Shown: in pieces, positions 1 through 64,000 of the stretch
Layout of the letters: each line of letters opens with the position of its first letter
Numbering within the stretch: position 1 is the first letter of the stretch
Assembly: GCF_004353525.1 (NCBI RefSeq)
Contig: NZ_CP085524.1
Span: 692,001-756,000, forward strand
Direction: 5' to 3'
Length of the DNA: 64,000 nucleotides
DNA from: Zhaonella formicivorans
GTDB taxonomy: Bacteria > Bacillota > DUOV01 > Zhaonellaceae
Made by a program: the position numbers and the translations under genes
The notes under the pieces: model-generated
Databases searched by the model: none
What the model was told of the DNA's origin: nothing
What the model saw: the letters and a program-made list of their open reading frames with translations, nothing else

Positions 1-1439
1 TCCTCAAGACTAACCTCACTCCCCTGGAAAAGAAGCAGATAGAACAGCTTGCCTTACCTGGCGTTTATACAGTTCCCGTGCAAAGCAGGTACGGCCCCAA
101 CAGCTTGGCAGTCCACCTCATCGGGCATCTGAACAGCATAGATGAAGCCACTTGGGAAAAATTGAAAGCAGAAGGCAAAACCGGCCCCGGTAAAAACTCC
201 TATAAAAAAAGCGATGTGATTGGCGTAAAAGGGATTGAAGCGATCTATGAGAGTTATTTACGGGGAAATGAGCCTAGCCATTATTTGGCGGCAACAGTGG
301 ATGCCAAAGGAAGGTTACTGGCCGGTTTGGGTTTTGAAAGGATCGATAATGCAGCAGCTGAAAAAGAGCGCGCCAATGTGGTTTTGACGCTGGATAAGCA
401 GATTCAAAATATTGTAGAAGAAATTATGGATAAGCGGATAGCTAAAGGTGCAGCAGTGGTAATGCGGGTTCCCACCGGCGAGGTGTTAGCCATGGCCAGC
501 CGTCCGACTTTTGATCAGAATGCTGTCTTTAAGTACCTTGGAAAGAGTGAACGTCGTTACGAATTTATTAACCGGGCTTTGGAACATTTTTACCCAGGTT
601 CGGTCTTTAAAGTGCTGATCGCCGCGGCAGCGCTTGAAGAAGGAATAGTTCAACCCGATGAAAAATTTAACTGCACAGGTGAATTCCTTTTTGATTCAGG
701 GCTGGCTATTCCTTGCTGGAAGGAAGAAGGTCATGGACTATTAACTTTCAGCGAAGCTTTAGCCCAATCCTGCAATCCTACATTTATTGAAGTAGGGCTG
801 CGTCTGGGCCGGGAGAAAATAATCGAATACGCCCGGCGGTTCGGTTTGCTGGATGAAGTTTTAATAGGTTACAACCTGAATGATTTCCCAAGCGTAGCAA
901 TTGCCAAAAGCAGTCCTGCTGCCATTGGCAATGCATCCATTGGGCAGCAGGGCATTATGCTGAGCCCGCTGCAAGTGGCCGGCATGATAGCTACGGTAGC
1001 CAATGGGGGAATCTATCAGCAGCCCAGGGTCGTAGAGCGGGTGGAAAACGGGGTGGGGGAAGTTTTACGGATGTGGCAAACACCAGCAGGTACTCGCGTG
1101 ATTTCAAGGCCTACAGCTGCCAAATTGCAGGCAATGTTAGCTGCAGCCACTACAAGCGGAACAGCTAAAAATGCTTGGATAGAGGGTTGGGGTACAGCTG
1201 GAAAAACAAGCACTGCCCAGACAGGAAGTCAAAGCGTGGACGGCAAGGAAATAATCAACGCCTGGTTTGCCGGTTTTGCCCCTTTGGAACATCCCGAATA
1301 TGCTGTGGTGGTAATGGTGGAAGATGGAACGGCGGGAGGAACCGATGCAGCCCCAGTATTCAAAGAAATTGTCACAAAGATCTTGGTTCGTGACATGAAT
1401 ACGAGCGAAAAAGCGCAAACTGAGAGTGAAAGCAAATAA
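1..1439 (+). CDS. Penicillin-binding protein transpeptidase, 5'-truncated by window edge
   Basis: Class B penicillin-binding protein (PBP2/SpoVD-type D,D-transpeptidase) that cross-links peptidoglycan outside the membrane. The frame is already open at base 3 and runs in from upstream, so the membrane anchor is missing and the GTG at 78 is only an internal codon. Counting from that GTG, the active-site SxxK is S175-V-F-K, the SxN motif is S231-C-N, and the third motif is K376-T-S-T instead of the usual KTGT. The C-terminus looks complete and ends in TAA at 1437-1439. The paralogue (division, elongation or spore cortex) cannot be decided without the N-terminus. Confidence 0.9.
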   Translation, partial: LKTNLTPLEKKQIEQLALPGVYTVPVQSRYGPNSLAVHLIGHLNSIDEATWEKLKAEGKTGPGKNSYKKSDVIGVKGIEAIYESYLRGNEPSHYLAATVDAKGRLLAGLGFERIDNAAAEKERANVVLTLDKQIQNIVEEIMDKRIAKGAAVVMRVPTGEVLAMASRPTFDQNAVFKYLGKSERRYEFINRALEHFYPGSVFKVLIAAAALEEGIVQPDEKFNCTGEFLFDSGLAIPCWKEEGHGLLTFSEALAQSCNPTFIEVGLRLGREKIIEYARRFGLLDEVLIGYNLNDFPSVAIAKSSPAAIGNASIGQQGIMLSPLQVAGMIATVANGGIYQQPRVVERVENGVGEVLRMWQTPAGTRVISRPTAAKLQAMLAAATTSGTAKNAWIEGWGTAGKTSTAQTGSQSVDGKEIINAWFAGFAPLEHPEYAVVVMVEDGTAGGTDAAPVFKEIVTKILVRDMNTSEKAQTESESK

Positions 1440-1455
1440 GTTGGGGGGTATCCCT

Positions 1456-1554
1456 ATGACTTCATATTCCGCGGGACAAAACGCCGGTGACGTACGGGAT
1501 AAAGAGGTTAGGCAGGTAGCTATAGCCATGCTGACGGTGTTACGGCAGCGCTAA
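1456..1554 (+). CDS. Possible 32-residue small protein
   Basis: Short ORF between the PBP gene and the glutamate-synthase-like gene. An ATG at 1456 follows a G-rich Shine-Dalgarno (GGGGGG at 1443-1448) by seven bases and the frame ends with TAA at 1552-1554. The product is polar at the N-terminus, with a short hydrophobic stretch (VAIAML) near the end. I recognise no family. It may be translated with the PBP, or may be a chance ORF; only the good RBS supports it. Confidence 0.25.
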   Translation: MTSYSAGQNAGDVRDKEVRQVAIAMLTVLRQR

Positions 1555-1627
1555 GTGTTGAAAAGTACCTTTTGGAAAAGTGATAAAAGCGGGATCTTGC
1601 AAATGTGCTTATTGGGGAGTGAGCTTG

Positions 1628-3079
1628 ATGTTGGGATTCTTTGGCAGCCTGTTGACCGGGTTTTCTACTATTGCTTTGGCGGGAATAGGAACTTTTTTGT
1701 TCGGCAAACAGGGCATTGATTATCTGATTGACAACTTAAGCAAAAGCTTAGTAACGGATAAATACCCCGAAAATTTATGGGAAATGTATAATACTGCCCA
1801 AAAAGTCACTCCGGGGGCTGCCATGGAAGCTGCAATGCGTGCGGAAACAGGTAAAGCATTAAACCGGCCTTATGGCAGCCCACTTCATTTTTCTCCCTGG
1901 GAAAAGTTGTTGTTTAATCCGGTTCAGTTGTTCCGCTTACCTGTGCCGGACAATGTTTCAATTGAGACAAGAGTTGTAATCGGCCCGCGGGCGAGAAACC
2001 CCTTAAAATTAGCAATTCCTTTGCTCATTGGTGGAATGTCTTACGGTGGTGCCCTTAGCAAAAGAGCAAAAATAGCTTTAGCCATTGGGGCCTCAATGGC
2101 GGGGAGTGCAACAAATTCCGGGGAGAGCGGTTTTCTGCCGGAAGAACGCAAGGCGGCAAACCGTTTTATCCTGCAGTATCACCGAGGCGGCTGGACTAGC
2201 CAGGCAAAATTCCTTAACCAGGCCGACATGATCGAAATCCAGCTGGGCCAGGGGGCGCAAGCTTCCGCTCCTATGAAAACGCCGGGTAAACTGATCGGAG
2301 AAGAGATGCGGGAGGCGTTTCAGCTGCTCCCCGGGCAGGATGCAGTCATTCATTCCAGGCTGCCGCAAGTGGAAGAACCTGCCGATCTCAAAAAGCTGGT
2401 GGAGAAACTGCGGAAAATCTCAGGGGGAGTCCCCATAGGGATTAAGTTAGCTGCCAGCCACCACTTGGAAAAGGAACTGTTAATTGCCATTGAAGCCGGA
2501 GTGGATGTAATTGCTCTGGATGGTGCCGAAGGAGGTACTCACGGCGGCCCCCCGATCTTACAAGATGATGTTGGGCTGCCCACTATGCTGGCATTAGTGC
2601 GCGCCGATGAATTTTTAAAAAAATATGGAATAAGGCAGGACATTTCGTTGATTGCTGCCGGTGGGCTCAGAACACCGGGGCAATTTTTGAAAGCCATGGC
2701 GCTGGGAGCTGATGCCGTCTATATTGGGACAATTGCCACTATTGCTATGGTTTCTGACCAAGCAGTAAAAGCCCTGCCCTGGGAGCCGCCTACCAGCTTG
2801 CTATTCTATCTGGGACCATTAAAAGAGGAGTTGGATGTAGACCGGGCAGGGGAAAATTTAGCCAATTTTTTGCGGTCTGCTGTCCATGAAATGACATTAG
2901 TGGCCAGGACTTTGGGCAAAACTTCTTTAAAAAACATTGACAAGAGTGATTTATGCGCACTTGATCAAGAAGTTGCTAGGTTCACGGGAGTGGCCCTCGC
3001 TTACCATGCTCCCGATGAGGTTTTCCCTTTTGTTCCGCTTGGCAGCGGCGATACTCGCTATAATAACACGCATTACTAG
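1628..3079 (+). CDS. FMN-binding glutamate synthase-domain protein (GltB2/YerD-like)
   Basis: A 483-residue protein with the FMN-binding TIM barrel of the glutamate synthase large subunit but no glutaminase domain. ATG 1628 is chosen because GGGGAGTGAG lies just upstream and the protein then begins with a hydrophobic helix (MLGFFGSLLTGF...), so it is probably membrane-anchored. Barrel motifs include IGGMSYGGALS, LDGAEGGTHGGPP and AAGGLRTPGQF...GADAVYIGT. The cysteine cluster that follows GADAVYIGT in archaeal GltB2 proteins is absent here (TIATIAMVSDQ...), so no Fe-S cluster is expected. Similar stand-alone proteins (YerD) occur in spore formers. The true electron donor and substrate are unknown. 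It ends TAG-TGA, two stops in tandem. Confidence 0.8.
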   Translation: MLGFFGSLLTGFSTIALAGIGTFLFGKQGIDYLIDNLSKSLVTDKYPENLWEMYNTAQKVTPGAAMEAAMRAETGKALNRPYGSPLHFSPWEKLLFNPVQLFRLPVPDNVSIETRVVIGPRARNPLKLAIPLLIGGMSYGGALSKRAKIALAIGASMAGSATNSGESGFLPEERKAANRFILQYHRGGWTSQAKFLNQADMIEIQLGQGAQASAPMKTPGKLIGEEMREAFQLLPGQDAVIHSRLPQVEEPADLKKLVEKLRKISGGVPIGIKLAASHHLEKELLIAIEAGVDVIALDGAEGGTHGGPPILQDDVGLPTMLALVRADEFLKKYGIRQDISLIAAGGLRTPGQFLKAMALGADAVYIGTIATIAMVSDQAVKALPWEPPTSLLFYLGPLKEELDVDRAGENLANFLRSAVHEMTLVARTLGKTSLKNIDKSDLCALDQEVARFTGVALAYHAPDEVFPFVPLGSGDTRYNNTHY

Positions 3080-3150
3080 TGACAATTGCCAGTATAGCTT
3101 GTTCTTTTTAGATGCAACCTAAAATAAAACTTAGTAAAGGAGTGTTATGG

Positions 3151-3825
3151 TTGTTCAGGCATGATAAAAATTTGCTTCATCCGGTAAAGGTTGACCGCCC
3201 GAACCCAACTTATGCGGCCATGCTGCAGGAGCAATTCGGAGGCGCAAACGGTGAATTGAAAGCGGCGCTGCAGTATATTGGGCAAAGCTTCAGAGTAAAG
3301 GATCCCGCTATTAAAGATTTATTTTTGGATATTGGCGCCGAAGAAATGAGCCATATGGAAATGGTTGGAACTATGATCAACATGCTTAACGGCCACGATG
3401 TGGCGGACAACGATGTTCAAAGCGGAAGTATGGAACCCCAAGTTTTGGGTGGTTTAAACCCGCAATTGGAAAACGCTTCCGGTTATCCCTGGACTGCCAC
3501 TTATGTTACTGTTACAGGTGATTTAGCCGCCGATCTTTTATCCAACATTGCAGCAGAGCAGCGAGCCAAGGTCGTTTATGAGTATCTCTACCGCCAGATT
3601 AACGATAAAGGGGTAAGAGAAACCATTGATTTTCTGTTGAACAGGGAAGAAGCTCATAATGCATTATTCAGGGAAGCCTTAAACAAGATTCAAGGCAGTG
3701 GTTCTTTAAAAGATTTCGGAGTAACGCCCGATTCCAAACTGTACTTTAATTTGTCTACACCCGGTAGGCATTTCTCCAATCCTCAGGCCAATCCTCCCCA
3801 ATTTGTTCCTCCATCCAATCACTAA
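3151..3825 (+). CDS. Manganese catalase family protein (CotJC-like)
   Basis: Di-manganese catalase of the CotJC type, a four-helix ferritin-like enzyme that disproportionates hydrogen peroxide and in spore formers is often a spore-coat protein. Dinuclear metal ligands are visible as an early Glu in GELKAALQY, the E..H pair in EEMSHMEM, the Glu in AAEQRAKVVYEYL and the E..H pair in REEAHNALF. The TTG at 3151 is preferred to the upstream ATG at 3112: AAAGGAG (3136-3142) sits eight bases before it, and the family normally begins close to the LLHPVKVDRPNP segment. Length (224 aa) fits CotJC. A hairpin follows directly. The call is firm; the cellular location is inference. Confidence 0.9.
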   Translation: MFRHDKNLLHPVKVDRPNPTYAAMLQEQFGGANGELKAALQYIGQSFRVKDPAIKDLFLDIGAEEMSHMEMVGTMINMLNGHDVADNDVQSGSMEPQVLGGLNPQLENASGYPWTATYVTVTGDLAADLLSNIAAEQRAKVVYEYLYRQINDKGVRETIDFLLNREEAHNALFREALNKIQGSGSLKDFGVTPDSKLYFNLSTPGRHFSNPQANPPQFVPPSNH

Positions 3826-3839
3826 TCTATATACAATAA

Positions 3840-3865
3840 GCAGAAAGAGCATTTGCTCTTTCTGC
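3840..3865 (+). terminator. Perfect 11-bp hairpin after the Mn catalase gene
   Basis: GCAGAAAGAGC / loop ATTT / GCTCTTTCTGC forms a perfect stem 15 bases after the catalase stop. There is no strong U-tract after it on the + strand, so it may be an mRNA 3' end stabiliser or a bidirectional terminator for the convergent minus-strand gene. Confidence 0.6.
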
Positions 3866-3880
3866 CTGCTTGTAGATAAA

Positions 3881-3982
3881 GCTCGCAGGTATTATGGAGC
3901 GGGACTTGTTTCGTCTAGGCTGGCAGCTTTGCTGCCGGTAACGGGGTGTGAGCTTGTCCCGAGCGAAATAATACCTGCGAGC
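3881..3982. repeat. 102-bp imperfect inverted repeat with nested hairpin
   Basis: The arms GCTCGCAGGTATTAT (3881-3895) and ATAATACCTGCGAGC (3968-3982) are exact inverse copies. Pairing continues imperfectly inward (GGGAC / GTCCC), and the middle holds another hairpin, GGCAGC-TTT-GCTGCC (about 3921-3935). It lies between two convergent genes. It could be a large bidirectional terminator, a MITE-like or REP-like repeat, or a structured RNA; a single copy cannot decide. Confidence 0.6.
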
Positions 3983-4040
3983 CCATAATCGTTTGTCGGT
4001 GGTCCGCAGAAGATTTTGCGCATTTTCTGTCTATTTCTCA

Positions 4041-5249
4041 TTACCAGTCTAGCAGCCGTTTTTCGCCCTGAAGGGCGCGGATTTTAGTTATGTCCTGGGT
4101 GACTTCAACGATTCCCCGATATTTGCCTGTTTTATCCCGTACAGGGAAGTAGCGGATGTAAATAAAGCGCCCGTTTATTTCTAACCAAAAATCGGCGGAG
4201 CTTTTTGTGCCTTTTTTAAATTCCTCCACGATTTTGTTTACGATATGGACGCTGTCCGCAGGATGGCAGTTTTGCACCTGGCGACCGATAATGCCGGGGC
4301 TGCGGGGGAAAATGCGCTCCCGGCCCTGGGAGTAATAGCTGACCTTACCGTGTTCATCTACAAATGTAATGTCAATCGGCAAATGAGTCAGTATTAAGTT
4401 TATTTGTTCAGCAGTCAAACTTCCTGTATCTAGGTTCAGTTGGTCCGAAACTTCATCTTTACCAACAGTGGGCGCATTCATGCCCTGCGGGGGCTGCCAC
4501 TCAGTCCCCGGCTTAATCAGGGTATAACCAATTTCTTCCTCTCCGATGCGGACGCGGCCCCATTCTTCTTCGCTGAGCTTTTCCAACGACATCGGGAAAA
4601 GGATATTTTCTTCTTTATAAATCATTTCGGAGATTGTTGTCAGCAATTGCTCCAAGGCTGGGAGAAATTTATCTTTTTCGTTATTAGCTAAAGCAATGTT
4701 AACTTCTTTAAATAAAGCCCTTACATCGTCGTGAAACTGCCACATTACCTTGCTGGGGCCGGAAACATCGTGCTTTTCCAGCATGGGAAAAAGCTGGTTT
4801 TCCTTGCGCAAGTAATGTTTATTTATTTCCTGCAGCAAAGTCAATTGATCGGTTAAAGGCTGGCGGTAATCGTTTAAAGAAGCTTTAGGGCTGGCCTTAA
4901 GCTGGGCAAGGATTTCCTGCAAACTGTTTACTACCTTATTGATTGCTTCATTTTCTTTGCGAAAAGTGTGGATTGGGTGGCCGGGCAGCAGCTCAGGCCG
5001 GGCTTGTTGCTCCAAGGCGCTTTTGAATACGGCTACATGCACATCGCATAATCTTTTTACCTCTTGCTCCGGCATGCCCTCAGCTATCAGTTGGTGCTCC
5101 ATTTCAGCGATTTCCGAGGGACCAAAGTTACGAATCAAGTCAGCAAAACGTTCTTTTAAGCTTTCCGGGCTTTGACCGGCGTGTAAATCGCGGATAATGC
5201 CCTTAAGAATTTCCTGCCTTTTTTGTTTACCGTCTATTAGTTCGCTCAT
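4041..5249 (-). CDS. DUF438 / hemerythrin / PAS domain sensor protein
   Basis: A 402-residue cytoplasmic protein in three parts: N-terminal DUF438 (about residues 1-90), a hemerythrin-like HHE four-helix domain (about 90-230) with HTFRKENEAI, HYLRKENQLFP, WQFHDDVRAL and MIYKEENILFP metal-ligand motifs, and a C-terminal PAS domain (about 275-395). The hemerythrin domain should bind a di-iron centre reacting with O2 or NO; the PAS domain suggests ligand or redox sensing. There is no kinase or output domain, so it probably acts through a partner or as an oxygen scavenger. It is transcribed against all its neighbours and divergently from sigK. GAAGGGG lies upstream of the ATG on the minus strand. 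Confidence 0.88.
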   Translation of the reverse strand: MSELIDGKQKRQEILKGIIRDLHAGQSPESLKERFADLIRNFGPSEIAEMEHQLIAEGMPEQEVKRLCDVHVAVFKSALEQQARPELLPGHPIHTFRKENEAINKVVNSLQEILAQLKASPKASLNDYRQPLTDQLTLLQEINKHYLRKENQLFPMLEKHDVSGPSKVMWQFHDDVRALFKEVNIALANNEKDKFLPALEQLLTTISEMIYKEENILFPMSLEKLSEEEWGRVRIGEEEIGYTLIKPGTEWQPPQGMNAPTVGKDEVSDQLNLDTGSLTAEQINLILTHLPIDITFVDEHGKVSYYSQGRERIFPRSPGIIGRQVQNCHPADSVHIVNKIVEEFKKGTKSSADFWLEINGRFIYIRYFPVRDKTGKYRGIVEVTQDITKIRALQGEKRLLDW

Positions 5250-5268
5250 ACCCTATTCCCCTTCTGTT

Positions 5269-5287
5269 ACGGCTTGGCGCAAGCCGT
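5269..5287. repeat. Short hairpin, GC-rich, in the leader of the DUF438 gene
   Basis: ACGGCTT-GGCGC-AAGCCGT, followed on the + strand by TTTT, lies 20 bases upstream of the minus-strand ATG. Read as +, it resembles a small terminator; read as -, it is a 5' UTR hairpin. The core GCTTGGCGCAAGCC recurs exactly at about 61770-61783. Confidence 0.5.
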
Positions 5288-5423
5288 TTTTACTTAATAG
5301 TATTTTCGAGAGGGGAACAGTTTATGTCATTAGGTGATTTAACTTCCGCCGGTTAATACTAATAAATAGCCGGGTCTCCCTTATTTTCCTTAAAATACCT
5401 CTTAGCTTATTTCAAATGACAAG

Positions 5424-5452
5424 CACATTCCCACCACCCAAGCCATATATTA
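5424..5452 (+). promoter_or_regulatory. Candidate mother-cell sigma factor promoter of sigK
   Basis: A CAC trinucleotide (5424-5426) lies 17 bases upstream of CATATATTA (5444-5452), which fits the sigma-K -10 pattern CATAnnnTA. Position and spacing suit transcription starting about 20 bases before the TTG start of sigK. The match is by eye to the Bacillus consensus only. Confidence 0.4.
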
Positions 5453-5480
5453 TACGGACTCTAAATTTGGGGGTGGGATT

Positions 5481-6188
5481 TTGGGTACCGCTTTGCTGGC
5501 GTTATTTACCCTTTCTGTATTGAAAGGGATTGCTTTGCTGGTTTCTTACATCAGCAATAACGCGTTTCCTCAGCCTTTGTCGGAGGAAGAAGAAGCGCTG
5601 CAGGTAAAAAGAATGAGAGAGGGCAGTGAAGAGGCTAAAAACATCCTCGTAGAGCATAACCTGAGATTAGTTGCCCACATCACCAAAAAGTTTGAAGGAA
5701 CAGGAGAGGAAAGCGACGATCTGATTTCCATCGGCACCATCGGCCTCATCAAAGCAATTAATACTTTTGATCCCGATAAAGGTACCCGGCTGGCAACCTA
5801 CGCTGCCCGCTGCATAGAGAATGAGATCTTGATGCATTTACGGGCTACAAAAAAGACAAGGGTGGAAGTATCCCTCTACGACCCTATCGGGGTGGATAAA
5901 GAAGGAAACGAAATTGCACTGATTGATGTATTGGGCACTGAGCATGATGTAGTGGCAGATTCTGTAGAAAATGTTCACGAGCAGCGAAGGGTACTGGAGA
6001 AGATCAAAATACTTAGCAAAAGGGAGCGTAACGTACTGGAACTGCGTTTCGGGTTATTTAATACCTTGCGCAAAACCCAGCGGGAAATCGCTAACCGCTT
6101 AGGGATTTCCCGGTCTTATGTGTCACGGATAGAGAAAAAAGCGATAGAAAAGCTGCTGAAAGAACTGTCGTCGGAAAAGGGGCAGTGA
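5481..6188 (+). CDS. sigK: Pro-sigma-K, late mother-cell sporulation sigma factor
   Basis: RNA polymerase sigma-70 family factor of 235 residues that directs late mother-cell transcription (spore coat and cortex). Region 2 is seen as EHNLRLVAHITKKF and DDLISIGTIGLIKAI, and the region 4 helix-turn-helix as TQREIANRLGISRSYVSRIEKKA. The N-terminus is hydrophobic (ALLALFTLSVLKGIALLVS), matching the Bacillus pro-sequence; by analogy SpoIVFB would cut between S22 and Y23, before ISNNAFPQPL. The gene is intact, with no skin-type element inserted. It starts at TTG 5481 after GGGGGTGGG. A terminator follows at 6256-6290. Confidence 0.95.
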   Translation: MGTALLALFTLSVLKGIALLVSYISNNAFPQPLSEEEEALQVKRMREGSEEAKNILVEHNLRLVAHITKKFEGTGEESDDLISIGTIGLIKAINTFDPDKGTRLATYAARCIENEILMHLRATKKTRVEVSLYDPIGVDKEGNEIALIDVLGTEHDVVADSVENVHEQRRVLEKIKILSKRERNVLELRFGLFNTLRKTQREIANRLGISRSYVSRIEKKAIEKLLKELSSEKGQ

Positions 6189-6255
6189 AATGAGTTACCG
6201 GGAACTGTTTACTCAACTAAAGGGTGGTCAAAGCGGGGGATTAATTAAATGCGAA

Positions 6256-6290
6256 CAGCGTGGTATACATTGCCACGCTGTAGTCTTTTT
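6256..6290 (+). terminator. Rho-independent terminator of sigK
   Basis: CAGCGTGG (6256-6263) pairs exactly with CCACGCTG (6273-6280) across a nine-base loop and is followed by TAGTCTTTTT. It separates sigK from the pyl genes. Confidence 0.85.
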
Positions 6291-6411
6291 AAATTAGCTG
6301 CTGGAGAAAATTATATGCAATAGCCATGGAAAAACAGCAGCAGGAAACTGGTAAAAACTGTAGAAGTTATAAGCAGTCTAGTACGTTATTAAGCTATAGG
6401 AAGGTGACTCT

Positions 6412-7530
6412 ATGGCAGTTCCGGGCCAATCATTTGATTTGGATCAAGCATTGGATAAAGCGTATGATGAAATCCCGCTTAGCAAGGCGGAAATTCTAGG
6501 TTTGTTGAATTTAACCGGGCGGGCGGAAATAGAGCAGGTTTTTGAGGCAGCTAGAGCATTGCGCAGGAGATATTTTGGCACTGAGGTCTTTCTTTACGGA
6601 TTTGTTTATTTTTCCACTTACTGCCGAAATGATTGTGCCTTTTGTTATTACCGCAAATCCAACCAGGGTACCGTACGCTATCGTAAGGAGACAGGTGAAA
6701 TAGTGGACACGGCATGCAAGCTGGCAGAATCAGGAGTCCATTTGGTTGATTTGACGATGGGAGAAGATCCTGAGTATTTTTTAGAGAAACGCACCGGATT
6801 TGAGGGACTGGTGCAAATTGCGGAGCAGGTCAAAAAAGCTACTAAGTTACCATTAATGGCATCGCCGGGGGTTGTACCTGACCAGGTTTTGGTGGAATTA
6901 AAAAAAGCGGGTGTTGATTGGTATGCTTGTTATCAGGAAACTCATAACCGGACGCTTTATAGCAAACTGCGCCTAAAACAGAGCTATGACGAAAGGTTGA
7001 GAAAAAAGAAATTTGCCAGGCAGTTAGGCCTTTTGATTGAAGAGGGATTGCTTACCGGGGTAGGAGATTCACCGGAGGACATTGTAGTTTCCCTGCAAGT
7101 AATGAAACTGCTAGGCGCCCATCAAATTAGGGTGATGAGCTTTGTTCCTCAAAAAGGCACTCCCATGTACAAAGAGGAACCAGTTTCGCGTTTGCGGGAA
7201 CTGTTAATTATTGCCGTAATGCGTTTACTCTTTCCCGAGCGGTTGATCCCGGCTTCCCTGGATGTGGATGGGATTGTGGGTTTAAAACAGCGCTTGGATG
7301 CAGGGGCTAACGTGGTAACATCCATTATTCCCCCTCAAGCGGGTTTGTTGGGGGTTTCCCAGAGTTCATTGGATATAGAGGAAGGTTACCGGTCGGTTAA
7401 TGGCGTACTGCCGGTGCTCCAGGCTTGTGGACTTGCTCCGGCAAGCCTGGAGCGATACGTTAGTTGGCTCGAAAAGCAGCGGCAGCAGTCTTTAAATTCG
7501 AAAAAGGCGGGAGCAAAAGGATGCGAGTAG
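6412..7530 (+). CDS. pylB: Methylornithine synthase PylB (radical SAM)
   Basis: Radical SAM lysine mutase that converts L-lysine to (3R)-3-methyl-D-ornithine, the first step of pyrrolysine synthesis. The Fe-S ligands are C71-xxx-C75-xx-C78 (CRNDCAFC), followed by the aromatic YY seen in radical SAM enzymes; the rest is a TIM barrel related to biotin synthase. The 372-residue length is close to archaeal PylB. ATG 6412 follows AGGAAGGTGA. Its last ten bases overlap pylC, and it ends in TAG with TAA two codons further on. PylC and PylD next door make the assignment secure. No pylS or pylT is adjacent. Confidence 0.95.
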   Translation: MAVPGQSFDLDQALDKAYDEIPLSKAEILGLLNLTGRAEIEQVFEAARALRRRYFGTEVFLYGFVYFSTYCRNDCAFCYYRKSNQGTVRYRKETGEIVDTACKLAESGVHLVDLTMGEDPEYFLEKRTGFEGLVQIAEQVKKATKLPLMASPGVVPDQVLVELKKAGVDWYACYQETHNRTLYSKLRLKQSYDERLRKKKFARQLGLLIEEGLLTGVGDSPEDIVVSLQVMKLLGAHQIRVMSFVPQKGTPMYKEEPVSRLRELLIIAVMRLLFPERLIPASLDVDGIVGLKQRLDAGANVVTSIIPPQAGLLGVSQSSLDIEEGYRSVNGVLPVLQACGLAPASLERYVSWLEKQRQQSLNSKKAGAKGCE

Positions 7531-8681
7531 CTATAATCGGAGGAAGGCTCCAAGGAGTTGAGGCGGCTTACCTGGCTAAAAAGGCAGGCTGGAAAGTAAC
7601 ATTGCTTGACAAAGACAGTTCAGTTCCTGCCATGGGACTGTGTGATACTTTTTATTGTCTGGATGTAGGCTGTCATAAGGAATTAAAAGCAGTTTTAAAA
7701 GGGGTTGACTTCATAATTCCTGCTCTGGAAAATAAGCAAGGTTTGGAAGGAATCAGTCAGGTGGCTAAAGAGGTGGATATCCCCCTGGCATTTGATGCTC
7801 ACGCCTATGCCATCTCTTCCTCCAAAATTGAATCTAATAAATTGTTTAAGGATATCGGAATACCTATACCTTGCCTCTGGCCTGAATGCGCTTTCCCGGT
7901 TATTGTCAAGCCTTCCGGGGCCAGCGGCAGTCAAGGGGTTTGTTACATTAAAAACAGCCAGGAATTATCCCGGCTGTTGGATGACCTTGGCGGTACCAGC
8001 AATGACCTGGTTATCCAGGAGTTTTCGGACGGTCCTTCCTTTTCCATTGAAGTATTGGGTTTTCAAGGCACTTACCAGGCATTGCAGGTAACGGAACTTG
8101 AGATGGATGCTAAATATGACTGCAAGCGGGTGCTGGCCCCGGCTTTGCTTTCCGAGGATTTGCGCCGGCAGTTTGAGCATTTGGCGGTTTTGATTGCGGG
8201 AGCTTTAAACCTAAACGGGATCATGGATGTGGAGGTAATCTTGCAGCAGGGTCAATTCCAGGTACTAGAGATAGATGCCAGATTACCCAGTCAAACTCCT
8301 ACAGCCGTATATAAGTCGAGCGGTGTGAATATGCTCCAGTTGTTAGGAAAAATGTTTACTGAAGGACAGCCTGTGGAGCTTCTAAAAGTGGAAGAGGCGA
8401 AGGGAACAGTTTACGAACACATTTGGATAACACCGGACAAACTGGAAGTTTGTGGGGAGCATATTATGTCTGAAGCCGGCCCGTTACAGTTAAGAGATGA
8501 TTTTTTCGGCGCCGATGAGGCTATAACCAATTACTTGCCGGGCAAAGACGCCTGGGTAGCTACCCTGATAGTCACCGGGGAAAATCGCCGGGAAGCCTGG
8601 GAGAAGAGATGCGAAGTTATTGCCAGGATCAGCAAGGAGTTGCGCTTGGGAAGATATGTTGATCCGTCTCCCCAGTTTTAA
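7521..8681 (+). CDS. pylC: 3-methylornithine--L-lysine ligase PylC (ATP-grasp)
   Basis: ATP-grasp ligase joining 3-methylornithine to the epsilon-amino group of lysine, step two of pyrrolysine synthesis. The N-terminal Rossmann-like segment (MRVAIIGGRLQGVEAAYLAKKAGW) and the ATP-grasp loop (VIVKPSGASGSQGV) are clear, and the Mg/ATP site shows as DVEVILQQGQFQVLEIDARLP. ATG 7521, inside the end of pylB, is chosen because AAGGCGGGAG precedes it and it begins the conserved MRVAIIGG; the longer upstream reading has no support. The product is 386 aa. The overlap implies translational coupling with pylB. Confidence 0.95.
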   Translation: MRVAIIGGRLQGVEAAYLAKKAGWKVTLLDKDSSVPAMGLCDTFYCLDVGCHKELKAVLKGVDFIIPALENKQGLEGISQVAKEVDIPLAFDAHAYAISSSKIESNKLFKDIGIPIPCLWPECAFPVIVKPSGASGSQGVCYIKNSQELSRLLDDLGGTSNDLVIQEFSDGPSFSIEVLGFQGTYQALQVTELEMDAKYDCKRVLAPALLSEDLRRQFEHLAVLIAGALNLNGIMDVEVILQQGQFQVLEIDARLPSQTPTAVYKSSGVNMLQLLGKMFTEGQPVELLKVEEAKGTVYEHIWITPDKLEVCGEHIMSEAGPLQLRDDFFGADEAITNYLPGKDAWVATLIVTGENRREAWEKRCEVIARISKELRLGRYVDPSPQF

Positions 8682-8732
8682 CGAACATCATTTAAACCGT
8701 TTCCCACGTAAACTAAACTTGAGGTGAGTTGT

Positions 8733-9590
8733 ATGACTAGGCTCTGTTCAGCTGATGTACGGGATATTGGACTCCAGTTAAAGGTATATAATCAGCAGCT
8801 GGTAAAAAAAACGGGTTATACCTTAGGCCAGATTGCTGCCCATGCTGCTGGGGTAGAAAAAGAGTATTTATCCCGCAGGCAGGAGTTCAACGTGGCAGTA
8901 ATTCCGGTAACCAACGGTAAAGGAATCATTGAAGGATTTGGGGAGGCGGTGCGCAGTATCGTCAGTTTCCTTGGGTTTAACGCTTTTCTCACCGAAAGTA
9001 CTGATGTGTCCGGTTTGGCAGAAGCTTGCCAAAAAGGCGCTGATGTCATCATGCTGGCAGATGACTACCGTTTTGTGGCCATTAACCTTGCTGCCAAAAA
9101 AGTGGTTGATAATGCCGCCGCTACGGCCAAAGGTTATGTGGCCGCCCTGAGTTTCATGGCCGGAGGTTTGGCCAATAAAGAGGTTTTATTGTTGGGCGCA
9201 GGACGTGTGGGCAGGAATGCTGCTTCTGCTATGGTCCAGTTGGGAGCCTCTGTAACAATTTACGATGCGGACTTTGAAGTTAGCTGTAAATTGGCCCAGG
9301 AAATAAAGGCGAAATATAATATCCAACTTACAGTTGCAACTAAGCTGGAGGAGGCTTTGGTGCAGCACAGGATTCTTTTTGATGCCTGTCCCGCCGCCGG
9401 TTTCATTCAGCCACAGCACGTTACGACGGAGACGCTGATTGCTGCACCTGGTATACCGCTGGGCCTTGCCAAATCATGCCTGCCACTGGTGGCTGACCGT
9501 TTGCTGCATGATCCGCTGCAGCTGGGGGTGGCCACTATGATTGTTGCAGCTGCTCATGGGAGCGGTTTGGATTTTGGTGGTGCAATATAG
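8733..9590 (+). CDS. pylD: Pyrrolysine synthase PylD
   Basis: NAD-dependent dehydrogenase that oxidises lysine-N-epsilon-3-methylornithine so that it cyclises to pyrrolysine, the last biosynthetic step. Conserved PylD segments include VIPVTNGKGIIEGF, TDVSGLAEACQKGADVIMLADD and the Rossmann loop LLGAGRVGRNAA. ATG 8733 with GAGGTGA (8721-8727) is preferred to GTG 8724, which lies inside the Shine-Dalgarno. The product is 285 aa. It follows pylC after 51 bases, so the three genes form one pylBCD unit. Its own stop is TAG at 9588-9590; readthrough as pyrrolysine would add 16 further residues before TAA. Confidence 0.95.
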   Translation: MTRLCSADVRDIGLQLKVYNQQLVKKTGYTLGQIAAHAAGVEKEYLSRRQEFNVAVIPVTNGKGIIEGFGEAVRSIVSFLGFNAFLTESTDVSGLAEACQKGADVIMLADDYRFVAINLAAKKVVDNAAATAKGYVAALSFMAGGLANKEVLLLGAGRVGRNAASAMVQLGASVTIYDADFEVSCKLAQEIKAKYNIQLTVATKLEEALVQHRILFDACPAAGFIQPQHVTTETLIAAPGIPLGLAKSCLPLVADRLLHDPLQLGVATMIVAAAHGSGLDFGGAI

Positions 9591-9661
9591 GCCTGGCATG
9601 GGAACTTTTGTTTTTCAGGCTTTTATGTTATAATTAGTTAAATTTTGCGGGTGAGGTCGAT

Positions 9662-10189
9662 ATGAGCGCTAAATCCATTTTACAACCCAGTTTATATGTA
9701 GAAACGCTTTTACACATTCCTTTAGCCGAGCTGGCTGCCCGCGGGATCAAAGGCTTGATTATTGATCTGGATAACACCATCACGGAATGGAACAGTCCGG
9801 AGTTAAAAGAAGAGGTTTCGGCCTGGTTTAAAAGTTTAGCCGGGTATGAGCTGAGAGCATGTATAGCCTCCAACAACAGCCGGGACAGGGTGGAGCAAAT
9901 TGGGCGCAGCTTAGGGATTCCTGCTATTCACAAAGCCGGTAAACCGCGACGGAAGGCCTTTCGTCAGGCAATGAACGTACTTGGGACCAACCAACATACT
10001 ACAGCCGTAATAGGTGATCAGATATTTACCGATATACTGGGAGGAAATCGTTTAGGAATGTATACCATCCTGGTAAGCCCTCTTAACCCCAGGGAATTTA
10101 TCGGAACACGCCTTGTGCGCAAACTGGAGCGATTGGTATTAAAAAAGTATTTCAATAAAGGGGATCGTTATGAAGGAAATTACAAGTAA
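9662..10189 (+). CDS. yqeG: YqeG family HAD IIIA-type phosphatase
   Basis: Small HAD-superfamily phosphatase of 175 residues. Motif I is IIDLDNTITEW (DxDNT), motif II ASNN, and motifs III/IV appear as KAGKPRRKAF and GDQIFTDILGGN. Members sit beside aroE in many Firmicutes; the substrate is unsettled (a phosphatidylglycerophosphate phosphatase role is known for relatives). A TATAAT-like hexamer at about 9629-9634 may be its promoter. The 3' end overlaps aroE by 20 bases, so the two are co-translated. Confidence 0.88.
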   Translation: MSAKSILQPSLYVETLLHIPLAELAARGIKGLIIDLDNTITEWNSPELKEEVSAWFKSLAGYELRACIASNNSRDRVEQIGRSLGIPAIHKAGKPRRKAFRQAMNVLGTNQHTTAVIGDQIFTDILGGNRLGMYTILVSPLNPREFIGTRLVRKLERLVLKKYFNKGDRYEGNYK

Positions 10190-11048
10190 AACGCTGATAA
10201 CCGGTATTTTTGGCTACCCTTTGTCCCATACATTGTCGCCAGCCATGCATAATAAAGCTTTTGAGGCCTTAGGACTAGATTACGTTTATTTGCCTTTCCC
10301 GGTTTCTCCTGAAAATTTGCCTCCAGCGGTAAAAGCTCTTTCCGCATTGGGATTTAAAGGAGTAAATATTACCATACCGCATAAGGAAACAGTCATGAAA
10401 TATTTGGATGAAGTGGCGAAAGAGGCTGAACTCATTGGCGCGGTTAACACAATTGTTGTCAAAGAGGGAAAGCTTTGCGGTTTTAACACTGACGGCAGCG
10501 GCTTTTTAAATTCTCTGCGGGAAGCTGGCTTTGATCCAAAAGGCAAAAAAGCTGTGGTGCTGGGAGCAGGAGGGGCTTGCCGGGCAGTAGCCATGACCTT
10601 AAGCTGGGCAGGAATTGGCAAACTCCATCTTGCAGCCCGTTCTGTTGCCAAGGCGGAAAATTTGGCCCGGGATATCAGCAACTTTTCATCAACTTGGCTG
10701 GAAGTCTCAAACCTGGAAGACCTAACGGAGCAAGCTATCGGCGAAGCTGATTTAATTATTAACACCACGCCGGTAGGGATGTATCCCCACGTAGACGAAC
10801 TGGCTCCGCTAAATACCAACGCTTTGCACCGGGGACAGCTTGTCTGTGATTTGATTTACAACCCTTTGCAAACAACTTTATTAAAGGAGGCAGGAAAGCA
10901 AGGCTGCGCAACTTTAAATGGCATAGGCATGCTTGTTTATCAAGGGGCCGAATCTTTTTCCCTCTGGACAGAAAAATCGGCACCATTAGAGGTTATGCGG
11001 CAGGCAGTACTAAACAATGTCGGGAAAAGTAGGAAAAAAGTGCCGTAA
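10170..11048 (+). CDS. aroE: Shikimate dehydrogenase
   Basis: NADP-dependent reduction of 3-dehydroshikimate to shikimate in the chorismate pathway. Substrate-binding motifs are SHTLSPAMHN near the start and NITIPHKETVM with the catalytic Lys; GAVNTIV and NTDGSGF follow. The nucleotide loop is GAGGACRAVA. Length (292 aa) is typical. ATG 10170 lies within the end of yqeG after AAGGGGATCG. With aroC, aroK, aroB and aroQ in this window, only the early DAHP synthase and EPSP synthase steps are missing. Confidence 0.95.
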   Translation: MKEITSKTLITGIFGYPLSHTLSPAMHNKAFEALGLDYVYLPFPVSPENLPPAVKALSALGFKGVNITIPHKETVMKYLDEVAKEAELIGAVNTIVVKEGKLCGFNTDGSGFLNSLREAGFDPKGKKAVVLGAGGACRAVAMTLSWAGIGKLHLAARSVAKAENLARDISNFSSTWLEVSNLEDLTEQAIGEADLIINTTPVGMYPHVDELAPLNTNALHRGQLVCDLIYNPLQTTLLKEAGKQGCATLNGIGMLVYQGAESFSLWTEKSAPLEVMRQAVLNNVGKSRKKVP

Positions 11049-11070
11049 TTTAGCAGGAATTTGTAGCTTT

Positions 11071-11110
11071 CCTTGCGAAAATGCATTCAAACAGCATTTT
11101 GGGCAAGGAG
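11071..11110 (+). promoter_or_regulatory. Hairpin that pairs with the Shine-Dalgarno of the MerR gene
   Basis: CCTTGC-g-AAAATGC (11071-11084) pairs with GCATTTT-gg-GCAAGG (11094-11108) around a nine-base loop, a 13-bp stem. The 3' arm contains AAGG of the AAGGAG ribosome-binding site (11105-11110) used by the TTG start at 11121. Formation would hide that site. Confidence 0.55.
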
Positions 11111-11120
11111 TTGATGCTTT

Positions 11121-11594
11121 TTGACCGAAAAACTTACCATTCAACAAGTGAGCCATATTTTGCAGGTCGAGGTTAGTACCCTTCGCTTTTGGGAAAAAGA
11201 ATTTGAAGAATACCTTCAGCTAAAAGGGAACAAAGGTGCACGCAAGCGCTATAATCAAGACCAGCTGGAGGTCTTTTCCCAAATTAAGGAACTGCTGCAA
11301 ACGGAACAATATACTATTAAAGGAGCCAAAAGGCGCTTGGAATTGGATAGAACTTTAGCCAGTGCATTAGGGGTTGAACAGAATTTTAAAACCACGGTTT
11401 TCCACATGTTTAACGCAATTATGGAGGAACTGCAAAAAGCCAGGGAAGAAAGTAAGAAACTGGCCCACGAGGTACAACTGTTAAGAACGGAGAAGGAGTT
11501 AATCGAAGGAAAGTTGTTGGAAGAACAAAATAAAGGGTTGTTTGAGTTTTTACGGGACAAGTTGCAGTTGAAAAAGACAAGTGAAGCCAGTTAG
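11121..11594 (+). CDS. MerR-family DNA-binding protein with coiled coil
   Basis: A 157-residue protein with an N-terminal MerR-type winged helix (LTIQQVSHILQVEVSTLRFWEKEF) and a long charged C-terminal helix (about residues 95-150, rich in E/K with heptad-like leucines) that looks like a coiled coil. This architecture resembles RacA-like chromosome-associated proteins as much as a ligand-binding regulator; no effector domain is visible. The start is TTG 11121. A hairpin overlaps its Shine-Dalgarno, suggesting translational control. It sits between aroE and aroC and ends in TAG. Confidence 0.8.
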   Translation: MTEKLTIQQVSHILQVEVSTLRFWEKEFEEYLQLKGNKGARKRYNQDQLEVFSQIKELLQTEQYTIKGAKRRLELDRTLASALGVEQNFKTTVFHMFNAIMEELQKAREESKKLAHEVQLLRTEKELIEGKLLEEQNKGLFEFLRDKLQLKKTSEAS

Positions 11595-11618
11595 GCCGGA
11601 TAGTTCCGGTCTTTATTT
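11592..11618 (+). terminator. Weak terminator after the MerR gene
   Basis: CCGGA-TAGT-TCCGG (about 11597-11609) followed by TCTTTATTTTC. The stem is only five pairs, so efficiency is doubtful. Confidence 0.4.
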
Positions 11619-11630
11619 TCTATCCAGCCT

Positions 11631-11661
11631 GATGTATGATTTCACCAGATGTATGATTTCA
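11631..11661. repeat. 14-bp direct repeat upstream of aroC
   Basis: GATGTATGATTTCA occurs twice (11631-11644 and 11648-11661), 17 bases apart start to start, just upstream of a TATAAT hexamer at 11695-11700 and the aroC start. This is the arrangement of a possible operator; the cognate regulator is unknown. Confidence 0.5.
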
Positions 11662-11730
11662 TTATTTTTTACTACAAAATCTTTCCAAACAGGCTATAAT
11701 AGTATTAACTTAGCTTAAAAGGAGTTAAAC

Positions 11731-12888
11731 ATGATGCGCTTTTTAACTGCGGGAGAATCCCACGGAAAATGCTTACTTACGGTAATCGAAGGAATTCCGG
11801 CGGGACTGACCCTAACCAAGGAGGATATAGACAAGGAGTTAGCACGGCGTCAGCATGGTTATGGCCGGGGGGGAAGGATGAAAATAGAGCAGGACCAGGT
11901 GGAGATCCTTTCCGGAGTCAGAGGAGGACTCACTTTGGGGAGTCCTGTTGCTCTAAGCATTAGCAACCGTGACTGGGAAAACTGGCGGGATACCATGAGT
12001 CCTGAACCGGAGGCCAACTTGACTGACCGGGCTGTAACCCATCCCAGGCCTGGCCATGTTGATTTGAGCGGTGCAATCAAATACGGTCACCGGGATATGC
12101 GGAACGTACTGGAAAGGAGCAGCGCCAGGGAAACAGCAGCCAGGGTGGCTGCGGGAGCGGTGGCCAAAAAGCTGTTACAAACGCTAGGCATAGAAATAGT
12201 GTCCCACGTGATTAGCATCGGTCCGGCAGCATTAACCCGTAGCCTATCTTTAGAAGAAATTCTGAGCAACGCCCCGGTTTCTCCGGTCTTTTGCGCGGAT
12301 CCACATGCGGAGCGGCTGATGCTGGCTGAAATTGACCGGGCCAAAGCTCAGGGGGATACTTTGGGCGGCGTTTTTGAAATCATTTGCTTAAATTTGCCCG
12401 TGGGCTTGGGAAGTTATGTCCACTGGGACAGGAAATTAGACGGCAGGCTGGCCCAAAGTATAATGAGCATTCAGGCGGTTAAAGGCGTGGAAATCGGCCT
12501 GGGTTTTGCCGGTGCCAGGATGCCGGGTTCTCAAGTTCAGGATGAAATAATGTACACCTCGGAACGGGGTTTTTATCACCCCACCAACAACGCCGGCGGT
12601 TTGGAGGGCGGCGTGACTAACGGTGAACCCTTGGTGATCAGGGCGGCAATGAAACCGATTCCCACATTGATGCAGCCGCTAAAGAGTGTTGATTTCTTAA
12701 CTAAGAAGCCATATCAAGCGGCCATAGAACGTTCCGACGTTTGTGCGGTACCGGCAGCGGCAGTTGTCGGCGAAGCTGCAGCAGCTTTTACTTTGGCGGA
12801 GGCAGTTCTGGAAAAATTCGGGGGAGATAGCATGGAGGAGCTCGGTTCCCGGGTAAAGCAGTACCGGACATACGTGAGGCAGGTTTAA
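11731..12888 (+). CDS. aroC: Chorismate synthase
   Basis: FMN-dependent anti-1,4-elimination of phosphate from EPSP to give chorismate. Family signatures are [10 protein letters not shown] at the N-terminus, [14 protein letters not shown], the central [16 protein letters not shown] and [16 protein letters not shown]. The 385-residue length is usual. ATG 11731 is preceded by AAAAGGAG. aroK starts three bases after its stop, so aroC-aroK-aroB form one operon reading into pilB. Confidence 0.96.
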
Positions 12889-12891
12889 GAG

Positions 12892-13428
12892 ATGAAATCC
12901 AATATAGTATTAATTGGTTTTATGGGGACAGGTAAGAGCAGCATAGGTCGCCAACTGGCCAAGGTTTTACAAAAAGATTTTATAGATACTGATCAGGAAA
13001 TTGAGCGTTTAACAGGGCTTACTATCCCCCGGATTTTTGCCAAACACGGCGAGGTTAGGTTTCGTTCGGAAGAAAAGCTGATGGTAAAAAAAGTGGCTAA
13101 ACGGGAGAACTGCGTGATTAGCACCGGGGGCGGGGTGGTATTAGCGCCGGAAAATGTGGCTGAACTGAAAAAGAACGGGATTTTAATCTGTTTATCTGCT
13201 TCGCCGGAAACCATTTTAGCCCGAATAGGCAGGGGAAGCAACCGCCCCCTGCTGAGGAAAAAAAAGAGTATTGAAGAGATCCGCCGCTTGCTGGAAGATA
13301 GGGAACCTTACTATCGCTGTGCCGATTTTTATATAGACACTACCGGCTTACAGACGTCTGAAATTATTGAAAAGATTGTGCAGTTATTGCGGGAAAGAGG
13401 ACGCGATCATGCAGAAAGTAAAAGTTGA
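12892..13428 (+). CDS. aroK: Shikimate kinase
   Basis: ATP-dependent 3-phosphorylation of shikimate. The Walker A motif is GFMGTGKSS (residues 9-17), the shikimate site shows as FIDTDQEIE and STGGGVVL, and the lid as GRGSNRPLL. At 178 residues it is standard for AroK. It overlaps aroB by 20 bases. Confidence 0.95.
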   Translation: MKSNIVLIGFMGTGKSSIGRQLAKVLQKDFIDTDQEIERLTGLTIPRIFAKHGEVRFRSEEKLMVKKVAKRENCVISTGGGVVLAPENVAELKKNGILICLSASPETILARIGRGSNRPLLRKKKSIEEIRRLLEDREPYYRCADFYIDTTGLQTSEIIEKIVQLLRERGRDHAESKS

Positions 13429-14488
13429 TTTGGCTGAGCGCAGTTACTGGATAATAGCCGGAAGGGAACTACTTGATGGCTTGGGTAAAATGTTGCTGGA
13501 CTTAAAGGTCGGCAAAAAATGCCTGGTGGTTTCCAATAAAACGGTTTTTGGCCATTATGGCGAGCAGGTTGTAAATTCTTTAAAACAGGAAGGCTTCGCT
13601 CCGGAAGTAGCGCTGGTTGAGGACGGAGAAAACGCCAAATCTTTGGATTGGGCGGCGAAGCTCTACGACAAGGCTGTTGAAGCGAGGCTTGACCGCACCT
13701 CGCCGGTTATTGCGTTAGGCGGCGGAGTGATTGGTGATTTAGCGGGTTTCATTGCAGCTACCTTTATGCGCGGAGTGCCCTTGGTTCAAATTCCAACAAC
13801 TCTTTTAGCTCAGGTCGATAGCAGTGTAGGCGGAAAAGTAGCCATCAATCATCCCAAGGGCAAGAATCTGATTGGGGCATTTTATCAACCCCGCCTGGTG
13901 GTAGCCGATTTGACAACTTTAACAACGCTTCCTGCCAGGGAAATCCGTGCCGGCATGGCAGAAGTAATTAAGTACGGGGTTATCTGGGATGCTTGCTTCT
14001 TTGAATACCTTGAGCAGGAAGGGAAGAATGCGATGGAAATGGACTATGAAGTTCTGCAGAACATAGTTGTGAAATCCTGTTCCATTAAAGCCCAGGTGGT
14101 TGGCCGGGATGAAAGGGAAAATAACCTGCGGGCGATTTTAAATTATGGGCATACCATAGGGCACGCCTTAGAGACTTTAACGGACTATAATTTTTACAGC
14201 CATGGGCAAGCTGTAGCCATTGGCATGGCTGTTGCGGCTGAAATGGCTGTTAAAATGGGATTGATAGCGGAAGAGATGGGCCGGCGTATTACGCGGTTAC
14301 TAGCAGCTTGCGGCTTGCCTGTAACTCTTCCTGCAGATTTTGCTCCCGAAGCAATAGTTAATTGTATATTGCTGGATAAAAAAAATAAGCAGGGACTGGT
14401 CAGTTTTATCCTCCCCGAGGCTATAGGAAAAGTTGGGATTTATCAATTTTCACCTGAGCAGGTTTTGCAATACCTAAAAGAAAGATAG
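13409..14488 (+). CDS. aroB: 3-dehydroquinate synthase
   Basis: NAD- and metal-dependent cyclisation of DAHP to 3-dehydroquinate. Signatures: ALGGGVIGDLAGFIAATFMRG, PTTLLAQVDSSVGGK, the metal-binding Glu in AGMAEVIKYG and the histidines of NYGHTIGHALE. ATG 13409 after AAAGAGG gives 359 residues; a longer upstream in-frame reading lies inside aroK and has no RBS. It ends with TAG. Confidence 0.95.
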   Translation: MQKVKVDLAERSYWIIAGRELLDGLGKMLLDLKVGKKCLVVSNKTVFGHYGEQVVNSLKQEGFAPEVALVEDGENAKSLDWAAKLYDKAVEARLDRTSPVIALGGGVIGDLAGFIAATFMRGVPLVQIPTTLLAQVDSSVGGKVAINHPKGKNLIGAFYQPRLVVADLTTLTTLPAREIRAGMAEVIKYGVIWDACFFEYLEQEGKNAMEMDYEVLQNIVVKSCSIKAQVVGRDERENNLRAILNYGHTIGHALETLTDYNFYSHGQAVAIGMAVAAEMAVKMGLIAEEMGRRITRLLAACGLPVTLPADFAPEAIVNCILLDKKNKQGLVSFILPEAIGKVGIYQFSPEQVLQYLKER

Positions 14489-14513
14489 ATGAACGGCAAG
14501 GTGGGCGGAAGTT

Positions 14514-16211
14514 GTGGTGGTCAGAAAGAAATTAGGCGAACTATTGGTGGAAAGCCAGCTGATTACCGCGGAGCAGTTGAACCAAGCGTTGCGGTCTAAG
14601 AAGCCCGGCGAAAGGTTAGGCCAGGTGCTGGTAAGCCTTGGGTATGTAACGGAACAGGATATTATTAACGTCTTGGAGTTTCAGCTGGGTATTCCGCAAA
14701 TCAAACTTAGTGAGCTGAGCTTGGAGTTAAACGTAGTCAGGTTGTTGCCGGAGTCCATAGCCAGAAGGTATAATGCCATACCCGTTAAACTGAATGATGG
14801 TTATTTAACGGTGGCTATGGTAGATCCTCTCAACGTGGTGGCTCTTGATGATATCAGGCTTACAACCGGTTATGAAATTGAGCCGGCTATTGCTACTGAA
14901 GAGGAGATAACCAGGGCTTTAGCAGAGTACTATGGGCTGCAGGATTTGGCTGATAAAGTATTACAGGAATTGGAAATAAGCCAAGTGGTGGAAAGACCGG
15001 AACTGGTCCAGTTAGGGGAAGGGGCCTCAGACGGAAACGAGGCACCGGTAGTGCGTGTTGTCAACTCCATAATTCAGCAGGCTATAAAAACAAGAGCCAG
15101 CGACATTCATCTCGAGCCTCAGGAAGATAAGGTGCGGGTGAGGTTTAGAGTGGACGGCTTGCTGCGCGAAAACATGGCACTGCCTAAAAACTCCGCCGCC
15201 TCTATAGTCTCCAGAGTGAAAATTATGGCCGAGATGGATATTGCAGAAAAAAGGGTCCCACAGGATGGGCGGATACAGCTTAAGGTTGAAGGCAGGGAGA
15301 TCGACCTGCGGGTTTCTTCTCTGCCAACCATTTTCGGTGAAAAAATTGTCATGCGTATTCTGGATAAATCCAGCCAGTTAATAAGTTTGAACAAGTTGGG
15401 ATTTAGGCCGGAACTGTTGAACGCGTACATTAACCTAATCAATATTGCCTATGGCATGATCCTGGTCACCGGGCCCACCGGGAGCGGTAAGACAACAACC
15501 CTCTACGCTACTCTAAACGAAATCAACACTGCCGAAAAGAATATAGTTACAATTGAAGATCCGGTTGAATATGTTTTAGAAGGAATCAACCAGATCGGGG
15601 TCAATACCAAAGCCGGGCTTACATTTGCCACCGGCTTGCGTTCCATCCTTCGCCAAGATCCTGATGTAATTATGGTGGGTGAAATCAGGGACGGAGAAAC
15701 GGCTGATATTGCAGTGCGGGCTGCAACTACCGGTCACTTAGTGTTCAGCACTTTGCACACCAACGATGCCGCCGGAGCCTTACCGCGCCTGATTGATATT
15801 GGAGCGGAGCCATTTTTGGTGGCTTCCTCTGTGGCAGGTGTAGTAGCCCAGCGGTTAGTGCGCGTAATTTGTCCAAAATGTAAAAAGGCATATCAAGTCC
15901 CACCCGGTGCGGCGGAAAGGCTGTTTTTGGCAAAGCCGGAAGGAGACTTGACCATTTTTAAAGGCGTTGGCTGTCGGGAGTGCGGTAATACGGGCTATAA
16001 AGGGCGCATGGCAATACATGAGGTACTGCATGTTACCAGGGAAATTCGGGAGCTGATTATGGAAAAGGCGCCGGCGGAAACTATTAAGCAGCAAGCGGTA
16101 AAACAGGGCATGGTGACTTTAAAGGAGGATGGCGTACAAAAAGTGTTGTGCGGGCTGACTACAGTGGAGGAAGTAATGCGGGTTGCTTACAGCGAAACGG
16201 CAAGCTGGTAG
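14514..16211 (+). CDS. pilB: Type IV pilus extension ATPase PilB with MshEN-like N-domain
   Basis: Hexameric cytoplasmic ATPase powering pilus assembly. Residues 6-57 form a tandem MshEN-like c-di-GMP module: the first motif is degenerate (K6-L-G...), the second intact (R34-L-G36...G43...Q57). The core has Walker A GPTGSGKTTT at about 320, the Asp-box IEDPVEYVLEGINQIGV, Walker B VIMVGEIRDGETA and a four-cysteine zinc site (CPKCKK...CREC) near 450-490. At 565 residues it is full length. GTG 14514 follows GGCGGAAG. It is the first pilus gene, 25 bases after aroB. Confidence 0.95.
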   Translation: MVVRKKLGELLVESQLITAEQLNQALRSKKPGERLGQVLVSLGYVTEQDIINVLEFQLGIPQIKLSELSLELNVVRLLPESIARRYNAIPVKLNDGYLTVAMVDPLNVVALDDIRLTTGYEIEPAIATEEEITRALAEYYGLQDLADKVLQELEISQVVERPELVQLGEGASDGNEAPVVRVVNSIIQQAIKTRASDIHLEPQEDKVRVRFRVDGLLRENMALPKNSAASIVSRVKIMAEMDIAEKRVPQDGRIQLKVEGREIDLRVSSLPTIFGEKIVMRILDKSSQLISLNKLGFRPELLNAYINLINIAYGMILVTGPTGSGKTTTLYATLNEINTAEKNIVTIEDPVEYVLEGINQIGVNTKAGLTFATGLRSILRQDPDVIMVGEIRDGETADIAVRAATTGHLVFSTLHTNDAAGALPRLIDIGAEPFLVASSVAGVVAQRLVRVICPKCKKAYQVPPGAAERLFLAKPEGDLTIFKGVGCRECGNTGYKGRMAIHEVLHVTREIRELIMEKAPAETIKQQAVKQGMVTLKEDGVQKVLCGLTTVEEVMRVAYSETASW

Positions 16212-16221
16212 GAGGGAAAAA

Positions 16222-17277
16222 ATGCCCATTGATGATTTGTTAAATCAGGCAGTTAAGTTTAAGGCTTCTGATGTACATTTGACTGTAGGAAAGCCGCCGG
16301 TGTTCCGGATTAACGGCGATTTACAGCCCCAGCAAAGTTATGGTATTTTATTGCCCGAACACACCGAAGGGTTAGTAAAAGAAATTCTAGATGAAGAGAA
16401 GTTTAAGATTTTGGCCCAAAACGGAGAATTGGATTTTGCTTACTCTGTTCACGGTTTGGGAAGGTTCCGGGTGAATGCATTTTACCAACGGGGCACCGTC
16501 AGCATGGTGTTAAGACTGATTAATGCTGAAGTACCTGCCCTAGAGGAGCTAAATCTGCCTGCCGTACTTGTGGACTTGACCAAAAAGAATAAGGGCTTGG
16601 TGCTGGTAACAGGGCCCACCGGGAGCGGCAAATCCACCACCTTGGCGGCAATGGTTGACAGGATCAATTCTGAGCGCAGCTGCCATATTATCACTTTGGA
16701 GGACCCGATCGAGTACATGCACCAGCACAAAAAAAGCATAGTAAACCAGCGGGAAATCGGTTCCGATTCCAAAAGCTTTGCTACGGCCCTCAGGGCTGCG
16801 CTGCGCCAGGACCCTGATGTTATTATGGTGGGGGAGATGCGCGATTTAGAAACTATTGCTACTGCCCTTACCGCAGCCGAAACGGGCCACCTGGTTTTTG
16901 CCACATTACATACTGGAAGCGCTGCCCAGACCATTGACCGGATTATCGATGCTTTTCCGCCTCACCAGCAGTACCAAGTCCGGGTGCAGCTGGCAGAAAC
17001 ACTCCAGGGAATTATCTCCCAGCAGCTGCTCCCGCGCGTAGACTGTCCCGGGCGGGTGGCTGCAGTGGAGGTACTCATAGCTACGCCGGCTGTGCGCAAC
17101 CTGATCAGGGATGGGAAAACCCACCAGATTTACTCCAGCATTCAGACCGGAATGAAATACGGGATGCAAACAATGGATATGGCATTAAAAAACCTTTACC
17201 AGGCAGGTATAATCGGTCGCGAGGAGGTATACTTACGCGGCAGCGACCCAGCCAACGTGAATATAATGCTGGACTAA
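16222..17277 (+). CDS. pilT: Type IV pilus retraction ATPase PilT
   Basis: Cytoplasmic ATPase that disassembles the pilus and drives twitching. It has KASDVHLTVGKPPVFRINGDL, Walker A GPTGSGKSTTL at about 131, ALRQDPDVIMVGEMRD, the His box TGHLVFATLHT and the PilT-specific AIRNLIRE-type motif as TPAVRNLIRDGK. ATG 16222 with AGGAGGG just upstream gives 351 residues. It follows pilB after ten bases; a riboswitch separates it from pilC. Confidence 0.95.
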   Translation: MPIDDLLNQAVKFKASDVHLTVGKPPVFRINGDLQPQQSYGILLPEHTEGLVKEILDEEKFKILAQNGELDFAYSVHGLGRFRVNAFYQRGTVSMVLRLINAEVPALEELNLPAVLVDLTKKNKGLVLVTGPTGSGKSTTLAAMVDRINSERSCHIITLEDPIEYMHQHKKSIVNQREIGSDSKSFATALRAALRQDPDVIMVGEMRDLETIATALTAAETGHLVFATLHTGSAAQTIDRIIDAFPPHQQYQVRVQLAETLQGIISQQLLPRVDCPGRVAAVEVLIATPAVRNLIRDGKTHQIYSSIQTGMKYGMQTMDMALKNLYQAGIIGREEVYLRGSDPANVNIMLD

Positions 17278-17370
17278 AGGGTTGTAATAAAAAATGTACG
17301 GGCATAAAAAGGAATTTTAGACATGAAGGCGAATATATAGTCTGCACAGCCAAATAATGTGTTGATCCCC

Positions 17371-17453
17371 AAATATTAGGCAAACCTGTCGAAAGGCAGG
17401 GACGCAAAGCTGCGGACCTACAGACAAACAGTCTATGGTAGCCGGGCTGCCGA
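17371..17453 (+). promoter_or_regulatory. Cyclic di-GMP-I (GEMM) riboswitch
   Basis: The GEMM-I core is plain: AGGCAAACC, a GAAA tetraloop hairpin (CCTGTC-GAAA-GGCAGG), the invariant GGGACGCAAAGC, then GGACCTA...TATGGTAGC and the closing GGTAGC-CGG-GCTGCC stem. It lies in the 242-base gap between pilT and pilC, a known setting for this class because c-di-GMP controls pili. Its 3' stem (17441-17452) is also the 5' arm of the downstream terminator, so ligand binding should prevent termination (ON switch, by inference). Confidence 0.93.
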
Positions 17454-17488
17454 AGGTTTAATCATGTAACCCGGTACCCGGCTTTTTG
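17441..17488 (+). terminator. Riboswitch expression-platform terminator
   Basis: GCCGGG, CCG and GGTT (17441-17459) pair with AACC, CGG and CCCGGC (17469-17482), followed by TTTTT. The 5' arm is part of the aptamer's last helix, making the two folds mutually exclusive. Confidence 0.85.
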
Positions 17489-17519
17489 CGTACTCTTCAG
17501 CTTTAGGAAGTGTTTAGTA

Positions 17520-18725
17520 GTGCCAACTTATAGTTACCGCGCCAGGGATTTATCGGGACAGCAGGTGAAAGGCCTCCTGGAGGCGGAGAACAGGGAAGCC
17601 GCAGTGGAGAGGCTCCGGGAGCAGAAACTATTTATCACTGCAATCCACGAAGCGCGAGCCTCATCCATTACCTGGCGGACAATCAGACAGGAAAAAATCC
17701 CGGGCCGGCATATGGCGGTGTTTTGCCGCCAGTTTTCCACCATGATTAACGCCGGCTTGCCCGTTTTAACCTCATTGCTGATTTTAAAGGAGCAGACAGA
17801 GAACAGAACATTGCGCCAGGTAATAGGGCAGGTTGCCCAGGATTTGCAAAAGGGCGAAACCCTGGCTGATGCTTTCCGGGCCCATCCTAAGTTAATCCCT
17901 GACCTGATGGTCAATATGGTGGAGGCTGGGGAGGTTGGCGGCGTGTTGGACGAGGTGCTCTCAAGACTGGCTGTTCATTTTGAAAAAGAGCACGCTATGC
18001 GGGAAAAAGTAAGGTCTGCCATGACTTATCCGGTGGTAGTGCTATGTGTGGCATTATTGGCGGTGATTTTTCTTTTAACATTTGTTTTACCTGCCTTTCA
18101 AGGGATTTTAACAAATTTAGGAGTGGAAATGCCTTTTTTGACCAAGGTGATTCTGGGCATAAGCGCTTTCTTGCGCACCTTCTGGTATCTTGGCTTATTG
18201 TCCATAACACTTTTTGCCGTTGGAGTAAAAAAAAGCTTAGCAACCGAGCGGGGCAGAACAGTTTGGGATAAATTCACCCTTAAAGCGCCTGTATTGGGCG
18301 CTTTAACCCAGAAGGTGATCATTTCCCGCTTTGCCCGAACATTAGGGACTTTGTTAAAAGGTGGCGTTCCTATTCTCCAGGCTCTTGAGGTTGTTAAGCG
18401 CACTGCGGGTAACAGGGTTGTTGCTGAGGGAATTAGCAAGGCTCAGGTCAACATCAGGGATGGCGGGGGTATGGCTGGGCCCCTGGCCGAATGCGGAGTA
18501 TTTCCTCCCATGGTAATTCAAATGATCGCTATAGGGGAGGAAACGGGGGTGCTGGACAGCTTGCTGGAGAAACTCAGCGACTTCTATGACGGGGAAGTGG
18601 ACAACATGGTCAGCAGGCTCTCCAGCATTATCGAACCGCTGATGATCCTCTTTTTAGGCGGTATAGTTGGTTTCATCATTTTGGCAATCCTGTTGCCGAT
18701 GTTTAAGATTATTGGTTCTATTTAA
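17520..18725 (+). CDS. pilC: Type IV pilus inner-membrane platform protein PilC
   Basis: Polytopic platform protein (GspF family) that couples the ATPases to pilin subunits in the membrane. Two GspF domains are seen, each with a helical cytoplasmic part (MAVFCRQFSTMINAGLPV; ISRFARTLGTLLKGGVP) followed by membrane helices (YPVVVLCVALLAVIFLLTF; MILFLGGIVGFIILAILLP). 401 residues. GTG 17520 follows AGGAAG. It is the first gene after the c-di-GMP riboswitch, so its expression, and probably that of pilA and beyond, depends on the switch. Confidence 0.94.
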   Translation: MPTYSYRARDLSGQQVKGLLEAENREAAVERLREQKLFITAIHEARASSITWRTIRQEKIPGRHMAVFCRQFSTMINAGLPVLTSLLILKEQTENRTLRQVIGQVAQDLQKGETLADAFRAHPKLIPDLMVNMVEAGEVGGVLDEVLSRLAVHFEKEHAMREKVRSAMTYPVVVLCVALLAVIFLLTFVLPAFQGILTNLGVEMPFLTKVILGISAFLRTFWYLGLLSITLFAVGVKKSLATERGRTVWDKFTLKAPVLGALTQKVIISRFARTLGTLLKGGVPILQALEVVKRTAGNRVVAEGISKAQVNIRDGGGMAGPLAECGVFPPMVIQMIAIGEETGVLDSLLEKLSDFYDGEVDNMVSRLSSIIEPLMILFLGGIVGFIILAILLPMFKIIGSI

Positions 18726-18753
18726 GTGGGAAACCGGGAAAGGAGGTGAAACC

Positions 18754-19143
18754 ATGCTGAAATGGTTTAGGAAGCTGCTGAAGGATGAGAAGGGCTTTAC
18801 TTTGATTGAGCTAATGGTGGTAGTTGTAATCATTGGTATTTTAGCGGCCATTGCGGTTCCGGCTTTTTCGAATTCCTCAGATAAGGCTAAGGTGAGCAAG
18901 GCGAAAGCAGATCTTAGAACTCTGGAAAGTGCTTTGGCTGTATACTATGCTGAAAATAACTTTTACCCAAATAGTCTTAATGATTTGGTGACAGGTAAAT
19001 ATATTAAACGACTGCCAAAAGATCCTTGGGATAATGATTATGTATATTCTATCAGCTCTGGAAGTTATAACTTATATTCCAAAGGATCAGATGAAGATGA
19101 TGATAATGGAGAAGCTGGTGATATAAATTCTAGAGACTTATAA
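18754..19143 (+). CDS. pilA: Major type IV pilin (PilA/GspG-like)
   Basis: Prepilin of 129 residues. A short charged leader ends at the prepilin peptidase site KG/FTLIELMVVVVIIGILAAIAVPAF, with Glu at mature position 5. The body resembles GspG-type pilins (KADLRTLESALAVYYAENNFYP...LPKDPWDNDYVYSI) and ends with an acidic DEDDDNGEAGD segment that may bind calcium. ATG 18754 lies after a perfect AAAGGAGGTGA, the strongest RBS in the locus, fitting a highly expressed subunit. A large palindrome and a terminator follow. Confidence 0.92.
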   Translation: MLKWFRKLLKDEKGFTLIELMVVVVIIGILAAIAVPAFSNSSDKAKVSKAKADLRTLESALAVYYAENNFYPNSLNDLVTGKYIKRLPKDPWDNDYVYSISSGSYNLYSKGSDEDDDNGEAGDINSRDL

Positions 19144-19146
19144 ACT

Positions 19147-19186
19147 TATATATATATATAATATACGTATATTATATATATATATA
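19147..19186. repeat. 40-bp perfect AT palindrome
   Basis: Two exact 20-base arms of alternating T/A meet at ACGT (19165-19168), three bases after the pilA stop. As DNA it could extrude as a cruciform; as RNA it would form a hairpin at the 3' end of pilA mRNA. Confidence 0.85.
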
Positions 19187-19194
19187 TGATTTAC

Positions 19195-19214
19195 GGCAGG
19201 GCAAAAGCCCTGCC
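19195..19214 (+). terminator. Hairpin after pilA
   Basis: GGCAGGGC-AAAA-GCCCTGCC, a perfect eight-pair stem followed by TTACTCTATA. Together with the palindrome it probably terminates or processes most pilA transcripts, leaving pilD at a lower level. Confidence 0.7.
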
Positions 19215-19248
19215 TTACTCTATATGCTAAGTTAACTTGAGGTGTCAA

Positions 19249-19992
19249 ATGCTTTATTTATTTACCTTCTTCTTTGGCCTAATCATCGGCAGCTTCCTTA
19301 ACGTCTGCATAAATCGTATTCCCAGAGGCGAATCTATTGTTGCACCGTCTTCCCGCTGCGAAAGCTGCGGAGTGAGGCTTAAGCCCTGGGATTTGGTGCC
19401 GGTGCTTAGCTGGCTGCTGTTACGGGGCAGATGCCGCTACTGCGGGGCAACAGTATCTCCCAAATATCTTATAGTCGAGCTGTTAACAGGTTCCCTGTTT
19501 GTTTCGCTCTTGGCTGTTAAGGGTTTATCAGCTGAACTTATTCCTTATTTAACATTAACTTCTATTTTAGTTGTCGTTGGTTTCACTGATCTGGAACATT
19601 ACCTCATTCCCAACAAGGTAATTATTGCCGGTTTTGTTTTGGGTGCGGGATTACATATCTTTTTCCGGCATTTGGATTGGAAGGATATTTTCTTAGGCTT
19701 TTTGGCCGGGGGAAGCATACTTTATCTTTTGGCTGTGCTCAGTAAAGGGGGCATGGGGGGCGGCGACATCAAGCTGGCTGCCCTGCTGGGGTTTTACCTT
19801 GGCTGGCAAGGGGTGCTGCTTACCCTCTTTTTAGGCGCTTTGCTGGCTTCCGTTACAGGAATTTGGTTAATAATTCTGGGCAAAAAAAGCAGGAAGGACC
19901 CTCTGCCTTTTGGAGTTTTTTTAAGCATTGCTGCAATGATTTCCATGCTGTATGGCGGAAATATTTTAACTTGCTATTTAAATGCTTTATAA
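19249..19992 (+). CDS. pilD: Prepilin peptidase / N-methyltransferase PilD
   Basis: Polytopic aspartic protease that cuts prepilin leaders and N-methylates the new Phe. The N-terminal zinc site is present (CESC...CRYC), after GSFLNVCINRIPRGESIVAPSSRC. The two catalytic aspartates lie in TDLEHYLIPN and GGMGGGDIKLAA. ATG 19249 after TTGAGGTG gives 247 residues. It should process PilA and the four pseudopilins that follow. Confidence 0.94.
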   Translation: MLYLFTFFFGLIIGSFLNVCINRIPRGESIVAPSSRCESCGVRLKPWDLVPVLSWLLLRGRCRYCGATVSPKYLIVELLTGSLFVSLLAVKGLSAELIPYLTLTSILVVVGFTDLEHYLIPNKVIIAGFVLGAGLHIFFRHLDWKDIFLGFLAGGSILYLLAVLSKGGMGGGDIKLAALLGFYLGWQGVLLTLFLGALLASVTGIWLIILGKKSRKDPLPFGVFLSIAAMISMLYGGNILTCYLNAL

Positions 19993-20125
19993 CTAATTTG
20001 TATTATCTTCCTTGAGACTAACATGAAAGCAGCTACAAACTTATAAGGCAAAATTTACCTGGCTTTCCGGAAGTGCAGGAAATAATTAAGAAGTTGTCGA
20101 ATTGGCTTATAAGAGGTCGATTAAG

Positions 20126-20602
20126 ATGTCTAGCTTCCCGGTAAAACAAGAACAGGGGTACACGTTCCTGGAAATCATGATAGTGGTAGTTTTGATTGGC
20201 TTGTTCTCTACTGTGGCTTCACCTGCTGTGGAAAGTGTTGTTGCCCGCCAGAGGCTGATAGCAGCGGTCAGAACTATGACCGTTCATTTGCGTGAAGCTC
20301 AACAATTAGCCATTTCCAGGGAGCAAAGTGTCACTGTTTTGTTTCGCAGGTATAACAGCTTGGCTCTGCCAAACTCTTATACAATCAGGTTTTCCCCTTC
20401 GGAAATTTATGCTACCGAACGTTTGGAAGATGGAATTATCCTGGCTTATACAAGCTTTGCAAATCAGATGCTTGTCTTTAATACTCTTGGCGCAGCTAAT
20501 GCGGGACATGTTCGGCTGGAAAACAGCAGAGGAGACAGGATGTATATAATTGTTGACCAAGTTGGAAGGGTGAGAACCAGCGATGTTCCGCCAAGTACTT
20601 AA
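20126..20602 (+). CDS. GspH/FimT-type minor pseudopilin
   Basis: Prepilin-like protein of 158 residues with cleavage motif QG/YTFLEIMIVVVLIGLFSTVASPA (Tyr at +1, Glu at +5). The pattern RQRLIAAVRTMTVHLREAQQLAISREQSVTV is that of GspH/FimT pseudopilins, which prime pilus assembly. ATG 20126 with AGAGGT upstream is preferred to TTG 20102. It overlaps the next gene by 20 bases. Confidence 0.85.
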   Translation: MSSFPVKQEQGYTFLEIMIVVVLIGLFSTVASPAVESVVARQRLIAAVRTMTVHLREAQQLAISREQSVTVLFRRYNSLALPNSYTIRFSPSEIYATERLEDGIILAYTSFANQMLVFNTLGAANAGHVRLENSRGDRMYIIVDQVGRVRTSDVPPST

Positions 20603-20963
20603 AGAAGAAAGGGGTTTTACCCTCGTTGAATTGATGATAGCGGTTATAATTATGTCCGTGGCATTAATTCCAATGTTTTCAATGTTTGATTTCGCAGTCA
20701 AATCACAGCAACAAGGTGAAATGGAATTACATGCACTGTATTTAAGTCAAGGAAAGATGGAAGAGCTACTGGCCGATTATTACCAGAACAAAGCTTTTTT
20801 AACACCGGAAGCCAAAAGCGAACAAATAAACGGGTATACTGTCAGCACTTATATTGGGGTTCCTTCCGGAAATTTGCAGGAAATTCAGGTTGCTGTTTCA
20901 TATACTTTTCATGGGAAGCAAAAAAAAGTTAGCTTGACTACAAAGGTGGTAGAATACCCATGA
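20583..20963 (+). CDS. PilV/GspI-like minor pseudopilin
   Basis: Prepilin-like protein of 126 residues: RG/FTLVELMIAVIIMSVALIPMFSMFD is the cleavage site and hydrophobic stalk, followed by a small domain. The stalk lacks the proline/alanine pattern of major pilins. It is translationally coupled to its neighbours (20-base overlap upstream, four-base overlap downstream) and is probably part of the priming tip complex. Confidence 0.8.
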   Translation: MFRQVLKEERGFTLVELMIAVIIMSVALIPMFSMFDFAVKSQQQGEMELHALYLSQGKMEELLADYYQNKAFLTPEAKSEQINGYTVSTYIGVPSGNLQEIQVAVSYTFHGKQKKVSLTTKVVEYP

Positions 20964-21436
20964 AGGTGATTCAAAACGAAAAAGGGTTGACCTTTGTGGA
21001 ATTGCTGGTAACCATGACCATATTTGGCTTGATCATAATTTCCTTATACGGCCTTTTAGATTCGGGGTTACAGTTGTTTAAAAAATATGATTCACGCCTG
21101 GAGCAATTACAGCATATGCGGGTTGCCATGGAAACTATCGGACGAGATTTAAGGGCAGCTCAGTCGGCTGCATTTAATCAAAATTTAAAACAGCTGACAC
21201 TGAGTGTTTACGGCAAAACGGTGAAATACGGTCTGGAAAGTGAAAATATTTACGGCCCCTCAGGATTAAGGGGCAAGCAGTTATGGAAAGATACCCAAAA
21301 CCAGCCTTTAGCCAGTTATCTGGATGACTTTACAGTAAAAATTGAAAACTATTTTGTTGAAGTTACCTTGGCTGCCAAAAGCCCTGAGGGTAAAACATTG
21401 GTATTAAAAAATTCATTTGCTTTAAGAAATAAATGA
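20960..21436 (+). CDS. PilW/GspJ-like minor pseudopilin
   Basis: Prepilin-like protein of 158 residues with KG/LTFVELLVTMTIFGLIIISLYGLLDSG at the N-terminus and MRVAMETIGRDLRAAQSA, a GspJ/PilW-type helix, next. It is the third in a tightly packed run of minor pilins and probably sits in the pilus tip. A four-base ATGA overlap links it to the preceding gene. Confidence 0.8.
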   Translation: MKVIQNEKGLTFVELLVTMTIFGLIIISLYGLLDSGLQLFKKYDSRLEQLQHMRVAMETIGRDLRAAQSAAFNQNLKQLTLSVYGKTVKYGLESENIYGPSGLRGKQLWKDTQNQPLASYLDDFTVKIENYFVEVTLAAKSPEGKTLVLKNSFALRNK

Positions 21437-21452
21437 TAACGGGAGCGGAATA

Positions 21453-22856
21453 ATGTACCTTGATAATTCCAGAGGTTCTGCTTTCATAGCTGCCATCATG
21501 GCAGTGCTCATTGTGCTGACCCTTGGCCTTGGAGTTTTATCTATGGCTACCAGCGAGGGCAAAATTTCCAATAATCATCTCAAATCGACACAAGCTTTTT
21601 ATATTGCGGAAGCAGGAATAGCAGAAGCGGTTAGTGTGCTTCTGGACAACCCGGATGCGCCAGAGGGAGAAATAATTAACAAAACTATTGGGGCTGGCAC
21701 AGCAGTTGTTAATTTAGACTGGTCGGGAAACATAGCTACTTTGACTTCAGTGGGAAGAGTGGGGGAAACAAAAAGGACTGTAACGGAAAAAGTTAAAGTT
21801 ATTGCCCAGTCCGCTCTTAAAAGCGCCATAACCTCCTTTCAAGGTTCAAACGGTTGGTTTACTTTAGGCAATAACATTGAGATCGACGGGGATATCAGCA
21901 CCGGGGTTGGCATAACGATAGGCAATAACGTTAACATCGACGGACTGATTTATTCAAATCGGGAACAATGGGTTGCGCCTATTTATCAGGATAAGTTGAT
22001 TGTTGATGAGGATTTGGCTTTACCGGAATTTCCGGAGTTACAGGAAATTCCCGCTTGGCAAAAACCAGGTGATTTAGGTACTCCTGTTGTATATGGATAT
22101 GTGAACGATGCTGATAAGTTTGCAACAGGAGCTAAATATTATCAAGCCGATACCGTTATTCTTGACAAGGGCCTGGAACTCAATGGGGTATATATTGAAT
22201 GTACTTATTTATCCTTGCCTACGAATCATAAATATAGCGGTATAACTTTTGATCTAACCGGGAGCTCCGGTAGTATATCGGTCGGCCAGAAGACGGAGCT
22301 GAATAATGTCAACTTAATTTCCGATTCCATCACTATTAGCAACAACGTTGTAATTAGAAATTCCACAGTCCAGGGAAAGACGATTAACGTTGGAAACGGC
22401 GCAGTGCTGGAAAACGTCAAATTACTTGCCGAAACAAGTGTTAATATAGGCAACAACTCAGTAATGAAAAATGCTACAATTCAGGGAAAGACTATTACCA
22501 TTGGAAATAACGTCTTGCTGGAAAACGTCAAAATACTTGCTGAATCAAGTGTGACTATTGGCACTAGCGATAGTAAGCCTAAGAAACCTGAAGATATTCC
22601 AAATGTAGGTTATATAATAAGCAATGGTACTATAACTTTAGGTAATTTCAGTTTACGAGGCTACATTCTCTCCCATAGTCAATTAACTGTAAGTAATAAT
22701 AGCTTTATTGTAGGGGCTATTGGGGCCGGAGGTTTGACCATAGGCAATAATACGGAAATCATCGCTTCCAACAACACTGGGGCACCTGTCCCTCCGTCCA
22801 TGGGCGGAGTGGAAATAACCAAACAAAGTTGGTCCGAAGGGATGGTTAGTCAATAA
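21453..22856 (+). CDS. PilX-N-domain pilus protein with predicted beta-helix repeats
   Basis: A 467-residue protein with one N-terminal membrane helix (GSAFIAAIMAVLIVLTLGLGVLSMA) and the PilX-like segment STQAFYIAEAGIAEAV; there is no classical GFTLxE cleavage site. From about residue 130 onward it contains many short repeats of the type hxIGNNVxI/L (for example TLGNNIEIDGD, TIGNNVNIDGL, NVGNGAVLENVKLLAE, TIGNNVLLENVKILAE), typical of a right- or left-handed beta-helix. It lacks a recognisable adhesin domain but, at the end of the minor pilin run, is a good candidate for a large pilus-tip protein. Confidence 0.75.
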   Translation: MYLDNSRGSAFIAAIMAVLIVLTLGLGVLSMATSEGKISNNHLKSTQAFYIAEAGIAEAVSVLLDNPDAPEGEIINKTIGAGTAVVNLDWSGNIATLTSVGRVGETKRTVTEKVKVIAQSALKSAITSFQGSNGWFTLGNNIEIDGDISTGVGITIGNNVNIDGLIYSNREQWVAPIYQDKLIVDEDLALPEFPELQEIPAWQKPGDLGTPVVYGYVNDADKFATGAKYYQADTVILDKGLELNGVYIECTYLSLPTNHKYSGITFDLTGSSGSISVGQKTELNNVNLISDSITISNNVVIRNSTVQGKTINVGNGAVLENVKLLAETSVNIGNNSVMKNATIQGKTITIGNNVLLENVKILAESSVTIGTSDSKPKKPEDIPNVGYIISNGTITLGNFSLRGYILSHSQLTVSNNSFIVGAIGAGGLTIGNNTEIIASNNTGAPVPPSMGGVEITKQSWSEGMVSQ

Positions 22857-22937
22857 GTTGCTCAATATCTCTATGAAAAAATATCAATTGTGTGCGGAGG
22901 CTGATGATTTACACATTTGCAGGAAGGAGGGGGTTAC

Positions 22938-24008
22938 ATGCGTGCATGGAAAAAATTTTTTAATAAAATCCGTCCCACCATCGGCATCGATATCGGTTCA
23001 ACCAGCATTAAAACCGTTGAACTGCATGGCAATAGCCGTAACTTGCAACTGGTCAGTTCTCATCGCCGAATTACCCCTCCTGATGCTATAGTTGACGGGG
23101 TAATTAGTAATCCCGGAGCTGTAGTTAAAGAATTGAATGAAATTGTTGAACACCAAGGCTGGCAGGGACGTCAGGTAGTCACTGCTATTGGGGGCAGGAA
23201 GGTTGTAATCCGGCACCTGAAACTGCCTGTAATGCCTGATTCAGAACTGAAGCAAGCGGTCCATTGGGAAGCTGAAAAATACTTGCCTTTCGGCAAGCAA
23301 GAGTTAGTGCTTGACTTTGCTAGCTTGGGTCAGGTCGGGGGCGAGAGTGGTAAACAGCTTTTGATTCTTTTGGCTATCGTACCTAAGGAAGTGGCTATGG
23401 GTTATTACGAAGTATGCAGTGCCGCCGGATTGGATTTGGTGGCTATCGATATTATCCCTTTAGCCCTGCAAAGAGCTCTTTTTTTTGCGGAAACCAATGC
23501 CCAGGAAATTGCGGTAGCCGATATAGGGGCAGAATTGACTACTTTCAGTGTAATCTCGGCTGGAAAAGTGAGTTTTGCCAGGACTATCGCCGCTGCGGGC
23601 CGCTCTATTAACAAGGCTATTGCCAATTCATTTAACTTGGAAGTTGCCGCTGCCCAAGAATTGAAGGAAAAAGCAAGTGACGTTTTTGAAATTAAAAGTC
23701 CTGAAATGAAAGCAACAGAGTTCCCTGGTCTGGAGGTCATAATCCGGGACAGTTTGTTGGAATTGGCTCAGGAGTTGCGCCGTTCTATTGATTTTTGGCG
23801 GACCCAAAGCAATGGAAAAAATATTGCCAAGCTAATTTTGACCGGAGGCACTGCCCGTTTGACGGGGATAGACCGCCTTCTCAGCCAGGAACTGGAACTT
23901 CCTGTAGAAATAGGCCATCCTTTAAAACATTTGCTTGACTCAGGAAAAGTACTGGAGCCGGATTTTGCTGTAGCCAGCGGTCTGGCAATGAGAGGAGTAG
24001 GGGATTAA
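22938..24008 (+). CDS. pilM: Type IV pilus assembly protein PilM
   Basis: Actin-like cytoplasmic ATPase that forms the inner-membrane alignment complex with PilN and PilO. The nucleotide-binding phosphate loops are GIDIGSTSIKTVEL near the N-terminus and VADIGAELTTFSV in the middle, with LILTGGTARLTGI at the end. ATG 22938 with GGAGGGGG upstream gives 356 residues; a longer in-frame start is unsupported. pilN follows directly. Confidence 0.93.
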   Translation: MRAWKKFFNKIRPTIGIDIGSTSIKTVELHGNSRNLQLVSSHRRITPPDAIVDGVISNPGAVVKELNEIVEHQGWQGRQVVTAIGGRKVVIRHLKLPVMPDSELKQAVHWEAEKYLPFGKQELVLDFASLGQVGGESGKQLLILLAIVPKEVAMGYYEVCSAAGLDLVAIDIIPLALQRALFFAETNAQEIAVADIGAELTTFSVISAGKVSFARTIAAAGRSINKAIANSFNLEVAAAQELKEKASDVFEIKSPEMKATEFPGLEVIIRDSLLELAQELRRSIDFWRTQSNGKNIAKLILTGGTARLTGIDRLLSQELELPVEIGHPLKHLLDSGKVLEPDFAVASGLAMRGVGD

Positions 24009-24557
24009 ATGGCGGCCCGGATCAATTTACTGCCTGTTGAATTGCGGCAGGATTTGCCCGTTGATTGGCAGAGGCTCTTGCCCAAAGTGGCAATTATTGC
24101 CGTAGTTACCGCAGTCATAAGTGCTTATCTGTTCTTTTTGGGGTTTAGCTTTACCTTAAAAGTGCAAGAGCAAAAGCTTGATCGTCAGTTAGCAACCCTG
24201 GAACCTCGCATGAAAGAGGCACGGGAAGCACAACATTCCATTGCTGCCTTGGAAAAGCAAAAAATGCAGCTTGAGGAGATTCTGCGGAAAAGAACCGAAT
24301 GGAGCCAAATCTTGTTGGAAATTAATGATATATTGCCGCAAAACACCTGGTTGACGTCTTTAAGTGTTGACGGGGAAGGGAGATTAGTTTTACAAGGAAA
24401 ATCATTGGACCTCACTGCACTTGGTGTGTTTGTCCATGAATTGAACCGCTTGCCCTATTTCACAGCAGCCAAGCTCACGCAAGCTGAATCCGGCACGGAA
24501 GGGGAAACGGCGGTAATAAATTTCCAGATAGTTGCGGCAGTTGGAAAAGGAAGATGA
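24009..24557 (+). CDS. pilN: Type IV pilus assembly protein PilN
   Basis: Bitopic membrane protein of 182 residues: the cytoplasmic INLLP motif near the N-terminus (AARINLLPVELR) docks into PilM, then one membrane helix (VAIIAVVTAVISAYLFFLGF), a coiled coil and a small ferredoxin-like domain. It starts at the base after the pilM stop and overlaps pilO by four bases. Confidence 0.92.
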   Translation: MAARINLLPVELRQDLPVDWQRLLPKVAIIAVVTAVISAYLFFLGFSFTLKVQEQKLDRQLATLEPRMKEAREAQHSIAALEKQKMQLEEILRKRTEWSQILLEINDILPQNTWLTSLSVDGEGRLVLQGKSLDLTALGVFVHELNRLPYFTAAKLTQAESGTEGETAVINFQIVAAVGKGR

Positions 24558-25345
24558 AAGAAGTGTGGCAGAGGCTTTCACCGCGGGAAAAAAAATTAAT
24601 TGTGCTATTAGCTGTTGTTGCTTGTTTCACTTTTGCGCTTCGGGTGTTTTGGCTTCATCAACTACCCCATTTCCAAGCACTGCGGTCACGTGTGGAACAA
24701 AAAAGAGCAGAATTGCAAGATTATCAGATGCTGATTAAAAGGTTGCCGGAACTGCTACGCAGTCAGGAACAAGCGGAGAGGGAGCTGCAGGGTTTGCAAG
24801 CCAGATTTGCTTTAGATCTTCAGAGTGGCTCCCCATTGGTACAGCTGGGGGAGAAGGCTAATAAAGTTCAGCTTTTAGGGGTATACCCCCAGGATGTTAT
24901 TGCCAAGGACAATTATTTAATATTGCCTCTAAAGCTAAAAGTTAGCGGACCATATTTGAGCGTTTTGGAATATATGCAAAGCTTGGAGAATATGCCCAGC
25001 GTGGCGGAGGTTGCCTACCCAAACATTTCCGCCGGTGAGGATGAGGGAGTGGTTCAAGCGGACTTCATTTTAAATTTCTATAGCATGAAAAATGTGCAGA
25101 CTGCACAATTAAACGGGCAGTGGCATTTAGGCAGGCTTAACATTTTTAGTCCGGTCGTACAAGAATCTCCTTCCCAGGAGAGTGAACCGCAGCCGGAAGG
25201 TATCCCTGACCAAAACGGGCGTACTTCTAAGGGAGGGGATGTACATGTTGAGCCCGAACAGGAAACTCAGGACGAAAGTAGGACAGAACAAAGGGAAAAA
25301 ACCCCTAAGGGACCAGCCATTGATTACAAATTTCCTGTGCGGTAG
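24554..25345 (+). CDS. pilO: Type IV pilus assembly protein PilO
   Basis: Bitopic partner of PilN, 263 residues: a membrane helix (KKLIVLLAVVACFTFALRVFW), a coiled coil (about 40-90), and the PilO ferredoxin-like domain (LPLKLKVSGPYLSVLEYMQSLENMP). It carries an extra C-terminal tail of about 60 residues rich in Glu, Gln, Ser and Pro that is probably disordered. It ends in TAG; the next gene starts 16 bases later. Confidence 0.88.
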   Translation: MKEVWQRLSPREKKLIVLLAVVACFTFALRVFWLHQLPHFQALRSRVEQKRAELQDYQMLIKRLPELLRSQEQAERELQGLQARFALDLQSGSPLVQLGEKANKVQLLGVYPQDVIAKDNYLILPLKLKVSGPYLSVLEYMQSLENMPSVAEVAYPNISAGEDEGVVQADFILNFYSMKNVQTAQLNGQWHLGRLNIFSPVVQESPSQESEPQPEGIPDQNGRTSKGGDVHVEPEQETQDESRTEQREKTPKGPAIDYKFPVR

Positions 25346-25361
25346 AAAGGGGTAGGAAGTC

Positions 25362-26114
25362 TTGTCTAAACAAAAAATAATTAAGTCTTTAAGGATAATT
25401 TTGCTGGGCTTTTGTTTGCTTGCTTTTTTTACTGCCGGAAGTTTTGCCGCTGCGCGAAAAGTAACCAAGATGATTCCTGTAACCTATCAAAATATAAAAC
25501 TGTTTGTAGACGGTAAACAAATCGCTTTGCCGGAGGAACCTTTTCTCGTTGAAGGTAAAGGCGTGGCAATGGTGCCAATCAGGGTAATCAGTGAAGCGCT
25601 GGGCAAAGAGGTTACCTGGGACGAAGAAACTTCCAGCATCTTTATCGGAAAACCTGCGGACGGGGAATTAAATGAGAAAGTGTCCAGGCCAAAGGCTACT
25701 CCCATAAGTCAGTTAACTGTACTGCGCAATGTAGGCCCTTTTTATGAATTAAAATCCCGCAATCTAATGATAGCCGGCAGGAAATTTGCCGGAGGAGTGG
25801 CCGTGGAACTGGCCGGAGAAAGCCAGGCAGAGGCGGTACTGGAATTAAAAGGTCAATATAGTTCCATGGAGGGTTTCCTGGGGGTCGATGACGAAACCAG
25901 CAATAGTTCCAATGGTTTTAGGGTGACTATCTTCGGTGATGAAATAGAGAAATACACAAGCCACGTTATCAAACCCTCTGATTATCCATATTATGTCAAA
26001 ATTGACGTGCGTGGGGTCAAACGTCTAAAGATTAGGTTAGACAGAGTGGACATCCAGGTGGGGGAATACGATAAAGTAATAGCTGCTTTGGCCGATTTTA
26101 AATTTTTTAAGTAG
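25362..26114 (+). CDS. Secreted copper-amine-oxidase-N / NPCBM domain protein
   Basis: A 250-residue exported protein. A signal peptide (IILLGFCLLAFFTAGSFAAA) precedes a copper amine oxidase N-terminal-type domain (about 40-95: VPIRVISEALGKEVTWDEET) and an NPCBM/NEW2-like carbohydrate-binding domain (about 125-245: YELKSRNLMIAGRKFAGGVAVEL...MEGFLGVDDETSN...VDVRGVKRLKI pattern). It starts at TTG 25362 after AAAGGGG. As the last gene of the pilus operon it may bind cell-wall glycan at the pilus base or act as an adhesin; this is inference from position. Confidence 0.75.
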   Translation: MSKQKIIKSLRIILLGFCLLAFFTAGSFAAARKVTKMIPVTYQNIKLFVDGKQIALPEEPFLVEGKGVAMVPIRVISEALGKEVTWDEETSSIFIGKPADGELNEKVSRPKATPISQLTVLRNVGPFYELKSRNLMIAGRKFAGGVAVELAGESQAEAVLELKGQYSSMEGFLGVDDETSNSSNGFRVTIFGDEIEKYTSHVIKPSDYPYYVKIDVRGVKRLKIRLDRVDIQVGEYDKVIAALADFKFFK

Positions 26115-26127
26115 ACTATTGTGACGC

Positions 26128-26150
26128 GGCCCCTGTTACAGGGGCCTTTT
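26128..26150 (+). terminator. Terminator at the end of the pilus operon
   Basis: GGCCCCTG-TTA-CAGGGGCC, a perfect eight-pair GC-rich stem followed by TTTT. Confidence 0.92.
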
Positions 26151-26249
26151 AATTAGGAGCAATGTGTATTGCTTTCTTCCTGCAGGAATATTTTAACGGC
26201 GCTTGAATAATACTACAAGGAAGCTTAAAGCATTGAAAGAGGTGAATGT

Positions 26250-27635
26250 ATGCTGGAGAAAAAAGATTTAAGTCATGTTTTGGAGATAGCTCTTCAGCGG
26301 GGCGGTGATTTCGCTGAAGTTTATTTGGAACAAAAACAAACCACCGGCATCGCCTGCGAAGCTGATAAGATCGAAAGGGTTGTCTCAGGTAGTGACGTGG
26401 GTGCCGGCATCCGGGTGATCAGCGGAGAAAACACCTTGTACGCTTTTACTAATGATATCAGCAAGGAAGGACTGACTAAAGCTGCAGACATTGTATCGAG
26501 GGCCGTACAAGGGGCTCAAAAGGACATCACTTTGGATTTGCAAATCGTCAAGCCGGAGCTGGATTTTCCCGTCGTAAAAAGGCCGGAAGCTGTACATATC
26601 GATGATAAGGTTGCGGTTGTCCAGAAGGCCAATAAAGTTGCCCGGGCTGTGGATGATAAAATCAAGCAGGTAACGGTAAGCTACGGAGATGTGGTACAAA
26701 AAGTGACTATAGCCAATTCTCTGGGTAACTTTGTAGAAGATGAACGGGTGAGAACCAGGTTGGTGGTGAACGCCGTGGCGGCAGAGGGCGGCGTAATCCA
26801 AACAGGTTATGAAGCTATCGGCGGTTTCGCCGGGTTTGAGTATTTCGAAGAAAACACTCCTGAAGATCTGGCCAATCAGGCCGCCAAGCGGGCAGTATTG
26901 ATGCTCCAGGCCAAACCTGCACCGGCAGGTAAGATGCCTGTAGTTATGGCCGGTGAAGCGGGTGGAACTATGGTACACGAAGCCTGCGGTCATGGCTTAG
27001 AGGCTGATCTGGTGCAAAAGAAACTTTCAGTTTATGCCGGAAAGAAAGGCAAGCAGGTTGCCTCCGAACTGGTCACTGTTGTAGATGATGCCACTATCCC
27101 GGGTAAATACGGCTCCTTCCGGTTTGATGATGAAGGTAACCCCGGTGAAAAAACAGTTCTAATCGAAAATGGCATCCTCAAGGAATACATGTATGATTAC
27201 CTTACCGCCCGAAAAGAGGGGCGTAAATCGACAGGAAACGGTCGGAGGGAATCCTACCAGGATAGGCCCATACCCCGAATGACCAACACATTAATCGCTC
27301 CCGGGAAGACTGATGCCGAGGAAATAATCCGCGAGACCCAAAAAGGCTTGTTTGTGAAAAAAATGGGTGGAGGCCAGGTTAATACTACTACCGGAGATTT
27401 TGTTTTCGACGTTACGGAAGGCTATTTAATTGAAGACGGCAAAATTACCGTTCCTGTAAGGGGGGCAACTTTAACCGGCAATGGCCCTGCAGTTTTAAAA
27501 ATAGTCGATGCGGTAGGCCGGGATTTAGGTTTTGCCATCGGCACGTGTGGCAAGGACGGGCAAGGAGTCCCGGTTTCTGATGCACAACCAACACTTAGAA
27601 TTCCGGAACTAATTGTAGGCGGAATATTGGATTAG
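26250..27635 (+). CDS. tldD: TldD metalloprotease subunit
   Basis: Catalytic half of the TldD/TldE zinc protease, which clears or matures unstructured and modified peptides in the cytoplasm. The zinc motif HExxxH is H243-EACGH, followed by GLEADLVQKK. 461 residues with the usual GNGRRESYQDRPIPRM segment. ATG 26250 follows AGAGGTGAA. tldE comes 11 bases later. No RiPP precursor or modification enzyme lies nearby. Confidence 0.93.
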   Translation: MLEKKDLSHVLEIALQRGGDFAEVYLEQKQTTGIACEADKIERVVSGSDVGAGIRVISGENTLYAFTNDISKEGLTKAADIVSRAVQGAQKDITLDLQIVKPELDFPVVKRPEAVHIDDKVAVVQKANKVARAVDDKIKQVTVSYGDVVQKVTIANSLGNFVEDERVRTRLVVNAVAAEGGVIQTGYEAIGGFAGFEYFEENTPEDLANQAAKRAVLMLQAKPAPAGKMPVVMAGEAGGTMVHEACGHGLEADLVQKKLSVYAGKKGKQVASELVTVVDDATIPGKYGSFRFDDEGNPGEKTVLIENGILKEYMYDYLTARKEGRKSTGNGRRESYQDRPIPRMTNTLIAPGKTDAEEIIRETQKGLFVKKMGGGQVNTTTGDFVFDVTEGYLIEDGKITVPVRGATLTGNGPAVLKIVDAVGRDLGFAIGTCGKDGQGVPVSDAQPTLRIPELIVGGILD

Positions 27636-27646
27636 GGGGGCAAGTC

Positions 27647-28990
27647 ATGGCACGTGAATATGAACAAAAAGCCCAACTGGCTGTGGAAAAGGCTCAGCAA
27701 CTGGGTGCATCCATGTCTGAGGCTTATATCGCCACCGGTAAAGAGTTGAGTATAGAAATCAGCAATCAACAGGTTGAAGCGCTGAAAATGGCTGATGAAC
27801 ACGGTTTGGGCATGCGGGTGATTGTAGACGGGAGGATGGGGTTTGCCTACAGCAGCGATTTAAGCGACCGGGCTATTGAGCAAACTGTGAGGCAGGCTCT
27901 TGCCAATGCGGAAAAATCCCATGCCGATGAGCACAATGTTTTGCCTAAACCCAGTTCACAATACCCGGAACTGAAGTTATTAGACGAACAAATAGCAAAA
28001 ACAGCTATTGAAGATAAAATTGCCTTGGCCAAAGAGATAGAATTGCAAGCAAGATCCTACGATCCCAGGGTGAAGATTACCGAGAGCTGTACTTATCAGG
28101 ATGCAGAGTATACTGTTACGCTCTTTAATTCTTACGGTATAACAAAAACTTATCAGGGAGCGTACTGTGGCGCCTATGCTTATGTTGTAGCGGAAGAAAA
28201 CGGGGATAATCAGACGGGGTTTGGTTTGACTTTTAGTTTGCGCTATAAAGATCTTGATCCGGCCAAGGTAGGCAAGGAAGCAGCCCAAAAGGCTGTCCGG
28301 ATGCTCGGGGCCAAAGAAATAGGCACTCAGAAAGCGTCAGTAGTGCTGGACCCCTACGTTGCCACTAATTTTCTCGGGGTGCTTGCGCCCGCCCTGTCGG
28401 CCGAAGCAGTCCAAAAGGGCAAGTCGGTATTTGCCGGTAAAATAGGTGAAAAAGTTTCTTCAGATGTAATTACGATCATCGATGACGGCGCTTTAGAAGG
28501 TGCAATCATGTCTTCACCTTTTGACGGCGAAGGTGTGGCTACGAGGCAGACTACTTTGATTGCTAATGGGGTCTTACAAGGATACCTGCATAACACCTAC
28601 ACTGCCAGGAAAGAAGGAGTTGAATCCACAGGTAACGGCATCCGGGGTACATTCAAGAGTACACCGGAAGTGGGAACCACTAATTTCTATATTAAGCCCG
28701 GCCAGGTAACGCAGGAACAGCTGTTGAAGGACATCTCCAAAGGTTTATACGTCACTGAAGTGATGGGAATGCATACTGCCAACCCCATTTCCGGAGATTT
28801 TTCTGTAGGAGCTGCTGGGATCTGGATTGAAAACGGAGAACTCACCACGCCTGTACGGGGGGTCGCGATTGCCGGAAATATCATTGACTTCCTGGAAGCA
28901 ATAGATCTAGTCGCCAATGATTTGACTTTTTTTGTGGGACGTGGCGCGCCCACTGTGCGGATTGCCAGGATGACCATCAGCGGAAATTAA
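27647..28990 (+). CDS. tldE: TldE/PmbA protease partner subunit
   Basis: Non-catalytic partner that pairs with TldD to form the peptide-binding barrel. It shares the fold but lacks HExxxH; conserved PmbA segments are VLDPYVATNFLGVLAPALSAEAVQKG and LHNTYTARKEGVESTGNG. 447 residues. It is co-transcribed with tldD. Confidence 0.92.
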   Translation: MAREYEQKAQLAVEKAQQLGASMSEAYIATGKELSIEISNQQVEALKMADEHGLGMRVIVDGRMGFAYSSDLSDRAIEQTVRQALANAEKSHADEHNVLPKPSSQYPELKLLDEQIAKTAIEDKIALAKEIELQARSYDPRVKITESCTYQDAEYTVTLFNSYGITKTYQGAYCGAYAYVVAEENGDNQTGFGLTFSLRYKDLDPAKVGKEAAQKAVRMLGAKEIGTQKASVVLDPYVATNFLGVLAPALSAEAVQKGKSVFAGKIGEKVSSDVITIIDDGALEGAIMSSPFDGEGVATRQTTLIANGVLQGYLHNTYTARKEGVESTGNGIRGTFKSTPEVGTTNFYIKPGQVTQEQLLKDISKGLYVTEVMGMHTANPISGDFSVGAAGIWIENGELTTPVRGVAIAGNIIDFLEAIDLVANDLTFFVGRGAPTVRIARMTISGN

Positions 28991-29071
28991 CTTAATCTTA
29001 AAAGCTCTATCCAAGTAAAAAAAAGTATGGTAAAATTCTACCAGGTGTGTTTAAAAGGGTGATAATTACTG

Positions 29072-29524
29072 GTGAAATTTCTGATAATTAATGGCCCCAA
29101 CTTAAATATGCTGGGCAAACGAGAACCGGGGATTTACGGCAGTCAAAGCCTGTCCGAACTGGAAGCTGAGCTTAAAAAATATGGACAGCAGCACCAGGTA
29201 GAACTGGATTTTCTTCAGTCGAACCATGAAGGTGTTATTATAGAAGCATTACACCAAGCTGAGGGCAGGTATAACTGTATAATTTTAAACGCAGGAGCTT
29301 TTACTCATTACAGTTTTGCCATCAGGGATGCCATCAGCGCGATACGTGTTCCTGTGATCGAAGTCCACTTATCCAACATTTATGCCCGGGAAGAGTTTAG
29401 GCATAAGTCGGTGTTAGCGCCGGTGACTGCAGGCCAAATTAGCGGTTTTGGTACGCTAAGCTATATTCTTGCCATTCAAGGAGCTATTGCAATGAGCCGG
29501 GGAGGGAATAGCAATGGGGGTTAA
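29072..29524 (+). CDS. aroQ: Type II 3-dehydroquinate dehydratase
   Basis: Dehydrates 3-dehydroquinate to 3-dehydroshikimate, supplying AroE. Signatures are INGPNLNMLGKREPGIYG with the catalytic Tyr, INAGAFTHYSFA-type substrate loop (LNAGAFTHYS) and EVHLSNIYAREEFRHKS with the catalytic His. 150 residues, dodecameric family. The start is GTG 29072. It overlaps the next gene by 11 bases. Confidence 0.95.
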   Translation: MKFLIINGPNLNMLGKREPGIYGSQSLSELEAELKKYGQQHQVELDFLQSNHEGVIIEALHQAEGRYNCIILNAGAFTHYSFAIRDAISAIRVPVIEVHLSNIYAREEFRHKSVLAPVTAGQISGFGTLSYILAIQGAIAMSRGGNSNGG

Positions 29525-30584
29525 GCGGCTTCACAGCCTGCGGCAGAAACTGAGGGAAGTGCGTCTTCCCGCCCTGCTCGTTGCTAGACCGGAAAATCGC
29601 AGATATATTAGCGGCTTCACGGGGAGCTCCGGTTTTGCCTTGCTTACCACCGGTAAAAGCTATCTGCTCACTGATTTCAGGTATGTGGAACAGGCAGAGG
29701 AGCAGGCTTCCGATTTCCAGGTGGTGGATTATGGTGCGGATTTGGGCGCAGCAATTAAAAATATACTGCAGGAAGAACAAGCTGAAGAGCTGGGTTTTGA
29801 AGAAGATTTTCTAACATATAAGCAGTATAAAACCCTTGAAGACAAATTGCAACCGGTGGCATTAAAGCCTGCCGGAGGATTGGTTGAACAATTACGCCTG
29901 CAAAAGGATAAAGGGGAATTGGACCTGCTGAGAAAGGCAGCGAAAATAGCAGATGCCGGTTTTCAGCATCTTCTCAAGTTGCTTAAGCCCGGTCTGAAAG
30001 AAGTGGAAGTAGCACTGGAACTTGAATATTTTATGCGCCAACAAGGCGCTTCCGGACCAGCTTTCGAAACGATTGTCGCCTCGGGTGTGCGCTCTTCTTT
30101 ACCCCACGGCGTAGCTTCACAGAAAACCCTGGAAAAAGGTGATTTGGTAGTGTTGGATTTCGGCGCTGTTTATCAAGGGTATCACTCGGATATGACGCGG
30201 ACGGTAGTGCTAGGCAAAGCCAGTGACGAACAGCGGCGAATATATTCTCTTGTGCTGGAGGCGCAATTAAAGGCCCTGGATATTGTCAAATCAGGCTTAA
30301 AGTGCAGTGAGCTGGATGATGCGGCCAGGAGTTATCTGGCTGAACAATGTTTTGACAAGCAGTTTGGGCACAGTTTAGGGCACGGGGTGGGTTTAGCCAT
30401 CCATGAAGAACCGCGGGTTGCGGCCAATTCGACCGTAGTGTTGGCACCCGGGATGGCCATAACCATTGAACCTGGAATTTATATTCCGGGGTTTGGCGGA
30501 GTACGGATTGAGGATTTAGTTGTTGTAACAGAAGCAGGCTGTGAAAGTTTAACCCATTCCAGCAAAGAATTAATAGAGTTGTAA
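29514..30584 (+). CDS. M24 family Xaa-Pro aminopeptidase/dipeptidase
   Basis: Pita-bread metallopeptidase removing residues next to proline. Di-metal ligands are in [16 protein letters not shown] (two Asp), [15 protein letters not shown] (His), ITIEPGIYI (Glu) and GGVRIED (Glu). The creatinase-like N-terminal domain occupies residues 1-125. 356 residues. The order aroQ-M24 peptidase-efp is common in Clostridia and Bacillus. Confidence 0.92.
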
Positions 30585-30628
30585 TAACAAACTCTAGAGA
30601 TAAAGCATCAAATGCAGGAGGTATACCC

Positions 30629-31186
30629 ATGATATCCACAAATGATTTTCGTACAGGTCTGACCATTGAACTTGAAGGGGATGTTTACACTGTTGTTGAA
30701 TTTCAACATGTAAAGCCCGGTAAAGGTTCAGCCTTTGTAAGAACAAAATTAAAGAACCGCCGGACCGGGGCCGTTGTAGAGCGGACATTCCGGGCAGGTG
30801 AAAAAGTTCCCAGAGCCCATATTGAGAAGCGGCAAATGCAGTATCTCTACCATGAAGGCGACCAATATACTTTTATGGATACAGAAAACTATGAGCAAAT
30901 CATTTTAAATAAAGATCAATTGGATGAGGCCATTAAATACCTAAAGGACAATATGACTCTGGATATTATGTTTTATCAGGGTCAGCCCATGGGAGTGGAA
31001 CTTCCTAACACGGTTATTTTAACTGTAGTGGAAACAGAGCCAGGAGTACGGGGAGATACGGCAACCGGGGCAACTAAACCGGCCACCCTGGAAACAGGAG
31101 CCGTAGTACAAGTTCCGCTGTTTGTGAACGTGGGGGATGCCCTGATTATTGATACCCGCTCAGGGCAGTATGTACAGAGGGCATAG
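30629..31186 (+). CDS. efp: Elongation factor P
   Basis: tRNA-shaped translation factor that relieves ribosome stalling at polyproline. Three beta-barrel domains in 185 residues; the tip loop [15 protein letters not shown] carries the Lys/Arg position that is modified in some bacteria. ATG 30629 follows GCAGGAGG. It ends in TAG; its terminator is at 31297-31343. Confidence 0.96.
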
Positions 31187-31253
31187 CGTACTTGAATCAA
31201 GACAGTGGGAGCGACAGGACGTTCTTGGCGAAGTTATCCCGGGCAGCGGACAC

Positions 31254-31377
31254 AAGGGTTAACATTTTCGAGACAGCAAATAAGGTTTCCACTAAGTTGG
31301 CTTTTGCCGGCTTTTATTGCCGGTTAAAAGCCAATTTTATTTTCACTAAATGGGCCGAAAATGTTTAGAACACCCTT
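31254..31377. repeat. Nested inverted repeat enclosing the efp terminator
   Basis: AAGGGTT and ACATTTTCG (31254-31270) face CGAAAATGT and CACCCTT (31356-31377), with the efp terminator hairpin in the middle. The structure lies just outside the insertion sequence. It may be one long RNA fold; no known family is recognised. Confidence 0.5.
31297..31343 (+). terminator. Terminator of efp
   Basis: TTGGCTTTT-GCCGGC pairs with GCCGGT-T-AAAAGCCAA around TTTTATT and is followed by TTTTATTTT. Confidence 0.88.
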
Positions 31378-31463
31378 GGAAAGGGAAATACTACTGCAGT
31401 AAATTAAACAAGCAAATCGATAGTGTTAACTAACTTATGAAAAATGCAGTTTAAGGAGTATAT

Positions 31464-31523
31464 GGGACAGACTAAACCCAAAATGTCACCTGAAAAACGA
31501 GATAGCCCAGAAGAACAGTAAAA
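31464..31523 (+). pseudogene. Short ORF apparently cut by the insertion sequence
   Basis: An ATG after AAGGAGTAT opens a frame (MGQTKPKMSPEKRDSPEEQ) whose last codons CAG-TAA fall inside the left terminal repeat of the IS. It is strongly hydrophilic and has a good Shine-Dalgarno. It may be the remnant of a small gene following efp; the sequence on the far side of the IS continues for only a few codons in any frame. Confidence 0.3.
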
Positions 31524-31530
31524 CAAAACA

Positions 31531-31654
31531 CCTCCAACCTCTATGAAGAGCATAACAATGCGGATTCAAAGCCTGTCAAGAGGTCATTGCCTTCGAAGAA
31601 AGGCATTTGACAGTCTTTGAACCGCATGTTTAAGGGCAGATAAGAGGTTGAAGG
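31531..31654 (-). repeat. About 125-nt subterminal hairpin at the left end of the IS
   Basis: CCTCCAACCTCTAT (31531-31544) faces ATAAGAGGTTGAAGG (31640-31654). ATGCGGATTCAAAG (31558-31571) faces CTTTGAACCGCAT (31615-31627). The inner part TGTCAA...ATTGCCTT / AAAGGCAT..TTGACA closes a long hairpin. It lies in the 3' UTR of the transposase. Confidence 0.7.
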
Positions 31655-31676
31655 ATTAAGGGTGCTACCGCCTGTT

Positions 31677-32483
31677 CTATGGTGTTTGCTGTGACAGGAT
31701 AAGCTGCTGTGATAATTCAATAAGCTTCTGCCATTTAGCAGGCATGTTTGGGATAGACTCAAGTTCCGGAATAGAGTTTAGTGGCTGCCAGTAAGTATAG
31801 GAGTGTGGGCGCAGGAAGTTGTAATAGGCTACAAAAAGTGACACATGGGTATTTGAGCCTTCCCCACTACCATAGCCGTTTGTCACCTGATAGGAGAATT
31901 TAAAGGTCCTGTTAAGGCGTTCAATAATTTGCTTAAGCCAGCGATATTCTTCCGAAACAGGATCATCATTGGTGAGTCCGAATACCTGCGTAAGGTTAAA
32001 ATCCATGTCTTTAAGCATGAACTGCTGCTGTGCAAGCTTGTAGGCAGAGTAGCCATCAGCAACAAACTTTAGGGCTTGAGCGGGGAAATCTTTAAACTTA
32101 GCAAAAGCCATACGCATAGCCAGGATACAAGGACCTACATCCCTTGTATCAGATACACAATAGCCCAAGATAGATTTTTTGAGTGCATCCATAATAAACC
32201 AGACATAATGCTTGATGCCTCTGACCTTAACGTAGGTTTCATCAGCAGCCAGGTAGTTTGTGGGTTTGTAATCAAAATTATCAACGTAAGGTTTAACCAA
32301 AGCGGCAGCAGTTTTGGCATATTTACTGACCATAACATGAGAGATTTTAACGCCGTGGATCTCCCAAAGGGCCCTGGAAGTAGCCCGTGTGGACAGCCCA
32401 AGGTTTACAAGATAGGTCAGGCAAAGACCAAGAATGTGAGGAGAAAAGTGACGAAAAGTAAAATTGACTGATCCTTTAGGCAT
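31677..32483 (-). CDS. Transposase, catalytic DDE part (ORF B)
   Basis: A 268-residue segment with the DDE integrase core. The first Asp is in LAADETYVKVRG, the second in FVADGYSAYK and the Glu in KQIIERLNRTFK, a layout like IS6/IS240. An N-terminal helix-turn-helix-like region (LSTRATSRALWEIHGVKISHVMVSKY) precedes it. In the -1 frame the reading continues upstream past the ATG into ORF A, so it is probably made as a fusion by frameshifting near 32501-32507 rather than from its own start; there is no good RBS before the ATG. Confidence 0.82.
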   Translation of the reverse strand: MPKGSVNFTFRHFSPHILGLCLTYLVNLGLSTRATSRALWEIHGVKISHVMVSKYAKTAAALVKPYVDNFDYKPTNYLAADETYVKVRGIKHYVWFIMDALKKSILGYCVSDTRDVGPCILAMRMAFAKFKDFPAQALKFVADGYSAYKLAQQQFMLKDMDFNLTQVFGLTNDDPVSEEYRWLKQIIERLNRTFKFSYQVTNGYGSGEGSNTHVSLFVAYYNFLRPHSYTYWQPLNSIPELESIPNMPAKWQKLIELSQQLILSQQTP

Positions 32484-32488
32484 ACTGT

Positions 32489-33112
32489 TTAAATCGACCT
32501 TAAAAAGTCGACAGTGAACTCGCGGTAGATGTAGTGTAGCTTAAATTTATGCTTATCTTTCTTGTATTCTTCCAGGTCTTCCGGAGAAAGGTTTTTAAGG
32601 GACTGAAGATAAAAAGGACATTTCTTGTTCGTACACTTGTGGATATTAAATTGCTTGCGCTCCTTCTTTTTCTCAAGGATTCTGCCACAATAAGGGCAAG
32701 TAAGTGCACCGATTTTAAAGTCCTTCTTATCTTTGTTGAACCTTAGCCCGCAGACTTTGCATAAAAGCTGACCACGGCCTCCTGTATTGTCGTAGAGGTA
32801 TGTATGAGGGAAGGCCCACCGGTGGCAAACAACATCGGGAGAAACAGGGTTTTTCCCACGGGACTTAACAGGTTTAAGCTCTTTACCATGCTTAGACTTG
32901 TAATCGTTAAGCAGCTGCTTGTAGTCAAGTTTTTCAGGCTGTTTAATAATGGGGAGCCTGTCCACAGTAAGCTTACGATACTTCGGGCTGGTGATATCCT
33001 GTTTAGGAGTTTTTAAGGGAATATTTTTAACGATAAACAAAAGTAACTGGCGAATTTGTTTAAGTAAAAATTGATTGTATAGTATCAAAAATGGTATAAT
33101 TGAGTTCAACAA
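32489..33112 (-). CDS. Transposase, zinc-ribbon N-terminal part (ORF A)
   Basis: About 207 residues with two CxxC pairs forming a zinc ribbon (CKVCG...CPYCG) and a third C..C pair (CTNKKC), typical of the DNA-binding head of a transposase. The start is taken at TTG 33112, after AAAGGAGAG on the minus strand, rather than the TTG further upstream at 33154. The frame ends FTVDFLRSI-stop. At TTT-TTA (minus strand, 32501-32507, CTTTTTA) a -1 slip would read on as FKVDLNSMPKG into ORF B. Confidence 0.8.
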   Translation of the reverse strand: MLNSIIPFLILYNQFLLKQIRQLLLFIVKNIPLKTPKQDITSPKYRKLTVDRLPIIKQPEKLDYKQLLNDYKSKHGKELKPVKSRGKNPVSPDVVCHRWAFPHTYLYDNTGGRGQLLCKVCGLRFNKDKKDFKIGALTCPYCGRILEKKKERKQFNIHKCTNKKCPFYLQSLKNLSPEDLEEYKKDKHKFKLHYIYREFTVDFLRSI

Positions 33113-33162
33113 TAACACTCTCCTTTTGGTGGATTGTTGTTTTGAACGACTCAATTATACCA
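33092..33162. repeat. Inverted repeat around the transposase promoter/start
   Basis: TGGTATAATTGAGT (33092-33105) and ACTCAATTATACCA (33149-33162) are exact inverse copies, with CAACAAT / ATTGTTG nested inside. Each arm contains a TATAAT hexamer, one per strand; the 5' leader of the transposase mRNA would fold on itself and include the Shine-Dalgarno in the loop. Confidence 0.7.
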
Positions 33163-33284
33163 AAAACGGGGGTGTTATTGTTTTTTATTGTAAAAAAACT
33201 TGAAACCCCCGATATATAAGACTTTAGAATCTATTTTGGTGTAAATTAATTAACACTACGAGCAAATCAGAGGGGGTTAAGGAA

Positions 33285-33719
33285 ATGGAAGATATGCGCG
33301 AAAGGGTTGCTTACCTTCAAGGGCTTGTGGCTGGTTTGGGCGTTGATACCTCCAGCAAGGAAGGAAGGATTTTAAACGAGGTTGTTCAAATCCTAGGAGA
33401 GGTAACAGATAAGCTGGAAGAATTAAAATCTAACCAATCTGAGTTGGAAAGTTACATGGAAACCATCGATGAAGATTTGTACGATTTGGAAGGCGAAGTA
33501 TACGAGGGCGCCGGGACAATGGATGAAGATGACTATGTTGAAGTGGAATGTCCTGAATGCCATGACATTGTGTACTTTGATGCCGATGTACTTGATGATG
33601 AGGACTTGATCGAAGTAACTTGTCCAAATTGCGAAACTGTTGTTTTTACAAACGATGAGGAAGTAGATCTAACTAGAGATAATGGCTTTCATTTGGCCGC
33701 AGAAACAGAGGATATTTAA
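33285..33719 (+). CDS. CD1247-type N-terminal domain protein with acidic zinc-ribbon region
   Basis: A 144-residue protein with an N-terminal helical domain (MRERVAYLQGLVAGLGVD...LEELKSNQSELESYME) of the kind annotated in Clostridia as CD1247 N-terminal domain, then a very acidic segment and two CxxC pairs (CPECHD, CPNCET) about 30 residues apart, probably a zinc ribbon. Function unknown. It commonly sits between efp and spoIIIAA; here the IS has landed between efp and it. Confidence 0.8.
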   Translation: MEDMRERVAYLQGLVAGLGVDTSSKEGRILNEVVQILGEVTDKLEELKSNQSELESYMETIDEDLYDLEGEVYEGAGTMDEDDYVEVECPECHDIVYFDADVLDDEDLIEVTCPNCETVVFTNDEEVDLTRDNGFHLAAETEDI

Positions 33720-33749
33720 AAAAGAAGCTGAAAGTGATACATATTTTAC

Positions 33750-33795
33750 AGCGGTGAAAAGTGCATTAAAATGCGCTCTCACCGCTTTTCTTTGT
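33750..33795 (+). terminator. Terminator before spoIIIAA
   Basis: AGCGGTGA (33750-33757) pairs with TCACCGCT (33779-33786), with an inner GCAT/ATGC stem, followed by TTTCTTT. Confidence 0.85.
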
Positions 33796-33867
33796 AATTT
33801 TATCTCTCCTTTCTTTGCATAAATTTCCCAGCCCGCTAATATCTTAGTAGAGAAAGGGGGGACAACT

Positions 33868-34935
33868 ATGGCTGCTTTTGTTTTTAGTAAGAAAACTGAA
33901 TTAGCTCTTTCTTCAGCCAAAGCCGAATTAGAAAAGTTGAAGGCCGAAATTGTCCCAATTCTTCCGGCTCATTTACGCCGGATATTGGACAACCTCATGC
34001 CCTGGCAAGTGGAGCAAGTAGAAGAAATTCGGCTGCGTGAAGGCAGGCCTTTGCTGCTAAGGCTGGGAAATACGGAAATGCCGCTTAAAGCGGAAGGGAT
34101 TCCTGCCGAAACCCTAGGCGAAGCCTATCACGTTACAAAAGAAGATTTGCAGCGTGCTTTACAACTTCTAAGCCAATCTTCCATTTATGCCCTGGAAGAA
34201 GAAATGCGCAACGGTTACATAACTATACCCGGCGGGCACAGGGTGGGTTTTGTTGGGGAAGCTGTGCTGGAACAAGGCAAAGTCAAAACCCTAAAGAACA
34301 TTTCCAGTTTAAATATTCGTTTAGCCCGGGAAGTTATAGGATGTGCGGACTCGGTTATGCCCTACCTTTATGATCCCAAATCGGGCAAACCATACCATAC
34401 ACTTATTATTTCGCCGCCGCGCTGTGGCAAAACGACTCTTTTACGAGATATTGTCCGGCAATTCAGTGAAGGAATTGCCGGTGCTTTCCACCTGGCTTTT
34501 AATGTGGGATTAGTTGATGAACGATCGGAAATTGCCGGCTGCTATCTGGGTAGGCCGCAAAAAAACGTGGGACCTAGAACCGATGTTTTGGACGGCTGTC
34601 CCAAAGCCCAAGGCATGGTTATGCTGGTCAGGTCCATGTCACCCCAAATTGTGGCAACGGATGAAATCGGGCGGCTGGAGGATGTAGCTGCGCTGGAAGA
34701 AATGCTTAATGCCGGAGTAGCAGTCATAACAACAGTGCATGGTAACAATTTGAATGATTTGGAGCGTCGACCCATTTTGAAAAATCTCATTACCCAGGAT
34801 TTTTTTGAGAGATATGTACTGCTGGGCAGGACCTATGGTGTTGGCACAATTGAAGCTGTGCTGGATGCCAGGACAAAAGAGAATCTACTGGCCAAACCCA
34901 TACCAGGAAACTTAAAGGAGGGTGTTGCTTGTTGA
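33868..34935 (+). CDS. spoIIIAA: Stage III sporulation protein AA
   Basis: Cytoplasmic AAA+/secretion-type ATPase of the mother-cell SpoIIIA-SpoIIQ channel that feeds the engulfed forespore. Walker A is ISPPRCGKTTLLRD. It has the family's EEIRLREGRPL region and YALEEEMRNGYITIPGGHRVGF, and 355 residues. ATG 33868 follows GAAAGGGGGG. It is the first of eight contiguous spoIIIA genes, and overlaps spoIIIAB. Confidence 0.95.
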   Translation: MAAFVFSKKTELALSSAKAELEKLKAEIVPILPAHLRRILDNLMPWQVEQVEEIRLREGRPLLLRLGNTEMPLKAEGIPAETLGEAYHVTKEDLQRALQLLSQSSIYALEEEMRNGYITIPGGHRVGFVGEAVLEQGKVKTLKNISSLNIRLAREVIGCADSVMPYLYDPKSGKPYHTLIISPPRCGKTTLLRDIVRQFSEGIAGAFHLAFNVGLVDERSEIAGCYLGRPQKNVGPRTDVLDGCPKAQGMVMLVRSMSPQIVATDEIGRLEDVAALEEMLNAGVAVITTVHGNNLNDLERRPILKNLITQDFFERYVLLGRTYGVGTIEAVLDARTKENLLAKPIPGNLKEGVAC

Positions 34936-35447
34936 AATTAGCTGGTGCCGCATTGATTGTATTTGCCTGCAGCAGCTTTGGCTTTTATATGGCTAACCGC
35001 TTCAAGTTAAGGTCGCTGCAGCTCAGGGCGCTGCGTTCCCTGCTCAACCTCCTGGAAACAGAAATGATTTACACCTCAACGCCTTTGCCTGTTGCCCTTG
35101 AAAAAATAGCCAGGCACTCAGTGGAACCGTTGGACATGTTGCTTTTAAAAACCAGGGAAGAGCTATTAAAAGGCGATGGCGTTACTGCCGGTGAAGCTTG
35201 GCAAAAAGCGGTTGATGACGTTAAAAAGCTGACCTGCTTGGATGAAGAAGATCTAGGTATTTTGCGAGAATTTGGCGTCGGGTTGGGCGGATCGGAGAAA
35301 AGCGAACAAATTAAAAACCTTGAGCTCACTAAAGAACTCTTGAAGCAGCAGGAATGGAAAGCAGAACAGCGCCGCCAGCAAAACGAGAGAATGTGGCGGA
35401 CCATGGGTTTTTTGGCAGGATTAGCGATTGTGTTAATTATGATTTAA
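34929..35447 (+). CDS. spoIIIAB: Stage III sporulation protein AB
   Basis: GspF-like membrane protein of 172 residues. It has an N-terminal membrane helix (LAGAALIVFACSSFGFYMA), a helical cytoplasmic body (RALRSLLNLLETEMIYTSTPLP) and a C-terminal helix (TMGFLAGLAIVLIMI). The start is one of two adjacent TTG codons at 34929/34932, after AAGGAGGG, overlapping the end of spoIIIAA. Confidence 0.93.
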   Translation: MLKLAGAALIVFACSSFGFYMANRFKLRSLQLRALRSLLNLLETEMIYTSTPLPVALEKIARHSVEPLDMLLLKTREELLKGDGVTAGEAWQKAVDDVKKLTCLDEEDLGILREFGVGLGGSEKSEQIKNLELTKELLKQQEWKAEQRRQQNERMWRTMGFLAGLAIVLIMI

Positions 35448-35517
35448 GGTCAGTGGACATACTTCTGATGCGTGTAGTGTGGGTATAGTATGATGCCAAG
35501 CAAAAGGAGGTCACAAA

Positions 35518-35727
35518 ATGATTGGTTTAGGGGACATCGGTTTGATATTTCAAATAGCGGCAATCGCAATCATAACCACTATTTTTTATACTTTTCTAAA
35601 ACAAGCCGGACGGGAAGAGTACGCCTATCTCTCTGTAGTGGCAGCTTTGGCAATTGTATTGATCCAAGTTATTCCTGTAATTATCAGGTTATTCCAAGAA
35701 GTTAAAGAAGTTTTTCGGATTTACTAA
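35518..35727 (+). CDS. spoIIIAC: Stage III sporulation protein AC
   Basis: A 69-residue protein with two membrane helices (IGLIFQIAAIAIITTIFYTFL and LSVVAALAIVLIQVIPVII), the typical AC size and pattern. An AAAGGAGG site precedes ATG 35518. Part of the SpoIIIA channel base. Confidence 0.93.
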   Translation: MIGLGDIGLIFQIAAIAIITTIFYTFLKQAGREEYAYLSVVAALAIVLIQVIPVIIRLFQEVKEVFRIY

Positions 35728-35787
35728 GGTAAGTTAGTGATACAAAATTTGTTGCTTGTTGCTTTTTAAAGGGAGAGGTTTAAAAAA

Positions 35788-36177
35788 ATGGAGATATTGC
35801 AGCTTTTAGGCTTGGGATTGGTGGCAACCGTAATCATTGTTTTTCTCAAACAGTACAATTCGGGTACCAGTGCAATTCTAATCAGTGCCGTGGTCGGGCT
35901 CTTTATCTTTATAGCCATGCTTGACCAAATTGGTTATGTGATTCTCGTTATACAAGAGCTGGCCCAAAGGGCAAATGTCAATCAGTTCTACTTAGGCATT
36001 ATGTTAAAAATCATTGGTATTGCCTACATTGCTGAGTTTGGAGCTCAAGTATGCAAAGACGCCGGTGAGAGTTCGATTGCCGGAAGAATAGAATTTGCGG
36101 CAAAAGTGATAGTCATGGTTTTGGCCATGCCAATTATTGCAGCGGTTTTGGAAACTATAATCAGGCTTCTTCCTTGA
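35788..36177 (+). CDS. spoIIIAD: Stage III sporulation protein AD
   Basis: A 129-residue polytopic membrane protein related to AC. It shows FLKQYNSGTSAILISAVVGLFIFIAMLDQIGYV and IGIAYIAEFGAQVCKDAGES, the conserved AD loop. ATG 35788 follows GGGAGAGG. It is required for channel assembly in Bacillus. Confidence 0.93.
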   Translation: MEILQLLGLGLVATVIIVFLKQYNSGTSAILISAVVGLFIFIAMLDQIGYVILVIQELAQRANVNQFYLGIMLKIIGIAYIAEFGAQVCKDAGESSIAGRIEFAAKVIVMVLAMPIIAAVLETIIRLLP

Positions 36178-36186
36178 GGTGAACTG

Positions 36187-37350
36187 ATGTTTAAAAAAGT
36201 GCTTTATATTATTCTTCTCCTGATTCTCTGTTGTTTGGGGTATCCCGGGATGGTCCGGGCTGCGGATGAAGAATTAAATCTACCCCAAGCCCAGCTGGAT
36301 AACCTTGATTTATCAGTTCTTGAAACATATCTTGCCCAGGTTGACCGGGATGTGGGCGAGTATTTGCCAAACATGGACTTAGAAAACCTGGTCGACAATT
36401 TCCGCCAGGGAAATTTGCAGCTTAGCCTGGCAGGCTTTTTTTCTGGATTGCTGAAGTTCTTACTGCGGGAGATACTTGCAAATTCAAGTCTGCTGGGCAT
36501 CTTAATAATTTTGGCAGTTCTGTATGCTGTTCTGGAAAATATCCATGCAGCTTTTTCCACCAGCTCAATAGGCCAAATTACCTTCTGGGTTTGTGGTCTG
36601 GCGCTCTTGACAATTGCTTTGGGCAGCTTCACTTTGACCGTAGGTATAGCCAGGGAAACTATAGATAAAATGGTGAACTTCTTCAATTCACTGTTACCGG
36701 TATTAGTCACTATGATTGTTTCCATCGGGCATGTCACCAGCGCGGCTTTGCTTAGCCCACTTACAGTGGCATCGACTGCTTTTTTTAGTAATCTAATCAA
36801 TCAAGTTGTAATTCCTTTGATATTTATTAGTACAGTTTTATACCTCCTTGATCATATCAGTGACAGGTTTAAAGTTTCATATTTAGCCAAGTTGTGTAAG
36901 GATGTAGCCCTGGGCATTATCGGCTTATCCTTGACTATATACATTGGTGTTTTAAGCCTTCAGGGGATGGCGGGTGAAGTAACCGATGGGGTAACAATGG
37001 AAACTGCCAAATTTGCCACAGGCTCTTTTATCCCAATTGTAGGGAAACTGCTTTCCGATGCATTGGAAGTGGTGGTCGGTACTTCTCTCTTAATCAAAAG
37101 TGGTGTATCAATTTTAGGAATACTGCTCATCACGTTAATTTGCGTTTTTCCCATGTTAAAAATTTTATCGGTAGTAATAATTTATCGTACAGCTGCAGCT
37201 TTTGTTCAGCCATTTGGAGCTAAACAGATTGCTGAGGCGCTGCACACTATCGCTAATTGTTTGCTTTTGGTATTTGGCGCAGTGGCTTCAACGGGGGTAA
37301 TGCTTTTTATTGCACTAAGTATTTTAGTTAAGGTAGGGCGCCCTTTTTAG
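36187..37350 (+). CDS. spoIIIAE: Stage III sporulation protein AE
   Basis: A 387-residue polytopic membrane protein with a signal-like N-terminus (VLYIILLLILCCLGYPGMVRA), an extracytoplasmic helical segment, and about seven membrane helices toward the C-terminus. It is the largest membrane component of the SpoIIIA channel. It starts nine bases after spoIIIAD and ends in TAG. Confidence 0.93.
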   Translation: MFKKVLYIILLLILCCLGYPGMVRAADEELNLPQAQLDNLDLSVLETYLAQVDRDVGEYLPNMDLENLVDNFRQGNLQLSLAGFFSGLLKFLLREILANSSLLGILIILAVLYAVLENIHAAFSTSSIGQITFWVCGLALLTIALGSFTLTVGIARETIDKMVNFFNSLLPVLVTMIVSIGHVTSAALLSPLTVASTAFFSNLINQVVIPLIFISTVLYLLDHISDRFKVSYLAKLCKDVALGIIGLSLTIYIGVLSLQGMAGEVTDGVTMETAKFATGSFIPIVGKLLSDALEVVVGTSLLIKSGVSILGILLITLICVFPMLKILSVVIIYRTAAAFVQPFGAKQIAEALHTIANCLLLVFGAVASTGVMLFIALSILVKVGRPF

Positions 37351-37384
37351 AATGGACCTGTCAACGGTAAAAAGGTGGTGCGGG

Positions 37385-37996
37385 ATGGATCAGGTTAAAG
37401 AAATAGCCCGGAATGTAGTTTTAGTAGTTTTTTTGGCGGGTGTTTTGGAGATGCTCTTGCCTCCCAAGTCAGGCATGGGGAAATACATTCAATTGATCAT
37501 GGGGCTTTTTGTTATTGTGTCTATTTTGACACCGGTTATGTCATTGCTACACCAGGAATTGGCTTTAGATGCGTTGGCAGTTAACGGTAATACTGGGTTA
37601 TCTGAACAACAGAGTATTTTTCAAAAAGGGCTAGAGATGAAAGCCCAAAATGAAGATTGGGCTAGGAACTCGGCTCTCAATAAGATGAACAAGCAAGTTG
37701 CAGCACTCGCCCGCTTAGTACCCGGAGTGGAGGAGGCGCACGCGGAGATACTGGTAGAAGAGGATTTTATACGGACAGGGGAAATAAAGCTGGTTAAAGT
37801 ATTTACTACTTTAAGGCAACATAGTGATAAGAGCGCCGCAGGCGTTGTAAAACCTGTGAAAGTAGAACTTACCGAGGGTAATGAAGAGTTAACCGTTGTC
37901 TATGGGCCTGAAGAGATAAAATCCAGGGTGAAAGAAACCATAATGAACTTCTATGGTCTGCGGGCGGAGCAAATAGAAGTCTTTATAAAACAATGA
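37385..37996 (+). CDS. spoIIIAF: Stage III sporulation protein AF
   Basis: A 203-residue membrane protein with two N-terminal helices (NVVLVVFLAGVLEMLLP; LIMGLFVIVSILTPVMSLL) and a soluble ring-building-motif domain. ATG 37385 is chosen because AAGGTGG precedes it and the conserved MDQVKEIARNVVLVV begins there; ATG 37352, just after the AE stop, has no RBS. Confidence 0.9.
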   Translation: MDQVKEIARNVVLVVFLAGVLEMLLPPKSGMGKYIQLIMGLFVIVSILTPVMSLLHQELALDALAVNGNTGLSEQQSIFQKGLEMKAQNEDWARNSALNKMNKQVAALARLVPGVEEAHAEILVEEDFIRTGEIKLVKVFTTLRQHSDKSAAGVVKPVKVELTEGNEELTVVYGPEEIKSRVKETIMNFYGLRAEQIEVFIKQ

Positions 37997-38008
37997 TTAG
38001 GGGGGTTA

Positions 38009-38593
38009 ATGAAAATGTCTGCAATAAAGTTTCAAGCCAAGGATGCTAAATTTTTACCGGCTGTACTGGTGGTGCTGGTGCTTGGCATCGCATTGCTAGG
38101 TCCTTGGCGCGATCCCGAGCAAATTAGTCAGGCGCCCGATGTTCCAAAACAAGTCACAACTGAAGCAGCTAAGCAAGAACAGGCAAGTTTAATCAGTCTG
38201 GAGAGCCACCTGGAAGAACGTTTGGAACGGAGTCTGAGCCAAATCAAGGGTGTGGGGGAGGTTGAAGTCACGGTTCTCTTAGAAACAGGGCCGAAATATG
38301 AATACGCAGTTAATGTGTCAACTAATAAGAAAACAGTTGATGAAAAAGATCAGAACGGTGGTACCAGGATCACCACGGAAACGACGGAGGACGGGCAGTT
38401 AGTGGTGGTTAGGGCCGCCCAAACAGGGGGAGAAACTCCGGTAATAGCTCGGGAATACAAACCGGAGATTAAAGGAGTGCTGGTTGTGGCAGAAGGAGCA
38501 GAGGACCCGAAAGTAAAAGCCAAATTGCTAAGTGCTGTTCAAACTGTTCTCGATTTGGAAATCCATAAAGTGGACATTCAATCCAAAAAATAA
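38009..38593 (+). CDS. spoIIIAG: Stage III sporulation protein AG
   Basis: A 194-residue bitopic protein: one membrane helix (PAVLVVLVLGIALLG) and a ring-building-motif domain (LERSLSQIKGVGEVEVTVLLETG) that in Bacillus forms the large AG ring in the intermembrane space. G-rich RBS AGGGGGG before ATG 38009. Confidence 0.93.
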   Translation: MKMSAIKFQAKDAKFLPAVLVVLVLGIALLGPWRDPEQISQAPDVPKQVTTEAAKQEQASLISLESHLEERLERSLSQIKGVGEVEVTVLLETGPKYEYAVNVSTNKKTVDEKDQNGGTRITTETTEDGQLVVVRAAQTGGETPVIAREYKPEIKGVLVVAEGAEDPKVKAKLLSAVQTVLDLEIHKVDIQSKK

Positions 38594-38604
38594 GGGGTGA
38601 AAGC

Positions 38605-39195
38605 ATGACATTTGTTACGAATAAACGTACCATAGGCGGGATTCTGCTGGTATTAGCCGCTATCTTCGTTTACCTGGGGTATTCGGAGGGACATCAAGGT
38701 GTCAAGGAGCAAAGAGCATCCATGCTGCCTGGCGAGGAAGCATACCTGGTTGATTCGGTTACCGTATCCCCCGAGGAGTCTTCACAAATTAATGTCGAGC
38801 AAAGTTCAGTCCCAAAATTAGACGACCGGCTGGATGATTTAACGGGAGAGGAATTTTTTGTGGAATATCGTTTGGAACGGGACAGAACCAGGAGCCGCCA
38901 GATAGAGCTTCTACAAAGTATTGTTGATAACCCTAATTCAGCTCAAACGCAGCGTCAGGAGGCACAGAAAAAAATCCTGACCATAACTACCACTTTGGAA
39001 CAGGAAATAAAGTTGGAGAACCTGATTAAGGCAAAAGGATACCAAGAGGCAGTTTTATTTATTCAGCCCACCTCGGTGATTGTAATTGTACAAGCAAGCA
39101 ATTTCGGACCCAACGATGCAACCAAAATTGCGGATCTCGTTTCGAAGACAACTGGCCATGACATGGAACAAATCACAGTGATCCCAAAGGTCTAG
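38605..39195 (+). CDS. spoIIIAH: Stage III sporulation protein AH
   Basis: A 196-residue bitopic protein: a membrane helix (TIGGILLVLAAIFVYLGY), a charged linker and a YscJ/FliF-like ring domain that meets SpoIIQ from the forespore. It is the last gene of the operon; the TAG stop lies inside the terminator stem. Confidence 0.93.
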   Translation: MTFVTNKRTIGGILLVLAAIFVYLGYSEGHQGVKEQRASMLPGEEAYLVDSVTVSPEESSQINVEQSSVPKLDDRLDDLTGEEFFVEYRLERDRTRSRQIELLQSIVDNPNSAQTQRQEAQKKILTITTTLEQEIKLENLIKAKGYQEAVLFIQPTSVIVIVQASNFGPNDATKIADLVSKTTGHDMEQITVIPKV

Positions 39196-39220
39196 GCTAT
39201 CCTAGGCCCTTTTTATTTTA
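39189..39220 (+). terminator. Terminator of the spoIIIA operon
   Basis: GGTCTAGG-CTAT-CCTAGGCC, an eight-pair stem with one G-U pair, followed by CTTTTTATTTT. The stem overlaps the spoIIIAH stop codon. Confidence 0.88.
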
Positions 39221-39279
39221 TAAATTAATTTTTTGTACTACAGAAAATTTAATTATTATGTATACTTGCTGTAAAAATC

Positions 39280-39309
39280 TTGCTATACCTAGGAATAATT
39301 TAATATAAT
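39280..39309 (+). promoter_or_regulatory. Sigma-A-type promoter of the carboxylase genes
   Basis: TTGCTA (39280-39285), 18-base spacer, TATAAT (39304-39309). The leader that follows contains a short hairpin GGTCTT...AAGACC (39325-39356) before the start at 39375. Confidence 0.65.
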
Positions 39310-39374
39310 AGACTGGATCATGCGGGTCTTGATGAGCAGTTAGCGTACATAAGACCTTGTTAAAGGGGGAACGA

Positions 39375-41279
39375 ATGATGCACCAAGTAAAGATAACCGA
39401 CACAACTTTAAGGGATGCCCACCAGAGCCTATGGGCTACCAGAATGCATACAGAAGATATGATCCCCATTGCTGAAAGACTCGATAATGCTGGTTACCAT
39501 TCGTTGGAGGTTTGGGGTGGGGCAACCTTTGACGTCTGTCTGCGTTATTTAGGAGAAGATCCCTGGGAAAGACTTCGCATTTTAAAACGGTATATCAAAA
39601 AAACACCGTTGCAAATGTTGTTAAGAGGTCAATCCATTGTCGGTTATCAACATTACCCTGATGATGTGGTAGATGCATTTATTACCAGGGCAGTCGCCAA
39701 CGGTATTGACATAATCCGGATTTTTGATGCCTTAAATGACTTGAGGAACATGGAAGTTCCCATCAAAATCGCAAAAAGGGAAGGAGCCCACGTGCAGGGT
39801 TCTGTGGTTTATACTATCAGCCCGGTACATACTATGGAGCATTACCTGGATACTGCAATTGAGCTTGAGAATATGGGCGTTGACTCCATCTGTATCAAGG
39901 ATATGGCGGGGTTACTTGCGCCCTTTAAGGCCTATGAATTGGTAAAGCTTTTCAAGGAAAATTTGCATGTACCTATTCAACTGCACAGTCATTACATTGG
40001 GGGTTTGGCGGTAGGCGCATATTTGAAGGCCGCTGAAGCCGGGGTGGACATTATTGACACTGCTTCCGTACCGCTGGCCTTTGGCGCGTCGCAGCCACCG
40101 GTAGAAACATTGGTTAGGGCTTTGGCTGAAACTCCTTATGATACAGGACTGGACATTCACGAGTTGTTTGAGATTGCCAAGTATTTTGAGGAACTTAGAA
40201 AGCGCTTGGGCTACGAACGGGGCGTAACCCGGATTACTGACATGTGGGTATTCCAGCATCAGGTCCCGGGAGGTATGATTTCCAATTTGGTAAGTCAGTT
40301 GAAAGAGCAGAAAGCGGCTCACCGGATCGAAGAAGTATTGGCTGAAATACCCCGGGTCAGGGAAGATTTAGGTTTTCCTCCCCTTGTAACACCTACCAGT
40401 CAAATTGTAGGTACGCAAGCGGTGTTAAACGTACTGGTTGGAGAGAGGTACAAGTTAGTTCCCGGAGAGGTTAAGGCCTATGTTCGAGGCCTTTACGGCA
40501 GACCGCCGGCCCCGATCAATGAGGAAGTACGTAAGAAAATCATTGGCGATGAGGAGCCCATCAAGTGCCGGCCCGCAGATTTACTGGAGCCGAGAATGGA
40601 AAAAGCGCGGGAAGAAATAGCTGCATTGACTGATCATATTGATGATGTAATTTCCTATGCCCTGTTCCCGCAGGTGGCCCAGAAATTCTTTGAAGACAGG
40701 AAGAAAGGGATTATTCGGCGGGAACCCCATATTGAAGAAAAGAGAGCAGCCGAAAAGGCGCGGCAGGAAGACATTAAGGATATCGAAAGTAGGAAAGGAG
40801 CCAGGAAAATGGATTTGAAAGAAATTAAAGAACTAATCAAAGCCTTGGATTCCTCAGATATAGCGGAATTAGATTTGGAGTCAGACGGGGTGAAATTAAA
40901 AATTAAACGGGGAAATGTGACAGCGCCAACCGAGAACGGATTTTCCAATGTGACAGTTTCCAATTCGACGCCCGAAGTTAAACAGGAGCCTGCGGAAAAG
41001 AAGGAGGCGGTGCAAGGACCAGCAGTGGTCGGAGGGAAACTTTATGCGGTCAAAGCTCCCATGGTAGGTACTTTTTACCGTTCGCCTGCGCCCGATGCTC
41101 CGCCTTTTGTAGAAGTAGGTGACAGAGTAAAGGGCGGTCAAACATTATGTATTATCGAAGCTATGAAGTTGATGAATGAAATCGAAGCGGAAGTAAGCGG
41201 GAAGATCGTCAAAATCCTGGTGGAAAACGCCCAACCGGTTGAATACGGGCAAGAATTGTTTTTGATCGAAGAGGAGTAG
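39375..41279 (+). CDS. Pyruvate carboxylase carboxyltransferase fused to AccB-type biotin carrier
   Basis: A 634-residue fusion. Residues 1-455 are the PycB/OadA carboxyltransferase TIM barrel plus the conserved C-terminal part ([18 protein letters not shown], metal-binding [16 protein letters not shown]). From M479 a full AccB begins ([20 protein letters not shown]), with a flexible linker and a biotinyl domain whose target Lys is in [11 protein letters not shown] near residue 598. Inside the gene, AAAGGAG (40794-40800) and an in-frame ATG (40809) keep the start signals of a separate 156-residue AccB. With accC it should carboxylate pyruvate to oxaloacetate and may also supply carrier for acetyl-CoA carboxylase. 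Confidence 0.9.
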
Positions 41280-41284
41280 GCGTG

Positions 41285-42625
41285 ATGTTTAAAAAAGTGC
41301 TAGTTGCAAATCGAGGAGAAATTGCGCTGCGAGTCATCAGGGCTTGCCAGGAAATGGACATAAAAACAGTAGCCATATACTCCGAAGCTGATAAAAACAG
41401 TGCCCATGTCCAATTGGCTGATGAAGCAATTTGTATTGGTCCTGCGCAGTCTAACCGCAGTTACCTGAATATACCAAGCGTGATTAGCGCTGCCCAAGTA
41501 ACCGGTGCAGACGCTATTCACCCTGGCTACGGCTTTCTTGCGGAAAACGCTAATTTCGCGGAAATGTGTGCTACTTCCAATATCACTTTTATTGGTCCAC
41601 CTCCAATGGCTATGGAAACCATGGGTTCCAAGGCTAAAGCACGGGAAACCATGATTAAAGCCGGGGTTCCGGTAGTACCTGGTTCAGAAGGAATAGTTAC
41701 CAGTGAAGATGAAGCCTTGCAAATAGCCGCTCAAATTGGCTATCCGGTGATGGTGAAGGCGTCTGCGGGCGGTGGTGGCAGGGGGATGAGAACAGCCCAG
41801 GACGAGGCCGGTCTTAAACAAGCCCTGCAGATGGCCCAAAGAGAAGCAGAGGCAGCTTTTGGCGACTCACAAGTTTATCTAGAAAAATTCATCGAAGAGC
41901 CAAGACATATAGAAATTCAAATACTGGCTGATCGCTATGGCAATACAGTCTACTTGGGAGAAAGGGATTGCTCTGTGCAGCGGCGCCACCAAAAAATCTT
42001 GGAGGAGGCCCCTTCCCTGGCTGTAACACCGGAGCTAAGGCGGAAAATGGGGGAAGTGGCGGTACGGGCCGCTCAGGCTGTAAAATACCACAGTGCCGGT
42101 ACCATTGAGTTCCTGCTGGACAAATACGGCAACTTTTACTTTATGGAAATGAATACCCGGATTCAGGTAGAACATCCTGTTACGGAAATGATTACCGGTA
42201 TTGATTTGGTTAAGGAACAGATTCGCATTGCTTTTGGTGAAGAACTGGGCTATCGTCAGCAGGATATCAAATTTAACGGTTGGGCCATGGAATGCAGAAT
42301 TAATGCTGAAGATCCCGACCACGATTTTAGGCCTTCTCCCGGTACAATCAGCGCTTTACATATTCCCGGCGGCTTTGGAGTAAGGGTGGACAGTGCAGTC
42401 TACCAGGGATATCAAATACCACCTTATTATGATTCCATGATTGGTAAGCTTATTGTATGGGCACCGGACCGGGAACAAGCCATTAAAAAAATGCGCCGTG
42501 CCTTGAAAGAATTTAAAATAGAAGGCGTCAAGACAACAATACCTTTTCATTTAAAAGTGCTGGATAACCCTTACTTCCAAAAAGGGGAGGTTTTCACTAA
42601 TTTCATCCAGACCAGGATGTTCTAA
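41285..42625 (+). CDS. accC: Biotin carboxylase (AccC / PycA)
   Basis: ATP-grasp enzyme that carboxylates biotin on the carrier protein using bicarbonate. N-terminal [22 protein letters not shown] loop [12 protein letters not shown] and catalytic [15 protein letters not shown] are intact. The 446-residue length equals AccC/PycA. ATG 41285 follows GAGGAGTAGG, five bases after the fused carboxyltransferase/carrier gene, so the two are one operon. No accA or accD lies nearby. Confidence 0.94.
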
Positions 42626-42632
42626 GCCAACG

Positions 42633-42661
42633 TTGTTTAAAAAAACAGCTTTTGGTATAAT
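42633..42661 (+). promoter_or_regulatory. Promoter of the asp23 operon
   Basis: TTGTTT (42633-42638), 17-base spacer, TATAAT (42656-42661). The expected first transcribed base (about 42668) is the first base of the hairpin that follows. Confidence 0.65.
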
Positions 42662-42667
42662 ATACTA

Positions 42668-42700
42668 GGTAGTTTACTTTTAAACTACCCTTATTTTTTT
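42668..42700 (+). terminator. accC terminator that is also the 5' end hairpin of the asp23 mRNA
   Basis: GGTAGTTTA-CTTT-TAAACTACC, nine perfect pairs, followed by CTTATTTTTTT. It ends accC transcripts; from the promoter at 42633-42661 it would be the very start of the RNA. Confidence 0.85.
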
Positions 42701-42716
42701 GTGGGGAGGAGATGCA

Positions 42717-43118
42717 ATGGAAAGCATCAGTTTGGGAAATAACAGCAGTGTGGGGATCGGTTCAATACGGATTGCCGACGAAGTAGTAGCCGTTATTGCC
42801 GGTATAGCAGCCACAGAAATCGAAGGTGTCGCCGGCATGAGCGGAGGCATAGCCGGTGGAATTGCTGAAATGCTGGGCAGGAAAAATTTGTCCAAGGGGG
42901 TAAAAGTAGAGGTCGGAGAAAAAGAGGCGGCAATCGATTTATATATTGTGGTGGAATTTGGTGTAAGAATACCTGACGTAGCTTTAAAAATTCAGGAAAA
43001 TGTGAAAAGGGCTGTGGAAAGCATGACCGGTTTATCGGTTGTAGAAACTAATGTGCATGTTCAAGGTGTAGTGTTCCCTACGCAAGAAGTGGGGGAAGAA
43101 GAAACACGGGTAAAATAA
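42717..43118 (+). CDS. Asp23/Gls24 family envelope stress protein
   Basis: A 133-residue cytosolic protein of the Asp23/DUF322 family: GSIRIADEVVAVIAGIAATEIEGVAGMSGG and a second beta-alpha unit (VKVEVGEKEAAIDLYIVVEFG, IPDVALKIQENVKRAVESMTG). It forms membrane-associated assemblies via AmaP. ATG 42717 follows GGGGAGGAG. First of a three-gene set with amaP and a DUF2273 gene. Confidence 0.93.
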   Translation: MESISLGNNSSVGIGSIRIADEVVAVIAGIAATEIEGVAGMSGGIAGGIAEMLGRKNLSKGVKVEVGEKEAAIDLYIVVEFGVRIPDVALKIQENVKRAVESMTGLSVVETNVHVQGVVFPTQEVGEEETRVK

Positions 43119-43134
43119 GATAGGGGTCAATTTT

Positions 43135-43668
43135 ATGAAAATCTATGAGCGGGCGCTAATTGCCATATATTCACTGCTTCTCATTGCTGTATCCGTTTTT
43201 ATCATAGTGTTAACTTTAAACCTGAATTTGCTCAATGCTTTAATTAGCTTTGTTGCGCCAACGGCCAACAGGCTGCTAATCGGTTTCGTGTCAGCCTTAT
43301 TTGCCGTTTTTGGTCTGAAAACCCTTTTTGACCTTTTCCGCAAATCACCGCATACCCATGCTTTAATTCAAACTACTGATCTGGGTGCGGTTAATATAAC
43401 TATACCGGCGCTGGAACATTTGGTGACTAAAGCGGCTAAGCAAATAAAAGGGGTTAAAGAGATTAAACCGAAGGTTAAAGCTGTACCTGACGGCATTGCA
43501 ATTTACCTTCAGGTCGGCATCAGTCCCGAAAGTAACATCCCAATTGTCAGCCAAGAGCTGCAAGATACTGTAAAGGGTTATCTTGAGCAAGTTGCCGGAA
43601 TCAGGGTACTCGAAGCTAAAGTACTTGTTGATTATATTAGTCAAGATGCCAAGCCCAGAGTGGATTGA
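43135..43668 (+). CDS. amaP: AmaP-type membrane anchor of Asp23
   Basis: A 177-residue protein with two N-terminal membrane helices (LIAIYSLLLIAVSVFIIVLTL; LLIGFVSALFAVFGLKTLF) and a cytoplasmic Asp23-like domain (VNITIPALEHLVTKAAKQIKG) that recruits Asp23 to the membrane. Seventeen bases downstream of asp23. Confidence 0.9.
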   Translation: MKIYERALIAIYSLLLIAVSVFIIVLTLNLNLLNALISFVAPTANRLLIGFVSALFAVFGLKTLFDLFRKSPHTHALIQTTDLGAVNITIPALEHLVTKAAKQIKGVKEIKPKVKAVPDGIAIYLQVGISPESNIPIVSQELQDTVKGYLEQVAGIRVLEAKVLVDYISQDAKPRVD

Positions 43669-43683
43669 GGCGAGGTGAAGGAA

Positions 43684-43902
43684 ATGGAATGGGAAAGGGT
43701 ATTAGAGGAGATACTTAAAAATCATCGGGGAAAATTGTTTGGTATTGTGTTGGGCCTGTGCTTTGGGTTGCTGGCTGCATTGTTTGGCTTTTGGAAAGCT
43801 GTTTTTATAGCTTTTTGTATAGTAATAGGCTACATAGTTGGAAAAAGAATTGATGAAAATAAGAATTTTAAAAGCCTCCTGGAAAAACTCTTTGAAGATT
43901 AA
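43684..43902 (+). CDS. DUF2273 small membrane protein
   Basis: A 72-residue protein with a glycine-rich helical hairpin (LFGIVLGLCFGLLAALFGFWKAVFIAFCIVIGYIVGK) and charged ends. ATG 43684 after GAGGTGAAGG is preferred to GTG 43675. Always found with asp23/amaP; specific function unknown. Confidence 0.88.
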   Translation: MEWERVLEEILKNHRGKLFGIVLGLCFGLLAALFGFWKAVFIAFCIVIGYIVGKRIDENKNFKSLLEKLFED

Positions 43903-43919
43903 AATTTGAGGTGACTTTT

Positions 43920-44351
43920 TTGAGCAGACGACTGGCCAGGGAGAAAGCATTGCAAATCATTTTTCAAATTGACGTAGGCAAGATTCAGCCCGAATTTGCT
44001 ATCAATAATATTTTGGAGGAAGCAGAGTTATCTGCTCCTGATGCAGAGTTTACAAAAACGTTGGTTAAAGGAGTACTGGCTAATTTAGATACTCTGGACC
44101 GGCAGATCGAGAAATTTTCCATTGACTGGGAAATAAAGCGGATGGCTAATGTGGACCGGAATCTTTTGCGCCTGGCTATCTACGAAATGCTTTTTCTTGC
44201 GGAAGAGATACCTAGAAATGTTTCCATTAATGAAGCTGTTGAATTGGCCAAAATTTTCAGTAGTCCAGAAGCCGGGAAATTTGTAAACGGCATCTTGGAT
44301 CAGGTCAAAAAACAGTTGGAAACCTCTAAGCCAGGTGAAGCCCATGTGTAA
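43920..44351 (+). CDS. nusB: Transcription antitermination factor NusB
   Basis: All-helical RNA-binding factor that with NusE binds BoxA in rRNA operons. It shows SRRLAREKALQIIFQIDVG, MANVDRNLLRLAIYEML and ISINEAVELAK-type (VSINEAVELAKIFSSPEAGKFVNGILD) segments. TTG 43920, six bases after GAGGTGA, fits the family start. 143 residues. It overlaps the next gene by eight bases. Confidence 0.94.
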   Translation: MSRRLAREKALQIIFQIDVGKIQPEFAINNILEEAELSAPDAEFTKTLVKGVLANLDTLDRQIEKFSIDWEIKRMANVDRNLLRLAIYEMLFLAEEIPRNVSINEAVELAKIFSSPEAGKFVNGILDQVKKQLETSKPGEAHV

Positions 44352-45300
44352 ATTTCTCGGCATAGATACCAGCTGCTATACCACATCGTTAGCAGTAGTT
44401 GATGCAGGAGGGAAGTTAATTACGGAACACCGCCAGTTGTTGAAGGTCCCTTTAGGTGCTAAAGGACTGCAACAATCCTCGGCGGTGTTTCAACATGTCC
44501 AAAATCTCCCCCTTTTGCTGGAAAAGGTAGCGGGGGAAGTGAATTTTGCCCAGTTGAGCGGGGTTGTGACAAGTAGCCGGCCCCGGCCTGTAGAAGGTTC
44601 ATATATGCCGGTTTTTACGGTTGGCTCAGGTTTCGGAAGGGCAATAGCGGCTAGTTTAAAAATTCCTTTCCTTATCACTTCCCATCAGGAAGGCCACCTT
44701 ATGGCCGGTTTATGGTCGGCCAAGGCCAATATACCGCCCCGGTTTTTAGCAGTCCATTTATCCGGAGGTACTTCCGAACTGCTTTTAGTGGAAATGGCAA
44801 AAAAGGGGGGAGTGGTGTTCAAGGCAGAATTATTGGGAGGAACTACCGACCTGCATGCAGGACAACTGGTGGACCGAGTAGGGGTGGCTTTGGGTTTGCC
44901 TTTCCCTGCAGGACCTCATTTGCAAAATTTGGCAATGGGGGCCCAAGGGAAACTGTCTATTCCCGCGGCAGTCCGGAAATACTGTTTCAGTTTTTCAGGA
45001 GCGGAGACCAGGGCGAAAGACTACATTAACAGGGGTGAAGAACCAGCCGAAATCGCCCGGGCAGTAGAAAAATGTATCGCTAAAACCTTGGAAAAAGTGT
45101 TAAGGTTAGCCGTTGACCAGTATTCCTGCCATGATATACTGCTAGTCGGCGGTGTAGCCTGCAACAGCTTTTTAAGGGCAAGATTAAAAGAACGACTGGA
45201 ACATAGGGCAGTAGGCGCTCGCCTCCACTTTGCGGAAAGCAGGTATAGTTCAGATAATGCTGTGGGAACGGCATTATTGGGGCCCCTCTTAGCAACATAA
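44344..45300 (+). CDS. TsaD/Kae1-like paralogue (O-sialoglycoprotein endopeptidase family)
   Basis: A 318-residue ASKHA-fold protein related to TsaD: FLGIDTSCYTTSLAVVD, metal-binding HxxxH as SHQEGHLMAG, HLSGGTSELLLVE and LLVGGVACNSFL...SSDNAVGTALLG. It resembles TsaD but is shorter and more divergent than canonical TsaD, so it is probably the clostridial paralogue rather than the t6A synthase itself. Position after nusB is typical. ATG 44344 lies inside the end of nusB. Confidence 0.75.
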   Translation: MCKFLGIDTSCYTTSLAVVDAGGKLITEHRQLLKVPLGAKGLQQSSAVFQHVQNLPLLLEKVAGEVNFAQLSGVVTSSRPRPVEGSYMPVFTVGSGFGRAIAASLKIPFLITSHQEGHLMAGLWSAKANIPPRFLAVHLSGGTSELLLVEMAKKGGVVFKAELLGGTTDLHAGQLVDRVGVALGLPFPAGPHLQNLAMGAQGKLSIPAAVRKYCFSFSGAETRAKDYINRGEEPAEIARAVEKCIAKTLEKVLRLAVDQYSCHDILLVGGVACNSFLRARLKERLEHRAVGARLHFAESRYSSDNAVGTALLGPLLAT

Positions 45301-45435
45301 TTTAATTATTCAGTAAAAAATTAAATTTCACCACATTTTGTTATTATTTGTGGCAGGAATAGTCATTGAAATAATCGAATATTTAATGATATGTGTTTGT
45401 TACAGCAGTACTATTCTTAAGGAGGGAATCGGGAC

Positions 45436-46278
45436 GTGAACCGAATAGTAACTAAAAAAGTGTTGGCTCCAACTATTAAATTAATGGAGATTGATGCCCC
45501 CAAAGTTGCAGCCAAAGCTAAAGCCGGGCAGTTTATTATTTTAAGGGTTGACAGTGAAGGTGAACGTATACCTTTGACTATCGCTGATTATGATAAGTCC
45601 AAAGGGACAATTACTATCATTTTTCAGGAAGTAGGCTACTCTACTCAAAAACTCGGTCTTTTGGAAGAAGGGCAGGCGATACCTGATTTTGTTGGTCCTT
45701 TGGGACAACCCTCTGAAATTGAAAACTACGGAAGAGTTATCTGTGTCGGAGGGGGTGTCGGGGTGGCGCCTGTTTACCCTATTGCTAAGGCCTTAAAGGA
45801 GGCAGGCAATGAAGTTATTTCCATTATAGGCGCCAGAACCAAGGAGCTTTTAATCTGGGAAGAAGAGATGCGCAAGGTAAGTTCTGAACTTTTAATTGCT
45901 ACCGACGATGGTTCGTACGGTCATAAGGGTTTTGTTACTGATCTGCTAAAACAGGTTATCGAGGAAAGAGGCAATATTGCCAAGGTTTGGGGTATAGGCC
46001 CTGTGGTAATGATGCGGGCAGTGGCTGAAACCACCAGGCCCTACAATATTTCTACCATAGTGAGCATGAACCCGATTATGGTAGATGGTACCGGAATGTG
46101 TGGCGCTTGCCGTGTAAGCGTAGGTGAAGAGACTAAATTTGCCTGTGTTGATGGGCCCGAATTTGACGGACATCTTGTTGACTGGAATTTAGCCCTTCGC
46201 AGGCTTGCCATGTTTAAAGATGAAGAAAAACGCGCCTTAGCTAGGCAAAATTGTGGAGGTGGATGCGGATGCCATTAA
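45436..46278 (+). CDS. nfnA: NfnA, NADH-dependent ferredoxin:NADP+ oxidoreductase subunit A
   Basis: FAD and [2Fe-2S] subunit of the electron-bifurcating transhydrogenase. It has RIPLTIADYDKSKGTITIIFQEVG (FAD), CVGGGVGVAPVYPIAKAL (NAD) and the cysteine cluster MCGACRVSV...FACVDGPEFDGH. 280 residues. GTG 45436 follows AAGGAGGG. It overlaps nfnB by ten bases, fixing the pair as a heterodimer. Confidence 0.92.
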   Translation: MNRIVTKKVLAPTIKLMEIDAPKVAAKAKAGQFIILRVDSEGERIPLTIADYDKSKGTITIIFQEVGYSTQKLGLLEEGQAIPDFVGPLGQPSEIENYGRVICVGGGVGVAPVYPIAKALKEAGNEVISIIGARTKELLIWEEEMRKVSSELLIATDDGSYGHKGFVTDLLKQVIEERGNIAKVWGIGPVVMMRAVAETTRPYNISTIVSMNPIMVDGTGMCGACRVSVGEETKFACVDGPEFDGHLVDWNLALRRLAMFKDEEKRALARQNCGGGCGCH

Positions 46279-47660
46279 ACTTAGACAGGACGCCCATGCC
46301 TGCCCAGGAGGCAAGTGAACGGATTAAAAATTTTAAAGAGGTTGCCTTGGGTTTCGATGCCGATATGGCAGTTAAAGAGGCTGAACGCTGTATCCAATGC
46401 AAAAAGCCCGGTTGTGTACAGGGTTGCCCTGTTAATGTGGATATCCCTGATTTTATCAAATTGATTACGCAAAAGGATTTTATAGGGGCGGCCCAAAAGA
46501 TTAAAGAGAAAAACAACCTGCCTGCTATCTGCGGAAGGGTATGCCCTCAGGAAAACCAGTGCGAAAAACTTTGTGTTTTAGCCAAAAAAGGTGCCCCTGT
46601 GGGTATTGGTCGGTTAGAAAGGTTTGCGGCAGATTTTCAGTTGAACGAAAAGGTTGAAGTGCCGGAGATACCTCCCAGCTCAGGGTTTAAAGTGGCCGTC
46701 ATTGGTGCGGGTCCGGCAGGGCTCACTTGCGCAGCCGACCTGGCCAAGATGGGGCATAAGGTTACTGTTTTTGAGGCGCTCCACGTCCCGGGCGGTGTAT
46801 TGATGTATGGAATACCCGAATTCCGTCTCCCTAAAAAGATCGTAGAGGCGGAAATTGACTATATTAAAAAACTAGGTGTAGATATCCAGGTAAACTCTGT
46901 GGTGGGCAAAATGAATACCGTTGATGAATTGTTGGAAGAAGGCTATGATGCGGTATTTATCGGTACCGGTGCCGGCCTGCCTTATTTTATGAATATTCCC
47001 GGTGAAAACTTTAACGGCGTTTATTCGGCCAACGAATTTCTAACCAGGACAAATTTGATGAAAGCTTACGATTTTCCTAATTCTCCGACTCCAATAAAGG
47101 TTGGAAAGAAAGTTGCAGTGATCGGCGCGGGTAATGTGGCTATGGACGCTGCAAGAACAGCTTTACGTTTAGGCGCCGAAGAATCCTATATTGTTTACCG
47201 CAGATCCAAAGAAGAGATTCCCGCCAGACATGAAGAACTGGAGCATGCCTTGGAGGAAGGTGTACAGCTCAAGCTTTTGACCAGCCCGGTAGAAATTCAC
47301 GGCAATGAAGAAGGTTGGGTCACGGGAATGACCTGTATTCGCTATGAGCTGGGAGAGCCTGATGCCAGCGGCCGTCGGAAACCTGTGCCGGTAGAAGGGT
47401 CAGAATATTTCATGGAAGTTGATACCGTGGTTATGGCTATCGGGCAAGGGCCAAATCCCTTGGTCTTAAATACTACTCCGGGGTTGGAGTTGAACAAGAA
47501 AGGAAATATTGTCGCTGACGAAAAAGGACAAACCTCTAAACCGGGCGTTTTTGCCGGAGGCGATATTGTAACCGGTGCCGCCACTGTAATTTTGGCTATG
47601 GGCGCCGGGAAAAAGGCAGCCCAGGCTATTGATGAATACCTTAAAACGTTAAAGAAATAA
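46269..47660 (+). CDS. nfnB: NfnB, NADH-dependent ferredoxin:NADP+ oxidoreductase subunit B
   Basis: Bifurcating-FAD subunit resembling the glutamate synthase small chain. Two cysteine sets for [4Fe-4S] clusters lie near the N-terminus (CIQCKKPGCVQGCPVN; CGRVCPQENQCEKLC), then an FAD loop VIGAGPAGLTCAADLAKMGH and an NADPH loop VIGAGNVAMDAARTALRLG. ATG 46269 with GGAGGTGG upstream; 463 residues. It couples NADPH oxidation to ferredoxin and NAD+ reduction, or the reverse. Confidence 0.92.
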   Translation: MPLNLDRTPMPAQEASERIKNFKEVALGFDADMAVKEAERCIQCKKPGCVQGCPVNVDIPDFIKLITQKDFIGAAQKIKEKNNLPAICGRVCPQENQCEKLCVLAKKGAPVGIGRLERFAADFQLNEKVEVPEIPPSSGFKVAVIGAGPAGLTCAADLAKMGHKVTVFEALHVPGGVLMYGIPEFRLPKKIVEAEIDYIKKLGVDIQVNSVVGKMNTVDELLEEGYDAVFIGTGAGLPYFMNIPGENFNGVYSANEFLTRTNLMKAYDFPNSPTPIKVGKKVAVIGAGNVAMDAARTALRLGAEESYIVYRRSKEEIPARHEELEHALEEGVQLKLLTSPVEIHGNEEGWVTGMTCIRYELGEPDASGRRKPVPVEGSEYFMEVDTVVMAIGQGPNPLVLNTTPGLELNKKGNIVADEKGQTSKPGVFAGGDIVTGAATVILAMGAGKKAAQAIDEYLKTLKK

Positions 47661-47753
47661 AAAAACTTTATTTCAAATAAAAATAGCAGGAAAATCCTAA
47701 TTGGGTTGGAAATTATTCCAATGAAGAAAATTCTGCAAAGGAGTCAGGTGAAT

Positions 47754-48605
47754 ATGGCGAATCTAATTGATGGTAAAGCGATTGCTGCCCAAATTAAAGA
47801 AGAAATTAAAACTGAAGTGGCAGGGTTACGGGCTGAAGGAATTGTTCCCAAAATGGCTGTTGTTCTGGTGGGTGATGATCCTGCTTCGGTGGTTTATGCC
47901 AAGTCCAAGCAAAAGGTAGCTAACGGGGTGGGTATTGATTTTGAACTGTTTGAAATGCCGGCCTCAACTCCCGAAGAAGAGGTACTGGCTTTGATCGAAC
48001 GTTTGAACAACGATGCTAACATCCATGGTATTATGGTTGAACTTCCTCTGCCAAAACACATTTCCAAAGAAAGGGTTATGGAAGCTGTAGCTCCTAATAA
48101 GGATATTGACGGAGTACACCCGATTAACAGAGGGTACATTTTAAGCAATGGTCCTGGTCTGTTCCCGGCAACCCCGCAAAGCTGCGTGGAAATTATGCTC
48201 CGCAGCGGTATTGAAATTGCAGGGAAACATGCAGTTATTGTAGGCCGCGGTGAAACTGTAGGTAAGCCATTGGTGTTTTTACTGCTTAAACACAACCCTA
48301 CTATTACGGTATGCCATTCCAAAACACCGGATTTAGGGCAATATACCAGACAGGCCGATATAGTTATTGCTGCTGTCGGTAAAGCTAAAATGATTACCGG
48401 GGATATGATCAAGCCTGGTGCTGTTGTGGTTGATGCCGGGATCAACGAAGTTGACGGCGGAATCTGCGGTGATGTTGATTTTGAAAGCGCAAAAGAAGTT
48501 GCAGGTGCTATCACTCCTGTACCAGGCGGGGTTGGCTCACTGACAACTGTGCTGATTTTGAAGAACGTCTTAAAAGGGCTCAAGATTCAGTTAGGAAGGG
48601 AATAA
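47754..48605 (+). CDS. folD: Bifunctional methylene-THF dehydrogenase / methenyl-THF cyclohydrolase
   Basis: Interconverts methylene-, methenyl- and formyl-tetrahydrofolate. It has VYAKSKQKVANGVGI with the catalytic Lys, MVELPLPKHI and the Rossmann GRGETVGKPL (usually GRSxxVGKP). ATG 47754 after AAAGGAG gives 283 residues. Next to fchA and nfnAB it belongs to the methyl branch of one-carbon/acetyl-CoA metabolism. Confidence 0.94.
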   Translation: MANLIDGKAIAAQIKEEIKTEVAGLRAEGIVPKMAVVLVGDDPASVVYAKSKQKVANGVGIDFELFEMPASTPEEEVLALIERLNNDANIHGIMVELPLPKHISKERVMEAVAPNKDIDGVHPINRGYILSNGPGLFPATPQSCVEIMLRSGIEIAGKHAVIVGRGETVGKPLVFLLLKHNPTITVCHSKTPDLGQYTRQADIVIAAVGKAKMITGDMIKPGAVVVDAGINEVDGGICGDVDFESAKEVAGAITPVPGGVGSLTTVLILKNVLKGLKIQLGRE

Positions 48606-48618
48606 AGGGGGAAAAGGC

Positions 48619-49251
48619 GTGAGCGAGATTTTTGATTGGTCTTTGAGAAAAGTTCTGGAGGTTTCTGCTTCCGATTCACCTACGCCAGGTGGCGGCAGTG
48701 TTTCTGCTATGGTAGGTTCCTTGGGAACTGCCATGGTAGCCATGGTGGGGAACTTAACTGTAGGTAAAGAAAAATATAAGGATGTTGAGCCGAAGGTACA
48801 GGAGATCTTGACCAAAGCTAAAGACATCATGACCAAGTTGGAAGAGCTTGTAGATAAAGACATTGCAGAATTTGGCAATTTCATGGACGTGCTGAAAATG
48901 CCAAAGGATACAGAAGAACAAAAAGCCAAAAGAGCTGAGCTGATGCAAAAAGCTTTAGTCGGTGCTACCGACACTCCATTGGAGATTGCCAGAGTTTGCC
49001 TCGAAGCCTTGAAAATTGCGGAAGAATTATCGACCATCGGCAATAAAGGTGCAATCAGCGATGTGGGTGTAGGCGCCTATGTAGCGGAAGCGGCGTTGAA
49101 CAGTGTGCTTTTAAGTGTTGATATCAACATTCCCAGCATTAAAGATCAAGAATACGTTGCAAAAGCACTTGCTGAAAAAAATCGACTGATTGTCGAAGCA
49201 AAAGCGCTGCGGGAAAAAGCGGTCAGCCAGGTACAGGATAGGATGAAGTAA
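48619..49251 (+). CDS. fchA: Methenyl-THF cyclohydrolase / formiminotransferase-cyclodeaminase family (FchA)
   Basis: A 210-residue all-helical protein of the FTCD_C family with the signature DSPTPGGGSVSAMVGSLGTAMVAMV. In acetogens such proteins hydrolyse methenyl-THF to formyl-THF. The presence of both FolD and FchA suggests heavy flux through this step or division of labour. GTG 48619 follows GGGGGAAAAGG; its TAA overlaps the xseA ATG by one base. Confidence 0.85.
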   Translation: MSEIFDWSLRKVLEVSASDSPTPGGGSVSAMVGSLGTAMVAMVGNLTVGKEKYKDVEPKVQEILTKAKDIMTKLEELVDKDIAEFGNFMDVLKMPKDTEEQKAKRAELMQKALVGATDTPLEIARVCLEALKIAEELSTIGNKGAISDVGVGAYVAEAALNSVLLSVDINIPSIKDQEYVAKALAEKNRLIVEAKALREKAVSQVQDRMK

Positions 49252-50480
49252 TGCCAAACTCTGGTTTTGCCCGTTGTTTAACAGTAAGTGAGTTAAGTTC
49301 ATATTTAAAAGACATACTGGAAAAGGATAAATTGCTGAGTAACTTGTGGGTGAAAGGAGAAATATCAAACCTTAAGGCTGCTTCTTCCAGGCACATCTAC
49401 TTCACTTTAAAGGATGAACATGCATGCGTAAAAAGCGTAATTTTTCGCTCGGTGGCAGAGAAAATGCTTTTTCGTTTGGCAAACGGAATGAAAGTAATGG
49501 TCAGAGGCTATTTGTCAGTCTATCACAAAGACGGGCAGTACCAGCTTTATGTTCAGGAAGTTCATAATGTAGGGTTAGGCGATCTCCATTTAGCATTTGA
49601 GCAGTTAAAGGCTAAACTGGAGGAAGAGGGTTTATTTGCTGTCAACCTGAAACAAGCAATACCGGTTTTGCCTGGCAAAATCGGTATTGTTACTTCATTA
49701 ACTGGTGCGGTTATCCACGATATCATTACCATTACCCGCCGCAGGTTTCCGGGGTTGGCGCTCGTCATAGCTCCTGCTGCCGTACAAGGTGCTGAGGCTC
49801 CCAAGGAAATAGCAGCGGCTATTGAAAGGCTGAATAAATATACTGATGTGGATGTAATAATTGTGGCCAGAGGCGGAGGTTCTTTGGAAGAATTATGGGC
49901 TTTTAACACTGAAATTGTGGCAAAGGCCATCTTCGCTTCCAAGATACCGGTCATTTCAGCGGTCGGCCACGAAACAGATTTTACCATTGCCGATTTGGTA
50001 GCGGACAGAAGGGCCCCTACTCCTTCTGCCGCTGCCGAAATTGCTGTCCCGGATTTAAGGGAGCTGCAAGCAAAGTTGAAAAAATTGCGGGCTGAGCTGG
50101 AAAAAGGTGTATCGAAACTACTAAACGAGTATCACCTGAAACTGGCATATCTGTCCAAAACCAGGGTTCTCACTGATCCCTGGGCAATTCTTTCCCAATA
50201 CAGGCAGTTAGTTGACTATGCCGAACGAAATTTGTTTTTTGCAGTGCAAAATCTAAAAAAAGAAAAAAAAGCAGAAATCGCACAAATTGCTGGCAAACTG
50301 GATGCCTTAAGTCCCCTGGCTATTTTGCAACGGGGTTACGCAGTATGCAGAAAACCCGGAGGACAGCTTATAACCGATGTTGGGCAAGTAGCTCAAGGGG
50401 AACAGGTTGAAGTTATTTTACAGAATGGAAGTCTGCAATGTATGGTTGCAGACACTGTAAGGAGCGGTTGTGATGAGTGA
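49251..50480 (+). CDS. xseA: Exodeoxyribonuclease VII large subunit
   Basis: Catalytic subunit of the single-strand exonuclease. It has an N-terminal OB fold (LSNLWVKGEISNLKAASSRHIYFTLKD), core GKIGIVTSLTGAVIHDI and VIIVARGGGSLEELWAFN, and a C-terminal coiled coil. 409 residues. First of the xseA-xseB-ispA cluster that leads into the OLE RNA. Confidence 0.95.
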   Translation: MPNSGFARCLTVSELSSYLKDILEKDKLLSNLWVKGEISNLKAASSRHIYFTLKDEHACVKSVIFRSVAEKMLFRLANGMKVMVRGYLSVYHKDGQYQLYVQEVHNVGLGDLHLAFEQLKAKLEEEGLFAVNLKQAIPVLPGKIGIVTSLTGAVIHDIITITRRRFPGLALVIAPAAVQGAEAPKEIAAAIERLNKYTDVDVIIVARGGGSLEELWAFNTEIVAKAIFASKIPVISAVGHETDFTIADLVADRRAPTPSAAAEIAVPDLRELQAKLKKLRAELEKGVSKLLNEYHLKLAYLSKTRVLTDPWAILSQYRQLVDYAERNLFFAVQNLKKEKKAEIAQIAGKLDALSPLAILQRGYAVCRKPGGQLITDVGQVAQGEQVEVILQNGSLQCMVADTVRSGCDE

Positions 50481-50721
50481 ACTGGCTAAAGAGCTGACAT
50501 TTGAAAATGCCATGGCTAATTTGGAAACTATAATCCGGGAACTGGAAACAGGAGCTGTGACCCTGGAAGAGACTTTGGCAAAATTTGAGGAAGGTATAAG
50601 GCTTTTAAACTTTTGCCAGCAAAAATTAACTAAGGCGGAGGAACGCATTGCGGTTTTAATGGAGACGGGCAGCGGGCATGTACGGTTGGAACCATGGCAG
50701 CCTGAAGGAGAAAAGGAATGA
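50473..50721 (+). CDS. xseB: Exodeoxyribonuclease VII small subunit
   Basis: An 82-residue helical subunit: LTFENAMANLETIIRELETGAVTLEETLAKFEEGIRLL is diagnostic. It starts inside the end of xseA (AAGGAG before ATG 50473) and overlaps ispA by four bases. Confidence 0.95.
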   Translation: MSELAKELTFENAMANLETIIRELETGAVTLEETLAKFEEGIRLLNFCQQKLTKAEERIAVLMETGSGHVRLEPWQPEGEKE

Positions 50722-51608
50722 ACATATCTGCATATTTCCAAGAAAGGCGAACTATAGTAGATAACGCGTTATGCAGTATGTTGCCGGCCAGCGATCAATA
50801 TCCGCATGTTATCCATCAGGCAATGTATCACAGCCTGTTTGCAGGGGGAAAAAGGTTACGGCCTATTTTGGCTTTGGCTGCTTATGAAGCGATTGAATGC
50901 AGCTACCGGAAAATACTACCCACTGCTTGCGCATTAGAATGTATTCATACCTATTCTTTAATCCATGATGACTTACCGGCTATGGATGATGATGATTTTA
51001 GGCGCGGTGTTCCTACCTGCCATAAAGTTTATGGTGAAGCGATTGCTATTTTAGCGGGAGATGCCCTTCTCACCCATGCCTTCTATTTGCTGGCCGAGAA
51101 TGCCAAAATTGAGGGCATAAGCGTAGAACGGGTGGTAAAAGTCATTGCAGAGATTGCCAATGCTTGTGGGACTAACGGCTTAATCGGGGGACAAGTTGTA
51201 GATTTGACATCGGAAGCTAAACAGGTAGACGCTGATACATTGCGCTACATTCATCAAAAAAAGACAGGCGCTTTAATTACTGCGTCGGTCCGGGCCGGAG
51301 CAATTTTGGCAGGAGCGAGTGTTCGGCAATTAGAAGCAATGACAGGTTACGGCGACTGCTTGGGTTTGGCATTTCAAATAACTGATGATATACTAGATAT
51401 CGAGGGAAGCATTGAAGCGCTTGGTAAAACTCCTGGTAGCGATGCTAAAAAACATAAAGCTACTTACCCGGCGCTATTCGGCATGCAGGAAGCGAAAAAA
51501 CAAGCTGAAATTGCGGTCCAGAAGGCAAAGAACTGTATAGAAGTGCTAGGAGAACGAGGCGAGGTTTTGAGCTCCATAGCCGATTTCGTATTATACCGCA
51601 ATAGTTGA
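50718..51608 (+). CDS. ispA: Farnesyl/geranyl diphosphate synthase (polyprenyl synthase)
   Basis: Chain-elongating prenyltransferase of isoprenoid synthesis. First aspartate-rich motif HDDLPAMDDDD, second FQITDDILD; also GGKRLRPILALAAYE. 296 residues. The next protein-coding genes are oapA and dxs, so isoprenoid genes flank the OLE RNA on both sides, as in other OLE loci. Confidence 0.95.
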   Translation: MNISAYFQERRTIVDNALCSMLPASDQYPHVIHQAMYHSLFAGGKRLRPILALAAYEAIECSYRKILPTACALECIHTYSLIHDDLPAMDDDDFRRGVPTCHKVYGEAIAILAGDALLTHAFYLLAENAKIEGISVERVVKVIAEIANACGTNGLIGGQVVDLTSEAKQVDADTLRYIHQKKTGALITASVRAGAILAGASVRQLEAMTGYGDCLGLAFQITDDILDIEGSIEALGKTPGSDAKKHKATYPALFGMQEAKKQAEIAVQKAKNCIEVLGERGEVLSSIADFVLYRNS

Positions 51609-51617
51609 ATTTGGTTG

Positions 51618-51646
51618 TTGCATTTCGTTAAGTATTGTAGTATAAT
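51618..51646 (+). promoter_or_regulatory. Promoter of the OLE RNA
   Basis: TTGCAT (51618-51623), a 17-base spacer, and perfect TATAAT (51641-51646), ten bases after the ispA stop. Start predicted near 51653, about 20 bases before the first paired element of the RNA. Confidence 0.75.
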
Positions 51647-51652
51647 TCGTTA

Positions 51653-52270
51653 CTGTTTGTTGAACTATTTTCGGGTGGTGCAGTATTCTAGTCAGAACGA
51701 CCAATTTTGAAGGCGGGCCTAAAAATCCGTCAAGGGCACAGCGATGAAGTTCCTGGTAGTGGCTTTCGACGCCCAGTCGGGGGTTGCTGCTGGGAGTTAA
51801 GAAGGATGGGGCGATCTACAATGGCATGTAGGCGTTGACCCCGCCTTCGTGGAGACCCAAGTGTGTGGTTAGTCTGTCCTAGACAACAGCTACGGCTTGG
51901 GGTAGAAACCTGCATGTTGGTACTAGGCGTGCTGGCTGCAGTGTAGCCTGCCTTGAGTGGTGTTGGTGGATCTAAGGGCTTTCTTACCCGGAAGTTTAAG
52001 GCCTTAAACTTCCGGGTAAGCTATGTGAAACCAGTACTGCAAAAGAGGCTAGAAATCGGTTCGTTCTGTCGGGGAAAACTCCTAGACTGTTTACACCGTA
52101 AGGCCTATACGGGATTAAAGTGTGTGCTAAGTGGTAATCTAGCCCTGATGCCGGTGACGGTTCAGAGCAGTTTTTGAAGGGAAACCGCTGATCCGGTGAC
52201 GGTCAGTAAACTGTTGGGAAATCCTACTAGACCTAAGCCACAAAGTTTACCGTATAGGCTGCCACCCGTC
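51653..52270 (+). ncRNA. ole: OLE RNA (ornate large extremophilic RNA)
   Basis: About 600 bases without a credible protein gene between ispA and oapA/dxs, the defining location of OLE RNA. The 5' part (GGGTGGTGCAGTATTCTAG..., GGCGGGCCTAAAAATCC) and the 3' part match the conserved OLE ends as I know them. A closing helix is visible: CGGGTGG..GCAG (51672-51683) with CTGC.CACCCG (52259-52268). OLE forms a membrane-bound ribonucleoprotein with OapA and, in Bacillus halodurans, OapB and OapC, linked to cold, alcohol and Mg/Mn homeostasis. A 38-base perfect palindrome (51983-52020) fills one internal stem. The 5' end is inferred from the promoter. Confidence 0.95.
51983..52020 (+). repeat. 38-nt perfect palindromic hairpin within OLE RNA
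   Basis: CTTACCCGGAAGTTTAAGG is followed at once by its exact reverse complement CCTTAAACTTCCGGGTAAG. It would form an uninterrupted stem of about 17 pairs with a minimal loop and probably extends a peripheral helix of the RNA. Confidence 0.9.
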
Positions 52271-52304
52271 TATACACATAATGTGGTTCCCTGGAGGAAT
52301 AGCA

Positions 52305-52901
52305 ATGGTTAAAACCGGAAACAATAGCTTTGCGGTATACAAGCATGCACTTTTTGTTGGATTAGGCGCTTTTTTTTTAGCAATCGGCATTGGCTTGGGA
52401 TCGCAGGGGCTATTAAAAAGCATTTCCTCTTTGGCGATAGCATTTGCGTTACTCATGCTTATTATTCTTATTGGCATAATTTTTGATATAATTGGCACAG
52501 CGGCTGCTGCGGCAACGGAAGTGCCATTCCATGCTAAAGCAGCCCGTAAAGTTAAGGGCGCTAAACAAGCTATAGCCTTAGTTAAAAATGCCGACAAAGT
52601 AGCAAATTTCTGTAACGATGTGGTAGGTGACGTCAGTGCTTCACTTAGTGGAGCAATTGGAGCAACTATTGTAAGCACTTTGTTGACAGGAAATCTGGAA
52701 AACAAACTTGTCATCGCCGGTACTGTAATGACCGGCTTTATAGCCGGGACTACCGTAGGTGGGAAAGCCCTGGGAAAGCATTTTGCCCTGGCGGAAGCTA
52801 ATGAAATCATTTTTCAAGTTGGCAGAATTTTAGCCTGGCTGGAAACAACCATAGGTTTGAAATTTTTCAGTGCCACCCCGAAGAAAGGTAGAAAGTCATG
52901 A
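52305..52901 (+). CDS. oapA: OLE-associated protein OapA
   Basis: A 198-residue membrane protein that binds OLE RNA and anchors it to the membrane as a dimer. Helices at about 14-34 ([19 protein letters not shown]) and 42-64 ([23 protein letters not shown]) are followed by a basic conserved stretch ([32 protein letters not shown]) and two further hydrophobic segments. ATG 52305 follows TGGAGGAATA; the upstream in-frame ATG 52281 lacks an RBS. It starts about 35 bases after the RNA's last helix and overlaps dxs by four bases. Confidence 0.93.
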
Positions 52902-54790
52902 TTGCTTTGGAAAATATTTCAGGGCCGGAAGTTTTACATAACTGTTCAATTAAGGATTTGGAACACCTTGCCTGTCAGCTTAGAACCAAGATTATTAATA
53001 CTGTTTCCGAGACCGGTGGACACTTGGCGCCAAGTTTGGGTGTGGTTGAATTAACCCTGGCATTGCATAGCACTTTTCATTCACCCCGGGACAAGATTAT
53101 CTGGGACGTAGGGCATCAGAGTTACGCCCACAAGCTGATAACAGGCCGCAGGGAAAATTTCCAATATTTGCGCCAGTACGGAGGTTTAAGCGGTTTTCCC
53201 AAAAGGCAGGAAAGCCCCCATGATGTTTTTGATACCGGCCATAGCAGTACCTCTATTTCTGCTGCATTGGGCATGGCCCTGGCCAGGGATTTGAGCAAGG
53301 AGCAATACGAAGTAATAGCAGTGATTGGCGATGGGGCTTTAACCGGGGGAATGGCTTTTGAAGCTTTAAATCATGCCGGTCATCTTGGAACCCACTTGCT
53401 GGTTATTTTAAATGATAATGAGATGTCTATTGCTTCCAATGTGGGTGCTTTGTCTGCTTATCTTAGCAGGATCCGGACAGAACCTGTTTACTCAAAAGGT
53501 AAAGAAGAACTAGAAAGCATCTTGAGGAAATTGCCTTCCATTGGAGATAAAGTATTCAGGGTAGCTGACAGAGTGAAAGACAGCTTAAAATACTTGGTGG
53601 TTCCCGGGATGTTGTTCGAAGAACTGGGTTTTACCTACTTAGGACCAATAGACGGTCATAATATAGCCATAATGAAAAAGGTTCTGGAAAGAGCCAAAAG
53701 AACAAAAGGTCCAGTATTAATTCATGTAGTGACTAAAAAGGGCAAAGGATATAAACCTGCAGAATTAAACCCCAATTTATTTCACGGAGTGGGTCCTTTT
53801 GACATTACTACGGGTGATGTTCTGAAAAAACCCTCAAGTCCCAGTTATACCGAAGTTTTTGGTCGAAAAATGGTTGAGCTTGGTCAGAGGTGGGACAAGT
53901 TGGTAGCCATCACTGCTGCTATGCCCAACGGCACGGGCTTAAATTACTTTGCAGAAAAATTTCCGGATCGTTTCTTTGACGTAGGCATTGCAGAACAACA
54001 TGCTGTTACCTTGGGCGCAGGTCTGGCAGTTTCCGGTTTTAAACCTGTTGTGGCAATTTACTCCACCTTCTTACAGAGGGCTTTTGACCAGGTGCTGCAT
54101 GATGTTTGTATGCAAAACCTGCCGGTCCTCTTTGCTGTGGACAGGGCAGGCTTGGTTGGGGAAGATGGTGAGACCCATCAGGGAATTTTTGACTTGTCTT
54201 TTTTAAGACCTATACCTAACCTGAAGATCATGGCGCCAAAAGATGAGCATGAGTTAGATAAGATGCTGGAATATGGTTTGACTTTAAATAGTCCGGTGGT
54301 TATACGTTACCCGCGGGGAACGGGGCTTGGTGCCCTCAAGCTGCAGAACTGGCAGGAGCTGGAAGAGGGAAAGTCAGAAATTATAAGAGAAGGCAAAGAT
54401 ATTGTCATTTTTGCAGTAGGTCCTGTTGTTTACGACTGTCTTCAAGCTGCAGAACTATTGGCGCAAAAGAAGATCCAGGCTACAGTGGTCAATGTCCGCT
54501 TTGTGAAGCCTTTAGATGAAGAAACTATCATTTCTTTGGCGGGCAGGGCGGGGGCTGTTGTTACTGTTGAAGAACACGTTATGGCTGGCGGCTTCGGCAG
54601 CGCCGTGCAGGAGATATTAGGGCGGGCTGGTTTAACTGTAAAGCTAATGCAGATAGGATTACCCGATGAATTTATTACTCAGGGTGATGTCAGCTTGCTA
54701 CGAAAAAAATATGGGCTGGATGCTGAAGGAATATACGCTAAAATAATGAAATATTGGCAGGAAGTTAAGAAAGTGAAAGCGGCGCTTTAA
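52898..54790 (+). CDS. dxs: 1-deoxy-D-xylulose-5-phosphate synthase
   Basis: Thiamine-diphosphate enzyme making DXP from pyruvate and glyceraldehyde 3-phosphate, first step of the MEP pathway. It has [21 protein letters not shown] with [12 protein letters not shown] (ThDP/Mg site), [15 protein letters not shown] (catalytic Glu) and a transketolase C-terminal domain. 630 residues. Its ATG overlaps the oapA stop. Confidence 0.96.
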
Positions 54791-54810
54791 GCACACCGCT
54801 TTTCTTTATT
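54776..54810 (+). terminator. Terminator of dxs
   Basis: AAAGCGG (54776-54782) pairs with CCGCTTT (54796-54802) around the dxs stop codon, followed by TCTTTATT. Confidence 0.8.
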
Positions 54811-54930
54811 ACGAGTAGGAAAGTATATTTTTCCTTAATTTATTACTTACCGCAACGAGTAACAAAAAAGCTTCCTTAGCCAGCATTGTTTAATGCTTTT
54901 TTATATTATGTATTGCAACGAGGTACTACG

Positions 54931-55737
54931 ATGGATAAGGAACGGCTGGATATACTTTTAGTCAAAAAGGGACTTTTTGCTAGCAGGGAAAAAGCCAAAG
55001 CTGCTATTATGGCCGGTATTATTAGGGTTAACGGTCAAAAAGTAGATAAGGCCGGAACGTTGGTTGATGTTGATGCAGCTTTGAGCAAAACAGGGGAGGA
55101 AATGCCTTACGTCAGCCGAGGCGGCTTGAAATTGGAAAAAGCGTTAAAAACCTTTTCAATTAACCTTAACGGGAAAGTTATACTTGATGTGGGGGCTTCT
55201 ACCGGTGGATTCACCCACTGCGCTTTGCTTAACGGGGCGCGAAAAGTTTTTGCTGTAGATGTGGGTTATGGGCAGCTGGCCTGGCAATTGCGTCAGGATG
55301 AGAGGGTAGTACTGCTTGAGCGGGTGAATGTAAGATATTTAAAACCGGAGCAATTGGCTGAAAAAGCAGACGTGGCAACAATTGATGTCTCTTTTATTTC
55401 TGTGGCTAAAGTGTTGCCTGCCGTACTGGCTTGTTTAAAATCCGACGGGGAAATAGTTGCCTTAATAAAGCCTCAGTTTGAAGCGGGTAAGGAGAAAGTA
55501 GGGAAAAAAGGAGTGGTGAAAGACCCTGCTGTGCACCGCGAAGTAATTGCCACAGTAGTGAGTCAGGCCGAGAAGCTGGAATTATATATGTCTGGTTTAA
55601 CTTATTCGCCAATTACTGGGCCTGAGGGCAATATTGAATATTTACTTTGGTTAACCTGTAAGCACAATGTTCAACTAAGCCCGGAAACTTTGATTCGAGC
55701 AGTAGTGGCGGAAGCCCACCAACAGTTAAAGGCTTAA
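54931..55737 (+). CDS. tlyA: TlyA family rRNA 2'-O-methyltransferase / hemolysin-like
   Basis: A 268-residue protein with an N-terminal S4 RNA-binding domain (RLDILLVKKGLFASREKAKAAIMAGIIRVNG) and a FtsJ-like methyltransferase domain (LDVGASTGGFTHCALLNGA; IDVSFISVAKVLPA; LIKPQFEAG). It probably methylates rRNA. ATG 54931 after ACGAGGT; a longer upstream frame is unsupported. Confidence 0.92.
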   Translation: MDKERLDILLVKKGLFASREKAKAAIMAGIIRVNGQKVDKAGTLVDVDAALSKTGEEMPYVSRGGLKLEKALKTFSINLNGKVILDVGASTGGFTHCALLNGARKVFAVDVGYGQLAWQLRQDERVVLLERVNVRYLKPEQLAEKADVATIDVSFISVAKVLPAVLACLKSDGEIVALIKPQFEAGKEKVGKKGVVKDPAVHREVIATVVSQAEKLELYMSGLTYSPITGPEGNIEYLLWLTCKHNVQLSPETLIRAVVAEAHQQLKA

Positions 55738-55796
55738 AAGTATTGGGAGGATTTACTCAAAATCTGTAGAATAAAAACGAGAAGGGAGGCATTGTA

Positions 55797-56315
55797 ATGC
55801 AATCCTTGGACTTTTTTATTCTGGGTGCAGTTTTGGGGTTGTTTGTTTTTTATAAAATATCCCAATACTATAAAAGCAAAAAACAGCAAATTAAAATTAC
55901 TTTAGCCAAAAGGGCGGAAAGCGCTGCCGGACGGTTATTGCAGAAAACCGGGTACAGAATAATTGATACCCAAAAAAGAGTGCAGGTCAAGACAAAAATA
56001 GATGGTGAATTATTTCGCAACACTATAATTGCCGATTTTTTGGTGAAAAAAAACGGGAAAACTTTTTTGGTGGAGGTCAAAACTGGTAAACAGACTGAAA
56101 AATTAACCTCACCGTCAATCAGAAGGCAGCTCTTGGAATATTTTCTCGTTTTCAGGCCGGATGGGTTAATTTTGCTGGACATGACCGAAAAGAAATTGCA
56201 CCAGGTGGAATTTGAACTGGAAAACAGATTTGGCCCGCCCTGGGCTTTATTTTTACGTTATACCATATTCTTTTTGCTGGGAGTACTAACTACATGGGCT
56301 TATGTCTACTTTTAA
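55797..56315 (+). CDS. Membrane-anchored PD-(D/E)XK nuclease-like protein
   Basis: A 172-residue protein with one membrane helix at each end (about 5-21 and 150-170) and between them a restriction-endonuclease-like core: AAGRLLQKTGYRII, then D80 in IADFLVKKNGK, and E93-V-K95 in LVEVKTG, the D-(E/D)xK catalytic set. The first helix would leave the core on the cytoplasmic side if both termini cross as a pair. I know no characterised homologue. ATG 55797 follows GAAGGGAGG. It lies between tlyA and nadK. Confidence 0.75.
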   Translation: MQSLDFFILGAVLGLFVFYKISQYYKSKKQQIKITLAKRAESAAGRLLQKTGYRIIDTQKRVQVKTKIDGELFRNTIIADFLVKKNGKTFLVEVKTGKQTEKLTSPSIRRQLLEYFLVFRPDGLILLDMTEKKLHQVEFELENRFGPPWALFLRYTIFFLLGVLTTWAYVYF

Positions 56316-56344
56316 CAGGCAGCTCATAAGGAGAGTTAGATAAG

Positions 56345-57199
56345 TTGCAAAAAATAGGATTAGTAGCAAATGTACAGAAAGAACACGCAGTAAAAGTAGC
56401 CCAAGAATTAATAACTTGGTTTGATAAAAAGGGAGTTGAAGTTTTCGTTCCTGCAAACAGTAGCAAATATGACTGGGAAAAGGCTCAGATTTTATCTGAC
56501 GAAACGGCATCTTCTTTAGGCTGCATTTTGGTTTTAGGCGGAGACGGAACTCTATTGAGTGCTGCCAGGAATTATGCCAGCACCGGCATACCTATTCTGG
56601 GTATCAACCTAGGACAGCTGGGTTTTTTAACTTCCTTGGAAGTGCCGGACTTGTATCACGGCCTGGAATTATTGCTTGCCGGAAAATATACGGTTGAAGA
56701 ACGGATGATGCTGGAGGCAACCGTAATCCGCGCTGGACAGGTAGTAGATTGTTTCTATGCTTTAAACGATGTAGTTGTTACCAAAGGGGCTTTTTCAAGA
56801 ATGATTCGGCTTCAAGTTCATATTTCCGGGCGGTATATAGACATGTACCCTGCTGACGGTTTGATAATTTCCTCGCCGACCGGCTCTACAGCCTATTCAC
56901 TCTCAGCAGGGGGGCCTATTGTAGCTCCTGATCTGGAAGCTATGATCTTGACCCCTATTTGCCCCCATACCCTCTATTCCCGACCGGTAGTAGTTTCTCC
57001 CTACCAGGAGGTAACAGTAACTCTCTGTACCTCCCAGGCGGAAGTAATGCTGACTGTAGACGGGCAGCATGGTTTTCGCTTGCAAAAGCAGGATCAAATA
57101 AAGGTGAAAAAAGCCGAAATCGCAACCCATTTAATTCGTTTTCCTGGACGCAGTTTTTTTGATGTGCTGAGGGAAAAATTACGTGAAGGTGGACGATAA
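56345..57199 (+). CDS. nadK: NAD kinase
   Basis: Phosphorylates NAD to NADP. Signature LVLGGDGTLLSAARNYA (GGDG) and SSPTGSTAYSLSAGGP are intact; 284 residues. The start is TTG 56345 after GGAGAG. It overlaps the next gene by 17 bases. Confidence 0.95.
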   Translation: MQKIGLVANVQKEHAVKVAQELITWFDKKGVEVFVPANSSKYDWEKAQILSDETASSLGCILVLGGDGTLLSAARNYASTGIPILGINLGQLGFLTSLEVPDLYHGLELLLAGKYTVEERMMLEATVIRAGQVVDCFYALNDVVVTKGAFSRMIRLQVHISGRYIDMYPADGLIISSPTGSTAYSLSAGGPIVAPDLEAMILTPICPHTLYSRPVVVSPYQEVTVTLCTSQAEVMLTVDGQHGFRLQKQDQIKVKKAEIATHLIRFPGRSFFDVLREKLREGGR

Positions 57200-57803
57200 A
57201 TTGTTCCGGTTATTTAGAAATGCCGTTGAACTAGCCCATCAAATTATTGGTAATATATTAGTCCCGGGAGATAGAGCAGTGGATGCCACTGCGGGAAACG
57301 GAAAAGATACTCTTTTTTTGGCAGAATTGGTTGGTGAAAAAGGAAAAGTTTTTGCCTTTGATATTCAGGAGGAGGCTTTGCTCAGGACCAAAGCAAAACT
57401 GGAAGAAGCAAATTTGCTTTCCAGGGTAGAGTTAATTCAAAGTGGACATGAAACCATTAAGAATTTTGTTCCCTTACCGGTAAAAGCAGTTATGTTCAAC
57501 CTTGGTTACTTGCCGGGTGGCAATAAAGCGATCATTACGAAACCGGAAACTACTATAGCCGCGTTACAACAATCTTTGACGCTGCTTTTGCCTTTAGGAA
57601 TTATTTCCCTGACGGTGTATACCGGACACCCTGGAGGCAATGAGGAATGGCATAGTATTAGAGATTTTTTACAGGCTTTGCCTCAAGATAAGTACGACGT
57701 GGTTATCCATTATTTTCTAAACAGAAAAGAAACTTATCCTTTTACGGTGACAATACAGAGTTTACTAACTTCAGATACCATGAGGAAGGGGTCCAGCTTA
57801 TGA
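57183..57803 (+). CDS. mnmM: MnmM/YtqB tRNA wobble-uridine methyltransferase
   Basis: A 206-residue class I SAM methyltransferase: motif I DATAGNGKDTLFLAELVG, acidic loop FAFDIQEEAL and MFNLGYLPGGN. This is the YtqB family, shown in Bacillus to methylate nm5s2U to mnm5s2U at tRNA position 34. The start is GTG 57183. Four-base overlap with argR. Confidence 0.85.
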   Translation: MKVDDKLFRLFRNAVELAHQIIGNILVPGDRAVDATAGNGKDTLFLAELVGEKGKVFAFDIQEEALLRTKAKLEEANLLSRVELIQSGHETIKNFVPLPVKAVMFNLGYLPGGNKAIITKPETTIAALQQSLTLLLPLGIISLTVYTGHPGGNEEWHSIRDFLQALPQDKYDVVIHYFLNRKETYPFTVTIQSLLTSDTMRKGSSL

Positions 57804-58252
57804 AGGCAGGACGTCAAAGAAAAATTTTAGAAATAATTTCCCAGCAGGCAATAGAAACACAAGAGGAATTGGCTAACGCGCTCAGAGCAAAGGGTTACGA
57901 TGTAACGCAGGCTACGGTTTCCAGGGATATTAAAGAGATGGGGCTGGTTAAAATTCCAACTGGCGAAAACACTTACCGGTATGCATTGCCCCAGGAAAAT
58001 AAACTGGGTAATATTTATAGCCGGCTGGAAAGAATGTTTCGCGATGCGGTAACTTCCATTGATTACAGCGAAAACCTCATACTAATCAGGACACTACCGG
58101 GAACTGCTCACGCTGTTGCGTCTTGTATCGATCATATCGAATGGAAAGAAATAATCGGCACCGTAGCAGGCGATGATACGATTTTGGTAATCGTAAAGCC
58201 CAAAAAAGCAGTGGCCAATGTCTTGCAGGAATTTAACAAATTGCTTGAGTAG
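57800..58252 (+). CDS. argR: Arginine repressor
   Basis: A 150-residue ArgR/AhrC: N-terminal winged helix (ILEIISQQAIETQEELANALRAKGYDVTQATVSRDIKEMGL) and C-terminal arginine-binding hexamerisation domain (GTVAGDDTILVIVKP). Its usual neighbour recN follows. It ends in TAG. Confidence 0.95.
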   Translation: MKAGRQRKILEIISQQAIETQEELANALRAKGYDVTQATVSRDIKEMGLVKIPTGENTYRYALPQENKLGNIYSRLERMFRDAVTSIDYSENLILIRTLPGTAHAVASCIDHIEWKEIIGTVAGDDTILVIVKPKKAVANVLQEFNKLLE

Positions 58253-58273
58253 CTGATGCCGGGGGGCAAAGTG

Positions 58274-59965
58274 ATGTTGAGACAATTAAACATTACAAAT
58301 TTTGCTTTAATTGATGCCTTATCTGTCGATTTAACGCCGGGTTTTAACGTATTAACCGGTGAAACAGGGGCAGGTAAATCGATAATTGTTGATGCCATTG
58401 GAATTTTAATTGGCGGCAGAGCTTCCGGTGATTTTATCAGGGAGGGTCAGGATAAAGCGGTTATAGAAGGGTTTTTTGAAATAAATGATGACGAGCTTGC
58501 CGCAAGACTTGCTGACTTAGGCTTTACCTGCGAAGATGAGTCATTGATGCTAACCAGGGAGATCGTCAAATCGGGGAAAAATATTTGCCGGATTAACGGT
58601 CGCATGGTGCCATTAAGCCTTTATCAGGAGGTTGGCAAGGAATTAATCGATATTCATGGGCAAAACCAGGAACAATCATTGCTATCCCCAGCCAGGCAGT
58701 TGAAATTGCTGGATTCTTTCGGAGGTCAACAACTGCTGACTCAAAAAAACATTGTAGCAGAAAAATATGGTATTATTCAGGAGAAGAAAAAGAAATTAGC
58801 TGAGCTGCGCGGCGGCACTGAAGATAAAGAAACGCGACTGGAAATTTTGCGTTACCAAATTGAAGAAATTAGTAAAGCAGACCTTAAACCCGGCGAGGAA
58901 GAGGAATTGGCCCAAGAAAAAAAAATACTCGCTAACGCTGAGAAGCTAGCAGCCGGTGCTAACAAAATTTACAGCGTAATATTCGGAGGAGAAAGGGAGT
59001 ACCGTCCCGTTTATGATTTGCTGGGTTTGGTCCTAAGTGAGCTGGAGTCACTTGCTGATTTGGATCCGGCGCTCGGCGAAATTAAAAGTGGTATTGAAAG
59101 TATCACTTATCAGCTGGAGGAATATGCCCGAGAAATCAGAAAATACGGTGATAAAATAGAATATGACCCAGGCCGTCTTGAACAAATTGAACAGCGAATA
59201 GATGAAATTAAAAGGATCAAAAGAAAGTATGGCAACAGCGTAGAAGCTGTTCTCCAGCAACTTGAACAAAATAAAGCACAGCTGGCGAAATTGGAGCAAA
59301 GCACCGAACTGATTGCAGAGCTGGAGGCGGAGCTGGCGGAACAGGAAAGAAGCTTACTGGAAGAATGCATGGTACTAAGCAACTTGCGCTTAGCCACAGC
59401 CAGATTATTGGAGGAGGCTATCGGCAAGGCCCTACGGGAGTTGGAACTGCAAAACAGCATATTTACTATAGAACTGTCAGCCATTGACAAACCTTTGGCC
59501 AGTGGAACCGATTATGTGGAATTTCTGTTTAGTCCCAACCCCGGCGAAGGTTTAAAACCGCTGGCTAAAATTGCTTCCGGCGGCGAAATATCGAGGGTGA
59601 TGCTGGCGTTTAAAAGCGTGCTGGCCGAAGTCGATGCTTTGCCAACAATGATTTTTGATGAAATAGACACTGGGGTGGGAGGCAAGGCAATTTTGTCCTT
59701 GGGTCTTAAACTCGCAAGACTAGCCGAGCATCATCAGGTGTTATGTGTGACTCATTCGCCACAAGTTGCCAGCTTTGCTGATACTCATTTTTACATTTAT
59801 AAAGAAATCGTTAAAAATCGAACGAAAACCAGGATTCAAAAGTTAAATTATGAGGAGCGTGTGCTTGAACTGGGGCGGATGCTGGGTGGTGCTGACAGAC
59901 TGGAAAGCGCCCTGGAACATGCAAAAGAAATGCTTAATTTTGCTCTCAAAGAAAAATGCGTTTAA
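58274..59965 (+). CDS. recN: DNA repair protein RecN
   Basis: SMC-like ATPase acting early at double-strand breaks. Walker A GETGAGKSIIVDAIG near the N-terminus, long coiled coils (about 150-380), ABC signature IASGGEISRVMLA and Walker B MIFDEIDTGVGGKA. ATG 58274 (MLRQLNITNFALID) is the conserved start. 563 residues. Confidence 0.95.
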   Translation: MLRQLNITNFALIDALSVDLTPGFNVLTGETGAGKSIIVDAIGILIGGRASGDFIREGQDKAVIEGFFEINDDELAARLADLGFTCEDESLMLTREIVKSGKNICRINGRMVPLSLYQEVGKELIDIHGQNQEQSLLSPARQLKLLDSFGGQQLLTQKNIVAEKYGIIQEKKKKLAELRGGTEDKETRLEILRYQIEEISKADLKPGEEEELAQEKKILANAEKLAAGANKIYSVIFGGEREYRPVYDLLGLVLSELESLADLDPALGEIKSGIESITYQLEEYAREIRKYGDKIEYDPGRLEQIEQRIDEIKRIKRKYGNSVEAVLQQLEQNKAQLAKLEQSTELIAELEAELAEQERSLLEECMVLSNLRLATARLLEEAIGKALRELELQNSIFTIELSAIDKPLASGTDYVEFLFSPNPGEGLKPLAKIASGGEISRVMLAFKSVLAEVDALPTMIFDEIDTGVGGKAILSLGLKLARLAEHHQVLCVTHSPQVASFADTHFYIYKEIVKNRTKTRIQKLNYEERVLELGRMLGGADRLESALEHAKEMLNFALKEKCV

Positions 59966-59990
59966 AAGCGCATTTTTTTGTTTTTTGCGC
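59952..59990 (+). terminator. Terminator of recN
   Basis: AAAATGCG-TTTAAAAG-CGCATTTT followed by a long T-rich run; the stem overlaps the recN stop codon. Confidence 0.9.
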
Positions 59991-60138
59991 AATAATTACA
60001 AAAATCTGCGCAACCCGCTGTTCTAACTGCTGCGGTATTTGCCAAACAAAACCTTGTTGCTCCCTCTTTTTCTCCGGCATAAAAAAACTTTAGCGGGACA
60101 TTTTAAAACTAGACTCGAGTTGAAAACACGAACCCTTT

Positions 60139-60194
60139 CCCCAGCTTTAGCAGGAAATGTAAGTCAACTGGAAAAAAGTTGGGGATTTTTTTTC
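60139..60194 (+). terminator. Terminator-like hairpin upstream of spoIVB
   Basis: CCCCAGCTTT (60139-60148) pairs with AAAGTTGGGG (60175-60184), ten pairs with one G-U, and is followed by ATTTTTTTT. It lies 65 bases before the spoIVB start and could be an attenuator or a terminator of readthrough. The rest of the recN-spoIVB gap shows nothing clear. Confidence 0.55.
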
Positions 60195-60258
60195 CAAGCG
60201 TGCCGGCTACAAAAAGGAGAAACCACAAAATGGGGGAGGCAAGGGAGAGTGTCTGTAA

Positions 60259-61623
60259 ATGGAGAAAGCTACCAAAAGAAAAATGACAGGTGTTTTGCTT
60301 TCGATTTTTATCCTTATCCTCAGCCTCACTCCGCCTGCTCAAAGCTATTTCAATTTGCCAACTGAACAAAGGCTTACAGTAGGGGAAGAGCTTAAAATTA
60401 ACCTGAACTTTCCACAACATTTTTTGCAAAAATTGAGTTTTTATGTACAAACCGATACTGGAAATTTATTGCAACAAAATGGCAAAGTATTTACAGAGCG
60501 ATCTTTTAAGGGTACTGATGGCTGGCCTATAGCTGCTGAGCCGGGTAGAGTTAATCTCCAAATGCGCCTTTTTGGCTTGATACCTTTGAAAACAGTGGCA
60601 GTTGATGTATTACCGGAAACCGCCGTTGTGCCAGGAGGTCATTCCATAGGGGTGCTGATGCGTTCCAAAGGTGTGATGGTAATCGGTTATTCCCCGGTTG
60701 TTGACAGCAAGGGAGTTAAACATTATCCTGCCAAAGAGGCGGGAATTGAAATCGGCGATTTGATTATCACAATTAACGGCGAAGTGGTAAAAACCGATGG
60801 GGAGGCTGCCCGGTTGATAGATAAACTGGGGGAAAGTGGTCAAGAAATTCAGCTAAGGATTAAACGGAATAACAAAGAACTGCTTATTACTCTAAAGCCC
60901 CTGTTTTGTGCCGAAACAAAAAGAAACAGGTTAGGGTTGTATATCAGAGACAGCGCGGCCGGTGTGGGCACCCTGACTTTTTATGATCCAAAGACAGGCT
61001 ATTATGGAGCTTTAGGCCATATTATTGCCGATGCTGAGACTAACAAACAAATTGCTCTAGGTGAAGGCAGAATCATTAATGCTGCCATTCAGGGTATTAA
61101 TCAAGGAGAAATAGGAAGGCCGGGGGAAAAAATAGGTACTTTTTTGGATAAAACTACGCTGTCGGGAGATATAAGAAAGAATACTACTTTCGGGATTTTT
61201 GGCAAGCTGGACAGGCATATACAAAACAGCCTGTATAAAGAGCCTATCCCGGTAGCATTTTCTAACCAGGTTAAGGAAGGTAAAGCAGAAATTTTAACTG
61301 TAGTCAACGAAGAAAAAATAGAAAGGTTTGCAATTAATATTGATAAAGTAATGTTGCAAAATAAGCCTGAAGGTAAGGGCCTAGTAATCAGAATCACGGA
61401 TCCACGTTTACTTTCTGTTACCGGCGGTATTGTACAAGGCATGAGCGGAAGTCCGATTATTCAAGATGGAAAATTGATTGGAGCTGTAACTCATGTTTTT
61501 GTAAACGATCCCACCCGGGGTTACGGCATCTTAGCCGAATGGATGCTTTTGGAGGCAGGAATTATAAATCAACAATCGGAAAAAGTAGTAAAAGGAGCTA
61601 TAGCTCCTTTTTCAATTTTGTAG
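60259..61623 (+). CDS. spoIVB: SpoIVB peptidase (signalling serine protease)
   Basis: Forespore-secreted S55 serine protease that in Bacillus cleaves SpoIVFA and so triggers SpoIVFB processing of pro-sigma-K. It has an N-terminal membrane signal (MTGVLLSIFILILSLTPPAQS), a PDZ domain (about 150-215: AGIEIGDLIITINGEVV), and catalytic His254 (GALGHII) and Ser398 (GMSGSP). 454 residues. A short upstream ORF with its own AAGGAG (60230-60286) overlaps the start in another frame. The TAG stop follows a hairpin inside the last codons. Confidence 0.94.
   Translation: MEKATKRKMTGVLLSIFILILSLTPPAQSYFNLPTEQRLTVGEELKINLNFPQHFLQKLSFYVQTDTGNLLQQNGKVFTERSFKGTDGWPIAAEPGRVNLQMRLFGLIPLKTVAVDVLPETAVVPGGHSIGVLMRSKGVMVIGYSPVVDSKGVKHYPAKEAGIEIGDLIITINGEVVKTDGEAARLIDKLGESGQEIQLRIKRNNKELLITLKPLFCAETKRNRLGLYIRDSAAGVGTLTFYDPKTGYYGALGHIIADAETNKQIALGEGRIINAAIQGINQGEIGRPGEKIGTFLDKTTLSGDIRKNTTFGIFGKLDRHIQNSLYKEPIPVAFSNQVKEGKAEILTVVNEEKIERFAINIDKVMLQNKPEGKGLVIRITDPRLLSVTGGIVQGMSGSPIIQDGKLIGAVTHVFVNDPTRGYGILAEWMLLEAGIINQQSEKVVKGAIAPFSIL
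61590..61612 (+). terminator. Terminator inside the 3' end of spoIVB
   Basis: AAAGGAGCTATAGCTCCTTT is a perfect 20-base palindrome followed by TT; it encodes part of the C-terminal KGAIAPF. Confidence 0.75.
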
Positions 61624-61645
61624 ACGTAAAACAAAAACTAGGTTA

Positions 61646-61679
61646 GCAAATCAGAAAGTTTATCGACTTTCTGATTTGC
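61646..61679. repeat. Inverted repeat, 14-bp perfect stem
   Basis: GCAAATCAGAAAGT - TTATCG - ACTTTCTGATTTGC, just after spoIVB. No T-run follows on the + strand; it may act as a backup terminator or in mRNA stability. Confidence 0.7.
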
Positions 61680-61715
61680 ATAAGAGCAACTAGGTCTTCC
61701 GCCGTCCTAAAGGAT

Positions 61716-61784
61716 TGGAATTTCTACCCATTGTGCCCAAGCACAAACGTTAGAAATTCTGGCACGCTTATAAGCTTGGCGCAA
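61716..61784. repeat. Two further hairpins upstream of spo0A
   Basis: GAATTTCTA..TTGTG (from about 61718) pairs with CACAA..TAGAAATTC (to about 61759). Next to it lies CTTGGC-GCAA-GCCAAG (about 61771-61786), the core of which is identical to the hairpin at 5271-5285. This fills the 330-base spoIVB-spo0A gap before the promoter. Confidence 0.55.
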
Positions 61785-61805
61785 GCCAAGTTTTCTTTAT
61801 ATATC

Positions 61806-61812
61806 TGTCGAA
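61806..61812 (+). promoter_or_regulatory. 0A box (TGTCGAA) upstream of spo0A
   Basis: Exact Spo0A-box heptamer TGTCGAA, about 70-90 bases upstream of the predicted sigma-H promoter. Suggests autoregulation by phosphorylated Spo0A. Confidence 0.6.
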
Positions 61813-61874
61813 ATTTCCGGTTCAATCGCAAAAATGAAAGGATATTGAAAAGTTTTAGGTTTTTAAGTATGAAG

Positions 61875-61904
61875 GAAGGATAAACACTTTTTGGTGTCGA
61901 ATTG
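61875..61904 (+). promoter_or_regulatory. Sigma-H-type promoter of spo0A with overlapping 0A box
   Basis: GAAGGATAA (61875-61883) fits the sigma-H -35 RNAGGAWWW. After 12 bases, GTCGAATTG (61896-61904) fits the -10 RNNGAATWW with one mismatch. A second exact 0A box, TGTCGAA (61895-61901), lies over the -10. Confidence 0.65.
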
Positions 61905-61954
61905 GTATTTTACCTAAAAATTTACAGAGAAATATAGGAGGCGGGTTTTAAAAC

Positions 61955-62728
61955 ATGGGGGAAAAATTAAATATTTTAATCGCAGATGATAATAAAGAAT
62001 TCTGTGAAATATTACATGAATATATGGTAGCACAAGATGACTTCACCGTTTCAGGCATAGCGTATAATGGTCTGGAAGCAGTCAAACTTATTCAGGAAAT
62101 AAATCCTGATGTGGTTGTTTTAGATATAATAATGCCGCATCTTGACGGGATCGGCGTATTGGAAAAGCTCAACAATCTATGTTTGCCCCATCGTCCGAAG
62201 GTAATAATTTTAACTACCCTTGGCCAGGAATTTATGACCCAACGTTCAGTGGAATTGGGAGCTGACTATTACATTTTAAAACCATTTGATTTGGAAGTTC
62301 TTGGGACCAGAATCAGACAAATGTTTAACGGTAGTGTTACCAACAATGTCCATCAGCCTGTCCCAATTAAAAACCGTAACCTTGATGTGGAGGTAACAAA
62401 GATCATTCACCAAATGGGTGTGCCAGCCCATATTAAAGGTTACCAGTATTTAAGGGATGCTATTTTATTTGTAATTGAAGAAGTAAATCTATTGGGAGCT
62501 GTAACTAAGGAATTATATCCTATGATTGCACAAAAGTATATGACAACCCCTAGCCGGGTAGAAAGGGCAATCAGGCATGCCATCGAATTGGCTTGGGACA
62601 GAGGAAATGTGGATATGATGAATAAATTTTTTGGCTATACTATTAATGTAGAAAGGGGCAAACCTACCAATTCGGAATTTATTGCCATGGTGGCCGATAA
62701 ATTAAGAATAGGAGCAAAAGTAAGTTAA
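61955..62728 (+). CDS. spo0A: Sporulation master regulator Spo0A
   Basis: Response regulator that commits the cell to sporulation. The receiver domain has acidic pair D11-D12, phosphorylation site D57 (VVLDIIMP) and K109 (ILKPFD). After a linker, the Spo0A-specific C-terminal domain ends in the DNA-recognition helix region [22 protein letters not shown]. 257 residues. ATG 61955 follows AGGAGGCGGG. In clostridia it usually lies after spoIVB, as here. Confidence 0.97.
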
Positions 62729-62737
62729 TTTGCTTTT

Positions 62738-62766
62738 AACCGTAGCACGTAAGCTACGGTTTTTTA
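62738..62766 (+). terminator. Terminator of spo0A
   Basis: AACCGTAGC-ACGTAA-GCTACGGTT followed by TTTTAG; nine perfect pairs. Confidence 0.93.
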
Positions 62767-62838
62767 GTGCCTATACCGTAGCATTTTTTCACTCACGCTG
62801 TCTTTATTAATATTTTGGTATTTTCTTTTTGGATTATA

Positions 62839-62867
62839 TTGACAGCCTATGGGATATGGTATACCAT
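62839..62867 (+). promoter_or_regulatory. Promoter with palindromic operator-like site
   Basis: Perfect -35 TTGACA (62839-62844), then a 12-bp perfect palindrome ATGGTATACCAT (62856-62867) where the -10 should lie. A bound dimer would block the promoter. Confidence 0.5.
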
Positions 62868-62909
62868 GGAAATGTAAAATAATACCGGTAGATTGGGGGA
62901 GGGACAAAA

Positions 62910-63242
62910 ATGCTTAAGGATTTAAAAGACTCGGATTATCAAAGTTTTATTAACAGCAGTGTATATTGTGCTGTTGGATTTTACGCAAATGATGAAGATT
63001 CTGAAAAAATGTTGGCTTTATTGGAAGATTTTCAACAGCATCATGCCTCGTGCAGCGTAGCGAAAATAAATGTTGAGAATACGGAAACCGCAAAAAGTTT
63101 AGGAGTTACCCGGGAATTAGCGCCGCTGATTGTAATCTACGATAGCGGTAAACCTAAAAAAGCCCTGAACAAAGCAACTATATCAGCAGAAAACCTGGCC
63201 GCTTCAATTGAAGGTGGAACAAAGAACATAACCCTCCAATAG
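62910..63242 (+). CDS. Thioredoxin-fold protein lacking the CXXC active site
   Basis: A 110-residue protein with a thioredoxin-like pattern: a strand (SSVYCAVGFYA), a helix (SEKMLALLEDFQQHH), VAKINVENTETAKSLGVTRELAPLIVIYDSGK with the cis-Pro-like loop (LAP), and a final helix. Where thioredoxin has WCGPC there is ANDEDSE, so it cannot be a disulfide reductase. It may be a binding or chaperone variant. ATG 62910 follows TTGGGGGAGGG. Confidence 0.65.
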   Translation: MLKDLKDSDYQSFINSSVYCAVGFYANDEDSEKMLALLEDFQQHHASCSVAKINVENTETAKSLGVTRELAPLIVIYDSGKPKKALNKATISAENLAASIEGGTKNITLQ

Positions 63243-63252
63243 ATAGTGGTGC

Positions 63253-63278
63253 AAAACCGTCCTCGCGGACGGTTTTTT
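63253..63278 (+). terminator. Terminator of the thioredoxin-fold gene
   Basis: AAAACCGTCC-TCGC-GGACGGTTTTTT, a strong hairpin with T-run. Confidence 0.95.
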
Positions 63279-63379
63279 AATGCCTCCATAAAACTTGCTC
63301 CTTCATATACAGCAACTTTTTATCAGCTCACTACAAAGTGACCATATTTCCAAATGCTTATAAAATTTTCTTTAGACTA

Positions 63380-63408
63380 TTGACGCAAAATTTAACATAT
63401 AATATAAT
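63380..63408 (+). promoter_or_regulatory. Sigma-A promoter of the MerR/HspR-like gene
   Basis: TTGACG (63380-63385), 17-base spacer, TATAAT (63403-63408). Confidence 0.8.
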
Positions 63409-63453
63409 TTACAAATGCTAGATAATATGCATAATATTAAGGAGATAGTCTAC

Positions 63454-63735
63454 ATGGTTGCGCATATAGCATCAAGTGAAGGAGTATACCAGATTGGAGT
63501 TGTAGCAAACTTCACAGGTGTCAACATCAGAACTTTAAGACAATGGGAAGAGGCAGGTTTACTTAAGCCGGCCCGTACTCAGGGCAATACCCGGATGTAT
63601 TCAGCCAATGATATAGATTTAATAAAAAGGATCAAGTTTTTAGTTGAAGACAAAGGAGTTAATTTACCTGGAGTAAAACTGATTTTACAGTTGGAAGATA
63701 AATACGGCAGGGAGATAACTGCCGATGTTGAGTGA
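63454..63735 (+). CDS. MerR-family regulator (HspR-like)
   Basis: A 93-residue regulator consisting of little more than the MerR winged helix: GVYQIGVVANFTGVNIRTLRQWEEAGLLKPARTQGNTRMYSANDI, then VEDKGVNLPGVKLILQLEDK as seen in HspR. ATG 63454 after AAGGAGATAG is preferred to ATG 63415, which lies within the expected start of the transcript. The target is unknown; heat-shock genes would be the first guess, but none is in the window. Confidence 0.82.
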   Translation: MVAHIASSEGVYQIGVVANFTGVNIRTLRQWEEAGLLKPARTQGNTRMYSANDIDLIKRIKFLVEDKGVNLPGVKLILQLEDKYGREITADVE

Positions 63736-63821
63736 TAAACGATTGCCTAAGTTACTATAAAAAAAGCATAAACACTACATTGATATGCTACGACTATGAG
63801 TTTAAATAAAATGTCTCCTGT

Positions 63822-63912
63822 TATAATTTCTTTACGAAATTATTAGTGGGAACTTTTGTTTGACTTCTTCGTTGGCATACATTACGGGAGACGATGTCTC
63901 CCGTTTTTCTTT
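63822..63912 (+). promoter_or_regulatory. Possible leader with terminator before the last gene
   Basis: A TATAAT hexamer (63822-63827) without a convincing -35 overlaps a hairpin ATAATTTC-TTTAC-GAAATTAT. Then ACGGGAGAC-GAT-GTCTCCCGT (63884-63904) with a T-rich tail forms a strong terminator. It ends the MerR transcript or is an attenuator for the gene starting at 63991. Confidence 0.5.
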
Positions 63913-63990
63913 TGTTTTGCAAGGAGGTGAATAAACAAGCCCACTACGTTTTAACCAATTCAATTTAGATCTACAGGAGGGATTGTTATA

Positions 63991-64000
63991 ATGCGAATTG
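63991..64000 (+). CDS. Start of a gene cut off by the window end
   Basis: ATG at 63991 after CAGGAGGG with suitable spacing; only Met-Arg-Ile and one further base are visible. Product cannot be named. Confidence 0.5.

Follow-up and report, generated by a model that had tools for sequence, protein, structure and literature searches.

The genes for the synthesis of pyrrolysine, the rare 22nd amino acid, are located in Zhaonella formicivorans at positions 6412-9590 of the analysed window, a stretch of 64,000 nucleotides at positions 692001-756000 of the genome's single 3,314,304-base contig (C1, 3.31 Mb). Here, intact pylB, pylC and pylD genes were identified between sigK and yqeG. Protein families were assigned by the NCBIfam equivalog cut-offs, and the following features are present (window coordinates):

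5481..6188, plus strand: sigK, sporulation sigma factor, left flank (TIGR02846, 350 bits, cut-off 299)
6255..6281, plus strand: terminator-like hairpin followed by a T-run, between sigK and pylB (11 pairs, 6 GC)
6412..7530, plus strand: pylB, 3-methylornithine synthase, a radical SAM protein (TIGR03910, 512.6 bits, cut-off 348)
7521..8681, plus strand: pylC, start taken as ATG 7521 (TIGR03909, 468.1 bits, cut-off 248)
8733..9590, plus strand: pylD, 3-methylornithyl-N6-lysine dehydrogenase, start taken as ATG 8733 (TIGR03911, 288.9 bits, cut-off 150)
9610..9640, plus strand: possible yqeG promoter with a TATAAT element, between pylD and yqeG (by eye and pairwise alignment)
9662..10189, plus strand: yqeG, HAD-IIIA phosphatase, right flank (TIGR01668, 131.8 bits, cut-off 89)
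10170-11048: aroE, after yqeG

A preliminary description of this DNA had named the same trio beside sigK and the same two flanking genes. Both assignments were confirmed, with the three Pyl proteins scoring far above their equivalog cut-offs and SigK and YqeG also exceeding theirs. The gene coordinates given there were correct except for two probable starts, which were moved to 7521 for pylC and 8733 for pylD; with the former, the most likely one, the last 10 bases of pylB overlap with pylC. None of the three genes is truncated, frameshifted or interrupted by an internal stop. In PylB, the radical SAM motif CxxxCxxC is intact (C71-x3-C75-x2-C78). PylB matches the solved PylB 3t7v over nearly its full length, and PylC and PylD match the solved PylC 4ffl and PylD 4j43/4q39, respectively, over most of their lengths. 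For pylB, pylC (over cut-off) and pylD, one match each was identified in the genome at the thresholds used.

The hairpin after sigK is to be regarded as suggestive only, the number of hairpin hits in the region being no higher than in shuffled sequences. A TATAAT is also found upstream of yqeG in a relative (G001) by pairwise alignment; a promoter scan made no call at the element at 9610..9640 and called nothing convincing in front of pylB. In the first 20 kb of the window, a c-di-GMP-I riboswitch was the only RNA family to pass. It is located at 17369-17454 on the plus strand (80.9 bits, gathering score 35), and a gene for an ATPase of the type II/IV secretion or pilus type (14514-16211) lies upstream of it.

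The absence of pylS and pylT from this locus, as described previously, holds: ARAGORN identified no tRNA gene across the whole 64 kb window, and the only pylSc above cut-off and the only pylSn in the genome lie outside it. They were found elsewhere on the same contig, together with the tRNA gene:

C1:2593212-2593934, minus strand: pylSc (389 bits, cut-off 178)
C1:2592804-2593070, minus strand: pylSn (143 bits, cut-off 51)
just upstream of pylSc, in the region C1:2.593-2.594 Mb: pylT, tRNA-Pyl with anticodon CTA (ARAGORN)

These three genes are grouped together about 1.89 Mb from pylBCD. The spacing between pylSc and pylSn is 57 bp, and pylSn is convergent with an mttB gene carrying an in-frame TAG. 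Against 3dsq, a solved PylSc of the bacterial type, PylSc aligns along its length with 433 bits. With separate PylSc and PylSn proteins, a tRNA-Pyl with a CUA anticodon, PylB, PylC and PylD above their family cut-offs and a TAG at the conserved Pyl position in the target methyltransferases, the system is of the bacterial type in these respects, but not in clustering, the order pylTScBCDSn or pylSnScBCD being replaced by two halves 1.89 Mb apart. Clustering of pyl genes is usual but not essential, and a split case is on record (PMC3941956).

It had been proposed earlier to look in the rest of the genome for pylSc, pylSn, tRNA-Pyl(CUA) and TAG-bearing mttB, mtbB and mtmB genes. Apart from mtmB, of which none is present in the genome, all were identified. 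Among 19 genes of the MttB family, four contain exactly one in-frame TAG; aligned with the 15 other MttB genes, these four TAGs share one alignment column, in the context G-O-x-DSK or T-O-x-DSK. One mtbB gene contains a single in-frame TAG, in the context GLOIGVGDP, and is clustered with a corrinoid protein gene and one of the TAG-bearing mttB genes. In total, an in-frame TAG is found in five genes for methylamine methyltransferases.

In a tally covering about 144 kb, TAG was the stop codon of 32 of 127 ORFs, and of approximately 27 of 122 (about a fifth) when the five Pyl genes were left out, which shows no avoidance of TAG as a stop. This usage agrees with the view that bacteria depend on regulation and not on codon avoidance (PMC3941956). 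The pylB and pylD genes themselves end in TAG (window 7528-7530 and 9588-9590), and PylD would become 17 residues longer by readthrough. An autoregulation by such readthrough was considered and dropped, because TAG ends 24 of 89 pylB and 13 of 75 pylD genes, which is about the ordinary rate, and because the downstream extensions are dissimilar.

Exact sigma-54 -24/-12 sites were identified in three of four 20 kb methyltransferase regions (2, 3 and 2 sites; expectation from shuffles 0.05-0.07), with none in the fourth region and none in the 64 kb window. One, adjoining a PAS/sigma-54 activator gene, is located just before the TAG-bearing mttB beside pylS, another about 0.3 kb before a further TAG-bearing mttB, and another before the string of genes leading to mtbB and mttB. 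Neither pylBCD nor pylT has such a site, and a search for a motif common to the upstream regions of pylB and pylT found none. The lack of a sigma-54 site at pylBCD, together with the hairpin after sigK and the TATAAT before yqeG, suggests that pyrrolysine supply may be uncoupled from the methylamine switch in this organism. Directly upstream of mtbB/mttB, a gene similar to lysine 2,3-aminomutase and genes for CoA-transferase subunits were also observed (L116 5904-8820; C1:400.9-403.8 kb), each set with an exact sigma-54 site ahead of it. Pyrrolysine, too, has lysine as its precursor.

The preliminary description had called bacterial pyl genes rare, which is somewhat overstated, as 23 of the 398 genomes sampled from the phylum have pylD and 22 have pylSc. 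In all but three genomes, the two genes are on the same contig within about 10 kb. The exceptions are Z. formicivorans and the genomes G059 and G206. For G059, a second split was considered and rejected: pylSc and a choline-kinase-like gene lie at the end of one contig and pylB begins another, most likely as the result of an assembly gap, because Desulfosporosinus metallidurans (L160) has exactly this order in one piece. For G206, neither pylSc nor pylB was hit, and its pylCD-Sn contig is only 3.6 kb long and begins inside pylC. A further collection of named loci was assembled by a contig scan seeded with PylB, the PylD alignment being too diverse for seeding. Sixty of these loci contain pylB, pylC and pylD, and 58 of the 60 also contain pylSc or pylSn, the remaining two being contigs of 6.7 and 3.4 kb. 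In none of the named loci is pylBCD placed between sigK and yqeG. No other complete split between synthesis and decoding was identified among the genomes and loci surveyed, and no report of a clean one was found in the literature searched, mostly papers outside subscription.

Genes for choline-kinase/APH-like phosphotransferases were observed beside or inside pyl clusters (L105 198-1151, L160 8669-9637, L027 9625-10863). Such a gene lies between pylSc and pylB in L160 and adjoins pylSc where the contig ends in G059, and a different APH-family gene is present near the pylS locus of Z. formicivorans. A link of these genes to quaternary amine metabolism is possible.

The system is a known one in a new arrangement, and partial splits have precedents. 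With the Desulfitobacterium-type cluster pylT-Sc-B-C-D-Sn it shares the same six genes, the separation of PylSc from PylSn, UAG-bearing MttB/MtbB targets and the use of TAG as an ordinary stop; it differs in that pylBCD is found between sigK and yqeG, 1.89 Mb from pylT-Sc-Sn, whereas the usual bacterial cluster is contiguous or broken by a few genes (PMC3941956). In 'Ca. Methanomethylophilus alvus', a full pyl set is likewise split on the chromosome, with pylB about 0.7 Mb away from the other pyl genes (PMC3941956); however, this organism is an archaeon without PylSn, and only pylB has moved. A bacterial split is also present in a closed Bacillota genome (G071; L113), where pylB (C1:2793989 of that genome) is 0.29 Mb off. 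Here, too, only pylB is apart, and pylC and pylD remain with pylSc and pylSn in the order pylC-pylSn-pylSc-pylD at about 2.499-2.503 Mb; no tRNA-Pyl was found within 18 kb around this main cluster. 'Ca. Formimonas warabiya' DCMF (PMC6778437), a member of the Bacillota with many mttB genes, has its pyl genes distributed over more than one locus, but differs in having two pylB copies. One of its loci (L129, 9828-11547) contains pylT, an intact pylB and a pylC of 157 amino acids lacking most of its middle, with no pylD, pylSc or pylSn found within 10 kb; the second pylB is at L145. The L129 locus gives the impression of a partial cluster in decay and not of a clean split.

The origin of the arrangement can be read from the relatives. 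In G001 and G002, which represent the family's two other sampled genera, sigK is directly followed by yqeG-aroE, and pylD and pylSc are absent from both, so that the junction of sigK and yqeG represents the empty site. In most close relatives, pylBCD is located between pylSc and pylSn. The order is pylT-Sc-B-C-D-Sn in L136 and G345, and in L160, apparently also in G059, the choline-kinase-like gene lies between pylSc and pylB. In G059, pylSn is convergent with a TAG-bearing mttB, as in Z. formicivorans. Removal of B-C-D from the order of the relatives yields the pylS locus of Z. formicivorans. Trees of 53 taxa were calculated for both halves, the one for PylB, PylC and PylD having been proposed in the preliminary description as a test for transfer. 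In the PylSc+PylSn tree, the genome is sister to six taxa (G059, L136, L160, L144, G385 and G345; 99/98), and in the PylB+C+D tree it is sister to the identical six (89/95; SH-aLRT 99, mixture model). All six have linked pyl clusters, that of G059 holding the contig break. The same placement in both trees indicates that a single ancestral cluster was broken up when part of it relocated. Reading and alignment of the two junctions revealed no repeats, no transposase or other mobile genes and no scar.

As an alternative, horizontal transfer from different donors might have brought in the two halves independently, without their ever having been clustered in this lineage. With pylD and pylSc missing from G001 and G002, the pyl system is likely to have been either acquired within the Z. 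formicivorans lineage or lost around it. The GC3 values of the halves also differ. That of pylBCD speaks for the relocation as well, being with 0.47-0.49 closer to its present neighbours (0.44-0.51) than to pylSc, pylSn and mttB (0.55-0.60). Against the separate gain, the two halves share one six-member sister clade, in which every member has the genes linked, and the pylSc-pylSn-mttB context equals that of the linked G059 cluster without pylBCD. The congruent trees make separate gain very unlikely and the move of a three-gene block the simplest account. An apparent split produced by misassembly or contamination is exceedingly improbable. Although the genome has an estimated contamination of 2.75% and is the only one in the set with a split of exactly this kind, it consists of a single 3.31 Mb contig that is 99.2% complete, both loci and their junctions are in a coherent and ordinary gene context, and the sigK and yqeG flanks follow the family's own gene order.

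The preliminary description had left the choice between a split arrangement and a relic. The split was verified, the missing parts being present elsewhere on the same contig, and the relic is excluded as far as can be judged from the sequence. It could be argued for a relic, or for a role outside translation, for example in the metabolism of free pyrrolysine or methylornithine, that pylBCD adjoins no methylamine gene and lacks the sigma-54 site present at three methylamine loci. However, the genes are full length without stops or frameshifts and all score far over the cut-offs, and PylB retains the radical SAM cysteines; pyrrolysine is needed by the complete decoding set and by the five targets with a UAG, and no further copy of pylB, pylC or pylD was found in the genome. 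Such a relic or other role is hardly credible.

The locus is thus very probably part of a pyrrolysine system in which every known part is present and which was physically split by the relocation of pylBCD. From an ancestral pylT-pylSc-pylBCD-pylSn cluster, pylBCD would have been lost as one unit from between pylSc and pylSn, leaving these two genes adjacent, and the block would have been set down between sigK and yqeG. PylB, PylC and PylD are predicted to make pyrrolysine from two lysines, and the products of pylT-pylSc-pylSn, encoded 1.89 Mb off, would provide the charged amber-reading tRNA, which would then read the in-frame UAG in four MttB proteins and one MtbB. All parts are probably expressed and working. 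A further, rather doubtful idea is that the split is functional, synthesis being freed from methylamine control; pyrrolysine might then be made constitutively or by late-growth read-through from sigK, with pylT/pylS and the expression of the targets as the only gates on UAG decoding.

The pyl genes are viewed as a portable cassette for the expansion of the genetic code, inherited as a unit. In Z. formicivorans, supply and decoding are cleanly separated and the state before the separation is readable in the relatives, so that a fixed cassette need not stay together. For annotation, this cautions that pylS and pylT missing beside pylBCD are not necessarily missing from the genome. The claim that UAG recoding is tolerated in bacteria through the regulation of pyl genes, and not through the avoidance of TAG stops, also gains a natural comparison in this organism.

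Follow-up and report, generated by a model that had tools for sequence, protein, structure and literature searches.

A class I c-di-GMP (GEMM-I) riboswitch preceded by a sigma-H-type promoter consensus lies between pilT and pilC in the type IV pilus cluster analyzed here, and we consider it likely that this riboswitch forms the 5' leader of a transcript that depends on sigma-H and starts between the two genes, an arrangement that would gate the genes behind it on both sigma-H and high c-di-GMP. The aptamer is in itself an ordinary GEMM-I member; the notable part is its pairing with a sigma-H site at pilC across several Bacillota families. With less assurance, we lean toward the broader reading that a recurrent AND gate, made up of a sigma-H promoter and a GEMM-I ON riboswitch, stands between the motor genes (pilB, pilT) and those for platform and pilin in several Bacillota families—kept or re-formed in several lineages—and links stationary-phase and sporulation control to c-di-GMP, with PilB sensing the same signal at the protein level. 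If this is true, the sigma-H transition-state programme and c-di-GMP would meet on one leader of ~150 nt, and a spore former would separate the supply of the pilus motor from that of the fibre and platform.

The cluster lies on the plus strand of the 64-kb window (the whole stretch of DNA that was analyzed), as delineated from the list of open reading frames (ORFs) and Pfam matches (Table 1). The gap between pilT, whose true start is probably 16224, and pilC measures 242 nt, and pilC and the pilA-type pilin gene are predicted to be the first and second genes under riboswitch control. Farther downstream, the pilin-like ORFs and PilX_N are supported by Pfam, and the PilD, PilM, PilN and PilO labels come from reading the sequence. 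Between the pilin and prepilin peptidase genes (19142-19216), a long (AT)n palindrome precedes a strong hairpin (GGCAGGGC-AAAA-GCCCTGCC); together they could set pilin mRNA above the downstream genes.

Table 1 Features of the pilus cluster and its riboswitch leader (window positions)
Feature	Position	Strand	Support or remark
aroB	ends 14488	+	pilB start 25 nt downstream, same strand
pilB, extension ATPase	14514..16211	+	Pfam T2SSE, 484.7 bits
pilT, retraction ATPase	16183..17277	+	ORF as listed; last gene before riboswitch
Sigma-H-type promoter	17308..17336	+	-35 AAAGGAATT (17308-17316), N11 spacer, -10 GGCGAATAT (17328-17336)
c-di-GMP-I (GEMM-I) aptamer	17369..17454	+	RF01051; P2 with GAAA loop 17385-17400; P3 17408-17448
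Expression platform: predicted intrinsic terminator stem and U-tract	stem 17440-17483, U 17483-17487	+	folding
pilC, platform protein, GTG start	17520..18725	+	Pfam T2SSF, 226.8 bits
pilA-type pilin	18754..19143	+	Pfam N_methyl, T2SSG
Prepilin peptidase, three pilin-like proteins, PilX-like, PilM, PilN, PilO	19237..25345	+	ORFs

The Rfam c-di-GMP-I model RF01051 matches the aptamer over its full length (model positions 1-87 of 87; 80.9 bits vs. a gathering score of 35; E = 2.5e-14 in the 64-kb window), confirming the GEMM-I aptamer that a sequence-only reading had placed between pilT and pilC. The 3' strand of P3 (17442-17448) pairs with 17408-17415, and the RF01051 alignment retains the conserved GGCAAAC, GAAA, GGGACGCAAAGC, AGCCG and GCUGCCGAA segments, with loop, receptor helix and ligand pocket all conserved and a single departure from consensus (CUAC for CUAA on the tetraloop-receptor side). 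We take the GG before CAAAC as typical of c-di-GMP riboswitches and not of cGAMP ones, and family membership likewise makes c-di-GMP the predicted ligand. GEMM-I RNAs have long been associated with motility and surface genes; the genome holds seven c-di-GMP-I aptamers and seven GGDEF domains.

Overlapping the 3' end of the aptamer, folding predicts an intrinsic terminator (pairs 17440-17446/17477-17483, 17448-17452/17472-17476 and 17455-17458/17468-17471; stem energy about -23 kcal/mol) followed by five U, a short tract that counts against our main reading. Its 5' arm consists of the 3' strand of P3 together with the strand behind P3, and when the downstream bases were shuffled with the aptamer 3' strand held fixed, 2 of 300 shuffles folded equally well or better. 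An overlap at 17441-17452 and a terminator end at about 17488 had been proposed earlier, and both agree essentially with these folds, the U run ending at 17487. A generic terminator scan did not detect the 17440-17483 hairpin because its loop is longer than the 3-8 nt to which the scan is limited. For 17350-17490, the unliganded minimum energy is -49.5 kcal/mol, with terminator pair probabilities of 0.96-1.0, compared with -35.2 kcal/mol when the aptamer is enforced, in which case no second terminator forms. Since the terminator is favoured by ~14 kcal/mol without ligand, the switch would have to act kinetically; and since the terminator is incompatible with the ligand-bound aptamer in these folds, ligand should prevent termination. 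This mutual exclusion, on which the direction rests, supports the prediction of a transcriptional ON riboswitch, and the ON direction of the sequence-only reading finds support both in it and in the recurrence of the overlapping hairpin in relatives.

The site between pilT and the aptamer fits the sigma-H consensus RnAGGAwWW-N11/12-RnnGAATww in full, with transcription expected to start near 17342. We noticed the motif by reading the upstream sequences of GEMM-pilC loci side by side. Across the genome, the strict pattern AGGAWTT-N13-CGAATW has 20 matches (one of them at 17310) vs. 0 in the reversed control, and spoVG and spoVS, which we identified by reading the sequence, lie behind strict sites in this genome; in B. 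subtilis both are classical targets of sigma-H. SigH itself is encoded in the genome (TIGR02859, 380 bits), and consensus and recurrence together point to sigma-H use at 17308-17336. The riboswitch had previously been described as lying inside the pilus operon, which is incomplete in that, with the sigma-H-type promoter, a separate pilC-pilA-... transcript would begin with the riboswitch as its leader, read-through from upstream being possible in addition. No good sigma-A promoter was found in the pilT-pilC gap by a generic scan, relaxed sigma-A matches there being poor, and a sigma-D/FliA promoter for the upstream bases was dropped by eye on account of its wrong spacing. Two other sigma-H-type sites occur in the window, a second at 20075-20102 (GCAGGAAAT-N12-TGTCGAAT) right before the first minor-pilin gene, about one such site per 64-kb window being expected by chance at the relaxed setting, and a third at 55746 (GGAGGATTT...GTAGAAT).

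Relatives were sought by PilC alone in 101 genomes of the phylum, and the upstream regions of 70 pilC genes were inspected. A GEMM-I aptamer (RF01051, or RF03167 'GGC') lies between pilT and pilC in 8 of these 70 loci, ~60-110 nt from pilC, and is preceded by a sigma-H site in 7 of the 8, compared with 3 of the 62 pilC loci without GEMM that have such a site within 450 nt (p = 2e-6, Fisher's exact test with 3/62 entered as 4; not fully blind, as the motif was first noticed on the 7/8 loci and counted afterwards). By chance, a sigma-H site arises in 0.15% of 130-nt stretches (0.0015 per locus) in first-order Markov shuffles. Both the genome-wide motif count and a composite search of 398 genomes were performed after the motif had been fixed; the composite pattern, in which a GEMM core follows a sigma-H site by 20-50 nt, was present in 34 of the 398 genomes of the phylum, with 0 matches in the reversed control. 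Ten of the 30 composite loci that we fetched precede pilC and one a pilin gene; some others are followed by HU-like, flagellar rod or chemoreceptor genes, as judged by reading N-termini. For instance, a sigma-H-type site and GEMM-I stand before HU-like genes in several genomes of family f12 (L159, L161-L165), and genes for HU-like DNA-binding proteins are an unusual c-di-GMP target.

None of 30 GEMM loci of relatives in other settings (selected for top score and not at random) carries a sigma-H site, which indicates that the pairing belongs to the pil loci and some others rather than to GEMM generally, and rules out a sigma-H promoter at every GEMM-I element. Elsewhere in the window's own genome, the aptamers at L001 and L006 have looser sigma-H-like sites and that at L005 a sigma-A-like site.

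Together with loci that came to light later, 17 GEMM-pil loci were examined, the window's included, 16 of them before pilC and one (L145) before a pilin gene. An overlapping alternative hairpin and a U-rich stretch are found in 16/17, again counting the window, with divergent sequences; these are per-locus folds, the terminator alignment for family f14 being too gappy for covariation counts. At L178 the strand after P3, not P3 itself, pairs into the alternative hairpin, and at L166 the best terminator is separate and the aptamer strand is not used. A strict sigma-H site is absent from three of the 17 loci (L040, L166 and L178). On the PilC tree the pilT-GEMM-pilC arrangement needs at least 3-4 changes, which implies repeated gain or loss and argues against a single inherited origin; the riboswitch is absent at pilC of the closest same-family relatives of the window genome that we examined. 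This absence, the three loci with no strict site, the separate terminator at L166 and the higher stability of the terminator in the unliganded model likewise count against our main reading. As loci within family f14 share ancestry, the locus counts overstate the number of independent events, for which the tree suggests three to four.

These observations bear unevenly on other accounts of the locus. A purely intra-operon attenuator, with transcription running through pilB-pilT, the riboswitch deciding entry into pilC and no separate promoter, would be in keeping with the generic scan, which found no terminator between pilT and the aptamer, with the close spacing of aroB and pilB on one strand, and with L166 and L178, where pilT-GEMM-pilC occurs without a strict sigma-H site; we nonetheless judge it unlikely, given that the gap contains a full-consensus sigma-H site and that relatives have one in the same place far above chance. 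Decidedly less probable is an OFF switch, in which c-di-GMP binding would promote termination. Although all functional class I c-di-GMP riboswitches of C. difficile are OFF switches (PMC6366702), here the aptamer's own 3' strand doubles as the terminator 5' arm, so that the bound aptamer excludes the terminator, with no second one arising when the aptamer is enforced, and a class I ON precedent exists in Bc2 of Bacillus thuringiensis, which controls a collagen adhesin gene (PMC6366702). We give the least credence of all to a decayed or ligand-blind element whose hairpin would be a fixed attenuator setting the ratio of PilB/PilT to PilC/PilA: in C. difficile, just 11 of the 16 c-di-GMP riboswitches function (PMC6366702), and one tetraloop-receptor base is off consensus in the window, but the conserved loop, junction and 3' strand are retained and the arrangement recurs in several families.

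Under the sigma-H leader reading that we prefer, sigma-H RNA polymerase would start near 17342 and transcribe the GEMM-I aptamer. Were c-di-GMP bound before polymerase reached ~17483, the aptamer would keep 17442-17454 and transcription would read through into pilC, pilA and the genes behind; at low c-di-GMP, the 17440-17483 hairpin would form from these bases instead and polymerase would stop at the U-tract. Platform and pilin genes would then be made only with sigma-H active and c-di-GMP high, pilB and pilT would be supplied by the upstream aro-pilB-pilT unit, and read-through from that unit, possible in addition, would meet the same gate.

The sequence-only reading had PilB and PilT made regardless, which is consistent with the finding that neither a strict sigma-H site nor a riboswitch lies upstream of pilB within the window, but needs qualifying, since c-di-GMP may also influence the activity of PilB. 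The N-terminus of PilB carries an MshEN domain (Pfam MshEN, 82.5 bits) with the motifs KLGELLVESQLITAEQLNQALRSK (residues 6-29) and RLGQVLVSLGYVTEQDIINVLEFQ (residues 34-57), 4 residues apart. Compared with the MshEN consensus of two 24-residue (R/K/L)LGxx[LVI][LVI]xxG[LVI][LVI]x4LxxxLxxQ motifs ~5 residues apart (PMC11731258), motif I departs at two positions (10 and 24) and motif II at one (11). PilB thereby resembles MshE and PilF GSPII-B in domain and near-consensus motifs, with departures from the motif consensus at the positions given. The domain probably binds c-di-GMP, and c-di-GMP may therefore act twice, on platform and pilin supply and on the motor.

Both the GEMM-I aptamer type and the control of type IV pili by a c-di-GMP ON riboswitch, of class II in C. 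difficile, are already known. In Clostridioides difficile, c-di-GMP acts through Cdi-2-4, a riboswitch ahead of pilA1, to switch on type IV pilus genes by read-through (PMC6366702); the window's switch shares the predicted c-di-GMP activation of pilus genes by transcription read-through, but Cdi-2-4 is of class II and stands before a pilin gene, whereas the window's element is of class I and stands before pilC, after pilB and pilT. As a class I switch predicted to turn type IV pilus genes on, it would be opposite in sign to the class I OFF switches of C. difficile. Bc2 shares the aptamer family and the read-through expected with ligand bound (PMC6366702), whereas the window's switch follows a sigma-H-type promoter in the pilT-pilC gap and would control pilC-pilA.... 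In Staphylococcus aureus and Listeria, competence (comG) genes have been tied to an H-type sigma factor (PMC3486894, PMC4754846). The link is again to genes of a type-IV-pilus-like machine, but no riboswitch features in that control as described, whereas the window promoter would act on a type IV pilus cluster and has GEMM-I behind it. Among open-licence papers, we found none that pairs a sigma-H promoter with a c-di-GMP riboswitch.

Several relatives show variations on the pil aptamer itself. For most of the pil aptamers in relatives (pil loci L040, L049, L050, L053, L056, L140, L141, L143, L145 and L146), the best-matching model is RF03167 (c-di-GMP-I-GGC), that of the window being RF01051. 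The pilC riboswitch at L039 (G076, 1321-1404) has A for the first G before GCAAAC (AAGCAAAC), a substitution that confers cGAMP selectivity on other GEMM-I RNAs; GG is present at L040, its sister locus. A riboswitch of a different class, c-di-GMP-II (RF01786), lies downstream of pilC at the pil locus L046 (G036, 2997-3082). Elsewhere in the window, a full-length OLE RNA (RF01071, 547.7 bits) occupies 51659-52281.
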